A DNA stretch of 41,951 nucleotides, from assembly GCA_945903545.1 (NCBI GenBank), contig CAMDOO010000022.1, positions 1 through 41,951 on the forward strand, given 5' to 3'. This stretch comes from Opitutus sp. GAS368 (GTDB taxonomy: Bacteria; Verrucomicrobiota; Verrucomicrobiia; Opitutales; Opitutaceae). Shown piece after piece: positions 1 through 41,951 of this stretch (its first letter is position 1; the number at the start of each line of letters is the position of its first letter). A model generated the notes under the pieces. The model saw only the letters and a list, made by a program, of their open reading frames with translations. It did no database searches and had not been told where the DNA came from. The position numbers were made by a program, and so were the translations under genes.

Positions 1-318
1 ATCGCGATCCTGCGGTCCATGGGCTACGAGCGGTTGGATATCACGCAGATTTTCCTCTGGCAGGCCGTGATCGTCCTGCTCATCGGCTCGGCGCTCGGGT
101 GTCTGTTCGGCGCGACGGCGACCTACATCATCTCCAAGGTCCCGATCGAGATCACCGGCATCTTCTCGACCAAGCATTTCATCGTCGCCTGGTCCGGCTG
201 GCACTACGCGCAGGCGGTTGGGACCGCGCTGGTCATGGTCATGCTCGCCAGCATCATCCCGGCCCGCCGGGCCGCCCGGCTCGAGCCGGGCGACATCGTT
301 CGCGGTACCGCCCAATGA
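1..318 (+). CDS. ABC transporter permease, LolC/LolE-FtsX type (3' part only)
   Basis: The gene runs in from before the window; only about 105 C-terminal residues are visible. They show the end of an FtsX-like (MacB/LolC/LolE) permease: the phrase AILRSMG that precedes a membrane helix in this family, a helix around VIVLLIGSALGCLFGAT, a second helix near ALVMVMLASIIP, and the typical ending PARRAARLEPGDIVRG. The stop overlaps the start of the following ATPase (ATGA), so the two are translationally coupled. In the Lol system such permeases extract lipoproteins from the inner membrane for delivery to LolA. The substrate here is inferred from the LolD-like partner. The start and periplasmic domain are not in the window. 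Confidence 0.85.
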   Translation: MAILRSMGYERLDITQIFLWQAVIVLLIGSALGCLFGATATYIISKVPIEITGIFSTKHFIVAWSGWHYAQAVGTALVMVMLASIIPARRAARLEPGDIVRGTAQ

Positions 319-1016
319 AAGCCGCTTCCGCCAATCCGTCCGGTGAAGTCGTTCTCCGTTGCTCCGGCCTTCACCGCTACCTCGGCCGCGACGAGGGCAG
401 GGTGCATGTGCTGAAAGGGGTTTCCTTCGAGGCCCGGCGCGGGCAGGTCGAGGCGATCGTCGGGCCGTCGGGCTGCGGCAAGAGCACGCTACTTTATCTG
501 CTCGGCCTCCTGGATCAGCCGGACGGCGGGGAGATCTCGATTAATGGAAATGTCATGTCGAACACCGACGACGCGGCCCGCACCGCGGCGCGCGGCGCGC
601 ACATCGGCTTCGTTTTCCAGTTCCACTTCCTGATGCTGGAGTTCACGGCGCTTGAGAATGTGATGATGCCCATGCGCAAGCTGGGCCGGCTCTCGGACGC
701 CGAGATGGTGGCCCGGGCCCATTCGCTGCTGACCTCGGTCGGCTTGGGCGAGAAAAGCCACCGGCTCGGCACCCAGCTCTCCGGCGGCGAGCAGCAACGC
801 GTGGCCGTGGCGCGCGCGCTGGCGAACCAGCCGACGATCATCCTGGCCGACGAGCCGACCGGAAACCTCGACGTGAAGAACTCCGCCCTCGTCTTCGACC
901 TGCTCACCCGGCTGGCCAAGGAAAACGGCCAGGCGGTCGTCCTGGTCACGCACAATCCGGATATCGCCACCCGTTGCGACGCCACCCGGCCGATGCGCGA
1001 CGGGGTCTTCGTCTGA
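315..1016 (+). CDS. lolD: ABC transporter ATP-binding protein, LolD-like
   Basis: A 233-residue ATPase that would drive the upstream permease. Walker A is GPSGCGKST, the Q-loop region reads GFVFQFHFLMLEFTALENV (strongly LolD/MacB-like), the signature is LSGGEQQRVAVARAL, Walker B plus D-loop is ILADEPTGNLD, and the H-loop is LVTHN. The ATG at 315 overlaps the permease stop and gives a normal LolD length; longer in-frame readings upstream only translate the permease gene in another frame. In Gram-negative bacteria LolCDE releases outer-membrane lipoproteins to LolA in the periplasm. MacB/FtsE-like exporters share this ATPase type, so the lipoprotein role is likely but not proven. Confidence 0.9.
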   Translation: MKAASANPSGEVVLRCSGLHRYLGRDEGRVHVLKGVSFEARRGQVEAIVGPSGCGKSTLLYLLGLLDQPDGGEISINGNVMSNTDDAARTAARGAHIGFVFQFHFLMLEFTALENVMMPMRKLGRLSDAEMVARAHSLLTSVGLGEKSHRLGTQLSGGEQQRVAVARALANQPTIILADEPTGNLDVKNSALVFDLLTRLAKENGQAVVLVTHNPDIATRCDATRPMRDGVFV

Positions 1017-1182
1017 TTCTGGCCGCGCAGCGCGCGACCATGAGCGCGCAATAAGCCGAGGCGCGCTTGGGGTGGCGCGATGCTAATTAATCCCCGCGCG
1101 GAAACGTCGGAATGAATTTTCGTTTACATCGTCCGGGCCGACTCCTTCCTTCGGCGCTGATTATTTCCTCACCCGTTCAACT

Positions 1183-1371
1183 GTGAGCCAACAACAGTCA
1201 CGCAAACTCTTCCTCGCGAAAGCGCTCGGGCTGACGGCCGCTGCCGTGGTCATTCCGCGGGCCTGGGCGAAGCAGGCTCCGGCGAAAGCGGCCGGTCCGG
1301 CGGAAGTGGTGACCCCGGTGAAGCTTGCGGTGGAGTCCCGGGCGGTTGCCCGTCGGAACGATTCCCTCTGA
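1183..1371 (+). CDS. small exported protein (Tat-like signal) leading the act operon
   Basis: A 62-residue reading frame with a GTG start. Residues 1-29 look like a signal peptide: a polar start with one R-K pair (SRKLF), a hydrophobic stretch LGLTAAAVVI and a cleavage-like AWA-K. Only one arginine is present, so a true twin-arginine motif is not certain. The remaining 33 residues are Ala/Pro-rich then basic (SRAVARR). It ends 10 bases before actA and on the same strand, so it would be the first gene of the Act operon. No family is recognised. The case for a real gene rests on the signal-like N-terminus and position; the GTG start without a ribosome-binding site lowers certainty. Confidence 0.5.
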   Translation: MSQQQSRKLFLAKALGLTAAAVVIPRAWAKQAPAKAAGPAEVVTPVKLAVESRAVARRNDSL

Positions 1372-1381
1372 TTACCCGGCC

Positions 1382-2035
1382 ATGTCGAAGCTCTTTCCGA
1401 AATCGTCCAACCGGCTCCCGCTCCAGATCATCATCTTCCTGATGGTGTTTGGCGGCGTCGCCACGGCGGGCGTCACGTACTACATGACGCCGAAGTATAC
1501 CCGCGTCGGATACGCGCCGGTGCAGCCCGTCCCGTTCAGCCATGCGCTGCACGCCGGCCAGCTCGGCCTCGACTGCCGCTTCTGCCACTCGAACGTCGAG
1601 AAGTCCGGCCATTCGAACGTGCCGTCTTCGCAGACGTGCATGAATTGCCACAACCAGGTGAAGAAGGACAGTGCCCTGCTGGCCCCGGTGCGCGCGAGCG
1701 CCGAGACGGGCGAGGCGGTTCCCTGGGTCTGGATCCACGCCACGCCGGACCATGTTTTCTTCAACCATGCCGCCCACGTGAACCGCGGGGTGAGCTGCGT
1801 CGAGTGCCACGGCAAGATTAACGAGATGGACGTGGTGGCCCACGCCAAGCCGCTGAGCATGGGTTTCTGCCTCGAGTGTCACCGCAATCCCGAGACCCGG
1901 GTGCGCGAGAAGGGCGACATCTTCAACCTCGACTCGCAGACGATTGCGGAAAAGTCGGGCGTCGAGGCCGGGCTGAAGTTCATTTCCGACTGGAAAATCA
2001 AACCGCCCGAGAGCTGCTCCGGTTGCCATCGATGA
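1382..2035 (+). CDS. actA: ActA, pentaheme cytochrome c of alternative complex III
   Basis: A 217-residue membrane-anchored cytochrome. One N-terminal helix (LQIIIFLMVFGGVATAGVTY) is followed by a periplasmic part with five CXXCH heme sites: CRFCH, CMNCH, CVECH, CLECH and CSGCH, the last almost at the C-terminus. Five hemes, one anchor and the position ahead of an ActB homologue identify ActA of the quinol:electron-acceptor oxidoreductase known as alternative complex III. It collects electrons from ActB/ActC and passes them to ActE or an outside acceptor. The ATG at 1382 places the membrane helix properly; the reading frame is open further upstream but only across the previous gene. Its stop overlaps the actB start (ATGA). 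Confidence 0.93.
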   Translation: MSKLFPKSSNRLPLQIIIFLMVFGGVATAGVTYYMTPKYTRVGYAPVQPVPFSHALHAGQLGLDCRFCHSNVEKSGHSNVPSSQTCMNCHNQVKKDSALLAPVRASAETGEAVPWVWIHATPDHVFFNHAAHVNRGVSCVECHGKINEMDVVAHAKPLSMGFCLECHRNPETRVREKGDIFNLDSQTIAEKSGVEAGLKFISDWKIKPPESCSGCHR

Positions 2036-5000
2036 AACGCCAATTCCAGCATCCGGCTCCTTCTGAACGTGCCCTCTCCGGCCCGCAGTACTGGCGGAGC
2101 CTCGACGAACTCGCGGCCACCCCTGGCTTCCAGGATCGGATGGCGCGGGAGTTTCCCGAGGGCGCGGACTCGCTGAACGGCGTCGATCGCCGCCGTTTCA
2201 TGAAGATCATGGCGGCGTCGTTTGCACTCGGAGGCCTTGGGCTCGCCGGCTGCCGTCGTCCCGAGAAATTCATTCTGCCCTACGGCAAGTCGGTGGAGGG
2301 CGTTATTCCCGGCCTTCCGCTGTACTTTGCGACCTCGATGCCGATCCGGCAGACCGCGATTCCGCTGCTGGCCGAGACCCATCAGGGCCGCCCGACCAAG
2401 ATCGAGGGTAATCCGACCTACGCTCCGCACGGCTCCGCCAGTTCACTGCTGGCCCAGGCCTCGGTGCTCGACCTCTACGACCCGGAGCGCTCGATGGCGC
2501 ACACGAAGGGTGGGGCGAAGCTCGATGCCGCCGCGGTCAACTCCCTTCTCGCGGGTATCGCCGCGACCTACACGCCGGCCGCCGGCGCCGGACTGGCTTT
2601 CCTCGCTGACGAATCCTCCTCGCCGACCCGTGCTCGCCTCGTCGCGACCTTGCGCCAGCGTTACCCGCAGGCCGTCTGGGCCGAGTACGAGCCGGTGACC
2701 GATCTGCCCCCGGCTGCGGCCGCGGCTTCCGTCTTCGGCAATGCGAACCTGCGCCCGCTGTACCGCTTCGCCGGTGCCCGTCGCATTGTCTCGCTCGAGG
2801 CAGATTTCCTCCAGTCCGAGGCCGGCAGCATCTATTACGCCCGGGAGTTTGCCAAGGGTCGCCGGGTGACCAAGAAGGACGACCCGATGAACCGCCTCTA
2901 CATGGCGGAGAGCAACCTCTCGCTCACCGGGGCGATGGCGGACCATCGTCTTCGCCTCGCGAGCAGCCACATGGAGGCGTTTGCCGCCGCCCTGTCGGCC
3001 AAGATCGCCGGCACCGCCGCCCCCGCCGCAGTGGCCGGGATCAACCAGACTTGGATCGATGCCTGCGCCGAGGATCTCCTCGCGAACCGCGGCGCCTCGC
3101 TGATTGTCGCCGGTGCCCACCTTCCGGCCTCGGTGCACGCGCTGGCTTACCGGATGAATGTCGCCCTTGGCAACGTGGGCCGCACAATGGATCTGGTCGA
3201 AGTCCCGGCCGCGCCGGCCGCCGCGACGATCTCGCAGCTGGCCACGGCGATCAATGGCGGCTCGGTCCGCACCCTCGTCATTCTCGGCGGCAACCCCGCC
3301 TACAACGCCCCGGCCGACCTTGATTGGAGCGCGACGCAGAAGAAGGTCGCCGATGTCATCCACCTGAGCGGCTACGTCGACGAGACGTCCGCGCTCGCCG
3401 GCACGCATCTTTCCGCGGCCCATTACCTCGAGTCCCGGGGCGCTGCCCGCACGGTCGACGGCACCGTCGTGCCGGTGCAGCCGATGATTGTCCCCCTGTT
3501 CGGCGGACTGACCCAGCTCGAGGTCCTCGCCCGGATCGCCGGCCAGACCGAGCCCGACCCCTATGCGCATGTCCGCGCCACGATCACCGCCCTCGCCGGG
3601 GGCGATGCGGACAAGGCGATGGAGAAGTTCCTCCACGACGGCCTGCTCGCGAATTCCGCCTACCGGGTGGTCGCGCAGGTCCAGACCAAGGCCGCCGCGG
3701 CGGTGACGGTTTCGGCCCCGGCGCTTTCGGCCGCGAACCTCGAGGTCCGTTTCATCGCCGACTACAAGATGGACGACGGCCGCTTCGCCAACAACGGCTG
3801 GCTGCAGGAGTGCCCGGACCCGGTAACCAAGATTTCATGGGACAACGCGATCCTGGTCAGCCCAAAGCTCGGCAAGGAGCTCGGCATCGATCCGAAGGGT
3901 GCGATGCTTCAGGTGGCCCGCAAGGAAGAGGCTGATTTTAGTCAGGGCAAGGAGAACGCCCACATCGGCGAGGTTACCGTCGGTAACCGCAAGGTCCGCG
4001 GTCCGATCCACATCCAACCCGGCCTCTCCAATTACACGATCGTGCTGCCCCTCGGCTACGGGCGCACCACCACCGGCCACGTCGGCCGCGGGGCCGGCTA
4101 CAACGCCTATCCGCTGCGGACCGCCGCCGCCCCCCATTTTGTCACTGGCGCCAAACTCACCCTGACGGGTGGGCGCATGTTCCTTGCGAACACCCAGGAG
4201 CACTGGTCGATGGAGGGCCGCGACATCGTGCGCGAGGCCAACCTCGACGAGGTCCAGAAGGAAGGCGGCAAGGGTCTCGCCTATGTTGACACCATTGGCA
4301 TGGAGTCGCACACGCCCGCCGTCCTCGGTGAGGAAGGCGCGCGCCGGCCGGGTGAGAGCGAAGTCGACTACAAGAAGCGCATCCACGGCGGCGGCCTGCA
4401 GGCGTCATTGCCCCGCGGCCAGTCGATGTATGCAACGCCGAATCTCGACGGCTTCCACCAGTGGGGCATGTCGATCGACCTCAACACCTGCACCGGCTGC
4501 AACGCCTGCGTGGTGGCCTGCCAGGCGGAGAACAACATCCCGATCGTCGGCAAGGAACAGGTCATGCGCGGCCGCGAAATGCACTGGATCCGCCTCGACC
4601 GTTATTATTCATCCGGTACCGCTGATGCCGGTGCCTTTGGCGGCGAGGGCAACCGCGAACTGCCCGAGGATCCCCAGGTTTCGCTGCAGCCGATGGCCTG
4701 CCAGCACTGCGAACTCGCCCCGTGCGAGACGGTCTGCCCGGTCAATGCGACGGTGCACGATGCCGAGGGTATCAACACGATGGCCTACAACCGCTGCATC
4801 GGCACGCGGTATTGCGCCAACAACTGTCCCTACAAGACCCGCCGCTTCAATTTCTTCGATTTCAACGAGCGACAGCTGGACAGTCTCTACATGGGCCCGC
4901 TCGGTCCGCAGGGCATGCCGGAGCTCGTCAAGATGGTGAAGAACCCCGAGGTCACCGTGCGCATGCGCGGTGTCATGGAGAAGTGCACGTACTGCATCCA

Positions 5001-5394
5001 GCGCATCCAGAACGGTAAGATCGAGTACCGCACGAAGACCGCGCAGGCCGGCAACCCGGCGGACGTCATCGTGCCGGATGGAACGATCAAGGTCGCCTGC
5101 CAGCAGGTCTGCCCGGTCGAGGCCGTGGAGTTTGGCAATATTCTCGATCCCAACAGCCGCGTTTCGCAGGCGAAGGCCCGCGAGCAGGACTACGCGGTGC
5201 TCGGTTACCTCAACATCCGTCCGCGCACGACCTACCTCGGCAAGCTGCGCAATCCGAACCCGAAGATGCCGGACTATGCCGCGCTCCCTTTGAGTCGCAA
5301 AGAGTACAACGACAAGAACCACCCGGCGCACCACGCCGAACCTGCCGCTGGCGCGGCCGGCACCCCGGCGGAAAAGGCCGGAGCCCACCACTGA
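2032..5394 (+). CDS. actB: ActB, fused molybdopterin-oxidoreductase-like / iron-sulfur subunit of alternative complex III
   Basis: A 1120-residue protein. Near the start [19 protein letters not shown] followed by AGC combines a Tat-type signal with a lipobox, so export and lipid anchoring are likely. Residues to about 790 resemble the molybdopterin oxidoreductase fold; family members of this subunit carry no molybdenum. From about residue 820 the ferredoxin-like half has four cysteine clusters: [37 protein letters not shown] and a CTYC pair completed by CQQVCP. In characterised ActB these hold three 4Fe-4S and one 3Fe-4S centre; the third cluster here has the spacing CIGTRYC instead of CxxC-xxC, fitting that mix. 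The start overlaps actA and actC follows after one base. Confidence 0.95.
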
Positions 5395-5395
5395 C

Positions 5396-6823
5396 ATGGC
5401 CCACGTGGAATCCAGCGTCCCAGTTCCCGCCATCCTGCAGGAGGTCAAGCCGGCGGTTCTCCCCCGGGCGATCCTCGTGGAGAACAACCGTAGCTTTGCG
5501 TGGATCACCGACAAGATCTGCGGCATCATCGAGGGCAAGACCCCCGCGTGGTGGTGGATCTGCTTCATCATCGCCTGCTGCGTGGCCTCCTTCACGGTGG
5601 CCGGCATCACCTACCTGATCGCGACGGGTGTCGGTGTCTGGGGTCATGCGAACCCGGTCAACTGGGCGTGGGACATCGTCAACTTCGTCTTCTGGATCGG
5701 TATCGGCCACGCCGGCACCCTGATCTCGGCCATCCTTTGCCTGCTGCGCCAGAAGTGGCGCACGTCGATCAACCGCGCCGCCGAGGCGATGACGATCTTC
5801 GCTGTCGTGTGCGCCGCGATTTTCCCGGTCTTCCACGTCGGTCGCGTCTGGTACGCCTGGTACCTCTTCCCGATCCCGAACTCCAACTGGATCTGGCAGA
5901 ACTTCCGCTCACCGCTGGAGTGGGACGTGTTCGCCGTCTCGACCTACGGTACGGTCTCGGTGCTTTTCTGGTACGTCGGTCTCCTGCCCGACTTGGCGAC
6001 TCTGCGCGACCGTTTCGAGGCGGCCGGCAACAAGCTTCGTTCCTTCCTTTACGGCCTGTTCGCGATGGGCTGGCGCGGCTCGAACCGCCACTGGAGCAAC
6101 TACGAGATGGCCTACCTGATCCTGGCCGGCATCTCGACCCCGCTCGTGCTCTCCGTGCACACGATCGTGTCGTTCGACTTCGCCGTCTCGCTGATCCCGG
6201 GCTGGCACACCACGATCTTCCCCCCGTACTTCGTCGCGGGCGCCATCTTCTCCGGCTTCGGCATGGTCATGACGCTGATGCTGCCGCTGCGCGCCGTCTA
6301 CAAGCTCGAGGACCTGATCACGCAGTACCACATCGACTGCATGTGCAAGATCACCCTGGCGACCGGCACGATGGTCGGCTACGCGTACGCGATGGAGTTC
6401 TTCATCGCGTGGTACGGCGCGAATCCCTACGAGGGCTTCACCTTCATCAACCGCGCGTTCGGTCCCTACGCCTGGGCCTACTGGATCATGATCACCTGCA
6501 ATGTGATCACCCCGCAGTTCTTCTGGTCGAAGCGCATCCGCGCGAACACCGCGCTCGTCTGGATCCTCTCGATCTTCGTCAACGTCGGCATGTGGTTCGA
6601 GCGCTTCGTGATCATCGTCACCTCGCTCGCCCGCGACTTCCTGCCCTCGAGCTGGGGCTACTACTCGCCCAGCATCGTCGAGATCTTCACCTTCTTCGGG
6701 ACCTTCGGCGTCTTCTCGGTCCTGTTCCTCCTCTTCATCCGCTTTCTCCCCATCATGCCGATGGCCGAGCTGAAGGCGGTCACGCCCCAGGCCGATGTCC
6801 ACGGCGGGCACGACCAGCGCTGA
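5396..6823 (+). CDS. actC: ActC, NrfD/PsrC-like quinol-binding membrane subunit of alternative complex III
   Basis: A 475-residue polytopic membrane protein of the NrfD/PolSR C family with roughly ten predicted helices. Characteristic stretches include [17 protein letters not shown], the conserved [15 protein letters not shown], and a helix pair around [21 protein letters not shown] then [17 protein letters not shown]. ActC is one of two homologous quinone-interacting subunits of the complex (with ActF) and docks beneath the ActB iron-sulfur domain. It contains no heme-binding motif, as expected. The gene lies between actB (gap one base) and actD in the standard order. Confidence 0.95.
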
Positions 6824-6830
6824 TCCGACC

Positions 6831-7364
6831 ATGGCTGCCCAAAACTACGGCCTGATCGCCGCCTTCGACACCGCCCCCGCGCTTTACCACGCCGCGGAGC
6901 AGGTGCGCGATGCCGGTTTCCGCCGCTGGGACTGCATCACGCCCTTCCCGGTGCACGGCCTCGACAAGGCGATGGGTCTGAAGCGCTCGATTGTCCCTCG
7001 GATCTCTCTCGCCGGCGGCATCACGGGATTCTGCACCGGCATGAGCATGATCTGGTGGACCGGCGCCTACGACTACAAGCTGATGGTCGGCGGCAAACCG
7101 CTCTTCAGCCCGATGTTCGCGTTCCCGGTCTCGTACGAGCTCACCATCCTCTTCACGGCGTTTGCCACGATCGGAGGGATGCTGGTCCTCAATGGTCTGC
7201 CGATGCACTACCATCCGGTGCTCAAGCACGACCAGATCCGCCGCGGCATGGATGATCGTTTCTTCATCGTGATCGAGGCCCGGGATGACCGCTTCGATGC
7301 CGCCAAGACCCGCGCTCTCCTCGAGGCGGCCGGCGGCCTGGATATCAAGGAGCTGGAGGCCTGA
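6831..7364 (+). CDS. actD: ActD, DUF3341 membrane subunit of alternative complex III
   Basis: A 177-residue protein of the DUF3341 family. The N-terminal cytoplasmic part (YGLIAAFDTAPALYHAAEQV, then DAGFRRWDCITPFPVHGLD) is the conserved signature. Two transmembrane helices follow (GGITGFCTGMSMIWWTG and ELTILFTAFATIGGMLVL), and the tail FFIVIEARDD is typical as well. ActD is a structural subunit without cofactors. The ATG at 6831 lies seven bases after the actC stop; an earlier in-frame start at 6795 would overlap actC and add a tail not seen in the family. Its last codons contain GGAGG, which lies eight bases before the actE start and is one of the few clear ribosome-binding sites in the window. 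Confidence 0.93.
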   Translation: MAAQNYGLIAAFDTAPALYHAAEQVRDAGFRRWDCITPFPVHGLDKAMGLKRSIVPRISLAGGITGFCTGMSMIWWTGAYDYKLMVGGKPLFSPMFAFPVSYELTILFTAFATIGGMLVLNGLPMHYHPVLKHDQIRRGMDDRFFIVIEARDDRFDAAKTRALLEAAGGLDIKELEA

Positions 7365-7367
7365 CCC

Positions 7368-8012
7368 ATGCGCTACGTCTATCTTGTCGCCGCCTTCCTG
7401 GTCGTCCTGACCGTTTCCCTCCTCGGTTTCCGCGGGGAGCAGTTCACCTCCGCTCCGATGGATGTCTTTCCCGAGTGGGCCTTCCCCGGGATGAAGTACC
7501 AGCCGAAGTTTCGGCCGCAGTCTTCCAGCACTTTCTTCGCCGATGGTCGCGCCGATCGCCCGCTGCCCGCCAACGTCGTCCCCGCCAGCCTGCCGCTGCG
7601 TGCCGATGACGCGATGTACCGTGGCAAGGACACCGCCGGCGCCTTCGTCACGACCTTTCCGGCCGGCATCATCATCGACGCCAAGCTGATGGCCCGCGGC
7701 CAGGAGCGCTACCTGATCTACTGCGCCCCTTGCCACGGTTCCCTCGGCGACGGCAACGGTGTCGTCAAGAAGTACGGCGTGGCGGCGACCAGCTACCATG
7801 ACGACCGCCTGCGCCAGATGGCGGACGGCCAGATTTTCGACACGATCACCAACGGCTCCCCGAGCAAGCTGATGCTTTCCTACGCGGACAAGCTGGAGCC
7901 GGAAGACCGCTGGGCGGTCGTCGCCTACGTGCGCGCGCTGCAGCGTTCCCGGCAGGGCACCGCCGCGGACGTCACCGACACCGCTGTCCGCCAATCCCTC
8001 GGCATCCGATGA
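7368..8012 (+). CDS. actE: ActE, monoheme cytochrome c of alternative complex III
   Basis: A 214-residue periplasmic cytochrome with an N-terminal signal or anchor helix (YVYLVAAFLVVLTVSLLGF) and one heme site CAPCH at about residue 119. The segment before the heme (DVFPEWAFPGMKYQPKFRPQ) matches the conserved ActE region that binds the complex surface, and SKLMLSYADKL near the C-terminus offers the methionine ligand. ActE is thought to take electrons from ActA hemes and hand them to a soluble or oxidase-bound cytochrome. It is preceded by a good ribosome-binding site inside actD and its stop overlaps the actF start (ATGA). Confidence 0.93.
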   Translation: MRYVYLVAAFLVVLTVSLLGFRGEQFTSAPMDVFPEWAFPGMKYQPKFRPQSSSTFFADGRADRPLPANVVPASLPLRADDAMYRGKDTAGAFVTTFPAGIIIDAKLMARGQERYLIYCAPCHGSLGDGNGVVKKYGVAATSYHDDRLRQMADGQIFDTITNGSPSKLMLSYADKLEPEDRWAVVAYVRALQRSRQGTAADVTDTAVRQSLGIR

Positions 8013-9283
8013 GCACCTCCACCGCCACGCTTGCAGCCAATCCCGGTGCCACGGCCGCTTCCGGCGCCGGCGCCAGCCGTGCGCTGATGATCGGGGTTGC
8101 CGGTCTCGTGCTCACCGCGGTCGGTTTCTTCATTTCCCACGACTCCCACGCCGTGGCGCTGTCGTACCTGGTCGGCATCAGCTTCTGCACCGCGATCGCC
8201 ATCGGCATGCTGCTGCTGGTCCTGATCCATCACATCTTCGACGCCTCGTGGTCGGTGGTGCTGCGCCGCCAGTTTGAGCATGGGTTCGCCGCCTTTCCGT
8301 GGCTTGGGCTGCTTTTCCTGCCCCTGCTGATCGGTTCATGGATGGGCACGCATGACTTGGTCTGGCCGTGGATGAACCTGAATTACGACATGCACGGCAC
8401 CACGGTGGGAGAGGATATTCTCTACCAGAAGAAGTCCGGCTTCCTCAATCTGGGCATGCTCACCGGGGCGACGGTTGCCTTCTTCCTCTCCTGGGTGTGG
8501 CTGGGAGCTCGCCTGCGCAAGGCCTCCTTCACCCAGGACCAAGATGGAGACATCAAGTGGACGAGCATGAACCGCGTGACCGCGGCGCTCGGGATCCCGA
8601 TGACCGCGATTTCCCTGTCCTTCGCCGCGATCTATTGGATCAAGAGCCTTGAGTACCACTGGTTCTCCACGATGTACGGCGTGTGGTTCTTCGCCAACTG
8701 CATCCGCGGGGCGCTTTGCTGCGGCGTGCTCATCATGGTCTGGCTGTACCGGCGCGGCGACTTCAAGGGGATCCTCAACCCGAACCATTTCCACAGCATC
8801 GGGCAGCTGATGCTGGCCTTCACCGTCTTTTGGGCCTACGTGACCTTCTCGCAGTATTTCCTGATCTGGAATGCAAACGTCCCCGAGGAGACCTTCTGGT
8901 ACAACCTCCGCGAGTTGAATCATGACGGCAGCACCAACCAATGGTGGTACGTCGGCCTGGTGATCCTCTTCGGCCACTTCTTTATCCCGTTCTTCGCCCT
9001 GCTTTCCTACCGCTTCAAGATTACCCATCACATCATCACCAAGATCGCCTGCTGGATCCTCGCGGTGATCCTGATCGATCTTTGCTACAACATCCTGCCG
9101 GCCCTGAAGGACGAGCACGGTGATTCCCTGCCGTTCCTCTCGATGAACCTCGTCTGGGTCCTGAGCTCGGTGGTGGGTGTCGGCGGCGTCTGCCTCTGGG
9201 CCTACCTTCGCAGTCTGCCGACGACCAAGATCATCCCGATCCGGGATCCCCGCATTGTCGAATGCCTCACGCACCATGAGTGA
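8009..9283 (+). CDS. actF: ActF, second NrfD-like membrane subunit of alternative complex III
   Basis: A 424-residue membrane protein with about ten helices, homologous to ActC but shorter and more diverged, which is the usual ActF pattern. Recognisable helices include ALMIGVAGLVLTAVGFFI, YLVGISFCTAIAIGMLLLVL, and the stretch WAYVTFSQYFLIWNANVPEE that is highly typical of ActF. The phrase HHIFDASWSVVLRR after the second helix is also typical. It starts inside the actE stop and ends overlapping the next small gene by eight bases, so it is part of the same tightly coupled transcript. No cofactor is expected. Confidence 0.94.
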   Translation: MSTSTATLAANPGATAASGAGASRALMIGVAGLVLTAVGFFISHDSHAVALSYLVGISFCTAIAIGMLLLVLIHHIFDASWSVVLRRQFEHGFAAFPWLGLLFLPLLIGSWMGTHDLVWPWMNLNYDMHGTTVGEDILYQKKSGFLNLGMLTGATVAFFLSWVWLGARLRKASFTQDQDGDIKWTSMNRVTAALGIPMTAISLSFAAIYWIKSLEYHWFSTMYGVWFFANCIRGALCCGVLIMVWLYRRGDFKGILNPNHFHSIGQLMLAFTVFWAYVTFSQYFLIWNANVPEETFWYNLRELNHDGSTNQWWYVGLVILFGHFFIPFFALLSYRFKITHHIITKIACWILAVILIDLCYNILPALKDEHGDSLPFLSMNLVWVLSSVVGVGGVCLWAYLRSLPTTKIIPIRDPRIVECLTHHE

Positions 9284-9608
9284 TTCCTACTCACGCTCCG
9301 TCTCCTGGGTCACCGTGCTTGTCGTCTTTGCCGGCTTCGCCCTCTTCTACGGCGTGGTCACCGAGTTCTACCGTCCGCGGGCCGCCACGATGCCTTACAA
9401 CGTGCCCGCCGAGCAGCTGCCGGCGGATCAGGCTTGGAAGGCCACGCCCGGGGCCCGTCAGGCCTACCGCGCCGGTTTGCAGAAGGATCAGTCCGTCGAG
9501 GCCGGCAAGTACGCCTGGATCGACCAGGCCAAGGGCTCGATCCAGCTCCCGGTTGACCGCGCTATGGAACTGGCGGTCCGAGACCTCAACGCCCGCGCCA
9601 AGCGCTGA
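9276..9608 (+). CDS. 110-residue single-helix membrane protein between actF and the CcoN-like gene
   Basis: One transmembrane helix near the N-terminus (VSWVTVLVVFAGFALFYGVV) is followed by about 80 residues outside. The C-terminus reads YAWIDQAKGSIQLPVDRAMELAVRDL in broken form here: a YAWID box, then IQLPVDRAMEL. I recall similar W(V/I)D...(I/L)PxDRAMEL endings in small proteins next to Act and oxidase operons, but cannot name a family. It overlaps actF by eight bases and precedes the CcoN-like gene by 18, so it belongs to the respiratory operon. It may be an accessory subunit linking complex III to the cytochrome module; that is inference. The ATG at 9276 is chosen because an earlier start would lie deep in actF. 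Confidence 0.85.
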   Translation: MSDSYSRSVSWVTVLVVFAGFALFYGVVTEFYRPRAATMPYNVPAEQLPADQAWKATPGARQAYRAGLQKDQSVEAGKYAWIDQAKGSIQLPVDRAMELAVRDLNARAKR

Positions 9609-9626
9609 ACCTGCCGCCCTCTTCCG

Positions 9627-11030
9627 ATGTCTTCCCAGCCCAAAGCGATCATCAGCGAATCCGACACCACGTCGCGTGGTCCGCTGGCCCTGCTGCTGGT
9701 GTCCGCCTTTGGGTGGCTGATCCTCAGCACGGTCCTTTCGCTGATTGGCACCATCCAGCTGCATACTCCCTCCTTCCTGGCCTCCTGCGCGGCTTTTACG
9801 CACGGCCGCGTGGAAGCGATGCAGGAGTCGGCCTTCATTTATGGCTGGGCCGGCAACGCCGCCTTCGCCGTCTCGCTTTGGCTGCTTTCCGCCCTCGGGG
9901 GTTCGCCCCTGCGCGGCCCGGGCCTGCTGGCCACGGCCACGGCCTTCTGGAACCTCGGTGTCACCGCTGGCGTCGTTGCGATCGCCGCCGGTGAGGCGAC
10001 CTCGATTCCCTTCCTGCAGATGCCCGGCTACATCCAGCCGCTGCTCTTTGTGGCCGCCGCCGCCATCACCACACCGGGTGTGCTGGCCTGGACCGGCCGC
10101 AGCACCGACTCGACCTATGCCTCGCAATGGTATGCGGTCGCGGCGATCTTCCTCTTCCCGTGGCTGTTCTCCGCCGCCCAGGTCATGCTGCTGGCGGATC
10201 CGGTCCACGGCATTACCCAGACCATCGTGGCAGGGTGGTTCTCCCAGAACCTGATTGCGTTGTGGCTGCTCCCGGTCGCTCTCGCTTCGGCCTATTACCT
10301 TGTGCCCAAGCTCTCGGGCCGTCCCGTGGCCCACTACCAGTTTGCCAAACTCGGCTTCTGGGCGCTGGTCGTCTTTGGCGCTTGGACCGGCGGCCGGCAC
10401 CTGATCGGTGGTCCCGCCCCGGTGTGGGTGCCGACCGTCGCGGTCGTCGCGCTCTATCTGCTCCTCTTCCACTACGTGATCGTGGCCGTCAACCTGCCGG
10501 CCGGACTCTTCGGTTGGAACAGTTCCACGACGCTGCGCTTCGTCGCCTTTGGCCTCACCGCGTATCTCCTCAATGGCCTGGGCGATGTGTTGGCCTCGTC
10601 CCATGCCATCAACGAGCTCCTCGACTTCACCTATTTCAGCGTGGCCCAGGGCAAGCTCCTCCTCGGCGGCGCGTTTTCCTTCCTGATCTACGCAGCTGTC
10701 TACGAGATGGGGCCGCGGATCACCGGCATCCCGTGGCCTTCGGCCGGCCTTATCCGTGCTCATTTTGGCGTGGCGGCGCTAGGCACGGTGGTGACCGTCC
10801 TCGGTCTCGCCTTCGCCGGCTGGTCTCAGGGCCATGCCCTGGCGGTCACGGCCAACGGCTTTGCCGCCATCGCGGCGGCCGCCAAGCCCGGCCTCCTGAT
10901 CGCCACGGCCGGCGAGTTCCTGCTGCTTGGGGCCGCCATCATTGCCTTCATCCATCTCGTGCGTCTGCAGGTGGAATCCTGCTGCTCCGAGTCCGTCGTC
11001 AGTGATTCACCCGCCAAGTCCGCCACATGA
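9627..11030 (+). CDS. CcoN-like protein (cbb3 oxidase subunit I fold) lacking nearly all metal ligands
   Basis: A 467-residue protein with about twelve helices that follows the cbb3 subunit I pattern: THGRVEAMQESAFIYGW, WFSQNLIALWLLPVALAS then AYYLVPKLSGRPVAHYQ, FWALVVFGAWTGGRHLIGG, and AQGKLLLGGAFSF. By hand alignment with true CcoN (TYGRLRPLHTNAV, WWYGHNAVGFFLT, GPHHL, GHVHAGALGW) the low-spin heme histidine is Gln66, the first CuB histidine is Gln207, the CuB histidine pair is Arg257-His258, and the two heme histidines of HVH are Gln341 and Lys343. The cross-linked catalytic tyrosine position is Gly251. Only His258 survives. The frame is intact and helices are well preserved, so it is not a decayed gene; it cannot be an oxygen reductase. 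A scaffold role for the next two cytochromes is inferred. Confidence 0.85.
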   Translation: MSSQPKAIISESDTTSRGPLALLLVSAFGWLILSTVLSLIGTIQLHTPSFLASCAAFTHGRVEAMQESAFIYGWAGNAAFAVSLWLLSALGGSPLRGPGLLATATAFWNLGVTAGVVAIAAGEATSIPFLQMPGYIQPLLFVAAAAITTPGVLAWTGRSTDSTYASQWYAVAAIFLFPWLFSAAQVMLLADPVHGITQTIVAGWFSQNLIALWLLPVALASAYYLVPKLSGRPVAHYQFAKLGFWALVVFGAWTGGRHLIGGPAPVWVPTVAVVALYLLLFHYVIVAVNLPAGLFGWNSSTTLRFVAFGLTAYLLNGLGDVLASSHAINELLDFTYFSVAQGKLLLGGAFSFLIYAAVYEMGPRITGIPWPSAGLIRAHFGVAALGTVVTVLGLAFAGWSQGHALAVTANGFAAIAAAAKPGLLIATAGEFLLLGAAIIAFIHLVRLQVESCCSESVVSDSPAKSAT

Positions 11031-11647
11031 AAAACGGACCGATCTTCTTCCTCTGCCTGCTGGCCTCCCTCACGTTCTCGTGGGCCGGTCTGGCCTTGGC
11101 TTCCCATCGCCAGCTCAGCGCCGTGGCCCCGTACTACGATGTCGCCGAGGCCAAGGCCTTCCCCGAGCCCATGTCTGGTATCGCTGCCCGTGGCCAGCTG
11201 GTTTACCAGGACCTCGGCTGCGCGTCATGCCACACCCAGCAGGTGCGCCGGGGTGACCTGGGCAACGATCTCGACCGCAAGTGGGGCACCCGCCAGAGCT
11301 GGGCCCGGGATTACATCTATCAGGGACGCCCTCAGCTGGGCTTGGTCCGGGTGGGCCCCGATCTGGCCAACGTGGGCGCCCGGCTGACTTCCGCCGCCGA
11401 CGTCTACAAGCTGCTTCATCAGGGCACCGCGACCATGCCGGCCTACGCCTTCCTGTTCTCCGAGTCCCCGGCCGGGGCGCAGACCGGAGCGATCGCCGTC
11501 GGCCAGGTCGATGGCCGCCAAGTTGTTCCCACCCGCCGGGCCATGGATCTGGCCGCTTACGTCCTTTCCCTGAACAGTCCGCATGTCTACGGCCCCGAGG
11601 CGGCCCATAACGCCGTCAAGCCCGCCGCGGAGGAGCACAAGCCATGA
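11027..11647 (+). CDS. CcoO-like monoheme cytochrome c
   Basis: A 206-residue protein with an N-terminal helix (IFFLCLLASLTFSWAGLALA) and one heme site CASCH at residues 65-69. The following HTQQVRRG..., DYIYQGRPQLGLVRVGPDL and ANVGARLTSAADVYKLLHQG mirror the CcoO/FixO plan (CYNCHSQ, RxGPDLxRVG, MPxYxxL), ending with the methionine ligand in MPAYAFLF. It is a shortened CcoO. In cbb3 oxidase CcoO delivers electrons to CcoN; here the CcoN partner appears metal-free, so the cytochrome may instead relay electrons from alternative complex III to another carrier. Its start overlaps the CcoN-like stop and its stop overlaps the next cytochrome gene. Confidence 0.9.
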   Translation: MKNGPIFFLCLLASLTFSWAGLALASHRQLSAVAPYYDVAEAKAFPEPMSGIAARGQLVYQDLGCASCHTQQVRRGDLGNDLDRKWGTRQSWARDYIYQGRPQLGLVRVGPDLANVGARLTSAADVYKLLHQGTATMPAYAFLFSESPAGAQTGAIAVGQVDGRQVVPTRRAMDLAAYVLSLNSPHVYGPEAAHNAVKPAAEEHKP

Positions 11648-12306
11648 GCGCCCAGCATACCGATCCCTCCGAGCCACGCCGGCTGACCGACCCGGAACTC
11701 ATCCAGGTCCATGACCATGCCGGTGAGGAAAAGACCGATGACGGCGGCAACTACCAGCTGCTTCCGCTCGTGCTGCTGTTCTTGTTCAGCGGCCTGATCT
11801 TCTTTGGCGGCACCTACCTGGGGCTCTTTGCCGGGCACTTCGCACCGACCGTCCACGACGAGCGCGGTTCACCGATGGCCGCCGTGGCCGAGGTCAAGAT
11901 CGACGTCGTGGCCGTCGGCAAGCGCCAGTACTCGACCACCTGCGTCGGCTGCCATCAGGCGACCGGTCTGGGCATGGCGGGCATGTTTCCCCCGCTCGCA
12001 AAATCCGAATGGGTCACCGGCAGCGAGGAGCGCCTGATCCGCGTCCTCCTGCATGGCCTGAGCGGGCCGGTCACGGTTGACGGCCAGCAGTATGGCTCCG
12101 GTCCGACCGCCCAGGCGATGCCGGCCTTTGGGCCGGGCGGAGCATTCAATTGGTCGGATGACAGCATCGCGGCCGTCCTGACCTATATCCGTCAGGAGTG
12201 GGGCAACAGCGCCCCGCCGATCACGGCCGCCAAGGTCACCGAGGTCCGCACCAAGGTCGGCGCCCACGGCGCCTGGACCGCGGCTGACCTGGAGAAGCTC
12301 CCTTAA
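11644..12306 (+). CDS. membrane-anchored monoheme cytochrome c (CcoP-like)
   Basis: A 220-residue protein with a hydrophilic start, one helix (LLPLVLLFLFSGLIFFGGTY at about 39-58) and a periplasmic cytochrome domain with CVGCH at residues 100-104 and a methionine candidate in AMPAFGPGGAF. The organisation, cytoplasmic N-terminus, one anchor and a C-terminal cytochrome c, is that of CcoP, but with one heme domain instead of the usual two. It is the last gene of the operon, started within the stop of the CcoO-like gene. It probably forms the exit point for electrons in this module. Similar single-heme cytochromes accompany caa3-type oxidases near Act operons, so its exact family is open. Confidence 0.88.
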   Translation: MSAQHTDPSEPRRLTDPELIQVHDHAGEEKTDDGGNYQLLPLVLLFLFSGLIFFGGTYLGLFAGHFAPTVHDERGSPMAAVAEVKIDVVAVGKRQYSTTCVGCHQATGLGMAGMFPPLAKSEWVTGSEERLIRVLLHGLSGPVTVDGQQYGSGPTAQAMPAFGPGGAFNWSDDSIAAVLTYIRQEWGNSAPPITAAKVTEVRTKVGAHGAWTAADLEKLP

Positions 12307-12413
12307 GCTGCGCGAGCGCACGGCTCGGGAGTTTGGGGTAAAAAAGGGGCAGGGATCAGACCTTCCGAACCCCAAGTTTTATCGGCCTGCCAGCTCCTGA
12401 GCGCTGTGCTCCG
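12307..12413. other. convergent intergenic gap after the respiratory operon
   Basis: The plus-strand respiratory operon ends here and hldD ends on the other strand. The only structure I see is a TTGGGGT / ACCCCAA pair about 30 bases apart with A- and T-rich flanks, which is too loosely spaced to call a terminator. Confidence 0.3.
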
Positions 12414-13460
12414 TCAGGGCTCCTCGCCCAGCTTGCGCCCGGGGACGAGGTAGTTGCCCACGTAGTCCCGCACTGACTCGGTGAGCGGCGTCATGCCACG
12501 GGAGTGACCTGACCCCCGCAGCTTCCCGATGTCCGCCTTGGTGTAGTACTGATATTTGTCGCGGAGGACCTCGGGCATGTCGATGAAGTCGATGGCCGGT
12601 TCCCGGCCCAGCGCGGTGAAGATCGCCCGCGCGAGGGTCAGCCAGGTGTTGGCCTCGCCCGAGCCCAGGTTGAATAGTCCGCCGGCGTTCACGCCATTTT
12701 CAGCGAAGTGCAGGGTCATCTCCACCGCGTCCTTCACGTAGAGGAAATCGCGCATTTGTTCGCCGTCGCGGAAGTCCGGCCGGTGGCTCTTGAACAGCTG
12801 GAGCCGGCCGGAAGTCGTGATCTGGTGGAAGGCCTTGTTCACGAGCGAACGCATGTCGCCCTTGTGGTCCTCGTTCGGTCCAAAAACGTTGAAGTACTTC
12901 AGGCCCACGATGCGGTTCAGATAGCCCTCGCGCTGGGCCAGCAGGTCGAAGTCGTGCTTGGAGCGGCCGTAGAGATTGAGCGGCCGCAGGCGGGCCAGGT
13001 TGTCGTCCCGGTCGTCCATGCCCTCCGCGCCGTCGCCGTACGTGGCGGCCGAGGAGGCGTAGATGAAGCGGGCGCCATGGCTGAGGGCCCAGGTGGCGAG
13101 CTGGGCGGTGTACTGCAGGTTGATGTCCGCGAGGTAGTCCGCGTTTTTCTCCGTGGTGGACGAGCAGGCACCGAGGTGGAGCACGGCCGAGAATTGGCCG
13201 AACGCTCCCGGGTCCTGCAGCACGCGGGTGCGAAGCTCGTCGGCCTCCACGAACTCACGGTAGCGGAGCGCGCGAAGATTTTTCCGCTTTTCCTCGCTGG
13301 ACGTGCTGACCGGCACTGCGCCCTGCCAGAGTTTCCCCGGGGTGAGGAAGTCCGCGATCACGATATCCTCGTGCCCGCGGCGGTTGAGCGCCCAGACCAA
13401 GGCACTGCCGATGAAGCCGGCGCCGCCGGTGACGAGGATTCTTCCGTCGAGGGAACTCAT
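12414..13460 (-). CDS. hldD: ADP-L-glycero-D-manno-heptose 6-epimerase
   Basis: A 348-residue extended short-chain dehydrogenase. The NADP-binding motif is TGGAGFIGS, the catalytic serine region is YASSAATYG, and the catalytic tyrosine/lysine box is YGRSKHDFD. The stretch LKYFNVFGPNEDHKGDMRSL is very close to the HldD/RfaD consensus (RYFNVYGPRE-HKGSM), which distinguishes it from UDP-galactose epimerases. It converts ADP-D-glycero-D-manno-heptose to the L-glycero form used in the lipopolysaccharide inner core, in the cytoplasm. It is monocistronic as far as can be seen. Together with kdsD elsewhere in the window it supports an LPS-bearing outer membrane. Confidence 0.9.
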   Translation of the reverse strand: MSSLDGRILVTGGAGFIGSALVWALNRRGHEDIVIADFLTPGKLWQGAVPVSTSSEEKRKNLRALRYREFVEADELRTRVLQDPGAFGQFSAVLHLGACSSTTEKNADYLADINLQYTAQLATWALSHGARFIYASSAATYGDGAEGMDDRDDNLARLRPLNLYGRSKHDFDLLAQREGYLNRIVGLKYFNVFGPNEDHKGDMRSLVNKAFHQITTSGRLQLFKSHRPDFRDGEQMRDFLYVKDAVEMTLHFAENGVNAGGLFNLGSGEANTWLTLARAIFTALGREPAIDFIDMPEVLRDKYQYYTKADIGKLRGSGHSRGMTPLTESVRDYVGNYLVPGRKLGEEP

Positions 13461-13615
13461 GGGGGAAGTAAATCGCGGAAGGGAAGTCCGGCGGAAGCCT
13501 GAAATCCGGCCGGCAGGGCGGCGATTCCGCTCGCCGCCGCGGTGGGCGCATCACGGCGATTACGGAATGACCGCCTGGCCAACCAATAACCGTTAACCGG
13601 GAAATTGTTGCGCGC

Positions 13616-14419
13616 TTAATCGCGCGACAATTCCTCCGACCTTACCTTGGCCGTGACGACCGTGTCCTTGAGCAGGGCGCGGAAGCCGCCGGCCTCCATC
13701 TTCTTCAGTCCGGCGAAGGTGGTGCCGTTGGGGGAGGTGACCTGGTCGCGGAGCGCCTCGGGCTCGGCCTTGGACTCAGCCAGCAGCTTCGCGGCGCCGA
13801 GCACGGTCTCCTGCGCCAGCAGGGCGGCGGCTTCGCGGGAGAGGCCGGCGGCGATCCCGCCCTCGCGCAGGGCGGCCACGAATTCGAAGACAAAGGCGGG
13901 TCCGCTGCCGCTCAGACCCGTCACGGCGTCCAGGTCGGGCTCGGGCACGGTGATGACCTTGCCGAGCGAACCGAGCACCGTGTCGATCGCGGCGCGGTCC
14001 GCCGCGGCCAGGGGATGCAGGGAGCTCCAGGCGGTGATGCCGGCGCCGATCTGCCCTGGTGTGTTGGGCATGGCCCGCACGACATTGCGGGCCCGGGGAC
14101 AGGTCTGAGCGAGCCGGTTGAGACGTTTGCCGGCGAGGATCGAGAGGATGAGCTTGCCGGTGGTGAGTTCGGCCAGGCTGCGATCGAGGCCTGCCAGCTG
14201 CTGGGGCTTGCAGGCGAGGATGAGGATGTCGGCACCCTGCAACAGAGCGTCGAGATTGGCTGCCGCCGTGATTCCCGTGCGTTGGGCCAGTTCGCCGGCG
14301 GTATTGTCGTCACCGCCGATGCAGGCCAGGTCGCCCGGCTTGGCCGCACCGTTGGCCAACAGTCCGCCCACCATGGCCCCGGCCATGCGGCCGGCGCCGA
14401 GAAATGCGATTTTGTTCAT
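13616..14419 (-). CDS. proC: pyrroline-5-carboxylate reductase
   Basis: A 267-residue enzyme, the usual length. It starts with the NAD(P)-binding motif IAFLGAGRMAGAMVGGLL, has LILACKPQQL typical of the family, RAMPNTPGQIGAGITAWS, the substrate-binding region VTGLSGSGPAFVFEFVAAL, and the C-terminal signature (ALRDQVTSPNGTTFAGLKKM). It reduces 1-pyrroline-5-carboxylate to proline in the cytoplasm. Neighbours are functionally unrelated. A CCGGGTG-type palindrome lies just before its start codon, between it and the next gene upstream. Confidence 0.96.
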   Translation of the reverse strand: MNKIAFLGAGRMAGAMVGGLLANGAAKPGDLACIGGDDNTAGELAQRTGITAAANLDALLQGADILILACKPQQLAGLDRSLAELTTGKLILSILAGKRLNRLAQTCPRARNVVRAMPNTPGQIGAGITAWSSLHPLAAADRAAIDTVLGSLGKVITVPEPDLDAVTGLSGSGPAFVFEFVAALREGGIAAGLSREAAALLAQETVLGAAKLLAESKAEPEALRDQVTSPNGTTFAGLKKMEAGGFRALLKDTVVTAKVRSEELSRD

Positions 14420-14432
14420 GGACAGTTAATCT

Positions 14433-14450
14433 CCGGGTGGGGACACCCGG
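14433..14450. repeat. short palindromic repeat, CCGGGTG family
   Basis: CCGGGTG GGGA CACCCGG forms a perfect 7-bp hairpin, followed by ACTACA. The same CCGGGTG/CACCCGG core flanked by (T)GTAG or CTACA(A) occurs at 22219-22279 and 26191-26250. It lies in the leader between proC and the histidine kinase gene. Confidence 0.8.
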
Positions 14451-14491
14451 ACTACAAGATCAGATCGCGGCCACCCCGAAGGGGAACCCGA

Positions 14492-15622
14492 TTATTCGAC
14501 GGTGGACCGGCGGTTCTTCCGGTCGAGCGGGTGCATGAGGGTGACGATGGTGCCGCCGCCCGGGCGATCGGCGAGGGAGACATCGCCGCCCAGATTCCGC
14601 AGGGCGTGGCGCGCGACGGTGAGGCCCATGCCGACGCCGACGGTTTGCTTGGAACTGACAAAGGGCTCAAAGACATGATCACGGATGTCGGCCTCGATGC
14701 CCCGTCCCTGGTCCTCGACCTTGACGAAGAGCTGGCGGCCTTCCTCCGGCTTTTCCACGATCTCGGTGCGGATCGTGATGGGGCGCTGGCTGGTGGGGGC
14801 GTCGCCGTAGGCTTCCCAAGCGTTGATCAGGACCTTGGACAGGACCTCCTCGAACACCTCGTAGTGGGTGTCAATCGCGAGCGTGCCGAGGGTGTTTTCG
14901 AACGTGACGGGCCCGTCGATCCGGTACTCGGTCCGGAATCGCTGCACGCCGCTCTCGATGAGCTGGCTCAGGTCGCCCGCGATCAGGGGAAGGCGGGTCT
15001 TCACGACGAGGGTGCTGAGTTGCTTGATAATCGAGACGATTCGCAGCACGGCCTCCTCCACGCAGGCGGCGTTCTTCTTCACGAGCTCCGGCTTGTCGTA
15101 GTAGGCCTTGACCAAGTCGAGGTAGCCGATGACGACGCCGAGCAGATTGTTGAGATTGTGGGCGATGCCCTGCGTGACGGCGCCGATCGTCGCCGCCCGC
15201 CGCGCCTCGGACAACCGGCGCTGCAGGTCGATGAGCTCGCGGTTGGCGGAAACGAAACGCAGCTGGGTCTGCACCCGGGCCATCGTCTCGTCCAGATCGA
15301 TGGGCTTGGTGATGTAGTCGACCGCGCCGACGCCCAGACCCTCGATTTTTCCCTCCTTGGAGGTGCGGGCGGTGATGAAGATGACGGGAATGGATTTGGT
15401 CGCCTCATCCGCCTGCAGCCGCTGGCAAACCTCGATGCCGTCCATGTCGGGCATCATCACGTCGAGCAGGATCAGGTCGGGACGATCCCACCTGACGGAA
15501 CTAAGTGCTTCCAGGCCGTTCGTGGCCGTTGTGACCTTGATGCCCTCACGCTCCAGCTTTCGCTTCAGCAGCTGGACGTTGATCGGCTGGTCGTCGACGA
15601 CCAGGATTTTCGGGACGGTCAT
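14492..15622 (-). CDS. soluble response regulator-histidine kinase hybrid (REC-HisKA-HATPase)
   Basis: A 376-residue protein with the receiver domain first and no membrane segment. REC spans about 1-120: acidic pair DD at 10-11, phospho-acceptor Asp54 in LILLDVMMPDMDG, and the conserved Lys in DYITKPI. The dimerisation domain has the phospho-histidine in GIAHNLNNLLG (His155). The ATPase domain shows the N box LINAWEAY, G1 DQGRGIEADI, and the glycine-rich GVGMGLTVARHAL. This layout resembles cytosolic kinases that are themselves controlled by an input phosphotransfer. The kinase most like it carries HNLNN rather than the common HELRNPL, a subtype often found with REC at the N-terminus. No partner regulator is next to it, so the signal and output are unknown. 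Confidence 0.9.
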   Translation of the reverse strand: MTVPKILVVDDQPINVQLLKRKLEREGIKVTTATNGLEALSSVRWDRPDLILLDVMMPDMDGIEVCQRLQADEATKSIPVIFITARTSKEGKIEGLGVGAVDYITKPIDLDETMARVQTQLRFVSANRELIDLQRRLSEARRAATIGAVTQGIAHNLNNLLGVVIGYLDLVKAYYDKPELVKKNAACVEEAVLRIVSIIKQLSTLVVKTRLPLIAGDLSQLIESGVQRFRTEYRIDGPVTFENTLGTLAIDTHYEVFEEVLSKVLINAWEAYGDAPTSQRPITIRTEIVEKPEEGRQLFVKVEDQGRGIEADIRDHVFEPFVSSKQTVGVGMGLTVARHALRNLGGDVSLADRPGGGTIVTLMHPLDRKNRRSTVE

Positions 15623-15688
15623 AAAGTGGCCACAGTCAGACGGTTCGCCCTGTCGGGCGCAAGCTCGCGCCGGACAAACGACGGAGGA

Positions 15689-15745
15689 AGGGGCGATTCT
15701 TACAGCCGCCCTCGACCCAAGGTGTGCGGGACACGCGCCCCTACC
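15689..15745. repeat. dispersed repeat, ends GGGGC...GCCCCTACC
   Basis: This stretch closely matches 34069-34129: both have a start like AGGGG(C/T)G, a central CAGCCGCCCT, then AACCAAGGTG or ACCCAAGGTG and an end CACxCGCCCCT(A/G)CC. The outer ends are complementary, so it can fold. It lies between folD and the kinase gene. Confidence 0.65.
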
Positions 15746-15752
15746 AGCGATC

Positions 15753-16631
15753 TCAGCTTCGCTGCGATCGCTGCTCGAACGCCTTCACGGTGTTCTTCAT
15801 GAGCATGGCGACCGTCATCGGACCGACACCGCCCGGCACGGGCGTGATCTTGGCGGCCAGCGGGGCCACGGACGGGAAGTGCACGTCACCAGTCAGCCGG
15901 TAACCGGTCTTCTTGCTCGCATCCGCGACACGGTTGATGCCCACGTCGATGATGACCGCGCCGGGCTTGACCATGTCGGCGGTCACAAATTCGGGCCGGC
16001 CGATGGCGGCGATGAGCACGTCGGCCTGGCGGGTCAGGACGGCGAGGTTGGCGGTGCCCGAGTGGCAGACCGTCACGGTGCCATTGGCCCCCGACTTCTT
16101 CTGCAGCGCGAGCAAGGCGACGGGCTTGCCGACCAGCAGGCTGCGGCCGAGGACCACGACATGCTTGCCCTTCAGGTCGACGCCGCTGCGGGCCAGCAAT
16201 TCCATGATGCCCGCCGGGGTGCAGGAGACGAAGCCGGTGTCGTCGTCCTGCGCGACCTTGCCGAGGTTCATCGTGCCGAGGCCGTCGACGTCCTTGCCGG
16301 GGGCGATGCGCCGGAAGATCTGGAGCTCGTCGAGCTGCTTGGGTAGGGGCGACTGCACGAGGATTCCGTCCACGCCCTCATCGGCGTTCAGCTGGTCGAT
16401 CAGCGTGAGCAACTCGGCTTGGGAAATCGTCGCCGGGGGCAGGATGACGCGGCTGGAGATGCCGATCTCCTCCGCGGTCTTCTCCTTCTTGCGGACGTAG
16501 GAGACGCTGGCCGGGTCCTCACCCACGCGCACCAACGCAATGCAGGGTTTGCGGCCGGGGAGGGCCGAAACCTTTTGTTTGAGCTCGGCCGCGATGGCCG
16601 CGGCGATCCGGTTGCCGTCGATCAGTTCCAT
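15753..16631 (-). CDS. folD: methylenetetrahydrofolate dehydrogenase / methenyltetrahydrofolate cyclohydrolase
   Basis: A 292-residue FolD of normal length. The catalytic Tyr and Lys are in [15 protein letters not shown], the second signature is [18 protein letters not shown] binding is in [16 protein letters not shown], and the C-terminal signature is [16 protein letters not shown]. It interconverts methylene-, methenyl- and formyl-tetrahydrofolate in the cytoplasm, supplying one-carbon units. It is some 8 kb away from the folate synthesis cluster in this window. The start follows a pyrimidine-rich leader with no Shine-Dalgarno sequence. Confidence 0.97.
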
Positions 16632-16687
16632 GGGAAAGAGGGTGGGGGAAGGGCGCGGATGGGACGGGGTCCCGGGCCGCGGGGCGT

Positions 16688-17476
16688 TTATTTCACGACC
16701 ATGTTTTCCGCCTCGATGACCAGGCCCTGGGCCTCGACCGAGTAGCGGGTGACCCCGGTCACGATGACCGTGCGGTCGGTGTACTTGTCCATCGTCTCGG
16801 CGGGCGTGAGCCGCGACACGTCGACGTAGGCGAAACGCTCGCCGGTGCCGTCGTTCACTTGGAAATCATAGGGCCGGCGCGGGGCCAGCGGGCGCCGGGT
16901 GGAGACGAACTTGCCCTGGAAGCTGCGGGCGAGCGTGGCCGGCGCGGCGGACGGGCTGGTCGCGGGATTGACCGCCCGGCCCGGTCCCATGTCGAGCAGT
17001 GGCGCGGCGACGACCGGGGCGCCGGTGGCCGCGGTGGTGGCATCGAGCTCGATCACCCGCTGGCGGATGTAGCCGATCCGCTTGCGGTTGATGCTGACCT
17101 GCGTCCAGCGGCCGCGCAGGCCGGTGATCTGGGTGAGGTCGCCCTGGGCGCCTTGGGCGATCACGGCGCCATCCGCCTTGGCCTCCAGGCGGATCGGGGC
17201 GCCGACCTTGACGTCGAGCGCCTTGGTCATGTCCGCGTTAGCCACGAAGCCCTCGAAGGGGCCGGGGACCTCGACCGCGATCCATCCGGCGGGGGCGGAG
17301 GCCGCCGCTACCGGGGCGACGGCGGGTTCGTCGCCGGCCTTGTACTGGCCGATGACGGGGGCGCTGGAATCTGGCCGGCTGTGGATGCCGGCGGCCTCGG
17401 CCAGGGGGGCGGCCGAGGCGAGCGGGGCCGCGAGGAGGAGGGCGGCCAACAGGGTGCGGGACAGGTGGCTAGTCAT
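16688..17476 (-). CDS. exported SH3-like domain protein
   Basis: A 262-residue protein with a clear signal peptide ([21 protein letters not shown]). Residues about 25-85 resemble a bacterial SH3 domain ([19 protein letters not shown] then [15 protein letters not shown]), and a second similar segment follows ([19 protein letters not shown]). A Pro/Ala linker leads to a C-terminal domain that ends in [15 protein letters not shown] and may be an OB-like fold ([12 protein letters not shown]). Such proteins act in the periplasm, often binding peptidoglycan; the precise role is unknown. The start overlaps the stop of the pseudouridine synthase gene by eight bases, so the two are co-transcribed and coupled. 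Confidence 0.75.
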
Positions 17477-18257
17477 GGGAGGGTTCGGCCTTGCGCGGTG
17501 CCGGCCGGTGGGTCGGCGGCACGCGGAAGAGCATTTCGATTTCCTTCGCGGAAAGTTGCTTCACGGCGTGCAACGGGATTCCCTTCAGGGGGAAGGACCC
17601 GATCTGGTAGCGCTTCAGGCGCTTCACGTCGTAGCCCAGCGTCGTGAAGAGCTGGCGGATCTCGCGCTTTTTGCCGTGGTGCATGTGCACATCGAGCTGC
17701 GCGGCCTCGGAGATCGGGCCGCCGTCGCCCACCAGGACCGCGTGCTCGACCTTCAGGCGCTCCCCCTCGATCACGATGCCCTTCAGGAGGAGCGGGATCC
17801 GGCCGCGGGGGAAGGGCTGCTTGAGCTGCACGTAATAGCGCTTCACCACGACGTTCGACGGGTGCATCAGGCGGTGTGCCAGGTCCCCGTCGGTGGTCAG
17901 GATCAGCAGGCCCTCGCTGTCCTTGTCGAGGCGTCCGGCGCAGAAGAAACGGTAGCGGGCCAGCTCGCGCGGCAGCACGGTGAAGATCGTCTCGGCGTGG
18001 TGCGGGTCATCGTTGGAGCAGATGAGCCCGCGGGGCTTGTTCATCGCGAGCGTGATGCGTGGCTGGGCGGCGACGCGGATGGACTTGCCGCTGACCGTGA
18101 CCTTGTCCTCGCCCGGCGTGATCTTCTGGCCGAGCACGGCCGCCTTGCTGTTCACCCAAACCTCGCCCTGGGCAATCAGCGCCTCGGCCGCGCGGCGCGA
18201 GCACACGCCGGCATCGGCCAGGAACTTCTGCAGGCGGATGGGTTCGGCTTCGCTCAT
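17469..18257 (-). CDS. rRNA pseudouridine synthase, RsuA/RluB family
   Basis: A 262-residue enzyme. An S4 RNA-binding domain occupies about residues 6-65 (IRLQKFLADAGVCSRRAAE). The catalytic motif is CAGRLDKDSEGLLILTTDG with the aspartate that attacks uridine. KRYYVQL and HHGKKREIRQLF then LGYDVKRLKRYQIG complete the RsuA/RluB/E/F pattern. It converts specific uridines in ribosomal RNA to pseudouridine. S4 plus this length best fits RluB (23S) but RsuA or RluF cannot be excluded, so no symbol is given. It is the first gene of a two-gene transcript with the SH3-like protein. Confidence 0.92.
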   Translation of the reverse strand: MSEAEPIRLQKFLADAGVCSRRAAEALIAQGEVWVNSKAAVLGQKITPGEDKVTVSGKSIRVAAQPRITLAMNKPRGLICSNDDPHHAETIFTVLPRELARYRFFCAGRLDKDSEGLLILTTDGDLAHRLMHPSNVVVKRYYVQLKQPFPRGRIPLLLKGIVIEGERLKVEHAVLVGDGGPISEAAQLDVHMHHGKKREIRQLFTTLGYDVKRLKRYQIGSFPLKGIPLHAVKQLSAKEIEMLFRVPPTHRPAPRKAEPSHD

Positions 18258-18302
18258 GGACGCAGCTTGCGCGAAGCGATCCGGCCGCTGCTACCATAAA
18301 AT

Positions 18303-18430
18303 CACCGGATGACCGGATGTTTTTCCGCGGAGGCAAAGAGCGCAAAGAGCCCAAGCCTCGTTGTTTTTCGGAACCACCCAACCTCCGGTCTCTGTGCGCC
18401 CTGTGCCTCTGTGGCAAAACATCCGGGTTT
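18303..18430. repeat. inverted dispersed repeat (GCAAAGAGCGCAAAGAGCC family)
   Basis: CCGGATG-TTTTTCC...GCGGAGGCAAAGAGCG on the left pairs with CTCTGTG...GCCTCTGTGGC and AAAACATCCGG on the right. Bases 18346-18367 occur again, inverted and identical over 22 bases, at 24061-24082. A related copy is at 36181-36335. It fills the divergent promoter gap before the CysJ-like gene. Confidence 0.75.
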
Positions 18431-18506
18431 GAGCCTTTTCCTTGTCGGTCCTTGCCCCGAAACGGAACTTGCCAGAGCCGGGGCGAAATTCATTCATGCG
18501 CAAGCA

Positions 18507-19673
18507 ATGGTCACCCCTGCAGCGTCTGCCTACACCAAGGACCGTCCCTTTCCCGCCCGTATTTCCGAGAATCGCCTGCTCAGCCGGGCCGGCTCTGGTA
18601 AGGAAACGCGGCATTTCGTCGTCAACCTCGGTGCCAGCGGCCTGACCTACAAGGCGGGCGATTCCCTCGGCATCCAGCCCTCCAACCGTCCCGAGGACGT
18701 CGCCGAGCTCCTGCGCCTCCTCGGGGCCTCCGGCGATGAACCCGTCTCGCCGGCCATGCTGAAGCTTCCAGCCCCGATCGCCCTGCGCGAGGCCCTGACC
18801 GAACGCCTGGCGCTCGCCGGGCCGACCACGAGGATTGTCGCGACTCTCGCCGGCAAGGCCACCAATCCCGCCGAAGAGGCCCGTCTGGTCGCGCTGCTTG
18901 CCCCCGAGGCCAAGGAGCAGCTCACCGCCTTCCTCGCCGAGCACGAATATGCGGACCTGCTGGGGGAATTCCCGAGCGCCCGCCTGACCCCGCAGGAGCT
19001 GGTTGACCACATGCGCAAGCTCATGCCGCGTCTCTACTCGATCGCGTCCTCCTCGCGCATCCACCCCCACGACGTCCACCTCACCGTGGCGATCGTGCGT
19101 TATCAGACCAACGGCCGCCAGCGCTCGGGCGTTTGCTCGACCTTCCTCTCCGATCGTGTCCAGATCGGTGCCACCCCGTTACCTGTCTTTGTGTCCGACT
19201 CGCACTTTGGCCCGCCGGCGGACCCCGCGCGCGACTGCATCATGGTCGGCCCGGGCACGGGCATCGCCCCGTTCCGCGCCTTTGTGCAGGACCGCGTCGC
19301 GCTCGGCGCCACCGGCCGCAACTGGGTCTTCTTCGGTGACCAGAAGCGCGCCACCGACTTCCTGTACGAGGAGGAATGGCTCGGCTACCTGGAGCGGAGG
19401 CAGATCGCGCGCCTCGACCTCGCGTGGTCGAGGGACCAAATCCTCAAGGTCTATGTGCAGGACCGGATGCGCGAGAATGCGGCCGAGCTCTGGGCGTGGA
19501 TCGCGGGCGGTGCGGGGTTCTACATCTGCGGCGACGCCAGGCGCATGGCCAAGGACGTCGATGTCGCGCTGCATGCCATCGTGGCCGAGCAGGGCAAGAT
19601 GACCCCCGAGGCCGCCATCGCCTACGTCAAGCAGATGAAGAAGGACGACCGCTACCTGCGGGACGTCTATTGA
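18507..19673 (+). CDS. CysJ-like FAD/NADPH reductase without flavodoxin domain
   Basis: A 388-residue protein corresponding to the FAD- and NADPH-binding half of sulfite reductase flavoprotein and cytochrome P450 reductase. Visible motifs are FAD binding RLYSIASSS and GVCSTFL, the NADPH site MVGPGTGIAPFRAFVQDR, WVFFGDQKRATDFLY, and the C-terminal YICGDARRMAKDV with a final Tyr that can stack on FAD. The connecting domain is present and the FMN flavodoxin domain is absent, so it needs a separate partner to act on sulfite. No cysI or flavodoxin is nearby. The start at 18507 is chosen because the open frame further upstream translates a dispersed repeat; an ATG nearer PFPARI does not exist. Confidence 0.88.
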   Translation: MVTPAASAYTKDRPFPARISENRLLSRAGSGKETRHFVVNLGASGLTYKAGDSLGIQPSNRPEDVAELLRLLGASGDEPVSPAMLKLPAPIALREALTERLALAGPTTRIVATLAGKATNPAEEARLVALLAPEAKEQLTAFLAEHEYADLLGEFPSARLTPQELVDHMRKLMPRLYSIASSSRIHPHDVHLTVAIVRYQTNGRQRSGVCSTFLSDRVQIGATPLPVFVSDSHFGPPADPARDCIMVGPGTGIAPFRAFVQDRVALGATGRNWVFFGDQKRATDFLYEEEWLGYLERRQIARLDLAWSRDQILKVYVQDRMRENAAELWAWIAGGAGFYICGDARRMAKDVDVALHAIVAEQGKMTPEAAIAYVKQMKKDDRYLRDVY

Positions 19674-19675
19674 TC

Positions 19676-19770
19676 ATTTTAGATTTTCGATTCTGGATTT
19701 TCGATTGCACCGGGCGCGGATCGCGCGCTGGGTCGAAAATCTAAAATCGAGAATCCCAAATCGAAAATTT
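19676..19770. repeat. inverted AT-rich repeat (GATTTTCGATT family) abutting fabG
   Basis: GATTTTCGATT occurs at 19682-19692 and again at 19696-19706; complementary copies (AAAATCGAGAATC and AAATCGAAAATTT) lie at 19743-19770. The GC-rich centre GCGCGGATCGCGCGC forms the loop. The element starts two bases after the CysJ-like stop and ends four bases before the fabG ATG, so it takes the place where a ribosome-binding site would be. Confidence 0.8.
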
Positions 19771-19774
19771 CCCC

Positions 19775-20524
19775 ATGCTCACCTTCACCAATCGCACCGC
19801 CCTCGTCACCGGCGCCGGCCGCGGCATCGGCAAGGCCATCGCCGAGACCCTGGCCCGCCACGGCGTCACCGTCATCTGCGTGTCCAAGTCCGCTGACAGC
19901 TGCGGCGCCGTCGCCGCGGCGATCACCGCTTCGGGCGGCAAGGCTAAGGCTCTCGCGGTTGATGTCGCCGACGGTGCCGCGGTGGCGAAGGCGGCCGAGC
20001 AGCTGCTCGCCGAGTTCCCGACCATCGACATCCTCGTGAACAACGCCGGCATCACCCGCGACGGCCTGCTTTTCCGGATGAGCTCCGACGACTGGGACGC
20101 GGTGATCCAGACCAACCTCTCGAGCTGCTTCCACTGGACGAAGCACCTGGCCCGGCCGATGACCCGCGCCCGGTGGGGCCGCATCGTCAACATGGCCTCC
20201 GTCAGCGGCATCATGGGCAACGCCGGCCAGGCCAACTATTCCGCTGCCAAGGCCGGCATGATCGGCCTGACCAAGAGCCTGGCCCGCGAGTTCGCCTCGC
20301 GCAGCGTGACGGTCAACGCCGTCGCCCCGGGCTTCATCAAGACCGACATGACCACGGAATTCGTGAACAATCCCGAGGTTGCCGCGAAGATCCTTGAGGC
20401 CGTGCCGCTCAAGCGGTTTGGCGAGGCCGCGGACATCGCCAATGTCACCGCTTTCCTCTGCTCCGAGGAGGCCGGCTACATCACCGGTCAGGTTTTTTCC
20501 GTTGACGGCGGCATGGCGATGTGA
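19775..20524 (+). CDS. fabG: 3-oxoacyl-[acyl-carrier-protein] reductase
   Basis: A 249-residue short-chain dehydrogenase. Motifs: TGAGRGIGKAIAE for NADP, LVNNAGITRDGLL, catalytic serine in MASVSGIMGN, and Tyr155/Lys159 in YSAAKAGMIGLTKSLARE. The phrase VNAVAPGFIKTDMT and the ending ITGQVFSVDGGMAM are textbook FabG. It performs the first reduction of each fatty-acid elongation round, on acyl-ACP, in the cytoplasm. It is followed by acpP and fabF in the standard order, which settles the assignment among the many related dehydrogenases. The start codon is preceded directly by a repeat and shows no Shine-Dalgarno sequence. Confidence 0.96.
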   Translation: MLTFTNRTALVTGAGRGIGKAIAETLARHGVTVICVSKSADSCGAVAAAITASGGKAKALAVDVADGAAVAKAAEQLLAEFPTIDILVNNAGITRDGLLFRMSSDDWDAVIQTNLSSCFHWTKHLARPMTRARWGRIVNMASVSGIMGNAGQANYSAAKAGMIGLTKSLAREFASRSVTVNAVAPGFIKTDMTTEFVNNPEVAAKILEAVPLKRFGEAADIANVTAFLCSEEAGYITGQVFSVDGGMAM

Positions 20525-20551
20525 AGCCTCGGCCCCACAAGATTTTCTCTC

Positions 20552-20815
20552 ATGTCCGACCAAAAAACCATCGAACAGCGCGTCAAGGAAATCATCGTTA
20601 ACCAGCTGAACGTTAACGAAGAGCAAATCACTCCGACCGCGTCGTTCCTCGACGATCTCGGCGCCGATTCTCTCGACACCGTTGAGCTGATCATGGCGTT
20701 TGAGGAAGAATTCAAGGACGAGATCAAGGGTGAGATCCCCGAGGCCGACGCCGAGAAGCTCCAGAACGTCGGTCAGGTCATTGAGTACATCAAGGCCAAG
20801 GCCGCCGCCAAGTAA
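20552..20815 (+). CDS. acpP: acyl carrier protein
   Basis: An 87-residue acidic protein. The phosphopantetheine attachment serine is Ser40 in [19 protein letters not shown], the invariant ACP signature, and the helix pattern and ending [15 protein letters not shown] fit. Slightly longer than the E. coli protein by an Ala/Lys tail. It carries the growing acyl chain for FabG and FabF, whose genes flank it. A hairpin with a T run directly after the gene is likely to let most transcripts end here, which suits the high demand for ACP. Confidence 0.97.
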
Positions 20816-20837
20816 TCGCCCGGCCGTTTGTTTTTCG

Positions 20838-20890
20838 GCGCTCCACCGAGTACCCCCTGAGGGTTGCAGGTGGGGCGCTTTTTCTTTTCC
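20838..20890 (+). terminator. intrinsic terminator between acpP and fabF
   Basis: GCGCTCCACC (20838-20847) pairs with GGTGGGGCGC (20869-20878), with one G-U pair, and an inner ACCC/GGGT adds to the stem. TTTTTCTTTT follows at once. It is a good rho-independent terminator inside an operon, so partial read-through into fabF is expected. Confidence 0.8.
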
Positions 20891-20916
20891 GCCCCTGAGC
20901 TCGCCGCCACCTTCCG

Positions 20917-22170
20917 ATGGAGAATTCCCCGTCTGATCCGCGCCGTGTGGTTGTGACCGGTCTCGGGATCGTCCACGGTCTTGGGCAGAGTGTCGACACC
21001 TTCTGGGCCAGCCTCCTGGCGGGCCGCTGCGGCATCGACCGCATCTCGCGCTTCGATCCCTCGGACCTCGCCTGCCAGATCGGCGCCGAGGTGCGGGACT
21101 GGGATCCCGCCGACCACATGGACCCTAAGGAGGTCCGGCGCAACGATCGCTATACCCATTTTGGCTACGTCGCCGCGCGCCAGGCGGTGAAGGATGCCGG
21201 GCTCGACATGACCAAGGCCGACCCTGACCGGGTTGGCGTCGTGATCGGTTCCGGCATCGGCGGCATGTGGACCTACGAGTCGCAGCTGAAGGTCATGGCG
21301 GAAAAGGGTGCGCGGAAGGTCTCACCCTTCACGATTCCGTCGCTGATCGGCAACATCTGCTCCGGCTTGGTCGCGATCGACTTGGGAGCGCGCGGACCGA
21401 ACTTCGGCGTCGTGTCCGCCTGCGCGACCGGCACGCATGCCCTGGGCGAGGCCGCGCACATGATCCGCCGCGGCGATGCCGACGTGATGGTGGCGGGGGG
21501 CAGCGAGGCCGCGATCACTCCCTTCGCCTACGCGGCCTTCAGCTCGATGAAGGCCATGAGCACCCGCAACGACGACCCGGCGCACGCCTGCCGGCCGTTT
21601 GACGCCCAGCGCGACGGCTTCGTGATGGGCGAGGGTGCCGGCGTGATGGTGCTCGAGTCGCTGGAGCATGCGCGGGCCCGCGGTGCCCGGATCTACGCCG
21701 AGCTCGCCGGTTATGCGGCGACGTGCGATGCGTTCCACATCACGCAGCCGGATCCCGACGGCAAGGGTCTCTCGATGGCGATGCGGCGCGCGCTCGCGAG
21801 CGCGCAGGTGAAGCCCGAGGACATCGACTACATCAACGCCCACGGCACCAGCACGCCGTACAACGACAAGTTCGAGACCCTGGCGATCAAGCGCATCTTC
21901 GGCGACCACGCCCGCCGCCTCGCCATCAGCTCGACCAAGTCAATGACCGGCCACCTCCTCGGTGCCGCCGGCGGCATCGAGTCGGTGATCAGCGTGAAGT
22001 CGATCCAGACCGGCATGCTCGCGCCGACGATCAACCTCGAGCATCCGGATCCCGACTGCGACCTCGACTACGTGCCGAACGCCGCCCGCGCCGCGAAGGT
22101 CCGGACCGTGCTGAGCAACAACCTCGGCTTCGGCGGTCAGAACGCCTCGGTGGTCTTCCGGGCGATCTGA
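20917..22170 (+). CDS. fabF: 3-oxoacyl-[acyl-carrier-protein] synthase II
   Basis: A 417-residue condensing enzyme. The nucleophile is Cys169 in VVSACATGTHALGEA, and the two histidines lie in YINAHGTSTPYND and KSMTGHLLGAAGGIES, with the conserved lysine just before MTGH. The N-terminus RRVVVTGLGIVHGLG and the C-terminal NNLGFGGQNASVVF are typical. It elongates acyl-ACP with malonyl-ACP in the cytoplasm. It belongs to the fabG-acpP-fabF group but lies behind a terminator hairpin, so its level may be set by read-through or by a promoter in the 100-base gap. Confidence 0.97.
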   Translation: MENSPSDPRRVVVTGLGIVHGLGQSVDTFWASLLAGRCGIDRISRFDPSDLACQIGAEVRDWDPADHMDPKEVRRNDRYTHFGYVAARQAVKDAGLDMTKADPDRVGVVIGSGIGGMWTYESQLKVMAEKGARKVSPFTIPSLIGNICSGLVAIDLGARGPNFGVVSACATGTHALGEAAHMIRRGDADVMVAGGSEAAITPFAYAAFSSMKAMSTRNDDPAHACRPFDAQRDGFVMGEGAGVMVLESLEHARARGARIYAELAGYAATCDAFHITQPDPDGKGLSMAMRRALASAQVKPEDIDYINAHGTSTPYNDKFETLAIKRIFGDHARRLAISSTKSMTGHLLGAAGGIESVISVKSIQTGMLAPTINLEHPDPDCDLDYVPNAARAAKVRTVLSNNLGFGGQNASVVFRAI

Positions 22171-22218
22171 AATTTTTAAACGCGGATTTAACGGATTACG
22201 CGGATGGGGAGCGATCCA

Positions 22219-22279
22219 CCGGGTGAGGGCACCCGGTCTACATCCGATCCCGATTTGTAGTCCGGGTGCCCTCACCCGG
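22219..22279. repeat. paired inverted copies of the CCGGGTG repeat
   Basis: CCGGGTGAGGGCACCCGG at 22219-22236 is the exact reverse complement of 22262-22279, and the match extends through CTACA/TGTAG with one mismatch. Each copy is also nearly palindromic itself. It lies between fabF and the transglycosylase gene, next to an AACGGATTACGCGGAT-type stretch seen elsewhere in the window. Confidence 0.9.
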
Positions 22280-22341
22280 AAACGAGCTCATTTTTTTGCG
22301 CTTCTTGCGCCTTTTTGCGGCCAAGGTTTAGGCTTCATCGC

Positions 22342-22875
22342 ATGGCGTGGATCAAACCAACCCTGTGTTTCGCGGCTCTCGGCCTTGCTGTTGCCGTGGT
22401 GTCCGGCTGCAGCCGGACTGAGCCGGCGGTCGAGCAACCCCCACCAACAAAGGCCGAGATCTGGGCGGCCATCCAGCCGCGGGCCACGCGCTACCGGATG
22501 GATCCGGCGTTCATCTACGCGCTGGTGGCCGCGGAATCGAACTTCGAGCCCAAGGCCCGGAACGGCTCGGCGCGGGGTCTGATGCAGTTGATGCCGGCAG
22601 CATGGAAGGCCGTTTCATCACGGCCCTATGAGCCCACGGTATGGGACTGGCGGGCGAACCTCGAGGCCGGCATCGACTACCTCGCCTACACCCGGAGCTA
22701 CCTGCAGAAGAAAAAGGTGCCGTTCTCCTATCCGGTCCTGCTGGCCTCGTTCCACTACGGCCTCGATCACATGGAGGACCGCCGGTGGGACGCCGGTAGC
22801 GTCGCCGTGCCCGACAATCCGATCTATCGGGAGTTATGGCGTGGGAACCTGACGCCGGTGGCGGTGCCGCGGTAA
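22342..22875 (+). CDS. lytic transglycosylase (SLT domain) lipoprotein
   Basis: A 177-residue protein with a lipoprotein signal: hydrophobic stretch LGLAVAVV then the lipobox VSGC, lipidated Cys23. The SLT/goose-lysozyme-like domain is visible in YALVAAESNFEPKARNG with the catalytic Glu65, SARGLMQLMPAAWKAV and the repeat unit LEAGIDYLAYTRSYL. It should cleave murein glycan strands, forming anhydro-muramic ends, at the outer membrane inner face. It is short, a bare catalytic domain. Position after fabF looks incidental. The ATG at 22342 gives a complete signal peptide. Confidence 0.88.
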   Translation: MAWIKPTLCFAALGLAVAVVSGCSRTEPAVEQPPPTKAEIWAAIQPRATRYRMDPAFIYALVAAESNFEPKARNGSARGLMQLMPAAWKAVSSRPYEPTVWDWRANLEAGIDYLAYTRSYLQKKKVPFSYPVLLASFHYGLDHMEDRRWDAGSVAVPDNPIYRELWRGNLTPVAVPR

Positions 22876-22912
22876 GCTTTCGTGTTCAATGCCGCGACGG
22901 GAGTCGAAGGCC

Positions 22913-23362
22913 TCATTTCCTGAGCAGAAAGAAGATTGAAACGGCGGTGAACCATGCCCCGGCCATGATCACCATCCAGTTCGCCCCCGGCGATTTTTCG
23001 AGCACCGAGAACGAAGGCCTGTCGGGATCGAAATGCACATCGATTTCCCGGCCTTCCGGATAGCGAGCAAGGATCGCGTTGGCGTGCGCGAGACGTGGGG
23101 TTCCGTGGTCGCCAAACGTTACCTGCTTGCCCGTGAACTCCCGGCCGCCGACCCGATAGGAATAGGTGACGGCAGCAAAGTACGACACGGAATTGGGATC
23201 GTTGAGGCCAGTATTCACACTCGTATCGACGAACGACTCCTTGATCACGCCCCGGGCCCTGGACCAATGCCTGCTTCCTGTTCCCTTGAGGCGCATTCGT
23301 ATCCCATGAATGAGAATGCCGATCGAAATGCCGGCCAGAACGAGTAGTAGAACCTTGTTCAT
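22913..23362 (-). CDS. DUF3592-like membrane protein
   Basis: A 149-residue protein with a helix at each end (VLLLVLAGISIGILIHGI and WMVIMAGAWFTAVSIFFLL) and an extracytoplasmic middle. The core, with VTYSYRVGGREFTGKQVTFGD and a later YPEGREIDVHFDPDRPSFSVLE, is the DUF3592 pattern. Its function is unknown. The start at 23362 has GGAG seven bases upstream and gives the first helix directly; the open frame further upstream carries no conserved sequence. It stands alone on the minus strand. Confidence 0.8.
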   Translation of the reverse strand: MNKVLLLVLAGISIGILIHGIRMRLKGTGSRHWSRARGVIKESFVDTSVNTGLNDPNSVSYFAAVTYSYRVGGREFTGKQVTFGDHGTPRLAHANAILARYPEGREIDVHFDPDRPSFSVLEKSPGANWMVIMAGAWFTAVSIFFLLRK

Positions 23363-23530
23363 GGTGGGGCTCCGATGCGACGGACATAGTTGGATTCTAG
23401 TCCGCCCGTCACCAGTAATCTGACAACCGACGAACATCGCGGCCCACCGTGACGTTGGGCCCTACCTTGTCCGCGTTCATCTGCGAAATCCGCGGTTAAG
23501 CGCTGGATTCCCATCGCCCCTCTGGCCCGA

Positions 23531-23761
23531 TCACGCCGCCACCGCATGCGTTTGATGCGTGAGGTGGGCGAAAAAGGTATCGCGGCGTTCCCGGGCGACG
23601 CGGACGTCCCGGGTGCCGAGGGTCCGGCGGATCCGCTCCTTGGTGAAAGGCGTGGGGTGCACGGTGTAGTGCAGGAACCACGTGCCGTGGTTGTTCCAGA
23701 GGTGGTGGTTGGCGTTGTCCGGGTTGATGCGGAGCGCAGTGGTCTGATTGGTCGTGGGCAT
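23531..23761 (-). CDS. 76-residue protein resembling a free-standing integrase arm-binding domain
   Basis: The sequence WFLHYTVHPTPFTKERIRR followed by TLGTRDVRVARERRDTFF resembles the N-terminal arm-type DNA-binding segment of tyrosine recombinases (W-x-hydrophobic strand, basic strand, then K/RSLGTxDxxxARxxRD). The core-binding and catalytic domains are missing and the frame ends cleanly, so this is a stand-alone copy or a remnant. The start at 23761 is the ATG before PTTNQTTALRI; longer readings enter the structured non-coding stretch. It could bind DNA as a small regulator. I recall similar small proteins in Verrucomicrobia, without a known function. Confidence 0.6.
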   Translation of the reverse strand: MPTTNQTTALRINPDNANHHLWNNHGTWFLHYTVHPTPFTKERIRRTLGTRDVRVARERRDTFFAHLTHQTHAVAA

Positions 23762-23802
23762 GGGATGGGTGCGGTTGGAGGTTGAACGCACCAGGCCCAG
23801 GC

Positions 23803-23837
23803 AAACAAAAAGCCGACCCAAGGCATCAGGTCGGCTT
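23803..23837 (-). terminator. intrinsic terminator, minus strand
   Basis: Read on the minus strand, AAGCCGACC pairs with GGTCGGCTT (9 bp, 10-base loop) and TTTTTGTTTG follows. It lies between the structured element at 23842-23948 and the 76-residue gene, so a transcript coming from the right would end before that gene or depend on read-through. Confidence 0.75.
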
Positions 23838-23841
23838 CGTC

Positions 23842-23948
23842 TGCGGGAGCGGATAGGTTCGCAACCCCGTGGTCGCGCACATCCGAGTCCCGCAGGTGCG
23901 GGACCCGATCCACCGTGGCCGCTCCCGGCCCGGTTGGCAGAACCGGGC
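23842..23948. ncRNA. structured non-coding element, possible small RNA or leader
   Basis: Nested complementarity is dense. GGGAGCGG (23845-23852) pairs with CCGCTCCC (23919-23926), 82 bases end to end. Inside, TGCGGGA (23842-23848) can pair with TCCCGCA (23888-23894), while GTCCCGC/GCGGGAC (23887-23904) forms an exclusive alternative hairpin. GGTT/AACC forms another. Next to it GCCCGGTT/AACCGGGC (23928-23948) is followed by TTTT on the plus strand; the minus strand has its own terminator at 23803-23837. It is tRNA-sized but I find no T-loop or anticodon arm. Strand and identity are unsettled; the minus strand is slightly favoured because of the strong terminator. Confidence 0.4.
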
Positions 23949-24025
23949 TTTTAGGCCGATTCGTTCCTGATGCGGGGCAGACGTTGGCGGGTCGGGTACC
24001 GCGGCGCCAGCCGAAATTGTGTCAT

Positions 24026-24119
24026 AAGGCCGGCACTGCGCGCCGGCCTTTCGCCGAACCAAAACAACGAGGCTTGGGCTCTGTGCGCTCTGTGTCTCTG
24101 GGGCAAAAATTCCGCGCAT
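24026..24119. repeat. 9-bp hairpin followed by a dispersed repeat
   Basis: AAGGCCGGC (24026-24034) and GCCGGCCTT (24042-24050) form a perfect hairpin with a 7-base loop. From 24061 the sequence is an inverted copy of the repeat at 18303-18430, identical over the first 22 bases and similar through CTCTGTG...CTCTG. The remainder to pabB carries a CCGCGG-centred ATCCGTTAAATCCGCGG stretch and no gene. Confidence 0.7.
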
Positions 24120-24187
24120 CGAAGCCCTATCCGGCTTTATCCGTTAAATCCGCGGTTTTAAACGGATCGGGGCGTACCTAGAAAATC

Positions 24188-25561
24188 TCAGGCCATCAGC
24201 GCAGCCCGCAGCGCGCGACCCTTGGCCAGCGACTCCTGGTATTCCGACTCCGGGTCCGAATCCCACACGATGCCGCCGCCCACGTGGTAGCTCGCGCGCC
24301 CGCCGGCGCAAAGGATGGTGCGGATCGCGATGTTCAGGTCGCAGCCGCCGTCGCACCCGAGGTAGCCGAAGGCCCCCGTGTAGAAACCGCGGCGCACGGG
24401 CTCGAGCTCGTTGATCACCTGCATCGCCCGGATCTTCGGGGCGCCCGTGATCGAGCCGCCGGGCAGCGTGGCCCGCAGGCAGTCGAAGACATCCACGCCC
24501 GGCCGCGGCCGTCCGGACACGGTGCCGACCAGATGAAAGACCGTCGGGTGCTCCTCCAGGCGGCAGTCCTCATCCACCTTGACCGACCCGAACTCGCAGA
24601 TCCGGCCCAGGTCGTTCCGCTCGAGGTCCACGATCATCAGCAGCTCGGCCCGGTCCTTGGCGCTGGCCAGCAGCTCGGCGCGGAGGCGGCGGTCCTCCTC
24701 CGGCGTCGCGCCGCGCGGGCGGGTGCCCTTGATCGGGCGCGTCTCGACCCGGCCTTGGGCGAGCCGCAGGAAACGTTCCGGCGAGCAGCCGACCGCCTGC
24801 CAGTCGCCGCCGTCGTAATAGCACGCGAAGGGCGCCGGGCTGCGCGACCGCAGCTTCAGGTAAAGTTCGGGCGCGGGTATCCCGAGGACAGCGTCGAAGC
24901 GCTGGGTGAGGTTCACCTGATAGACATCACCCGCGGCGATGTAGTCCCGGATGAGTTGCACCGCGGCGATATACCCGGACTTGTTCCAATTTGCCGCCGG
25001 TGCCATGGCCGTCGGCAAAATGAAGCCCGCCTCGGGAGCGGCGGCCGGCAGCTGCTCGGCGAGAAGTTCTTCGAGTCGGGTGAGCACCGCGTCATCCGAT
25101 CCATCCGGCGGCGCGTGGGCGGTGAGGTAGGCTTTTCCGGTGGCGTGATCGAAGGCGAAGCCGCCGTCATAGAACCCGAAATGGAGATCCGGCATCCCCG
25201 TGGTGGCGGGTTGGCGGCTCACGATGCCCTCGAGTGCGCTGCCCGCCTCGTAGGAAATCCCGCCCACGGCACCGGCGGTGAAGGGCAGCAGGGGATGCGC
25301 CGGGCCGCGGCGCTTCGCGAGGAACTCGCGCAACACGTCGAGGGGGTTCCCCTCGCGCCGGGTGGTTGTGCCGCAGGCGGTGATGCTTAGGGAGGTTCCC
25401 GTCGCGGTGAATACCTGCTGTGGTTCGCAGCCGAGAAAGGAGAAGCGCCCGAGTCCGCCAGCCGCTTGTGCGCTGTCGAGGAAGAAGCAGCCCGGACGCC
25501 GGCTAAGGCGGTGGAACAGCTCCACCGCCGGGAGCGGGCAGGTGATCTCGCGGATCTTCAT
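24188..25561 (-). CDS. pabB: aminodeoxychorismate synthase component I
   Basis: A 457-residue chorismate-utilising enzyme. The lysine-bearing motif ETRPIKGTRPRG distinguishes PabB from anthranilate synthase TrpE (which has PIAGTxxRG). Also seen are YQVNLTQRF, VGCSPERFL, LMIVDLERNDLGR, LPGGSITGAPKIRAMQVI and IRTILCAGG. It aminates chorismate to 4-amino-4-deoxychorismate for p-aminobenzoate and folate, using ammonia from PabA. No pabA lies within the window, nor pabC, though the aminotransferase-like lyase may be elsewhere. It is last in the folate cluster after folP, folB and folK, which supports the assignment. Confidence 0.95.
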   Translation of the reverse strand: MKIREITCPLPAVELFHRLSRRPGCFFLDSAQAAGGLGRFSFLGCEPQQVFTATGTSLSITACGTTTRREGNPLDVLREFLAKRRGPAHPLLPFTAGAVGGISYEAGSALEGIVSRQPATTGMPDLHFGFYDGGFAFDHATGKAYLTAHAPPDGSDDAVLTRLEELLAEQLPAAAPEAGFILPTAMAPAANWNKSGYIAAVQLIRDYIAAGDVYQVNLTQRFDAVLGIPAPELYLKLRSRSPAPFACYYDGGDWQAVGCSPERFLRLAQGRVETRPIKGTRPRGATPEEDRRLRAELLASAKDRAELLMIVDLERNDLGRICEFGSVKVDEDCRLEEHPTVFHLVGTVSGRPRPGVDVFDCLRATLPGGSITGAPKIRAMQVINELEPVRRGFYTGAFGYLGCDGGCDLNIAIRTILCAGGRASYHVGGGIVWDSDPESEYQESLAKGRALRAALMA

Positions 25562-25676
25562 CGCGGGTTCTTTGAACCACGGATTCGGATTATTGCACGC
25601 GAAGACGCCACGGACGCGAAGTTCGGAGAAGGAAGTTTTTTCGGGGCCTCGGCGCGCTCAGCGTCTGGCGTGCCAA

Positions 25677-26189
25677 TCATCCGATCCCGTTCTCGGGACA
25701 TTCCCGCACACCGGTGCGGTCGGTGAGCGCGGCGAGTTCGCGGACGGTCTTTTCCCCGATGGTCAGGTCGGGCGCGAGGGTCGCGAGCGGGACGAGCACG
25801 AAGGCGCGTTCGGCCAGTCGCGGGTGGGGCAGGGTGAGCGCGGCGTTCGTCGAGACCAGGTCGCCGTAGCACAGGATGTCGATGTCGAGCGTGCGGGGCC
25901 CCCAGCGGACGTCGCGGGTCCGCCCGAGCGCCTGCTCAATCCCCTGGCAGGCGGTCAGCAATTGCGCGGCAGGCAGCTCGGTCTCGATGCCTGCGACCAG
26001 ATTCAGATAGTTGGGCTGGCCCACGACACCCACGGGCGTCGTGTCGTAGACCTGTGAGACCGCGGTTACCCGGATGCCGGCGAGCCTGCGCAGGAGGCGG
26101 ATCGCTTCCGACAGGTACCGGGCGCGGTCGCCGAGGTTGCTGCCCAGACCGAGGTAGGCGGGTGTCACGGGCGTTGCATTTTTCCGCAT
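25677..26189 (-). CDS. folK: 2-amino-4-hydroxy-6-hydroxymethyldihydropteridine diphosphokinase
   Basis: A 170-residue HPPK. It begins with AYLGLGSNLGDR, the family hallmark, then SQVYDTTPVGVVGQPNYLN, and the signature RWGPRTLDIDILCYGD with the two metal-binding aspartates, followed by LPHPRLAERAFVLVPLA. It transfers pyrophosphate from ATP to the pterin made by FolB. The start at 26189 is the ATG of MRKNATP; a longer frame would translate the adjacent palindromic repeat. It sits between folB and pabB in the folate cluster. Confidence 0.95.
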   Translation of the reverse strand: MRKNATPVTPAYLGLGSNLGDRARYLSEAIRLLRRLAGIRVTAVSQVYDTTPVGVVGQPNYLNLVAGIETELPAAQLLTACQGIEQALGRTRDVRWGPRTLDIDILCYGDLVSTNAALTLPHPRLAERAFVLVPLATLAPDLTIGEKTVRELAALTDRTGVRECPENGIG

Positions 26190-26190
26190 G

Positions 26191-26250
26191 TGTAGGCCGG
26201 GTGCCCTCACCCGGCATGATCGATTCGGGGTGAGGGCACCCCGACCACAG
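26191..26250. repeat. inverted pair of CCGGGTG-family repeats
   Basis: TGTAGGCCGGGTGCCCTCA at 26191-26209 and the mirror-image copy CGGGGTGAGGGCACCCCG at 26226-26243 form a large hairpin. The element lies exactly between the folB stop and the folK start codon, beginning two bases from the latter. Confidence 0.88.
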
Positions 26251-26625
26251 TTAAAGGGAGGGCGTCCGATCCTTGCCGGTCTCCACGGCGACGTAGTCGA
26301 GCACGCCGCCGAGCGGGGCCGAGGGCTTCTTTACGGTGAGGTCCACGCGGGTCACGCGTGGGCAGGCCTCGAGGACGGCGTCGATCAGGCGGTTGGCGAG
26401 GGCCTCGAGCAGGCGCATGCGCTCCTTTTCGACGATCTGGCGGCAGACGCCGTAGACCTTCTGGTAGTCCACCGTGGCGTCGAGCCGGTCGGTCTGGCCG
26501 GCCTCGGCGATGTCGAGAGTGAGTATGAGGTCGATGAGGAACCGCTGGCCGAGCACGTTCTCCTCCGCGAGGTTCCCGTGGTAGCCGTAGAACACCATGT
26601 TCTGGAGGTGGATTTTACCGGTCAT
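26251..26625 (-). CDS. folB: dihydroneopterin aldolase
   Basis: A 124-residue protein of normal FolB length. The N-terminal IHLQNMVFYGYHGNLAEEN corresponds to the family motif (V/IxGYHGVxxxE), followed by QRFLIDLILTLDI, ATVDYQKVY, and LLEALANRLIDAVL; VDLTVKKPSAPLGG contains the conserved lysine. It converts dihydroneopterin to 6-hydroxymethyl-dihydropterin, the substrate of FolK encoded next. The gene follows folP with a short gap that holds a repeat. Confidence 0.93.
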   Translation of the reverse strand: MTGKIHLQNMVFYGYHGNLAEENVLGQRFLIDLILTLDIAEAGQTDRLDATVDYQKVYGVCRQIVEKERMRLLEALANRLIDAVLEACPRVTRVDLTVKKPSAPLGGVLDYVAVETGKDRTPSL

Positions 26626-26647
26626 GATGGAGCGGAGGGTCGGAGGA

Positions 26648-26724
26648 CCAGAGGATCAGAGGGGCGGAGGATCGGGAAGGCAGATATTCTGAATCTCAGG
26701 CCTTCTGATCCTCGGATCCTCTGG
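26648..26724. repeat. inverted repeat overlapping the 3' end of folP
   Basis: CCAGAGGATC (26648-26657) and GATCCTCTGG (26715-26724) are exact complements, and the intervening CAGAGGGG, GGAGGATC and CTTCTGATCCTC continue the GAGGATC theme. The right arm lies inside folP and encodes its last residues (RGSEDQKA), so the element supplies the C-terminus and stop codon. Confidence 0.8.
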
Positions 26725-27578
26725 CCCGGATGGCAGCCGCCATTCGGGCTGCGCGGAGGTTGGACTGCACATCGTGGACGCGGATCAGCTCGACCCCGTG
26801 CCAGGCGGCGAGGCTGGTGATGGCGAGCGTGCCTTCCAGGCGCTCGCCCGGTGGGAGGTCAAGCACGTGGCTGACGACGGACTTGCGCGAGGCGCCGAGG
26901 AAGAGTGGTCGGCCGAGCACGCGCAGCTCGGGCAGGCGGGCGAGGATGGCGAGGTTTTGTTCCTGCGTCTTGGCGAAGCCGATGCCGGGATCCAAGAGGA
27001 GGCGCTCGGCGGGGACGCCGGCGCGGGCCGCGGTCGCGATCGAGCGCTCGAAGTACCGGAGCATCCGGGCGATCGGGTCGCCGGTTTCCGCGCTGAAACC
27101 GGGCTCGTTGTGCATGACGACCACCGGGCAGCCGAACTCGGCCGCCACGCCGGCGAGCCCGGGATCGCGGAGCAGGCCGTGGATGTCGTTGAGCATATGA
27201 GCGCCGGCCTGCAGGGCGGCGCGGGCGACGGCGCTGCGGTAGGTGTCGATGGAAAGCGGCACGGGCAGGCTGTGGGCGAGGGCGGTGATCACGGGAACCA
27301 CCCGGCGGATTTCCTCCTCGAGCGGGACCTCAGCGTAGCCCGGGCGGGTGGATTGTCCGCCGATGTCAATCAGCGAGGCGCCCTCGGCCACGAGGCGGTG
27401 GGCCTGGGCGACGGCAGCCTCGGCCGAGGCAAAGCGTCCGCCGTCGAAGAACGAATCTGGCGTGACGTTGAGGATGCCGACGATCCGGGGCTCGCCGCCA
27501 AGGAGCAGCTCCCGGCCGCGGCAATCGAGGCGGATGCCGCTGGGGGGGGGGGCGGATGGGCTCGGCGGTTTTGGCCAT
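26696..27578 (-). CDS. folP: dihydropteroate synthase, apparent frameshift at a C(11) run near the 5' end
   Basis: The main frame shows all of DHPS: VGILNVTPDSFFDGGRF, LIDIGGQSTRPGY, PLSIDTYRSAVARAAL, LNDIHG, LLLDPGIGFAKTQEQNL, FLGASRKSVV and the final IRVHDVQ. It condenses the FolK product with p-aminobenzoate. The only good start, ATG at 27578 (MAKTAEPIRPPP), is one base out of frame with this, across eleven consecutive C on the coding strand (27542-27552). With ten C the product would be a normal 293 residues. No alternative start exists in the main frame before the first conserved motif. Either a homopolymer error in the sequence or a slippage-controlled gene. Confidence 0.85.
27542..27552 (+). 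repeat. homopolymer G(11) (C(11) on the coding strand of folP)
   Basis: Eleven G in a row, the longest homopolymer I notice in the window, lies twelve codons after the folP start and separates that start from the catalytic frame by one base. Confidence 0.95.
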
Positions 27579-27646
27579 GGCGGGGCGGAAGATTGACCGA
27601 GAAAGAGTAAGAGACCGAGAAAGATAGGTCTGAGACGCGAAGCGTC

Positions 27647-28636
27647 TCAGACGATCTTCAGCTTCGGCAGGTCTTGGCCGTCGACGAGGCCGACGGGGCG
27701 GCCCTTGGTGTCGATCACGATCAGGTCGTCGATCTTGTGCGCCTCGAACAGCCGGAGTGCGTCCACGCCGAGCGCGTCGACCCCGATGGTCTTGGGCGAA
27801 CGGGTCATGAAAGCTGCGACAGGCTGCTGCAGGAAACCGGGACCGGTCAGCGCGCTGCGGCGGAAGTCGCCGTCGGTGAGGATGCCGGTGAGTTTCCCGG
27901 TCTTGGGCGCGACGAGCGCGATGCTGCCGCTCTTGGCCTTGGTCATCCGCAGGATCGCGTCCTGGAGGGTGATCTGCTCGGAGGCCACCGGCAGCCGGTC
28001 GCCGGAGCGCATGATGTCGCGGACGCGCAGGAGCAGTTGGAGCCCGAGGTTGCCCGCGGGATGGTACTTGGCGAAGTCGTCCCGGGTGAGGCCCCGGCTC
28101 TCGAGGAGCACCATGGCGAGGGCATCTCCGAGGGCGAGGGCGGCGGTGGTGCTGGCGGTCGGCGCGAGCAGCAGCGGACAGGCCTCGCGCGGGACCTGGT
28201 AGACAAGGCGGAAATCCGCGCCGCCGGCGAGATCGGATTCCGGATTCGAGGTGAACGCCACGAGGCGCAGGCCGAAGCGGCGCAGGATGGGCACGAGGCG
28301 CACGATCTCCTCGGTCTGGCCGCTGTTGCTGAGCAGGATCGCGAGGTCGCCCTCGTCCACGAGCCCGAGGTCGCCGTGCAGGGCCTGCGTGGCATCAAGG
28401 AAACAGGACGAGACCCCGGTGCTGTTGAAGGTGCCGCAAAGCTTCTGGGCGATGTGGGCGGACTTGCCGATGCCGCTGAAGATCAGTTTGCGCCCGGCCG
28501 CGACCGTGGCCTCGACGGCGCGCGCGGTGGCGACGAACTCCGGCCCGAGCCGGCGGGCGGTGGCCCCGAGCGCCTCGCTCTCGATCCGGATGCAGGCACG
28601 GGCACGGGCGAGGGCGGATTTGGATTGGAGGGCCAT
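27647..28636 (-). CDS. kdsD: D-arabinose 5-phosphate isomerase
   Basis: A 329-residue enzyme with a SIS sugar-isomerase domain followed by two CBS domains. SIS motifs: LIFSGIGKSAHIAQKLCGT, the conserved SCFLDATQALHGDLG with the catalytic histidine, and ILLSNSGQTEEIV; the linking LTRDDFAKYHPAGNLG is a KdsD/KpsF hallmark. CBS segments start at RDIMRSGDRLP and AAFMTRSPKTIG. It converts ribulose 5-phosphate to arabinose 5-phosphate, the first step to Kdo for lipopolysaccharide. It precedes folP by 68 bases and may share its transcript, though the functions differ. Confidence 0.95.
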   Translation of the reverse strand: MALQSKSALARARACIRIESEALGATARRLGPEFVATARAVEATVAAGRKLIFSGIGKSAHIAQKLCGTFNSTGVSSCFLDATQALHGDLGLVDEGDLAILLSNSGQTEEIVRLVPILRRFGLRLVAFTSNPESDLAGGADFRLVYQVPREACPLLLAPTASTTAALALGDALAMVLLESRGLTRDDFAKYHPAGNLGLQLLLRVRDIMRSGDRLPVASEQITLQDAILRMTKAKSGSIALVAPKTGKLTGILTDGDFRRSALTGPGFLQQPVAAFMTRSPKTIGVDALGVDALRLFEAHKIDDLIVIDTKGRPVGLVDGQDLPKLKIV

Positions 28637-28723
28637 GGAGCGGGCTGTTCGGGCTTGTGTCGTCCGGAGCGCTTGCGGAACTTACGCGCGACGTTTCCGC
28701 GTTCAATCCCTTTCCCGACGAAC

Positions 28724-29650
28724 ATGAGCCTCCGCCGCATTCCCCCGCTGCTCGCCGTGCTGCTGCTGGCGGCGGCGTGCAGCCGTGGCGGCGGCGGGTC
28801 CGGGAGCGAGCAAGAGGATTCCGATTTCCTGAGCGCGCAGGACCTGAAAAGGCGCGGCCAGCCCATGGAGGCGCTGGCGGCCTACCGCCGGGTCATCGCG
28901 CGCCACGGCGAGTCGGCCCCGGAGTCTTATCTCGACGCCGGTCTGATCTATTTCCAGACGCTGAAGGATCCCGTCAGGGCCTGGATCTACCTGCAGCAGT
29001 ACCTCGAGCTGCAGCCCAACTCCCCGCGGCGCGACGAGATCCGTCAGCAGGTGACGGCCGCCGAGCGGGAGATGATCTTCCAGCGGCTGGCCCAGGCCCA
29101 GTTCGGCGGCGGCGAGCTCGTGCAGCTGCAGGAGCAGGTGGACCAGCTAACCCGCGAGAATGCCCGCCTGGAGGCCGAGTTGAAAATAATCCGGGAGGCC
29201 CCGGCCGGGGTGATGACGCGTTCCGAGATCCTGCTCGCCCCGCAGGCAAGCAGCCCGGCGCAGAACTCCATGGGCCTGAATCCAGGCGAGGCGGCTTCCT
29301 CCGGCCCGATCAACCTGAACCCGGCCACCGCCATGACCCCGGCTACGATCGTGTTATCGACGCCGGTTGCGCCGAAGTCCGCGGCCCCGGCCGACCCTAG
29401 GACCGCGCCGACGTCCCAGAAGGGTGCCTCGGCACCGACCCAGAAAACCGCGGCCGCCACGCCCAAGGGCAGCGTCCCCGCCGCGCGGACCCACACGGTG
29501 CGCGCCGGGGACAACCTCTCCTCCATTGCCCGGCAGTACTACAATGGCGACCAGTCCGCGACGCGGGTCAAGGCCCTGACCGAGGCCAATCGCGATATCC
29601 TCAAGAACGGAACCAGCCTCTCGATCGGCATGACCCTGCGGATCCCATGA
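28724..29650 (+). CDS. lipoprotein with TPR, coiled-coil and LysM domains
   Basis: A 308-residue protein. The lipobox LLAAAC gives lipidated Cys19. Residues about 35-115 form TPR-like helices (RRGQPMEALAAYRRVIARHG). A short coiled coil (LVQLQEQVDQLTRENARLEA) follows, then an Ala/Pro/Thr-rich linker of about 100 residues. The C-terminus is a LysM domain (HTVRAGDNLSSIARQYYNGD to LSIGMTLRIP), which binds peptidoglycan. Such a plan suggests an outer-membrane lipoprotein that reaches the murein through a flexible linker, perhaps in cell-envelope assembly. The stop overlaps the next gene's ATG, so the two are coupled. Confidence 0.85.
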   Translation: MSLRRIPPLLAVLLLAAACSRGGGGSGSEQEDSDFLSAQDLKRRGQPMEALAAYRRVIARHGESAPESYLDAGLIYFQTLKDPVRAWIYLQQYLELQPNSPRRDEIRQQVTAAEREMIFQRLAQAQFGGGELVQLQEQVDQLTRENARLEAELKIIREAPAGVMTRSEILLAPQASSPAQNSMGLNPGEAASSGPINLNPATAMTPATIVLSTPVAPKSAAPADPRTAPTSQKGASAPTQKTAAATPKGSVPAARTHTVRAGDNLSSIARQYYNGDQSATRVKALTEANRDILKNGTSLSIGMTLRIP

Positions 29651-30798
29651 GGGCCACCTCCCGCCGCACCTCGACCTTCAACGAGTCGATGATCCGGGAG
29701 ATGACCCGGGTCGCGCGGGAGCACAACGCGATCAACCTGTCGCAGGGATTCCCGGACGGCGATCCGCCGCCCGCGCTCGTGCAGGCGGCGCGCGAGGCGA
29801 TGGACGCCGGGCGCCACCAATACGCCATCACGTGGGGGGCCCCGGAGCTGCGCACCGCCCTGGCGGCGAAGATGACACGCGACCTGGGCCAGCCGGTCGA
29901 CCCGGAGCGTGAGCTCGTCGTCACCTGCGGCGCCACGGAGGCGATGATGGTGGCGATGATGACGGTCTGCGATCCCGGCGACTGCGTGGGAATGTTCACG
30001 CCCTTCTACGAGAACTACAACGCCGACGCCATCCTGACCGGGGCGATCCCGGTCCATGTCCCGCTGCACCCGCCACATTACCGCTTCGACCCCGCGGAAC
30101 TGCGGGCGGCGTTCGCGGGCGGACTCAAGGCGTTCATCCTCTGCAATCCCTCGAATCCCACCGGCCGCGTGTTCACCCGGGAGGAACTTGGGGTCATCGC
30201 GGCGCTGGCCGAGGAGTTCGACACCTTCGTGATCACGGACGAGGTCTACGAGCACATCGTCTATCCGCCCCACCGGCACACCTACTTCGCGACCCTGCCC
30301 GGGATGGCGCAACGGACGCTGATGTGCTCCTCGCTGTCCAAGACGTACGCCATCACCGGCTGGCGCCTCGGCTACGTGCGTTCGTCGCCGTCGATCATCG
30401 CCCAGGCCCGCAAGGTCCACGATTTCCTCTCCATTGGCGCGGCGGCGCCGCTGCAGCATGCCGTGGTGACGGCACTGAATTTCCCCGGGGTCTACTACGA
30501 AAAGCTGGCGGCGGACTACCTGGCGCAGCGCGAGGTGCTCTGCGGCTACCTCGACCGCACCGGCCTGGCCTACACCAAGCCCGAGGGCGCCTACTTTGTA
30601 ATGGTCGACATCTCGCCCTTCGGGGCGGCGAGCGATGTGGAGTTCTCGCATTGGATGGCCCGGGAGATCGGGGTCGCCCCGGTACCCGGCTCGAGCTTCT
30701 TTCCCGGACGCGAGAACCGGTACATCCGGCTGCACTTCGCGCGCTCGCCCGCCGTCCTGCACCAAGCTGGGGAAAAGCTGCTCAAGCTCCGGCGCTGA
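29647..30798 (+). CDS. PLP-dependent aminotransferase, class I/II (methionine/kynurenine-type)
   Basis: A 383-residue fold-type I aminotransferase. The pyridoxal-phosphate lysine is Lys232 in SLSKTYAITGWRLGY. The other anchors are NLSQGFPDG at the N-terminus, CNPSNPTGRVFTREEL, the aspartate/tyrosine pair in FVITDEVYEHIVY, and the carboxylate-binding arginine in RYIRLHFA. The N-terminal motif is closest to the kynurenine or methionine aminotransferase subgroup (YbdL, KAT), so it probably transfers amino groups from such residues to 2-oxo acids. The substrate cannot be read from the sequence. It starts within the stop of the LysM gene. Confidence 0.92.
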   Translation: MRATSRRTSTFNESMIREMTRVAREHNAINLSQGFPDGDPPPALVQAAREAMDAGRHQYAITWGAPELRTALAAKMTRDLGQPVDPERELVVTCGATEAMMVAMMTVCDPGDCVGMFTPFYENYNADAILTGAIPVHVPLHPPHYRFDPAELRAAFAGGLKAFILCNPSNPTGRVFTREELGVIAALAEEFDTFVITDEVYEHIVYPPHRHTYFATLPGMAQRTLMCSSLSKTYAITGWRLGYVRSSPSIIAQARKVHDFLSIGAAAPLQHAVVTALNFPGVYYEKLAADYLAQREVLCGYLDRTGLAYTKPEGAYFVMVDISPFGAASDVEFSHWMAREIGVAPVPGSSFFPGRENRYIRLHFARSPAVLHQAGEKLLKLRR

Positions 30799-30973
30799 GC
30801 CGGACTGAAACTTTCCGGCTGGGGTCGTAAAATGGGATACCGGCCTGTTCGGACCTACTGACTGTGGCCGTTGCCGGCTTGCACGTCGTTCGGAATATGA
30901 ATTTAGCTCGTGGCGTGAAAGCCTCGCCCCGTTGGTTTCCGCTTTGGGAAACCGCCTTCGCCGATACTGGACA

Positions 30974-31240
30974 ATGACTCCTGTCACTCTGGCGCTTGTG
31001 AGCATCCGCGAAACTTACGAGGTCCTTGGGCTGATCGGCATCGTTGCCACCTTGGCGGGTGTCTGGATGCAGTCCAAGCGCACCGGACTCGACTCGGATG
31101 CGGAGGAGGCGGTGAAGGACGGGGTGATGACGGAAATGGCCGCCCGCCGCCGGATCAGCATCATTGCCTGGGGCACGAGGCTGCTCACGGTGACCGGGGT
31201 GGTTTGTCTCAGCTTTGCCGGCTGGAAGCTGTTTCGCTGA
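30974..31240 (+). CDS. small two-helix membrane protein, unknown
   Basis: An 88-residue frame. Two hydrophobic segments are seen, VLGLIGIVATLAGVWM and IIAWGTRLLTVTGVVCLSF, separated by an acidic then basic loop (DSDAEEAVKDG, MAARRRIS). I do not recognise a family. The ATG at 30974 places the first helix near the N-terminus. It stands alone between the aminotransferase and the chromate transporter genes on the same strand. Gaps of 175 bases before and 99 after argue against strict operon membership. The codon pattern is GC-rich like its neighbours, supporting a real gene. Confidence 0.65.
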   Translation: MTPVTLALVSIRETYEVLGLIGIVATLAGVWMQSKRTGLDSDAEEAVKDGVMTEMAARRRISIIAWGTRLLTVTGVVCLSFAGWKLFR

Positions 31241-31339
31241 GGCGCCCCCAGCGGTCCGGCCCTGCCGATTGATCGTCACTTCCGAATTGTCACACAACCC
31301 GGACTCGCCGCGGCCCGCCAAGCCCGCTTGCGTCGGGTG

Positions 31340-32596
31340 ATGTCCGTAACGCCCCCCTTTCGCGAGGCCCTGCGCTTCTGGCTGAAGCTGGGCTGCATCA
31401 GCTTCGGCGGGCCGGCGGGGCAGATCGCGATCATGCACACGGAGCTGGTCGACCGGAAGCGCTGGATCGACGAGGAGCGTTTCCTGCACGCGCTGAATTT
31501 CTGCATGCTGCTGCCGGGACCCGAGGCGACGCAGCTTGCGACGTACTGCGGCTGGCGCCTGCACGGGATTCGCGGCGGCCTGGTGGCCGGCGGGCTCTTT
31601 GTGCTGCCCTCGGCGCTGCTGCTCTGGGGGTTGAGCTGGCTCTACGCGGCGCACGGCAGTGCACCGCTGGTCGCGGCAATCTTCACCGGGCTCAAGCCGG
31701 CGGTCACGGCCATCGTGGCTGCGGCGGTGATCCGGATCGGCCGGCGGTCGTTGCGCGGGCCGTTCTCGTGGGCACTCGCCGCGGGTGCATTCGTGGGGAT
31801 CTTTTTTCTGCAGGTGCCGTTCCCGGTGGTGGTGCTGGCGGCGCTGGGGATCGGATTTTTCATGGGGTGGAAGCCGGTTGATCGGTCCGATCGGCCGGAT
31901 CCGATGGATCGGTCCAATCCAGCGCCCGACGCTGCGCCGTCGGCGCTGAAAATTGCTGGCCTCGGCCTCGCCCTCTGGTTCGCGCCCGTGCTTTGGGCGG
32001 GTCTCTGGCAGGGCTGGGGCGGAACCCTGGCCCAGGAGGGCTTCTTCTTCAGCAAGGCCGCCCTGGTGACCTTTGGCGGGGCCTACGCGGTGCTGCCCTA
32101 CGTGGGGCAGCAGGCGGTGGATCATTTTGGCTGGTTGTCCGCGCCGCAGATGCTGGATGGGCTCGGGCTGGCGGAGACGACCCCCGGACCGCTGATCATG
32201 GTGGTGCAGTTTGTCGGGTTTCTCGGAGGTTGGAACCAACCGGGCAGCCTGAGTCCGCTGCTGGCGGGGACGCTGGGTGCCGCGATCACGACCTGGACCA
32301 CCTTTGTCCCGTGCTTCCTGTGGATTTTCATCGGGGCGCCGCATCTGGAGCGGCTGCGGTCGATCACGCGGTTGAACTCCGCCTTGGCCGCGGTGACCGC
32401 GTCGGTGGTCGGAGTCGTTCTAAACCTCGCCGTCTGGTTCGGACGGCACGTCTTTTTCCCCGCGACGGGTGGCGTGGACGGATTTGCCGTGGCGGTGGCT
32501 GTCGCGGCCTTTGCCGCCATGCAGTTCTTTAAGGTCGGAATCATCCCAGTCGTGGCCGGCGCTGGCCTGATCGGGCTGCTGGCGGGACTGGGGTGA
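31340..32596 (+). CDS. chrA: chromate transporter family protein (ChrA, two-domain)
   Basis: A 418-residue membrane protein with the duplicated CHR architecture. The first half has ISFGGPAGQIAIMH and MLLPGPEATQLATYCGW, the second TFGGAYAVLPYVGQQAV and AETTPGPLIMVVQFVGF, the paired signature motifs of the family. The long version exports chromate by proton exchange; many members have other or unknown anions. The linker between the halves (VDRSDRPDPMDRSNP) is translated from a GATCGGTCC repeat. The ATG at 31340 is chosen over a TTG at 31328. No regulator such as chrB is near, so a true chromate role is not shown. Confidence 0.88.
   Translation: MSVTPPFREALRFWLKLGCISFGGPAGQIAIMHTELVDRKRWIDEERFLHALNFCMLLPGPEATQLATYCGWRLHGIRGGLVAGGLFVLPSALLLWGLSWLYAAHGSAPLVAAIFTGLKPAVTAIVAAAVIRIGRRSLRGPFSWALAAGAFVGIFFLQVPFPVVVLAALGIGFFMGWKPVDRSDRPDPMDRSNPAPDAAPSALKIAGLGLALWFAPVLWAGLWQGWGGTLAQEGFFFSKAALVTFGGAYAVLPYVGQQAVDHFGWLSAPQMLDGLGLAETTPGPLIMVVQFVGFLGGWNQPGSLSPLLAGTLGAAITTWTTFVPCFLWIFIGAPHLERLRSITRLNSALAAVTASVVGVVLNLAVWFGRHVFFPATGGVDGFAVAVAVAAFAAMQFFKVGIIPVVAGAGLIGLLAGLG
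31879..31919 (+). repeat. GATCGGTCC tandem-like repeat inside chrA
   Basis: GATCGGTCC occurs at 31880-31888 and 31907-31915, with GATCGGCCGGATCCGAT in between, a self-complementary, GATC-rich stretch. It encodes the hydrophilic linker between the two CHR halves without breaking the frame. Confidence 0.7.
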
Positions 32597-32606
32597 TTTC
32601 AGGAAG

Positions 32607-32627
32607 GGCGGACATGTCATGTCCGCC
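32607..32627. repeat. perfect palindrome after chrA
   Basis: GGCGGACATG T CATGTCCGCC is a perfect 10-bp inverted repeat with a single central base, ten bases after the chrA stop. It may end transcripts, but no T run follows. The rest of the 230-base gap to the exporter genes shows no gene. Confidence 0.85.
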
Positions 32628-32827
32628 GGGATGGAAATCATTGCAGCGGACTCACCGAGCCCAACCTGGCTGGGCTTCCGGGGTTGAACCCCAAAATCCG
32701 GTGGCTCCGTGCAATTCGCGGTCAAAACTTCCCGAGATCGGAACCTTCGTTTAATTCGCGCCCTTCGGCAAAAACATTCGGTCCTATCTAATCCGGGAAC
32801 GAGTCGGAGAACGAGAAAGATGGGATC

Positions 32828-34018
32828 TCACGTCTCCCGCAGTGCCGCGGCGATGGGGATCTTTGCGGCGCGGAGGGCGGGGAACAGGCCGCCGAGAAAG
32901 CCGATGAAGGCGGAGAGGGCGATGGCCTGCACGAGCAGGGCGGGGGTGACGCGGAAGGCGAAGGCCACCTGGCTGAAGCTCTGCCAATTCAGGGTCGACG
33001 CGGTGAAGCCATCGAACGCCACGTAAGCGGCGCCGGCCCCGAGGGTGCCGCCCACGATGGCCACGAGCATGGATTCGGTGAGCACCGAGACGATCACCGG
33101 CCCCGCGCCAAAGCCGAGGGCGCGCAGCGTGGCGATCTCGCGGACGCGGGTGGCCACAGCCGTGTACATGGTGTTGAGCGCGCCGAAGAGCGCGCCGAGC
33201 GCCATCATCGCGGCGATGAAGAAGCCGGCGATCTCGATGAACCCACTCAGCGCCCCGGACTGGCTCTCGTAGAACTCGGATTGCCGCTGCACCTGGACCT
33301 TGAGCTGGGGATTGGCCGTGAGCGCGTCCCTGAAGGCCTGGTAGCTCTCGGGGGAGGCGAGGCGCACGGTCGCGGATTGGAAGGAGGACCCGCGCTGGTA
33401 CGAGGTCTGGAGCACCGCGGCATCGGTCCAGAGCTCGGATTCGGCCGAGCCTCCGGCGGCGGTGAAGATGCCGACCACGTCCCACTCGTTGTTGCCGAGC
33501 TTAATCTTGCGCCCGACCTCGAGCCCGGCGGACGTGCGGGCGGCGCCGGCTCCCACCATGATCTCGTTGCGGCCGGGCTCGAAGCGCCGGCCGGCCACGA
33601 TCTGGAGACGGTCGCGCACCAGGAAGGCCGCGGGGCCGACTCCCCGCAGCGGCACGTTGGCGTCGCTGCCGGTCTTCTTGTCGGGGAGATTGATGATGAC
33701 GAAAAGCTCCGCCGAGGACTGGGCCACCCCGCCGGCGCGGGCAACGCCGGGAGCTTCGGCAATCAGCTGGGTCTCTTCCCGGGACAAAACGCTGCTCAGT
33801 TCACCATTTGCGCTGGTCCGCAGCACGATCGCCACGTCGGGCGCGCCGGAGGACTGCATCGTGCCGCGAAAACCGGCGGCAATGGATAGCACGCCGACAA
33901 ATACCACGGCCACGCCGGCGACGCCGACGGCAGTGGTCAGCACGGACCCGCGCCGCTGGCCGATGGTGCGGAGGCTGAAGGCCGTGACGGAGGCGGCTTG
34001 GGAGAACCAGTTGCTCAT
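32828..34018 (-). CDS. ABC exporter permease, MacB/FtsX type (second permease)
   Basis: A 396-residue permease with the MacB plan: one N-terminal helix (VLTTAVGVAGVAVVFVGVLS), a large periplasmic domain about 60-270 including the conserved GRRFEPGRNEIMVG stretch, then three C-terminal helices. The last part shows GALFGALNTMYTAVATRVRE with IATLRALGFGAGPVIVSVL, the family signature, and ends in GLFPALRAAKIPIAAALRET. It is the last gene of a four-gene exporter transcript (adaptor, ATPase, permease, permease). With the other permease it could form a heterodimer. The substrate is unknown. Confidence 0.92.
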   Translation of the reverse strand: MSNWFSQAASVTAFSLRTIGQRRGSVLTTAVGVAGVAVVFVGVLSIAAGFRGTMQSSGAPDVAIVLRTSANGELSSVLSREETQLIAEAPGVARAGGVAQSSAELFVIINLPDKKTGSDANVPLRGVGPAAFLVRDRLQIVAGRRFEPGRNEIMVGAGAARTSAGLEVGRKIKLGNNEWDVVGIFTAAGGSAESELWTDAAVLQTSYQRGSSFQSATVRLASPESYQAFRDALTANPQLKVQVQRQSEFYESQSGALSGFIEIAGFFIAAMMALGALFGALNTMYTAVATRVREIATLRALGFGAGPVIVSVLTESMLVAIVGGTLGAGAAYVAFDGFTASTLNWQSFSQVAFAFRVTPALLVQAIALSAFIGFLGGLFPALRAAKIPIAAALRET

Positions 34019-34068
34019 GAAGCGAGGAGGTAGGGGCCGACGTCCCGGCGTCCCGGGATGATTCGAGG

Positions 34069-34129
34069 GTAGGGGTGGCTGTCCTCAGCCGCCCTTGAAC
34101 CAAGGTGCCTGGGGACACACGCCCCTGCC
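34069..34129. repeat. dispersed repeat, second copy of the GGGG(C/T)G...CGCCCCT family
   Basis: It matches 15689-15745 over most of its length, sharing CAGCCGCCCT, CAAGGTG and ACGCCCCT. It fills most of the gap between the two permease genes, after a small palindrome CGTCCCGGCGTCCCGGG at 34041-34056. Confidence 0.65.
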
Positions 34130-34150
34130 GGGAGAAAGCTGGCAGTCGTG

Positions 34151-35311
34151 CTACGCACTGCGGCGGAGCGCCTCGGCGATGCGCAGGCGCATCGCCGTGA
34201 GGGCGGGGAGGATGCCGGCGACAAGGCCGAGGACGACAATCAGTCCGGCCCCGGCGACGAGGTTCTTGGCGGGGAGGAAAAAGCCGGGAAGGTAGGTGGC
34301 GAGGGCGGGCGCGGCCGCGGCGACAATCAGCAGGGCGAAGCCGAGGCCGAGGACGCCGCCGAGCGCGGCGATGAGGAGAGACTCGGCAATCACAATGCTG
34401 AGCACGTGCTCGTTGGAGAAACCGATGGCCTTAAGGACGCCGAGCTCGCTGGTGCGCTCGCGGACCGACTGGGCCATGGTGTTGCCAGCCACGAGGAGGA
34501 TGGTGAAGAACACGGCGGCGAGGATCGCCGTCACGATGACGGCGATGTCGCCGAACTGCTGGACGAAACCCTGGGCAAAGGCACCCTCCGACTCCGCCTT
34601 GGTCTCAGCCGGTGAGTTCTCGAACTCGAGGTTGATTGCCTTGGCCACCGCGGCGGAGTTGGCGGGATTGTCGATCCGCACGGTATACCACCCGATGGTG
34701 CCCTTGCCGTTCTGACGGGCCTCGTCGAAATAGTCCTGTCGAAAGTAGAAAGCCGACGTATCGAAGCCCTTCTTGGTCGCGTCGAAAATGCCGACCACCT
34801 CGAAATCCCAGGTCTCACTCGCTCCGGCCTTGGGCCAGATCGGGGAGACCAGGGGCACTCGGTCCCCGATTTTCCAGCCGAAGCGGTCCGAAAGGGCGCG
34901 GCCGACGACGGCGCCGGTGCGCGTTGCTTGCCACGCCTGCATCTGAGCCGCCGGGAGGGCTAATTCCGGGTACATGTCGAAGAAACTCGCGGGTGCCACT
35001 GGCATGCTGGCGAAGAAGTTTTTCGGATCCTGGTAGATGCCGTTGAACCACGTTTGCGGGGAGATGGAGACCACCCCGGGGATGCGGGTGATGCGTGCCT
35101 CGTAGGCGACCGGGAGCAGCTGAACAATTGAGACGCGGTGGCGCACGATCAGCCGGGTGGCGTCCGCCATCTCCACGCCGCCAACGAGCGCCTGCTTGAT
35201 CGCGCCGAGGAACCCGAAAAGGAGGAACGCCACCAGCACCGAGAGAACGGTGAGGGCGGTGCGCAGCTTGCGCCGCTTCAGGTTGCTCCAGACGAGGCCG
35301 GCGAATTTCAT
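34151..35311 (-). CDS. ABC exporter permease, MacB/FtsX type (first permease)
   Basis: A 386-residue permease. After the start MKFAGLVWSNLKRRKLRTAL come the first helix (LTVLSVLVAFLLFGFLGA), the periplasmic domain with conserved AVVGRALSDRFGWKIGDRVPL, and three C-terminal helices. RTSELGVLKAIGFSNEHVL is the family motif; the protein ends in PALTAMRLRIAEALRRSA. It is of the same family as the downstream permease but clearly not a recent duplicate. The ATG at 35311 is preferred because the longer frame adds a segment with no likeness to the family. It lies in the exporter operon between the ATPase and the other permease. Confidence 0.92.
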   Translation of the reverse strand: MKFAGLVWSNLKRRKLRTALTVLSVLVAFLLFGFLGAIKQALVGGVEMADATRLIVRHRVSIVQLLPVAYEARITRIPGVVSISPQTWFNGIYQDPKNFFASMPVAPASFFDMYPELALPAAQMQAWQATRTGAVVGRALSDRFGWKIGDRVPLVSPIWPKAGASETWDFEVVGIFDATKKGFDTSAFYFRQDYFDEARQNGKGTIGWYTVRIDNPANSAAVAKAINLEFENSPAETKAESEGAFAQGFVQQFGDIAVIVTAILAAVFFTILLVAGNTMAQSVRERTSELGVLKAIGFSNEHVLSIVIAESLLIAALGGVLGLGFALLIVAAAAPALATYLPGFFLPAKNLVAGAGLIVVLGLVAGILPALTAMRLRIAEALRRSA

Positions 35312-35380
35312 GGGGATGTCGGCGGGTTTTCCGACGGTAGCCGGGGGTGACCCCACTCCCGGGGTTCGGTCGAGATCGGA

Positions 35381-35440
35381 TGTAGCCCCGGCAGACCTCT
35401 ACCGGGGGATCGCGCCGGGCAGAGGTCTGCCCGGCCTACA
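35381..35440. repeat. 60-bp inverted repeat between ATPase and permease genes
   Basis: TGTAGCCCCGGCAGACCTCT at the left pairs with AGAGGTCTGCCCGGCCTACA at the right with two mismatches, loop ACCGGGGGATCGCGCCGGGC. The outer TGTAG/CTACA ends are those of the CCGGGTG repeats, but the stem is different, so it looks like a cousin family. Confidence 0.9.
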
Positions 35441-35459
35441 GTTCTTGTCGGTGCCAATT

Positions 35460-36161
35460 TCATTCCGGTTTCTCCGCCAGCAGACGGCCCTTGTTCAGGT
35501 ACACGGTGCGGCTGGCGCGGGCCGAGGCGTGCGGGTCGTGCGTCACCATGATGATCGTCTTGCCCTGCTCGCGGTTGAGCGCCTGGAGCAGCGAGAGGAT
35601 TTCGTCGCCCGACTTCTGGTCGAGGTCGCCCGTGGGTTCATCGCAGAGGAGGATGGTGGGATCGGTGACAATGGCGCGGGCGATGCCGACGCGCTGCTGT
35701 TCGCCGCCGGAGAGCTGGGTGGGGAAGGAGGAGTTGCGGTCCTTCAGGCCGACGATCTCGAGGGCGGCGACGGCGTGGTCGCGGCGCTGGGCGGCGGAGA
35801 GTGACGTGAGCAGGAGCGGAAGCTCAACATTCCGTTGGGCGTTGAGGACCGGGAGCAGGTTATAGAACTGGAAGACGAGGCCGACGTGCCGGGCGCGCCA
35901 CGCGGCGAGCTGGCGGTCGTTGAGGCCGTCGATGCGCTCGCCGCCGATCGCGACGGTGCCGCTGGAGGGGCGGTCCAGGCCACCGATGAGGTTCAGTAGG
36001 GTGGACTTGCCGGAGCCGGACGGCCCCATCAGGGCGAGGAACTCACCGCGGCGGACCTGGAGGTCGAGCTTCTGCAGCACATGGATTTCCTCGGACCCGC
36101 GGCGGAACACGCGGTCCACGCCCTGGACGTCGACCAATACCTCGTTGTTGTCGTTGCTCAT
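35460..36161 (-). CDS. ABC exporter ATP-binding protein, MacB/LolD type
   Basis: A 233-residue ATPase. Walker A GPSGSGKSTLLNLIGG, Q-loop VGLVFQFYNLLPVLNAQRNVELP (typical of MacB-type exporters), signature LSGGEQQRVGIARAI, Walker B ILLCDEPTGDLD, H-loop IIMVTHDP. It powers the two permeases encoded downstream. In true MacB the ATPase is fused to the permease; here they are separate genes, as in LolCDE or the DevABC-like systems. The adaptor gene upstream points to export through a periplasm-spanning assembly. Confidence 0.94.
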   Translation of the reverse strand: MSNDNNEVLVDVQGVDRVFRRGSEEIHVLQKLDLQVRRGEFLALMGPSGSGKSTLLNLIGGLDRPSSGTVAIGGERIDGLNDRQLAAWRARHVGLVFQFYNLLPVLNAQRNVELPLLLTSLSAAQRRDHAVAALEIVGLKDRNSSFPTQLSGGEQQRVGIARAIVTDPTILLCDEPTGDLDQKSGDEILSLLQALNREQGKTIIMVTHDPHASARASRTVYLNKGRLLAEKPE

Positions 36162-36180
36162 GGTTTTATCGGAGGGGTGT

Positions 36181-36335
36181 CACGCGGAGGCCGCAGGGAC
36201 CGCAGAGGGCGGAAGGTTTGGGGCTCAGAATCCAAGCCAGTTTAACCACGGATTGCACGGATTTCACGGATGGGGGGAATTCGCGGATTGGGACCCTGCC
36301 TGCTCTGCGTTCTCTGCGTCTCTGCGTGAAACCGG
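36181..36335. repeat. inverted dispersed repeats between adaptor and ATPase genes
   Basis: CACGCGGAGGCCGCAGGGAC and CGCAGAGGGCGG at the left mirror CTGCGTTCTCTGCGTCTCTG and CGTGAAAC at the right, giving a long imperfect hairpin. Between them is AACCACGGATTGCACGGATT and TCACGGATGGGG, a second repeated theme (also near 22185, 24140 and 25575). The stretch separates genes that otherwise form one operon. Confidence 0.75.
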
Positions 36336-36352
36336 TTTGAAGGTTTGGGATT

Positions 36353-37567
36353 TCAGGGCAGCTCCGTGACGCGGGTGCCCTCGGTCAGATCAACCGGGCC
36401 CTCGGAGACGACTTTTTCACCGGCATTCACGCCGGCGGCGAGGGTGGTCTCCTGGCCCTGGGAGGATTGGACGGTGACGGCGCGGCGCTCGAGGCGGCCG
36501 TCCTTCACGACCCAGGCGATGTCGCGGCCGTCGGCGCGGCGGACGGCGGATTGGGGGACGACGATGGTGCGACTGGCGGCGCCGGGAGCTTCGTTGCTCT
36601 GGAAGGCGACCTTCAGTCCCATGTCGGGCAGGATACGCGGGTCGAGCTGGTCGAAGCCGACGCGGACGCGCACGGTGGCCTTCTGGCGGTCGGCGGTGGG
36701 GACGATGGCGATGACTTTGGCGCCGATCTTGGAATCGGGATAGGAATCTAGCGTGACGGAGACCGGCTGCCCGGCGGTGACGCGGTTGATGTAGCTCTCG
36801 TTCACGTCGACCTCCACCTCGAGGGATTTCATGTCGACGATGGTGCAGATGCCGGTGCGGGTGAACCCGCCGCCCGCGGAGACGGGGGAGATCATCTCAC
36901 CGGGTTGGGCGCTCTTGGCGACCACGACACCGGCGAACGGGGCGCGAATGATGGCGTCATCGATCTGCTGCTTCCAAATGGCGACCTGGCGCTCGGCGAC
37001 GCTGATGTCGGCCTGCTGGCGCGCGAGACGGGCGGTCAGGCCAGCGGTCTCGGCCTTGGCCTGGTCGAGCTCGGCGGTGCTGGCGGCCCCGGCGGTGCCG
37101 AGCCGGGAGACCCGGGCGAGGGTGAGGTTGGAGAGGTCGAGCTGGGCCTGGGTTTCGCCGAGACCGCTGCGGGCGGAGGCGAGCTGGGCCTCGGCGAGGC
37201 GGAGGCTGGCCTCGGTGTTGGTGGTGTCGAGGTGGGCGAGGATCTGGCCGTCCTCCACGCGCATGCCCTCCTCGATGAGGACACTGACCACGCGGCCGGT
37301 GACCTTGGAAGAGACGGTGGCGAGGCGCCGGGCGGTGACGTAGCCCGAGGCGTTGAGCAGGGTGCGGGCGCCGCCGACCGAGGAGACCTCACGGGCCACG
37401 GTGGTGCGAACGGCGGCCGGCTTGGGGCGCTGGAACCACCAAATGATTCCTCCCAGCACGACGATGGCGGCGATAATCACCGCGACCCACGGTCCGATCG
37501 GTTTGCCTGCCGGAACGACGGAGCGGTCAATCTTCAGACGGTCGAGAGATTCCTTGGTGGGGGCCAT
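36353..37567 (-). CDS. periplasmic adaptor (HlyD/MacA-RND type) of the exporter
   Basis: A 404-residue membrane-fusion protein. One N-terminal anchor (WVAVIIAAIVVLGGIIWWF) is followed by the first lipoyl half (VSSKVTGRVVSVLIEEGMRVEDGQILAHLD), a helical hairpin of about 110 residues, the second lipoyl half (IRAPFAGVVVAKSAQPGEMIS), beta-barrel and membrane-proximal domains (GMKVAFQSNEAP-like region, TIVVPQSAVRRADG), ending in VVSEGPVDLTEGTRVTEL. It links the inner-membrane permease pair to an outer-membrane channel, which is not encoded here. First gene of the exporter transcript, 191 bases before the ATPase, with repeats in the gap. Confidence 0.93.
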   Translation of the reverse strand: MAPTKESLDRLKIDRSVVPAGKPIGPWVAVIIAAIVVLGGIIWWFQRPKPAAVRTTVAREVSSVGGARTLLNASGYVTARRLATVSSKVTGRVVSVLIEEGMRVEDGQILAHLDTTNTEASLRLAEAQLASARSGLGETQAQLDLSNLTLARVSRLGTAGAASTAELDQAKAETAGLTARLARQQADISVAERQVAIWKQQIDDAIIRAPFAGVVVAKSAQPGEMISPVSAGGGFTRTGICTIVDMKSLEVEVDVNESYINRVTAGQPVSVTLDSYPDSKIGAKVIAIVPTADRQKATVRVRVGFDQLDPRILPDMGLKVAFQSNEAPGAASRTIVVPQSAVRRADGRDIAWVVKDGRLERRAVTVQSSQGQETTLAAGVNAGEKVVSEGPVDLTEGTRVTELP

Positions 37568-38087
37568 GCGGGGGTGGCGCCCTGCGGGCGCTCGCCTTCA
37601 GAGGGAAAGGGATTGGTCAGTCGAGTAAAGCGGCAAACGGGCGGAAAGGGCCAGCGGTCAAATGGCGGGAGGAGCGGCAAATACGCCGAGGCTCCGGTAG
37701 GGTGAACACTCCCGGTTTTGACAAGACTACGTCTGGCAAATGAGCCAAGCTGTTCCGATTAAGCTGCCTTCTGTGCGAACTGCAGCAGCCCGAGCTGAGG
37801 CTCTCCAAGCCGGCCCAAGCCTTTGCCTCGAACGTCAGAAAACTAACGAAAAGCGGCCTGACCCTTGGCTCGGCCTCCAAAATCTACGATCAGCGGCCCG
37901 ACTCTTTGCCGATCGTCCTCCGGAAATTCAAGCGTGTGGCCTTCTGGCCTCCGTCTGCTTCTTCGGAATCGGCCGCCGGCTCAAGAACACCTTCCCGTTG
38001 ATCACTCCGCAGACCCACTGCCTCTTTTTGCCCATCACGCGGGAATGTGGCCATGGAAGGGGCGCACCCTTGCATGGCCACCGGAAG
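37568..38087. other. 520-base gap with a coding-like stretch but no complete gene
   Basis: No complete, convincing gene is seen. On the plus strand about 37745-37994 an open frame without start reads LRLSKPAQAFASNVRKLTK then ASKIYDQRPDSLPIVLRKFK, which looks protein-like, and another frame from about 37970 reads DHSADPLPLFAHHAGMWPWK. The change of frame suggests a broken gene. Base composition is visibly less GC-rich than the neighbours. The gap also holds the promoter region of the exporter operon on the minus strand. An ATG-started frame at 37740 reads unlike any family I know and overlaps the next gene. Confidence 0.4.
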
Positions 38088-41000
38088 TCAAGGCGTCGCT
38101 CGGCCGAGGCTCTCGATATAATCGAGCAGCGAAGCGAATTCGGTGACCGTCAGATTACCGGTGAGTCCTTCCGGCATCAGAGAGACCTCGACCCGGGCGC
38201 GGCTCCCAATGTCGGAAGTCGGGATCCGGGTCTGCTGGGTCGTGATATCGCGGATGCTAACGGCATCGGCCGCTTCCTGCACGACGAAGCCGGTGATCGT
38301 CCCGCCCGAACGGCGGGTAATCTGGATCGTGTGGAAGCCCTGGGCGATGGTCTTGTTCGGCTGGAGGATCGCCTCGGCGAGCGCCCGGCGGGGCAGCACC
38401 CCTGAGACGAGATTCAAGGGAGGTCCCTTCGGCACCTCACTGGAGCTGGTGGTGTGGCAGGCAACACAGCCCAGCTCCCGGACAAGCTGGGAGCCGCGGG
38501 CGACGTTGCCGCGCGCAGGCACAACGGCATCAAGCACCGCCGCAACCGGCAGCATGGCGATCTTGGGACCGACCGAGGCCGCCGCCCGAAAGACGGGATC
38601 GATGCTGAGCTGCTGCAGCGCATACTGAGCGGTCCGGGCCACGCCCACATCGGTGTCCTTGGCCGCGGCGATGATCTGTTCCGCCCGGCTGGTATCGCGG
38701 GCGGTGACGGCCCCTAGCATGATCTGGATCCGGCGGCGCGGATCGGCCCAGCCCGCATCAAGCGCGCGGGTCGCGGCATTCCGCGGGGCTTCCGCGCCGA
38801 ACTTCCGGCCCGAGATGGTGAGCAGCGCGGCATCCGCCAACTGCGAGCTGTCGCCATTGAGTTTCGCGGCCTCCTCAATCAGCACCGGGTAAATCTCGTC
38901 GAGCCGCGCCGAGTTGATGACAGCGCCGCGCGCCTGATCGACCGGCGGGACTCCCGCCCCGCCGCGCGCCCCGCCGCCGCCTCGCCCGGCGGCCACGGGA
39001 GGGAACATAATCTGGGCGACCAGGGCCGCGGACTGGGCGGCGTTGAATCGCGAGGTCGAAGTCTGGATCCTCGCGAAGGCATCCGCTCGAGCCGTGGCCA
39101 GTGCCTGCTCCGCCTGGGCCAGGGCATTGGCACGGACGTTGATCGTGTTGCTGTCACCGCCGAGTGAGGCCACCAGCAAGGAGTTGAGTGCCGCGGTCGC
39201 GGCCTGGAGCAACGGCGCGTGCACCGCGGTCATGTCGGTCACCAGCATTTGCTGCGTCGTACTGGCATCCGGAATGGGCGGAAGGGTCGGCGCCACCACG
39301 CGGCCAGGACGAACCACGGGGATAATATTCGCCAGCGGGCCCACCGCGGGCAGGAGGGTGGCCCAATTGCCGCGGTCCGCCGTCTTGGTCAACGCGGTGA
39401 TCGCATCGGCCCGGACATTGGCCGTGTGGGAGGAGTTGGTCACCGCCTTGACGAGCACGGGGATTGCGTTGGCCGGGATTTCATCGGCCTTCGAGAAGTA
39501 GGCGGCGATCTGCGGCACCAGGGCCGGTTCGGTTTCGGCGAAAGAAATGAATTTACTGACGGCGGCACCGGCCGCGACGCCCTGCCGGGCGAATTGGCGG
39601 CCGATCGCGAGGGTCTCCTCCGGCCCGGCCCGGTTCAGCGCGTCGGTCAGCGCCTGCAGGATCTTCGGGGTCTCCGCCCAGGGCGCGGGATTGTAGTAAG
39701 GGCCGACACTGCTGGGCCGGGTGGACCACCACGTGCCATTCCATTGTGCCTCGGTGTTGGCCAGCCGGGCGAGGGCGCCGACAATGTCGGTCCGGCGCTC
39801 GATCGACTGGTCGCCGCCGACCCGCTGGATCAAGGCATCGGTCACCCGGCGTTCATGGATCGCGTGCAGCACCATCAACGCACCCTTGCGGACGGCGGTC
39901 GGCGCGGTGTTCGAGTCGACGACTGCGAGCGAAGCCTCAACGGCCCGCAGGCTGCGCAGCGTCTGCATCGCGGTATGCGCGACGATGGGATCGGCATCGC
40001 CCAGCAGGGGCGTCATCGCGGGGGCGGAGGCCAGCGAATCGGCCCGGGCCAGCGTGATCAGTGCTTCCTTGCGCACGCGCGGATCGGCCGAGCGTAACGC
40101 CGCGGTCACGACCGGAATCGAGATGGAACGGGCTTGGGTGAGGTCGTCGCCCAGGGCGCGGAGGGCCCACGCCGCAATGGTCGGATCGCCGACCAGCTGG
40201 GTGATCTGCGCTGTCGCCTGGGCTCCGCGCAGTTGTTTGTCGGTGAAAAGGGCGGCGATCCGGTTGTTGAGGGGTTTCGTCCGGTCGGCCGCGAGGGCCT
40301 GCAACATCGGGGCGACCTGGGCGCCGAGCTCGGCCTTGCGACGCAGGATGGCACGCTGGGCCTCAAGGCGCCGGACATTGCTCGGGCCGGCCAGCACTTG
40401 GACCAGTTCCGCTGCGGTGATCCGGTCGAAATTGGGCAGCGGGGCCGGAGTGAAGTTATTCAGTGACACCCGGTACACTCCGCCGCCGGCGCGCCGGGCG
40501 ATGACGTAGATCGCGCTGTTGCCGTCCACGTCCTCATCGATCGCGCTCGCCGTCTCGATGAACGGATCGTTCGTGATGTCGAAAGTCGCTCCTCGCTGGG
40601 TAAGCCGCTGCAGGAAGACCGCCGCCTGACCATAGTCCGCCGTGTACGGGGCGTCGTTCCATTTCGCCGGGATCCCCGGCTCGTCGAGCCACATCGAGCC
40701 GACCCCGGATCCGCCGCCAAAATCGGCCAACGGCGCGATCATCTCCTCCTGGAAATTCCGCCAGAGCGAGGGATAGCCGTGGTCCGACATGCCGCTGAGG
40801 TGGTGGAACCGCACGTCCCAACCGCCGCCGTCGTTGGTGTTGTCCCGGGTGAACACGTCCAGCTGCGGGCCGACGACGACACCGTAATTATTGCGCGTGC
40901 CCGTGCCCCAGATCTCGAGACCGCTGCCGTCGGGCCGGAAGCGCAGGACTCCTCCACCCTGCATCTGGAGTTTCCGGCCGTCAGAGCCGGTGGCGCCAAA

Positions 41001-41723
41001 CACGCCGATATCCCCAAGCGCCACATAGATCCAGCCGTCGATGCCGGCCTCGATGTTCTGCGTCGTGTGGTCACCGAACGCCTTGTCCAGGGGCCAGGCG
41101 ATTCCACTGACCAGGACTTTCTTCTCCTCCGCGATGCCGTCGCCGTCGCGGTCCCACCAAGCCGTGATATCCGGATGGCCGAGGACGATCAGGTGATCGT
41201 GGTCCCACAGCACACCGCGCGGCGTGTTGGTGTACAGCACGAAGGGTTTCGCCTCATCGGCAACCCCGTCGCCATTGGTGTCGCGGAGCCGAACCACCCG
41301 GCCGTTGTTGTCGAACCCATTGCCCGCGGCATTGGAGTCGACGGCGACGTAGACGGTGCCGTCAGGCGCAGCGGCGATGGCTGTCCCGTCCACGACCAGC
41401 GGCGGCGTGCTCCAGACCGAAACCTTGAATTCCGGGGGCACGGTGATGGCGTCCATCGCCGTCTGGGCCATGACCGGATCGATCAGGGGCACCCGGGCAA
41501 AATCCTCGGGTTTCGCGATGCCCCCGTTCGGCGGCGCGCCGAACTGGGCAGCGGTCATTTGGCCGCGGATCCATTGATAGTTGCCCAATGGCACCTGGGT
41601 GGAGGGCGTGGCCGTGCCGTTGATGTAAACGACGTTGGAACTGTTGATCGTAATCTGGGCGCGGCCCAGGGAAACGGTGGACAGGAAGATGGCCGAAACA
41701 AGGCCAAGGGATTTCGCATTCAT
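38088..41723 (-). CDS. giant secreted protein: beta-propeller, HEAT repeats, cytochrome c
   Basis: A 1211-residue exported protein (signal NAKSLGLVSAIFLSTVSLG then RAQ). Residues about 90-440 are a propeller of the PQQ-dehydrogenase/DUF7133 type: FKVSVWSTPPLVVDGTAIA, VRLRDTNGDGVADE, WDRDGDGIAEEKK and GWIYVALGDIGVFG. About 450-1050 is alpha-helical HEAT-like, with an Ala-rich coiled part and a Gly/Arg loop. The C-terminus is a cytochrome c with CVACH at about 1086 and MPEGL as methionine ligand. Calcium-like DxNxDG loops are seen. Such proteins are numerous in Planctomycetes and Verrucomicrobiota and are thought to oxidise sugars; the substrate is unknown. The ATG at 41723 starts the signal peptide; a longer frame adds a non-signal tail. 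Confidence 0.88.
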   Translation of the reverse strand: MNAKSLGLVSAIFLSTVSLGRAQITINSSNVVYINGTATPSTQVPLGNYQWIRGQMTAAQFGAPPNGGIAKPEDFARVPLIDPVMAQTAMDAITVPPEFKVSVWSTPPLVVDGTAIAAAPDGTVYVAVDSNAAGNGFDNNGRVVRLRDTNGDGVADEAKPFVLYTNTPRGVLWDHDHLIVLGHPDITAWWDRDGDGIAEEKKVLVSGIAWPLDKAFGDHTTQNIEAGIDGWIYVALGDIGVFGATGSDGRKLQMQGGGVLRFRPDGSGLEIWGTGTRNNYGVVVGPQLDVFTRDNTNDGGGWDVRFHHLSGMSDHGYPSLWRNFQEEMIAPLADFGGGSGVGSMWLDEPGIPAKWNDAPYTADYGQAAVFLQRLTQRGATFDITNDPFIETASAIDEDVDGNSAIYVIARRAGGGVYRVSLNNFTPAPLPNFDRITAAELVQVLAGPSNVRRLEAQRAILRRKAELGAQVAPMLQALAADRTKPLNNRIAALFTDKQLRGAQATAQITQLVGDPTIAAWALRALGDDLTQARSISIPVVTAALRSADPRVRKEALITLARADSLASAPAMTPLLGDADPIVAHTAMQTLRSLRAVEASLAVVDSNTAPTAVRKGALMVLHAIHERRVTDALIQRVGGDQSIERRTDIVGALARLANTEAQWNGTWWSTRPSSVGPYYNPAPWAETPKILQALTDALNRAGPEETLAIGRQFARQGVAAGAAVSKFISFAETEPALVPQIAAYFSKADEIPANAIPVLVKAVTNSSHTANVRADAITALTKTADRGNWATLLPAVGPLANIIPVVRPGRVVAPTLPPIPDASTTQQMLVTDMTAVHAPLLQAATAALNSLLVASLGGDSNTINVRANALAQAEQALATARADAFARIQTSTSRFNAAQSAALVAQIMFPPVAAGRGGGGARGGAGVPPVDQARGAVINSARLDEIYPVLIEEAAKLNGDSSQLADAALLTISGRKFGAEAPRNAATRALDAGWADPRRRIQIMLGAVTARDTSRAEQIIAAAKDTDVGVARTAQYALQQLSIDPVFRAAASVGPKIAMLPVAAVLDAVVPARGNVARGSQLVRELGCVACHTTSSSEVPKGPPLNLVSGVLPRRALAEAILQPNKTIAQGFHTIQITRRSGGTITGFVVQEAADAVSIRDITTQQTRIPTSDIGSRARVEVSLMPEGLTGNLTVTEFASLLDYIESLGRATP

Positions 41724-41951
41724 AGGGGTAAGAAGCGGGGGTAAACGCGGACCACCGACGGATCGGTGGATCCGAGGGGGCAATGGGGAGCTGAACTTCC
41801 TGAGAATACATCCCGGTGCGGTCCCGGTCCACGACATAAGCGTCCCCCAAAAAAATGGGCGGAAATCTTCAACGCTGCTGGCCCCGGCAGGCGAGGCCGG
41901 AGCGGAACGCGGTCAGCCGGGCCTCGTTTGCTTTGCGACCTTCGTGTGGAA
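41724..41951. other. upstream region of the giant cytochrome gene
   Basis: No gene is seen. GGATCGGTGGATCC near 41759-41772 is a small palindrome-like stretch, and a run CCCCCAAAAAAATGGG lies at about 41845. It should hold the promoter of the minus-strand gene, but I could not pick convincing -35/-10 boxes. Confidence 0.3.

Follow-up and report, generated by a model that had tools for sequence, protein, structure and literature searches.

By sequence comparison, the hairpins at positions 23803–24050 of the window (the whole stretch analysed, 41,951 nucleotides of Opitutus sp. GAS368, contig CAMDOO010000022.1) belong to one minus-strand RNA (23974–23803) that falls in the SAM-I/IV riboswitch class (RF01725). 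The best explanation, to which we assign a probability of about 0.88, is a riboswitch predicted to bind S-adenosylmethionine (SAM) and thereby to switch off a gene for a 76-aa protein. The aptamer class is already known. Its homology, covariation, conserved pocket-equivalent residues and gene association at this locus were demonstrated, as detailed below. The parts of the locus, all on the minus strand, were as follows.

24005–24012 (approximate), minus: promoter-like box CTGG..., some 37 nt 5′ of P1
23844–23974, minus: SAM-I/IV-class aptamer with P1–P5 and pseudoknot; RF01725, 33.3 bits, E 0.0023; model R1, 100.1 bits, E 1.6e-24, this copy being itself one of R1's 32 model sequences
23966–23974, minus: P1 5′ strand CGCATCAGG, 100% paired in the homologue alignment and nearly invariant
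23936–23962, minus: P2 hairpin, 8 pairs, 4 with two-sided changes
23919–23927, minus: P3 terminal loop, which is the pseudoknot 5′ strand CGGGAGCGG; 9 perfect pairs with 23852–23844
23884–23907, minus: P4 hairpin, from the stem search and homologue alignment
about 23883–23878, minus: P1 3′ partner GATGTG
23860–23877, minus: P5 hairpin, 7 pairs, 6 with two-sided changes
23844–23852, minus: pseudoknot 3′ strand CCGCTCCCG
23803–23838, minus: intrinsic terminator with U-tract, 13 pairs, TTTTTGTTT, −18.7 kcal/mol
23823–23830, minus: first P1-competing strand CCTGATGC, inside the terminator; exact complement of GCATCAGG
23768–23795, minus: second P1-competing strand CCTGGTGCG (23795–23787), with hairpin GGTGCG/CGCACC ahead of the start codon
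23531–23761, minus: 76-aa ORF, weakly related to DUF6538 and arm DNA-binding domains

Hairpins in the 23803–24050 stretch

The original prediction had described dense perfect stems in this stretch, and all of them were found, at a level above chance as judged by shuffling. The folding energy of the minus strand was −140.2 kcal/mol, compared with −113.0 on average for shuffled sequences (z = −5.4, 0/200 shuffles), while the plus strand gave z = −3.2 (1/200 shuffles as stable). The hairpins are thus more stable than chance, and more so on the minus strand than on the plus. A tRNA scan found no tRNA. The stems were located as follows.

23810–23818/23829–23837: perfect stem, 9 bp
23844–23852/23919–23927: perfect stem, 9 bp, the predicted outer pairing
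23841–23848/23888–23895 and 23884–23894/23897–23907: two stems with the common strand TCCCGC
24026–24034/24042–24050: perfect stem, 9 bp

The stems do not all belong to one structure. Both stems sharing TCCCGC exist, but the functional switch proposed between them does not hold: one of them is P4, while the second is apparently fortuitous. Similarly, the outer pairing GGGAGCGG/CCGCTCCC is real over its 9 bp, but it is the SAM-I/IV pseudoknot and not a nested stem. Terminator stems had been suggested on both strands; the only one scored by the terminator scan of this stretch lies on the minus strand, at 23838–23803, and its plus-strand counterpart did not score. The latter stem, GGCCCGGTT/AACCGGGC, was rejected as a part of the RNA, since its core CCCGGTT was in place in 1 of 79 copies, namely this one. 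The 9-bp hairpin AAGGCCGGC/GCCGGCCTT at 24026–24050 lies between pabB and the promoter-like box, upstream of the box and outside the riboswitch.

Assignment to the SAM-I/IV class

Competing stems had originally been read as a riboswitch or attenuator, or possibly a small RNA, to be checked by a covariance-model search of RNA families. The Rfam match, covariation and our own model place the RNA among minus-strand riboswitches of the SAM-I/IV class. A search at the Rfam gathering cut-off reported nothing, while a permissive search gave RF01725 at 23978–23844 of the minus strand, with a sub-cut-off 33.3 bits. The covariance model aligned over its full length, positions 1–99 of 99, with P1, P2, P3 and P4/P5. 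The RF01725 gathering score of 41.1 bits, which is a database threshold rather than a structural property of the class, was reached neither by this copy nor by most of the family, so a default Rfam scan misses this copy. Homologous Opitutaceae loci mostly scored 35–41 bits, and the range across Opitutaceae and other families of the phylum was mostly 33–42 bits, with some over the cut-off. These included a locus of another family with the aptamer before the small ORF (L245, 42.1 bits) and a leader of metK (L198, 45 bits). The cut-off therefore misses most SAM-I/IV riboswitches of the clade, which affects annotation of SAM regulation there. Weak matches to anti-hemB and STnc450 were sub-cut-off and chance-like, and were rejected as identities.

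SAM-IV (RF00634) has a pseudoknot in which the P3 loop pairs with the 3′ end, as does the present RNA, but RF01725 was the best of the clan here and P2 is a continuous 8 bp with no internal loop. The SAM-I riboswitch (RF00162) shares the pocket residues, but RF01725 scored better in the window, and RF00162 was found in 0 of 100 Opitutaceae genomes, the source genome included. The agreement with RF01725 ('SAM-I-IV-variant', PMC2864571; structure 4L81) extends to the P1–P5 layout, the pseudoknot pairing of the P3 loop with the 3′ end, and the core residues AUCA.GA, CAACC, GGUG and GAUG. It also includes the P2 without internal loop, a mark of the SAM-I/IV variant, whereas SAM-I and SAM-IV have such a loop (PMC2864571). 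The present RNA differs in its core (CAUCAGGA, not CAUCAAGAG), its sub-cut-off Rfam score, the duplication of its P1-competing strand in terminator and start-site hairpin, and its predicted control of a small undescribed protein.

Covariation, pseudoknot and putative binding pocket

Covariation among homologues, which the original prediction had named as a check, was present. In an alignment of 32 homologous aptamers, 95.5% of pairs were standard and 15 of 34 pairs had changed on both sides. The covariation score was 0.303, compared with 0.158 for shuffled alignments (0/500) and at most 0.105 for slid controls. It is P2, the inner P3 pairs, P4 and P5 that supply this support; P1 and most of P3 hardly vary, and the near-invariance of P1 means that covariation is no test of that stem. 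The pseudoknot strands were CGGGAGCG/CGCTCCCG in 60 relatives and AGGAGT/ACTCCT in 15, with CGGGAT/ATCCCG, GAGAGA/TCTCTC and further complementary pairs in others, including distant loci. In the 16-copy comparison set, pseudoknot pairing averaged 5.8 for a copy's own strands against 4.6 for crossed strands.

The core residues AUCA.GA, CAACC, GGUG and GAUG were invariant in 32/32 aptamers. They correspond to the SAM-contacting positions A3, G8, A25, A26, G48 and U69 of 4L81, a correspondence set by motif, as automatic alignment misplaced the middle of 4L81. The 4L81 sequence and constraint pairs were taken from PMC5393176. The unconstrained minimum free energy (MFE) structure of the leader lacked the aptamer fold, and the canonical fold with forced P1 lay 2.3 kcal/mol above it. 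Forcing P1 gave the canonical aptamer, the terminator and the start-site hairpin together.

Promoter-like box, terminator and proposed switch

A CT[G/C]G box occurred 36–38 nt before P1 in 79/79 copies, this one included, compared with 3% in shuffles. This suggests that minus-strand transcription probably starts close to P1. A sigma-70 promoter scan found none. Downstream of the aptamer, a U-tract terminator was likewise present in all 79 copies, and in 74 of them its 5′ part contained CTGATGC, which complements the P1 strand GCATCAG. The likely switch is pairing of the P1 5′ strand GCATCAGG (23973–23966) with the terminator strand CCTGATGC (23830–23823).

A second P1-complementary strand, CTG(A/G/C)(T/A)GCG, was found 3′ of the terminator in 70/79 copies, facing CGCATCATG or a similar sequence at the start codon. 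In many relatives this second copy is CCTGCTGCG, with one mismatch to P1. Where P1 reads CATCAAG (L025 and L037), the competing strand is CTTGATGC, a compensating change. The arms of the start-site hairpin differ in distant relatives yet stay complementary, by inspection. Duplex energies for the present copy were −14.0 kcal/mol for P1 with the terminator strand and −15.0 kcal/mol for P1 with the second copy, against −18.7 kcal/mol for the terminator.

From these features we infer the on/off direction, the antitermination and a translational layer. When SAM is scarce, the free P1 5′ strand GCAUCAGG would pair with CCUGAUGC in the terminator, allowing read-through, and might engage the second copy CCUGGUGCG as well, opening the start-site hairpin. 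When SAM is plentiful, P1 would be stabilised, the terminator would form and the 76-aa gene would be off; in any leaky transcripts the start-site hairpin could close. The duplicated P1-competing strand thus offers a testable two-layer control, by termination and by start-site masking.

Ligand and alternative explanations

SAM is most likely the ligand, given the genomic company of related RNAs. At four loci (L192, L193, L196 and L198) a relative of the RNA immediately precedes metK, which encodes SAM synthetase, at three others (L200, L201 and L202) the small ORF is followed by metK, and no SAM-I riboswitch was found in the 100 family genomes. The metK genes were recognised from the translated sequence, FTSE.VSEGHPDKVAD. 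It is improbable that this is a SAM-I/IV-fold variant with a changed ligand, such as SAH or another SAM-cycle compound. Such a change would fit the family-wide depression of Rfam scores, a controlled gene that is not a methionine gene, and the G at position 7 (4L81 numbering) in 32/32 aptamers, a position that is C in 4L81 and A in SAM-I. However, that position already differs between SAM-I and SAM-binding 4L81, the pocket-equivalent positions are kept, and L192 and L193, with the same CAUCAGGAA core, sit before metK.

It is very unlikely that the inverted repeats are DNA operators for autoregulation by the small protein rather than RNA structures. In relatives the start codon is flanked by a DNA dyad, TGATGCGCGA ... 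TCACGCATCA, and the protein weakly resembles arm DNA-binding domains, but the spacing of the arms varies widely (about 11 to 27 nt, by inspection). Compensatory changes in P2–P5 and the pseudoknot also speak for RNA, as does the presence of the same RNA in front of metK and of an AAA ATPase gene where the small protein is missing. The least likely reading of all is that of a simple attenuator or a small RNA standing alone. The promoter-like box and terminator would bound a transcript of about 170 nt, and terminated transcripts would build up as short RNA; against this, a coding ORF follows in all 79 copies compared, and the layout matches a known aptamer class.

The upstream regions of Opitutaceae metK genes were considered as carriers of a SAM-I/IV aptamer and rejected, as a different conserved element is found there. 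This element, of about 40 nt and roughly [GT][CT]ATCAnGnAATCnnnATACGTTGATAATCTnCTTGC, precedes metK at L224–L235 (L235 being the source genome) and had no Rfam match in the six loci scanned out of this set. A promoter, an operator or a small RNA element would each be possible identities for it.

Distribution and gene association

The SAM-I/IV-class riboswitch and the small protein are kept together across Opitutaceae and parts of the rest of the phylum, as judged from sequence searches. A DNA search gave matches in 24 of 95 related genomes, including the source genome. Model R1, built from the 32 aligned homologous aptamers, was found in 129/252 Opitutaceae genomes (once in the source genome) and in some other families of the phylum. 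In a phylum sample of 337 genomes, the small protein occurred in 77 and the R1 RNA in 30. Among 80 loci found by protein alone, 79 had the aptamer upstream, at a typical distance of about 88 nt from the ORF; the remaining locus had only 133 nt of upstream sequence, too little to tell. No conserved same-strand neighbour was recognised downstream of the small ORF in Opitutaceae. In some genera the small-protein homologues had no detectable aptamer, for example at L237–L241 (genera g88 and g97 of family f29).

The 76-aa protein

Among 16 homologues of the protein, 23 residues were invariant. All 16 small proteins matched DUF6538 (PF20172) weakly, with a best value of 3.5e-5, and 3 matched Arm-DNA-bind_3 (PF13356). 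The DUF6538 score of the present protein was 18.8 bits, short of the Pfam gathering score of 27 bits, and the other members with scores shown also fall below the Pfam cut-off. The small proteins further differ from these families in being stand-alone, at about 75–85 aa, without a catalytic integrase domain. There was no match in NCBIfam or PHROGs, sequence comparison with the PDB gave chance-like matches only, and an AlphaFold model of moderate confidence (pLDDT 68) had no credible fold match. The regulated gene family appears to be undescribed in the libraries searched, and its association with the riboswitch was not found in the literature searched, which mostly excluded subscription journals.

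Riboswitches usually govern genes connected with their own ligand. The company of the riboswitch, across the family and beyond, is the first functional lead for this unnamed 75–85-aa protein, which is probably DNA-binding and made when SAM is low. It is possible, if doubtful, that the two form a two-step circuit in Verrucomicrobiota, in which the riboswitch would set the level of new small stand-alone arm-type DNA-binding proteins that pass the SAM signal on to further genes, perhaps those of methionine or methylation.

Other genes were also seen beside related RNAs. At L028 and L029, a protein of about 336–378 aa follows a shorter SAM-I/IV-like RNA that scores over the Rfam cut-off; the 336-aa protein of this pair had no NCBIfam match. 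At L189 the aptamer is followed by an ORF of about 100–140 aa and a MoaD/ThiS-like ORF (by eye), genes that may belong to sulfur metabolism. At L197, L202 and L185, a MoxR-like AAA ATPase ORF (by eye) is placed either directly under the aptamer or further down, after the small ORF or metK. Finally, L097 (JADZEK010000080.1), whose copy shares 71% identity with the query protein, is filed under an Anaerolineales MAG and is probably a misbinned Opitutaceae contig.
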